A model generated the notes under the pieces. That model saw nothing but the letters and a program-made list of their open reading frames with translations. It was not told the DNA's origin and searched no databases. Below, in pieces: positions 1 through 5,288 of a stretch of DNA of 5,288 bases (positions are counted from its first letter, which is position 1; each line of letters begins with the position of its first letter). The position numbers and the translations under genes are program-made. This stretch comes from Microcaldota archaeon (GTDB lineage: Archaea; Micrarchaeota; Micrarchaeia; Micrarchaeales; CABMGC01). The stretch covers positions 1 to 5,288 of the forward strand of contig JAGWHA010000040.1 in assembly GCA_028867095.1 (NCBI GenBank). Direction: 5' to 3'.

Positions 1-188
1 GGGAGTTCTATGTCTACGGATCGGACAACGACCCCTATGTCAAGTTTTCGCAGGAGGACTTTGTGGCAAAGAAGCTTGATGCGACAATGCGGGTCATAGA
101 AGGGGCAGGGCACATAAACGAGGAGGCGGGATACAGAGAGTTTAAGGAGTTGCTCGGGGATATAAGTTTTCTAATGAAGGAAGATTGA
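1..188 (+). CDS. RBBP9/YdeN-type serine hydrolase, C-terminal end (5' truncated by window)
   Basis: Only the last 61 codons are inside the window; the frame is read from base 3 to the TGA at 186-188. The visible part contains a GSDNDPYV stretch, where the Asp of NDPY (about residue 10 of the fragment) fits the triad Asp of the family. After it comes a GAGHINEEAGY stretch, whose His (about residue 37) fits the catalytic His. The ending REFKELL also matches this small alpha/beta-hydrolase family (Pfam Ser_hydrolase, RBBP9/YdeN). The nucleophile elbow GxSxG would lie upstream, outside the window. Family members are small soluble serine hydrolases whose physiological substrates are mostly unknown, so only a general esterase/hydrolase role can be given. 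The stop codon directly abuts the ATG of map, so the two genes are probably cotranscribed and translationally coupled. Confidence 0.82.
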   Translation, partial: EFYVYGSDNDPYVKFSQEDFVAKKLDATMRVIEGAGHINEEAGYREFKELLGDISFLMKED

Positions 189-1085
189 ATGGCACACGAT
201 TACAAAAAGCTTGAGGCGATAGGGAAGGGCACCTTCGAGATAATAAACCAGGCAAGGGACATGGTGAAGCCAGGAGTCAGGCTTCTGGATGTTGCAAGGA
301 AGGTGGAGGAACTTGCAAAGAAGAAGAATGTTCAGTTCGCATTCCCGATAAATCTCTCGATAAACGAGAATGCAGCTCATTACACGCCTTCCTTTGAAGA
401 CCCACTTACTTTCTCAGACAAGGATGTTGTGAAAGTGGATATCGGACTGAGAAGTGGGGACAATCTTACGGACTGCGCAGTAACAGTTGATCTATCCGGA
501 AAGTACACAAAGCTCATGCAGGCAACCGAGGAGGCGCTTGACGCCGCGATAAGCGTAGTGAAGGAGGGGAGGAAGGTAGGGGACATCGGAAAGGAGGTTG
601 AAATGGTTGCCAAGAAGTATGGGGTGATGCCGATAAAGAATCTCGGTGGCCATGGAATCGATGAGGGCGAGCTACACGCAAATTATTTCATACCGAATTA
701 CGACAACGGCGATGACACTGAGCTCGTTGAGGGAGACCTGATTGCTGTCGAGGTCTTCCTGACGGACGGGGAGGGATGGGTGAAGAATGGGGAGTACAAC
801 CAGATTTACCAGAAGTCTCCTGGCTATACTCCAAGGACAAATGAGATGCGCGTGATCTCGGAGTTCATCGATGAGAATTACAGCACCTATCCGTTCGCGC
901 TCAGATGGCTTGTTGAGAACTTCAAGTCGGAGTTCAAGGTCAAGGCTGCGCTCAACGAGCTCGCAAGGCAGGAGGCTTTGGAGTCTTTCCCAGTCCTGGT
1001 CGAGAGAAAGAAGGGGACCGTTGTTCAGTTCGAGAAGAGCGTAATAGTCGAAAAGGACTCGTGCAAGATTATAACCAAACCCTAG
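189..1085 (+). CDS. map: Methionine aminopeptidase, type II (archaeal)
   Basis: This cytoplasmic dinuclear-metal enzyme removes the initiator Met from new proteins when the second residue is small. The 298-residue length is normal for archaeal type II MetAP. The pita-bread-fold metal ligands and catalytic His residues are all present at family spacing: H64 (AAHYTPS), D84 (VKVDIG), D95 (NLTDCAVT), H155 (GGHGIDE), H163 (ELHANYFIPN), E188 (AVEVF) and E282 (VQFEKS). The type II insert, a helical segment after the FIDENYSTYPFALRWL stretch, spans about residues 222-270. Two motif variations are seen: the usual AIEPF reads AVEVF, and the usual FEHT reads FEKS; neither removes a metal ligand. The ATG follows the upstream hydrolase stop without a gap, and an AAGGAAG stretch at 178-184 inside that gene can serve as ribosome binding site. 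The 3' end overlaps the convergent small gene by three bases. Confidence 0.96.
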   Translation: MAHDYKKLEAIGKGTFEIINQARDMVKPGVRLLDVARKVEELAKKKNVQFAFPINLSINENAAHYTPSFEDPLTFSDKDVVKVDIGLRSGDNLTDCAVTVDLSGKYTKLMQATEEALDAAISVVKEGRKVGDIGKEVEMVAKKYGVMPIKNLGGHGIDEGELHANYFIPNYDNGDDTELVEGDLIAVEVFLTDGEGWVKNGEYNQIYQKSPGYTPRTNEMRVISEFIDENYSTYPFALRWLVENFKSEFKVKAALNELARQEALESFPVLVERKKGTVVQFEKSVIVEKDSCKIITKP

Positions 1086-1306
1086 GGGACTAAGATCGTC
1101 AACCTGATGCTGGGGTGCTCCTTATTGAACTTCATCACTTTCTGAAACACATCCGAATCATCCCTTATCAGGCCCTCAAGGACCGGTTTGAGGGATACAG
1201 CCCTCTTTATCCCAGTTATGCCTTCAATCTTCGGAAGCTCGCGCAGCGCCGAGCGCAGCACCTCTGCGCTTGTGCAGACTGCCTGGAACTTGTATTCCTG
1301 CGGCAT
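1082..1306 (-). CDS. Unknown small protein (74 aa) downstream of nrdJ
   Basis: I do not recognise this protein. It follows the nrdJ stop by 8 bases on the same strand, and its codon choice resembles its neighbours. It looks soluble, with no signal peptide, membrane span or cysteine cluster (one Cys at residue 11). The pattern suggests a compact alpha/beta fold: strand (about 5-12), helix (13-29), strand (33-40), amphipathic helix (50-63), strand (67-73). Start choice: the ATG at 1306 lies behind AGGT with a 6-base gap and avoids overlap with nrdJ. The frame is open up to an ATG at 1390, with others at 1357 (ATG) and 1324 (GTG), but those versions would run inside the zinc-finger codons of nrdJ. 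Its stop overlaps the stop of map. The position suggests cotranscription with nrdRJ but does not reveal a function. It could be a chance open frame, though its length and tight packing argue for a gene. Confidence 0.6.
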   Translation of the reverse strand: MPQEYKFQAVCTSAEVLRSALRELPKIEGITGIKRAVSLKPVLEGLIRDDSDVFQKVMKFNKEHPSIRLTILVP

Positions 1307-1314
1307 GGGATGAC

Positions 1315-3630
1315 CTATCCGCACCTGCTGTATCCGCAGCTCTGGCAGTGGTCGCATCCGTTCTCGCTCACTAGCGTGTGCTCCGAGCACTTAGGGCAGT
1401 CCATGAGCCCAACCTGCTTGCCATCAGTTGTCTGGGCCTTTACCGTAGCCTGCTTTGGCTTGATGGCCTCCTCGTTTATGACAGCCTGATGGGTCTTGTT
1501 GATCACCGTCTCAAGCGCCTTTGCAATCGCATCAGGCACGCTGAGCAGCTGGACCCCGTGGTCCCATGTCCCGTTTCGCCCCTGGATCCCCTTGAGGCTC
1601 TTGATCACGTTCTTGACGTCCCCTCCCTGCTGCAGGTACATGCTTGCAAGCCTTCCCAGCGCCTCAGTGTAGCTCTTGTCGTCGCTTCCAGATCTTCCCA
1701 TGTTGACGAAAACCTCCCTTGGGCTGCTTGCGTCGCTGTTGACCGTTATGTAGATTGCGCCATTTGGCATCCTGTAGGTGATTGTGTCCCCAGTCATCGT
1801 CTTTGGCCTGGACCACTCCTTTGCCTCAGCCGCTCCCTTTGCCTTCTCGAGCGCCCTCTCCTTCTCATCGGTTATCAAAATTCCCTCTCTTGATCCCTCC
1901 CTGTAGACGGTTATTCCCTTGCATCCCGACTTCCAGCCCTGGAAGTAGATCTTCTCGACCTGCTCGACCGAGACGTCTTCAGGCAGATTGACGGTTGATG
2001 AAATCGAGCTGTCGATGTGCTTTTGCACGACGCTTTGCATCGTAACCCTGAACTCCGGCTTTATCTTGTGGGCTGGAACGAAGAAGTCCGGCAGATCCTC
2101 CTCTCGCTCTATCCTTGACTGCGCCATGTACTGGGCGACAATCGGGTGGTAGACCTTGAAGTACTCCTGCGAGAGGGACTCAGACCTCCTTGTGTAGCTG
2201 AATGCGAAGACAGGCTCGATGCCGCTTGATGTTCCGACCAGCGCCGATCCGCTGCCGACTGGGGCGATAGTCAGTATCGCGACATTGCGCAGCCCATTCC
2301 TCTTGATCTTCTCCCTGATATCGGATGAGAGGCCCTGTATGAAAGGCATGGTGAGGTGCTTGTCCGCATCGAATAGGCCAAACGATCCCTTCTCCTTTGC
2401 GATCTCGGTGGATTCATCATATGCGATGTACTTCATCTTGTCCATGAGCTTGTCCACAAAGTCGAGCGCCGCCTGGGTGTCGTACTTTATCTTGAGCCTA
2501 ATTAGCATGTCAGCAAGCCCCGTGAAGCCAAGCCCTATCCTTCGACTTTCCCTGCTCGCCTGCGCCTGCTCAGGGAGCGGGTGCTTGTCCATGTTGTAAG
2601 TGAGAACGTTGTCTAGGAACCTAACTCCGTACCTAATCGCCTTCTCAAGCGTCGGCCAATCAATCTCTGCCTGATCGGTGTAGCTGCCTGTGACGAACAT
2701 CGGCAGGTTCACATGCCCCAAATCGCATGCGCCGTATGCCTGAAGCGGCTGCTCTGCGCATGGGTTGGTCGTTATGACATTCATCCCATTGTACTCGCTA
2801 GGGGAGCCTCTCACCACATTGTCCCAGAAGATGAGTCCTGGCTCGGCCCAGTCCCTTGCGCTGCTGATTATCTCATTCCAAAGATCCCTTGCCCGAACCT
2901 TCTTCTCAAACCTTCCCGTCTTTGGGCTGTCATACCATAGCGTGAAATCAGTGTCCTTCTCCACCGCATGCATGAACTCGTCTGTTATTCGCAGGCTGAT
3001 GTTTGCGTACCTGACACTTCGCAGGTTCCGCTTAACCCTGATGAAGTCAAGGACGTCAGGGTGGTCGACACGGATTGTGATCATGAGTGCCCCCCTTCTT
3101 CCTGCCTGCCCAATTGTCCCTGTGGTTTCGCTCATTATGTTCATGAACGAGACAGCGCCAGTTGAATGAAGTGCTGAGTTGTTGACCTTTGTCCCCCTTG
3201 GCCTGAGAATGCTTATGTCCCCGCCGACCCCTCCCCCGAAGCTATACGTCCTTGCGGCCTCCTTGCACCAATCGAAAATAGACTCGATAGAGTCCGCCTT
3301 CATAGGGATCACGTAGCAGTTTAGCAGAGTTGTCTTCTTTGTCTGACCTGCTCCAAACAGTATCCTTCCTCCGGGCACGAACTTGAAGTTCTCAAGAAGC
3401 CAGTAGAAGTTGTTTGACCACTCCTTTTGCTTTTCCGGGGTTTCCTCTGCGCTTGCCATTGCAGTTGAGACCCTTTTCCACATCTCTGGAGGGGTCTTCT
3501 CAATCTTGTCGCCGTTCTCGTTTCTCAAGGTATACTTTTCGTAGAATACGCGGGCCCTAAGCTCGTCCCTGTCAAAAAAATCCAGTGTTTCCGTTGGAAT
3601 TGCGATTTGTTCGGTTTTTTGTTCTTCCAT
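1315..3630 (-). CDS. nrdJ: Adenosylcobalamin-dependent ribonucleotide reductase, class II
   Basis: The enzyme reduces ribonucleotides to deoxyribonucleotides by thiyl-radical chemistry started from adenosylcobalamin, so it needs no oxygen and no separate radical subunit. It has 771 residues. Active-site residues fit the family: C105 (LLNCYVIP) and C302 (GACDLGHVNLP) as the redox pair, with N289, thiyl C291 and E293 in NPCAE; C291 and C302 are 11 apart, as in Thermotoga NrdJ. A glycine-rich FGGGVGGDISILRPRG segment (131-146) and APVGSGS-GTSSGIEPVF (456-475) are further signatures. A TSCPD-type domain occupies about 610-700. The tail is a Cys-rich finger, CPKC (745-748), CDHC (759-762), C765 and C770, a zinc-binding/re-reduction tail typical of the family. 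No N-terminal ATP-cone is visible: the KKDG-type motif is missing and the barrel region starts early. The ATG is preceded by GGGGGT and lies 16 bases after the nrdR stop. Confidence 0.97.
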   Translation of the reverse strand: MEEQKTEQIAIPTETLDFFDRDELRARVFYEKYTLRNENGDKIEKTPPEMWKRVSTAMASAEETPEKQKEWSNNFYWLLENFKFVPGGRILFGAGQTKKTTLLNCYVIPMKADSIESIFDWCKEAARTYSFGGGVGGDISILRPRGTKVNNSALHSTGAVSFMNIMSETTGTIGQAGRRGALMITIRVDHPDVLDFIRVKRNLRSVRYANISLRITDEFMHAVEKDTDFTLWYDSPKTGRFEKKVRARDLWNEIISSARDWAEPGLIFWDNVVRGSPSEYNGMNVITTNPCAEQPLQAYGACDLGHVNLPMFVTGSYTDQAEIDWPTLEKAIRYGVRFLDNVLTYNMDKHPLPEQAQASRESRRIGLGFTGLADMLIRLKIKYDTQAALDFVDKLMDKMKYIAYDESTEIAKEKGSFGLFDADKHLTMPFIQGLSSDIREKIKRNGLRNVAILTIAPVGSGSALVGTSSGIEPVFAFSYTRRSESLSQEYFKVYHPIVAQYMAQSRIEREEDLPDFFVPAHKIKPEFRVTMQSVVQKHIDSSISSTVNLPEDVSVEQVEKIYFQGWKSGCKGITVYREGSREGILITDEKERALEKAKGAAEAKEWSRPKTMTGDTITYRMPNGAIYITVNSDASSPREVFVNMGRSGSDDKSYTEALGRLASMYLQQGGDVKNVIKSLKGIQGRNGTWDHGVQLLSVPDAIAKALETVINKTHQAVINEEAIKPKQATVKAQTTDGKQVGLMDCPKCSEHTLVSENGCDHCQSCGYSRCG

Positions 3631-3634
3631 TTTT

Positions 3635-3640
3635 ACCCCC
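3635..3640 (-). promoter_or_regulatory. Ribosome binding site of nrdJ
   Basis: GGGGGT on the minus strand is followed by AAAA and the nrdJ ATG at 3630. It complements the archaeal 16S tail and, by its spacing, supports this start and separate translation initiation for nrdJ inside the nrdR-nrdJ operon. Confidence 0.75.
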
Positions 3641-3646
3641 TAAGCG

Positions 3647-4117
3647 TCATTTCTCCATCTGCTCCTTCTTCTTGTTGAAGACAGTTATGATCTTCATGAA
3701 CTCCTTTGTGGAGTTGAATGTGTTGTAAACGCTGGCAAAGCGCACATAGGCCACCGTGTCGAGCTTGAAGAGCTCTCTTATCACCATTTCGCCTATCTTC
3801 TTTGTTGTTATCTCCTTGACCCCCTTTGCGCGGATCTTGCGGTCTATCTTGTCAGAGATGTCAATTATCGCCTCCTGGTTGACTGGGCGCTTCTCGCACG
3901 CCTTTGTTATCCCGTTTAGTATCTTTGCCTTGTCGTACGGCTGCCTTGTCCCGTCCTTCTTTATCACGATAAGCTCGACGAGGTCCGCCTTCTCGTAGGT
4001 GGTGAATCGCTTCTGGCAGGAGTTGCAGAGCCTTCGGCGCCTCACGCTGTTTTCCTCCTCGACGTCTCGAGAGTCGACTACACAAATGTCAGAGGAAAGG
4101 CAGTACGGGCAGCGCAT
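3647..4117 (-). CDS. nrdR: Transcriptional repressor NrdR
   Basis: NrdR binds ATP/dATP in an ATP-cone and represses ribonucleotide reductase genes when dNTP levels are high. The 156-residue protein has the standard layout. An N-terminal zinc ribbon carries C3, C6 (MRCPYC) and C31, C34 (LCNSCQKRFTTYE), with the basic RRRR patch (26-29) used for DNA binding. The ATP-cone spans about 46-139, from VIKKDGTRQPYDKAKI to DTVAYVRFASVYNTF. The frame is open for 14 more codons upstream to an ATG at 4159. The ATG at 4117 is chosen because the family begins MRCP(F/Y)C and because the extra codons would read through the operator palindrome. Only a weak GTGG precedes the ATG. nrdJ follows after 16 bases, so its likely target is its own operon. 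NrdR is overwhelmingly bacterial and only sporadic in archaea, so horizontal acquisition is likely (inference). Confidence 0.95.
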   Translation of the reverse strand: MRCPYCLSSDICVVDSRDVEEENSVRRRRLCNSCQKRFTTYEKADLVELIVIKKDGTRQPYDKAKILNGITKACEKRPVNQEAIIDISDKIDRKIRAKGVKEITTKKIGEMVIRELFKLDTVAYVRFASVYNTFNSTKEFMKIITVFNKKKEQMEK

Positions 4118-4121
4118 AAAA

Positions 4122-4137
4122 CCACAATATATGGTAT
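4122..4137 (-). promoter_or_regulatory. Putative NrdR box 1 (proximal operator)
   Basis: The plus strand reads CCACAATATATGGTAT. Against the bacterial NrdR-box consensus recalled from comparative genomics (ACACWATATATWGTGT), 13 of 16 positions match by hand count, including the whole ATATAT core. It ends 4 bases before the nrdR ATG. It also overlaps a perfect 10-base palindrome, TGGTATACCA (4132-4141). Binding by NrdR is inferred, not shown. Confidence 0.7.
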
Positions 4138-4153
4138 ACCACCCTCGCAACAG

Positions 4154-4169
4154 ATACAAGATGTTGTGG
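4154..4169 (-). promoter_or_regulatory. Putative NrdR box 2 (distal operator)
   Basis: The plus strand reads ATACAAGATGTTGTGG, which matches the same NrdR-box consensus at 12 of 16 positions by hand count. Its start is 32 bases from that of box 1, leaving a 16-base linker, so both sites face the same side of the helix. This tandem spacing is characteristic of bacterial NrdR operators. It is followed by GGATACCA (4168-4175), echoing the GGTATACCA after box 1. Confidence 0.6.
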
Positions 4170-4194
4170 ATACCAGTTAGACTTTAGACTGGGG

Positions 4195-4203
4195 ATTTAA
4201 ATA
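4195..4203 (-). promoter_or_regulatory. Putative archaeal TATA element for nrdR-nrdJ
   Basis: The minus strand reads TATTTAAAT within GGGTATTTAAATCCCC, about 80 bases upstream of nrdR. An archaeal TATA box is centred about 25 bases before the start site, which predicts transcription from about 4171-4174. Both NrdR boxes would then lie just downstream of the start and act as a roadblock. The core is nearly palindromic, so its orientation is not fixed by sequence, and no convincing BRE is visible; the flanking genes argue for the minus strand. Confidence 0.45.
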
Positions 4204-4290
4204 CCCTCATTATGCGGTTCTTGTAGATAGAGCACAACCATGTATCGAAATACACATTAGTGGAAGTAAAACACAATATGAGAGTTCCAT

Positions 4291-4300
4291 AAAAATTTTT
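4291..4300 (-). terminator. Possible T-run terminator after rnhB
   Basis: About 55-65 bases past the rnhB stop, the minus strand carries AAAAATTTTT in an AT-rich stretch. Archaeal termination commonly occurs at short T-runs without a required hairpin. This is the only such run between rnhB and nrdR. Five Ts is short, so the call is weak. Confidence 0.25.
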
Positions 4301-4355
4301 CAGGAAATTCGAATGTGATGGTTCAATCTCCCTGGAATATCTTTATGCTAACGGG

Positions 4356-5051
4356 TTACTCGACGAACTCCGAGATCCTAAGCTGCCTGATCCCAGTCAT
4401 CGTCTTCCAGTACTCCCGGATGTATGGGAGCAGGTTCTTGTTGCCAAGGTTCTGCTTTATCATGGAGATTGTCTGCTTGTCTGAAGCGTAGCCAGAGCCA
4501 AAGTCTATCCCCAGCTCCTGGGAGATCTTTTCCATCTCCCTGTCCCTTGTCACCTTTGCGATTATGCTTGCCGCGGATACCACTGGGTACTTGAGGTCCG
4601 CCTTGTGCTCAGAGACCACCCTTATCGAGTTCTCCTTCCTTGGGCCCTTCTTTGCGCCCTGCACCTTCATCGGCTTCTTTGAGAGGACGCTTATCCTGAT
4701 CCCGAACCTTTCCGGTATGACATCTGGCGAGTCAAGGTAGATTGCGTCAACCTCGCCGAGGGAATCGATGAGCCTGGAGACGCAGATTGCCTCGAGCTCG
4801 TTTAGCGAGATGTTGCTTCGCATCGCGTTGTTAATCTCAAGCGGAGAGATTGGGTAGCTCTTGACCTCCTCGGCAAGGGACTGTATCTCCTCAAAGAGGA
4901 ACTCCCTCTTCCTCGGAGTGAGGAGCTTTGAGTCCCTCACCCCTATCTTTGAGAGTTTGGCGGCGCGGCCGGAGGTCATGCTAACTACCCCTATAACAAG
5001 AGGACCGATAACAGCCCCGCGGCCGGCCTCGTCGCCGCCAGCTATTATGAT
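4356..5051 (-). CDS. rnhB: Ribonuclease HII, apparent non-AUG start
   Basis: RNase HII cuts the RNA strand of RNA-DNA hybrids and starts removal of ribonucleotides misincorporated in DNA. Read from ATC at 5051 the protein has 231 residues. The four catalytic acids are present: D7 and E8 (GGDEAGRG), D107 (AIYLDSP) and D152 (EHKADLKYPVVSAASIIAK). RDSK (about 39-42) and GSGYASD (185-191) are further signatures. D7/E8 match the numbering of archaeal RNase HII enzymes. The first ATG (4979) is 24 codons inside and would remove DEAGRG. An in-frame TAG lies at 5054-5052; between it and that ATG no ATG, GTG or TTG occurs in frame. The possible starts are therefore ATC (5051), ATA (5048) or ATA (5045), directly behind GGTGAT. 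The family's MIIAG-type beginning aligns best with ATC as residue 1, so ATC may be a real start or a G-to-C change or error. The PRC-barrel gene ends 12 bases upstream. Confidence 0.9.
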   Translation of the reverse strand: MIIAGGDEAGRGAVIGPLVIGVVSMTSGRAAKLSKIGVRDSKLLTPRKREFLFEEIQSLAEEVKSYPISPLEINNAMRSNISLNELEAICVSRLIDSLGEVDAIYLDSPDVIPERFGIRISVLSKKPMKVQGAKKGPRKENSIRVVSEHKADLKYPVVSAASIIAKVTRDREMEKISQELGIDFGSGYASDKQTISMIKQNLGNKNLLPYIREYWKTMTGIRQLRISEFVE

Positions 5052-5054
5052 CTA

Positions 5055-5060
5055 ATCACC
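5055..5060 (-). promoter_or_regulatory. Ribosome binding site deciding the rnhB start
   Basis: GGTGAT on the minus strand matches the archaeal anti-Shine-Dalgarno well. It stands 3 bases before ATC (5051), 6 before ATA (5048) and 9 before the second ATA (5045). It sits in the 12-base gap after the PRC-barrel gene, so it can only serve rnhB and supports initiation upstream of the ATG at 4979. Confidence 0.7.
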
Positions 5061-5063
5061 AAC

Positions 5064-5288
5064 TTAAAGTGCCTTCCTATCTATTACAATGAAGTCGTTG
5101 ACTGCAACTACCGCATTGTACCCTAGCTTCAGCTTCCCCTCCTTCACGTCAAGCTTGTTGACAAATGCGCTGTCTACGTTGGGTTCTACAAGTAGAGTCG
5201 TCAATTTTCCTGTGACTTCGTTGATTTCAGCGTCGACGAATTTGCCTAAGTCAAAACCATCGTTGGTCACCACTTCTTTTCCTACAAG
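5064..5288 (-). CDS. PRC-barrel domain protein (5' truncated by window)
   Basis: The last 74 codons are visible, in frame to the window edge. They read as one PRC-barrel: LVGKEVVTNDGFDLGKFVDAE, then EVTGKLTTLLVEP, and a C-terminal VNDFIVIDRKAL strand. This matches short archaeal stand-alone PRC-barrel proteins of roughly 75-90 residues. A GTG at 5273 could be read as start, but LVGKEV before it is the conserved first strand of the domain, so the true start is expected just outside the window. PRC-barrels are small beta domains found in photosynthetic reaction centre subunit H and in RimM, and archaeal stand-alone copies have no firmly assigned role; some are linked to RNA metabolism or cell division. 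It ends 12 bases before the rnhB start, suggesting cotranscription. There is no membrane segment in the visible part. Confidence 0.85.
   Translation of the reverse strand, partial: LVGKEVVTNDGFDLGKFVDAEINEVTGKLTTLLVEPNVDSAFVNKLDVKEGKLKLGYNAVVAVNDFIVIDRKAL

Follow-up and report, generated by a model that had tools for sequence, protein, structure and literature searches.

The stretch of DNA analysed here (5,288 nucleotides, hereafter the window) carries a gene for the repressor NrdR, followed after a gap of 16 bp by nrdJ, which encodes a class II ribonucleotide reductase (RNR), and the two genes very likely form one operon. A Pfam search found no match to the ATP-cone (PF03477) in the window NrdJ. 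All features are collected in Table 1. Three pieces of the window align with Candidatus Micrarchaeota archaeon REEA49 (contig JAGWGN010000007.1) at 88-93% nucleotide identity, and the NrdR proteins of the two are identical, which together mark the window as a sister lineage of REEA49. The corresponding REEA49 locus (L001) has about 670 extra bp close to where rnhB ends, on the upstream side of the nrdR promoter (window 4314-4374), and about 1.2 kb extra between nrdJ and the aminopeptidase gene (window 1049-1316). The RNase HII gene shows no ATG, GTG or TTG at its expected start (window 4979-5054); an in-frame TAG at 5054-5052 is followed by ATC ATA ATA and then by codons for AGGDEAGRG, so that a rare start codon or some other explanation is needed.

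Table 1. Genes and regulatory features of the window, and positions of related features in other loci
Feature	Position	Strand	Remarks
Type II methionyl aminopeptidase	189-1085	+	
nrdJ, class II ribonucleotide reductase	1315..3630	-	771 aa; TIGR02504 547.7 bits; PF02867, PF00317, PF12637
nrdR	3647..4117	-	156 aa; Zn-ribbon + ATP-cone; TIGR00244, PF22811, PF03477
Proximal NrdR box ATACCATATATTGTGG	4122..4137	-	13/16; best 16-mer of the window
16-bp spacer between boxes	4138..4153	-	8/16 columns invariant in six-sequence alignment
Distal NrdR box CCACAACATCTTGTAT	4154..4169	-	12/16; second-best 16-mer of the window
Inferred transcription start zone	4169..4173	-	about 26 bp after TATA centre
Archaeal TATA box TTTAAATC	4194..4201	-	7/8 to TTTAWATA; starts 32 bp upstream of distal box
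RNase HII gene (rnhB)	about 5051 to 4356	-	
PRC-barrel fragment	5064-5288	-	
NrdR-fusion reading frames	L160:2846-5476, L192:231-2855, L175:278-2728, L131:2543-4201, L197:2543-3877, L163:2487-3425		
B12-domain loci with box pair	L373, L374, L377, L378, L383, L386, L390		upstream of L371:2276-4447 homologues

When the window was scored against the published NrdR-box consensus acaCwAtATaTwGtgt, a bacterial consensus applied here to an archaeal host, its two best 16-mers proved to be the boxes that the original prediction had placed in front of nrdR at 13/16 and 12/16 matches, with starts 32 bases apart and a linker of 16 bases; the next-best 16-mer on either strand of the 5288 bases reaches 10/16. 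The nrdR ATG is at 4117-4115, so the boxes occupy the stretch 5-52 bp ahead of it, and the operator directly precedes nrdR-nrdJ. Scoring against shuffled sequence, proposed as a check of the prediction, bore it out: with the 238 bp between the genes shuffled at the dinucleotide level, the pair sum of 25 was reached in 0/3000 rounds in all four tests (C4/G13 required or not; spacing 32 alone or 31-33), which rules out a chance match for the pair. In both boxes position 4 is C and position 13 is G, the pairs whose inversion, according to passages of PMC9110341, cuts binding by Streptomyces coelicolor NrdR about 50-fold or more. The claim that the tandem operator is correctly phased likewise stands, since its two C4/G13 palindromes are separated by 16 bp and portions of PMC12051234 describe good NrdR binding with spacers of 14-17 bp, within a spacing rule that also allows 24-27 bp.

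A genome-contig scan returned 28 loci, 10 of them from Micrarchaeota. The original prediction had named as adverse evidence a failure of orthologous intergenic regions to conserve the two palindromes or their 32-base phasing; this was not seen, as both boxes are kept at 32 bp in 5/5 of the closest Micrarchaeota loci (L001-L005, NrdR identity 78-100%). When these five were aligned with the window, 13/16 columns of the proximal box and 11/16 of the distal box were invariant across the six sequences, while the flanks diverge, with 2/26 invariant columns between TATA box and operator and 2/24 further upstream. The spacer half next to the proximal box (4138-4145) is invariant in 6/8 columns of the same alignment. 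The remaining five Micrarchaeota loci (L006-L010, NrdR identity 55-58%) have no boxes upstream of nrdR and carry a box pair upstream of nrdJ instead.

Upstream of the operator lies a promoter of archaeal type. We collected 75 distinct archaeal operators; 74 of them extended far enough upstream to be scored, and collapsing similar ones left 69. The motif TTTAWA begins within the 4-50 bp ahead of the distal box in 54/69 (mean 8.9 and maximum 15 over 50 rounds of shuffling), and a longer form, TTTAWAWA, precedes the distal box in 44/69 (shuffled mean 2.3, maximum 7); the TATA box of the window is counted among the former only. Archaeal transcription usually starts about 26 bp from the TATA centre, and at this distance the start in the window would fall near 4171, just before the distal box, with the operator covering about +3 to +50 of a predicted 54-nt leader. 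Among the other archaeal operators the distance from the TATA start to the distal box ranges from 5 to 38 bp and seldom exceeds this, which means that the exact overlap of operator and start varies. In the set of 69, TATA starts cluster near -33, -24, -16 and -6 from the distal box, a pattern that relatedness of the genomes may explain. Helical phasing of TATA box and operator is unproven: the best period was 9.1 bp (z 11.2), and the expected 10.5 bp gave a z of 3.5 that dropped to 1.4 under stricter collapsing.

These positions bear on two other ways of reading the palindromes. The proximal box is AT-rich and contains CATATAT, and could conceivably itself be the TATA box of nrdR, with the distal box a chance match. 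However, it occupies positions 5-20 bp ahead of the ATG, and a start some 26 bp further on would already be within nrdR; a separate TTTAAAT is present at 4195-4201; and the 32-bp pair, preserved in five relatives, tracks NrdR, while the TATA-to-operator distance varies. We therefore regard a TATA function of the proximal box as highly improbable. We give even less credence to the idea that the palindromes act on translation or termination as leader-RNA hairpins and not as DNA sites, which would fit their place within the predicted 54-nt leader and the conservation of half of the spacer. The sequences fit a consensus of DNA contacts, with the two G-C pairs present in each box, and their presence tracks a DNA-binding protein, NrdR; moreover, other genomes have as little as 5-7 bp from the TATA start to the distal box, such that the distal box there would lie upstream of the start and remain untranscribed.

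Across genomes, the boxes follow the presence of NrdR. Of 295 genomes sampled from the REEA49 phylum, 134 had the NrdR Zn-ribbon over the cut-off and 246 had PF02867 reductases. Scanning upstream of archaeal nrdR genes with 200 shuffles per region, we found a tandem pair at p<=0.01 in 41 of the 140 scored regions (the 140 are loci, with G006, G007 and G008 each entering twice); the 99 regions failing this threshold include some, such as L006-L010, in which nrdR is not the head of an operon. The regions upstream of nrdJ or related reductases were compared among genomes in the matches listed of the 246 with PF02867. Here a pair (p<=0.01, score>=20) precedes the gene in 25/49 regions from genomes with NrdR vs 1/52 from genomes without it. 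Where the reductase is at least 50% identical to the window NrdJ, the counts are 20/21 vs 1/19, and below 50% identity they are 5/28 vs 0/33; accordingly, 23 of the 24/49 regions that lack a pair despite NrdR fall under 50% NrdJ identity. Kinship among the genomes makes p-values such as the 4.6e-9 obtained for pair vs NrdR too small. The sole miss at >=50% identity in a genome with NrdR, L203, is near a contig end. The sole locus with a pair in a genome lacking detectable NrdR is L230 (G058), where an operator close to that of L036 stands before nrdJ; the bacterial profile R1 described below has no match in G058, whose NrdR gene may be missing from an incomplete assembly. Boxes are also found before nrdJ where nrdR does not head the nrdJ operon. 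Since the boxes follow the reductase operon, their target would be reductase transcription rather than nrdR alone.

The original prediction had further proposed that a matrix built from known boxes be applied to the region. Three bacterial groups provided 90 nrdJ loci, 89 of which were scored, and a tandem pair at p<=0.01 and score>=20 was present upstream of nrdJ in only 25/89, indicating that the pair-scan method is not very sensitive. The 14 of these 25 operators with a 32-bp phase formed a sequence-only profile, R1. In G001-G005, which were scored in full, R1 picked the nrdR operator as the sole match in the genome at E<=10 (E 2.5e-4 to 1.2e-3), and it did so on both strands because the operator is palindromic; in larger genomes the first 150 candidates were scored. 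Among 22 genomes with NrdR, R1 found a match in 18, in 17 of them ahead of nrdR or of a gene for a reductase, and had its best match at such a site in 15, with no match in the other 4; these genomes had been preselected, 21 by a pair from the consensus scan and G012 by a single strong box, so that the profile and its genome-wide ranking are independent of the consensus scan and the choice of genomes is not. Of 22 genomes without detected NrdR, two gave an R1 match (best E 0.096). The correlation of 0.94 (r) between archaeal and bacterial box matrices is partly built in, both sets having been picked with the same consensus.

Away from the RNR genes, R1 has its sole match in G076 and its best match in G034 and G146. 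Nine extra matches were examined. Those in G271 (C46, C48), G126 (C27), G172 (C8) and G284 (C6) have no clear pair at 31-33 bp and were set aside; one good single box each was seen in G271 C48 and G284 C6. The match in G034 C30 was rejected as an operator, being a weak pair (9/16, 12/16) inside a reading frame. A pair of 12/16 and 14/16 boxes, 32 bp apart, occurs in one genome before a gene for a uridine kinase-CYTH fusion (L364:2061-2108, G034:C13), and with R1 this pair outscores the nrdR operator of G034 itself.

A further candidate target emerged from marginal R1 matches (E 0.08 and 0.18), which led to a gene with a B12-binding domain of the methylmalonyl-CoA-mutase type. A tandem pair (score 21-23, p<=0.015) precedes this gene in 7/18 scored loci (Table 1), and in 0/3 of the loci from genomes lacking NrdR, which suggests that NrdR may also control a cobalamin-related gene. 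By eye, a TATA-like stretch can be seen upstream of the box pairs of the B12-domain genes.

In 6/138 nrdR loci of the phylum, the reading frame that begins at the NrdR start exceeds 260 aa (Table 1). Pfam recognizes a Zn-ribbon and two ATP-cones in all six of these fusions and NRDD, the domain of the class III reductase NrdD, in five; contig ends cut off L163 ahead of NRDD and L131 inside it, and an in-frame stop interrupts NRDD in L197. A tandem pair (p<=0.002, spacing 30-33) lies upstream of 5/6. Zn_ribbon_NrdR, ATP-cone and NRDD occur together in at least 21 proteins among the 120 matches listed for the first 400 residues of L160, and some of these may be the products of the six fusion genes. 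P0124, a public protein of 730 aa that agrees with 64% of the L160 query at 100% identity and is encoded on a contig as long as that of L160, seems to be the L160 gene annotated without its NrdR part. The portions of PMC9110341, PMC5794259 and PMC11226230 that we consulted make no mention of an NrdR-NrdD fusion.

The NrdR protein of the window is a full-length NrdR equivalog. It scores 176.4 bits against TIGR00244 (cut-off 124.65), exceeds the cut-offs of PF22811 and PF03477 and matches five NrdR sequences of the PDB at E 3e-37 to 9e-37. It retains both CxxC pairs as well as D15, R17, R26-R29 and R37, which according to passages of PMC9110341 are among the DNA contacts of S. coelicolor NrdR and which are kept in at least 128/131 rows of the phylum; R12 of the S. 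coelicolor protein corresponds to C12 in the window, and position 12 is not conserved in the phylum. With a tandem operator and an intact NrdR side by side, nrdR-nrdJ is probably autoregulated, as had been proposed for nrdR.

How the system came to be in this phylum is a separate question. In a quick NrdR tree of 96 rows (69 from the phylum, 24 bacterial and 3 other archaeal, picked from 174 by similarity), the window NrdR falls into a set of 31 rows from its own phylum alone, with an SH-aLRT of 96; 50/93 inner branches of the tree are under 80, and the phylum rows as a whole need 4 changes. Membership in the phylum-only set indicates that the NrdR system is old in the phylum, and if it is of bacterial origin, its acquisition happened long ago. 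Of the earlier suggestion that the whole regulatory module had been transferred, the operator, its phasing and the adjoining NrdR hold up, whereas transfer finds little backing in the wide occurrence of NrdR and the phylum-only set. That the lineage recently acquired a bacterial nrdR-operator-nrdJ package as a whole might be favored by the description of NrdR boxes as bacterial (in passages of PMC4009431) and by published transfers of haloarchaeal class I RNRs with an adjoining nrdR (as related in parts of PMC3019208). We nevertheless deem it very unlikely, given the NrdR Zn-ribbon in 134/295 genomes of the phylum, the well-supported 31-row set and a promoter that is archaeal in type.

The boxes, their phase and conservation, the link to NrdR, the TATA box and the DNA-contact residues can all be read from the sequence, and from them we infer NrdR binding, its dependence on dATP, the start site and repression. 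Judged on the sequence, it is highly probable that a dATP-sensing NrdR repressor uses the boxes as its operator and controls nrdR and the downstream class II reductase. The proposed mechanism, drawn by analogy with S. coelicolor and E. coli NrdR as portrayed in parts of PMC9110341 and PMC12176259, is as follows. Upon a rise in dATP, an NrdR tetramer loaded with ATP and dATP would bind both boxes, placing one pair of Zn-ribbons on each box, the boxes being about three helix turns apart. Once bound, the tetramer would introduce a kink at the start region and obstruct polymerase; given that the operator of the window begins at or just past the start predicted from the TATA box, RNA polymerase should be stopped during initiation or in early elongation. 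At high dATP nrdR and nrdJ would thus fall silent, and when dATP falls NrdR would be released and nrdR-nrdJ made again. Because NrdJ shows no ATP-cone, NrdR would be its main dATP brake.

Compared with known systems, the window is closest in gene order to nrdRJ of S. coelicolor within the bacterial NrdR regulon (nrdR-nrdJ). It shares with bacterial NrdR the Zn-ribbon/ATP-cone protein and its contact residues except R12, and with bacterial operators the 16-bp palindrome with C4/G13, the tandem arrangement, the 15-16 bp spacer and the autoregulatory position. Unlike bacterial operators, that of the window would lie at and beyond the predicted start, with a TATA box upstream of it. Bacterial NrdR boxes overlap the polymerase site (passages of PMC12176259), and of 25 bacterial operators scanned, 20 have a sigma-70-like match (>=8/12), which in 8/20 puts the -35 element at -8 to -5 and the -10 element at +15 to +18, inside the spacer, and in the other 12 is placed otherwise. 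Archaea and bacteria would appear to use the same operator with different core promoters. The haloarchaeal nrdR-nrdBA and nrdR-nrdAB clusters, as presented in parts of PMC3019208, resemble the window in having nrdR beside the RNR genes and differ in encoding a class I reductase that was published as acquired from bacteria; that account, in the same parts, does not mention boxes. Passages of PMC9110341 and PMC12176259 call NrdR rare in archaea, and in the open-licence literature we found no paper on NrdR in Micrarchaeota or DPANN.

On a broader reading we are evenly divided. NrdR control would be native to Micrarchaeota and long established there, with a bacterial operator refitted to archaeal TATA promoters such that it occludes the start and with a regulon that reaches the B12-domain gene; in some lineages the repressor would have been fused to NrdD, so that the enzyme bears its own gene's repressor and could, through two ATP-cones in one chain, shut down its activity as well as its transcription.

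Taken together, and contrary to a review that describes NrdR boxes as absent in archaea (in passages of PMC4009431), we find that NrdR boxes recur in archaea, tied to NrdR and set on promoters of archaeal type. This makes it testable how a repressor known from bacteria represses a promoter served by TBP, TFB and an archaeal polymerase. It would also provide an archaeal reductase that has no ATP-cone with a transcriptional dATP brake, and in the fused NrdR-NrdD genes enzyme and repressor would come together in one molecule.
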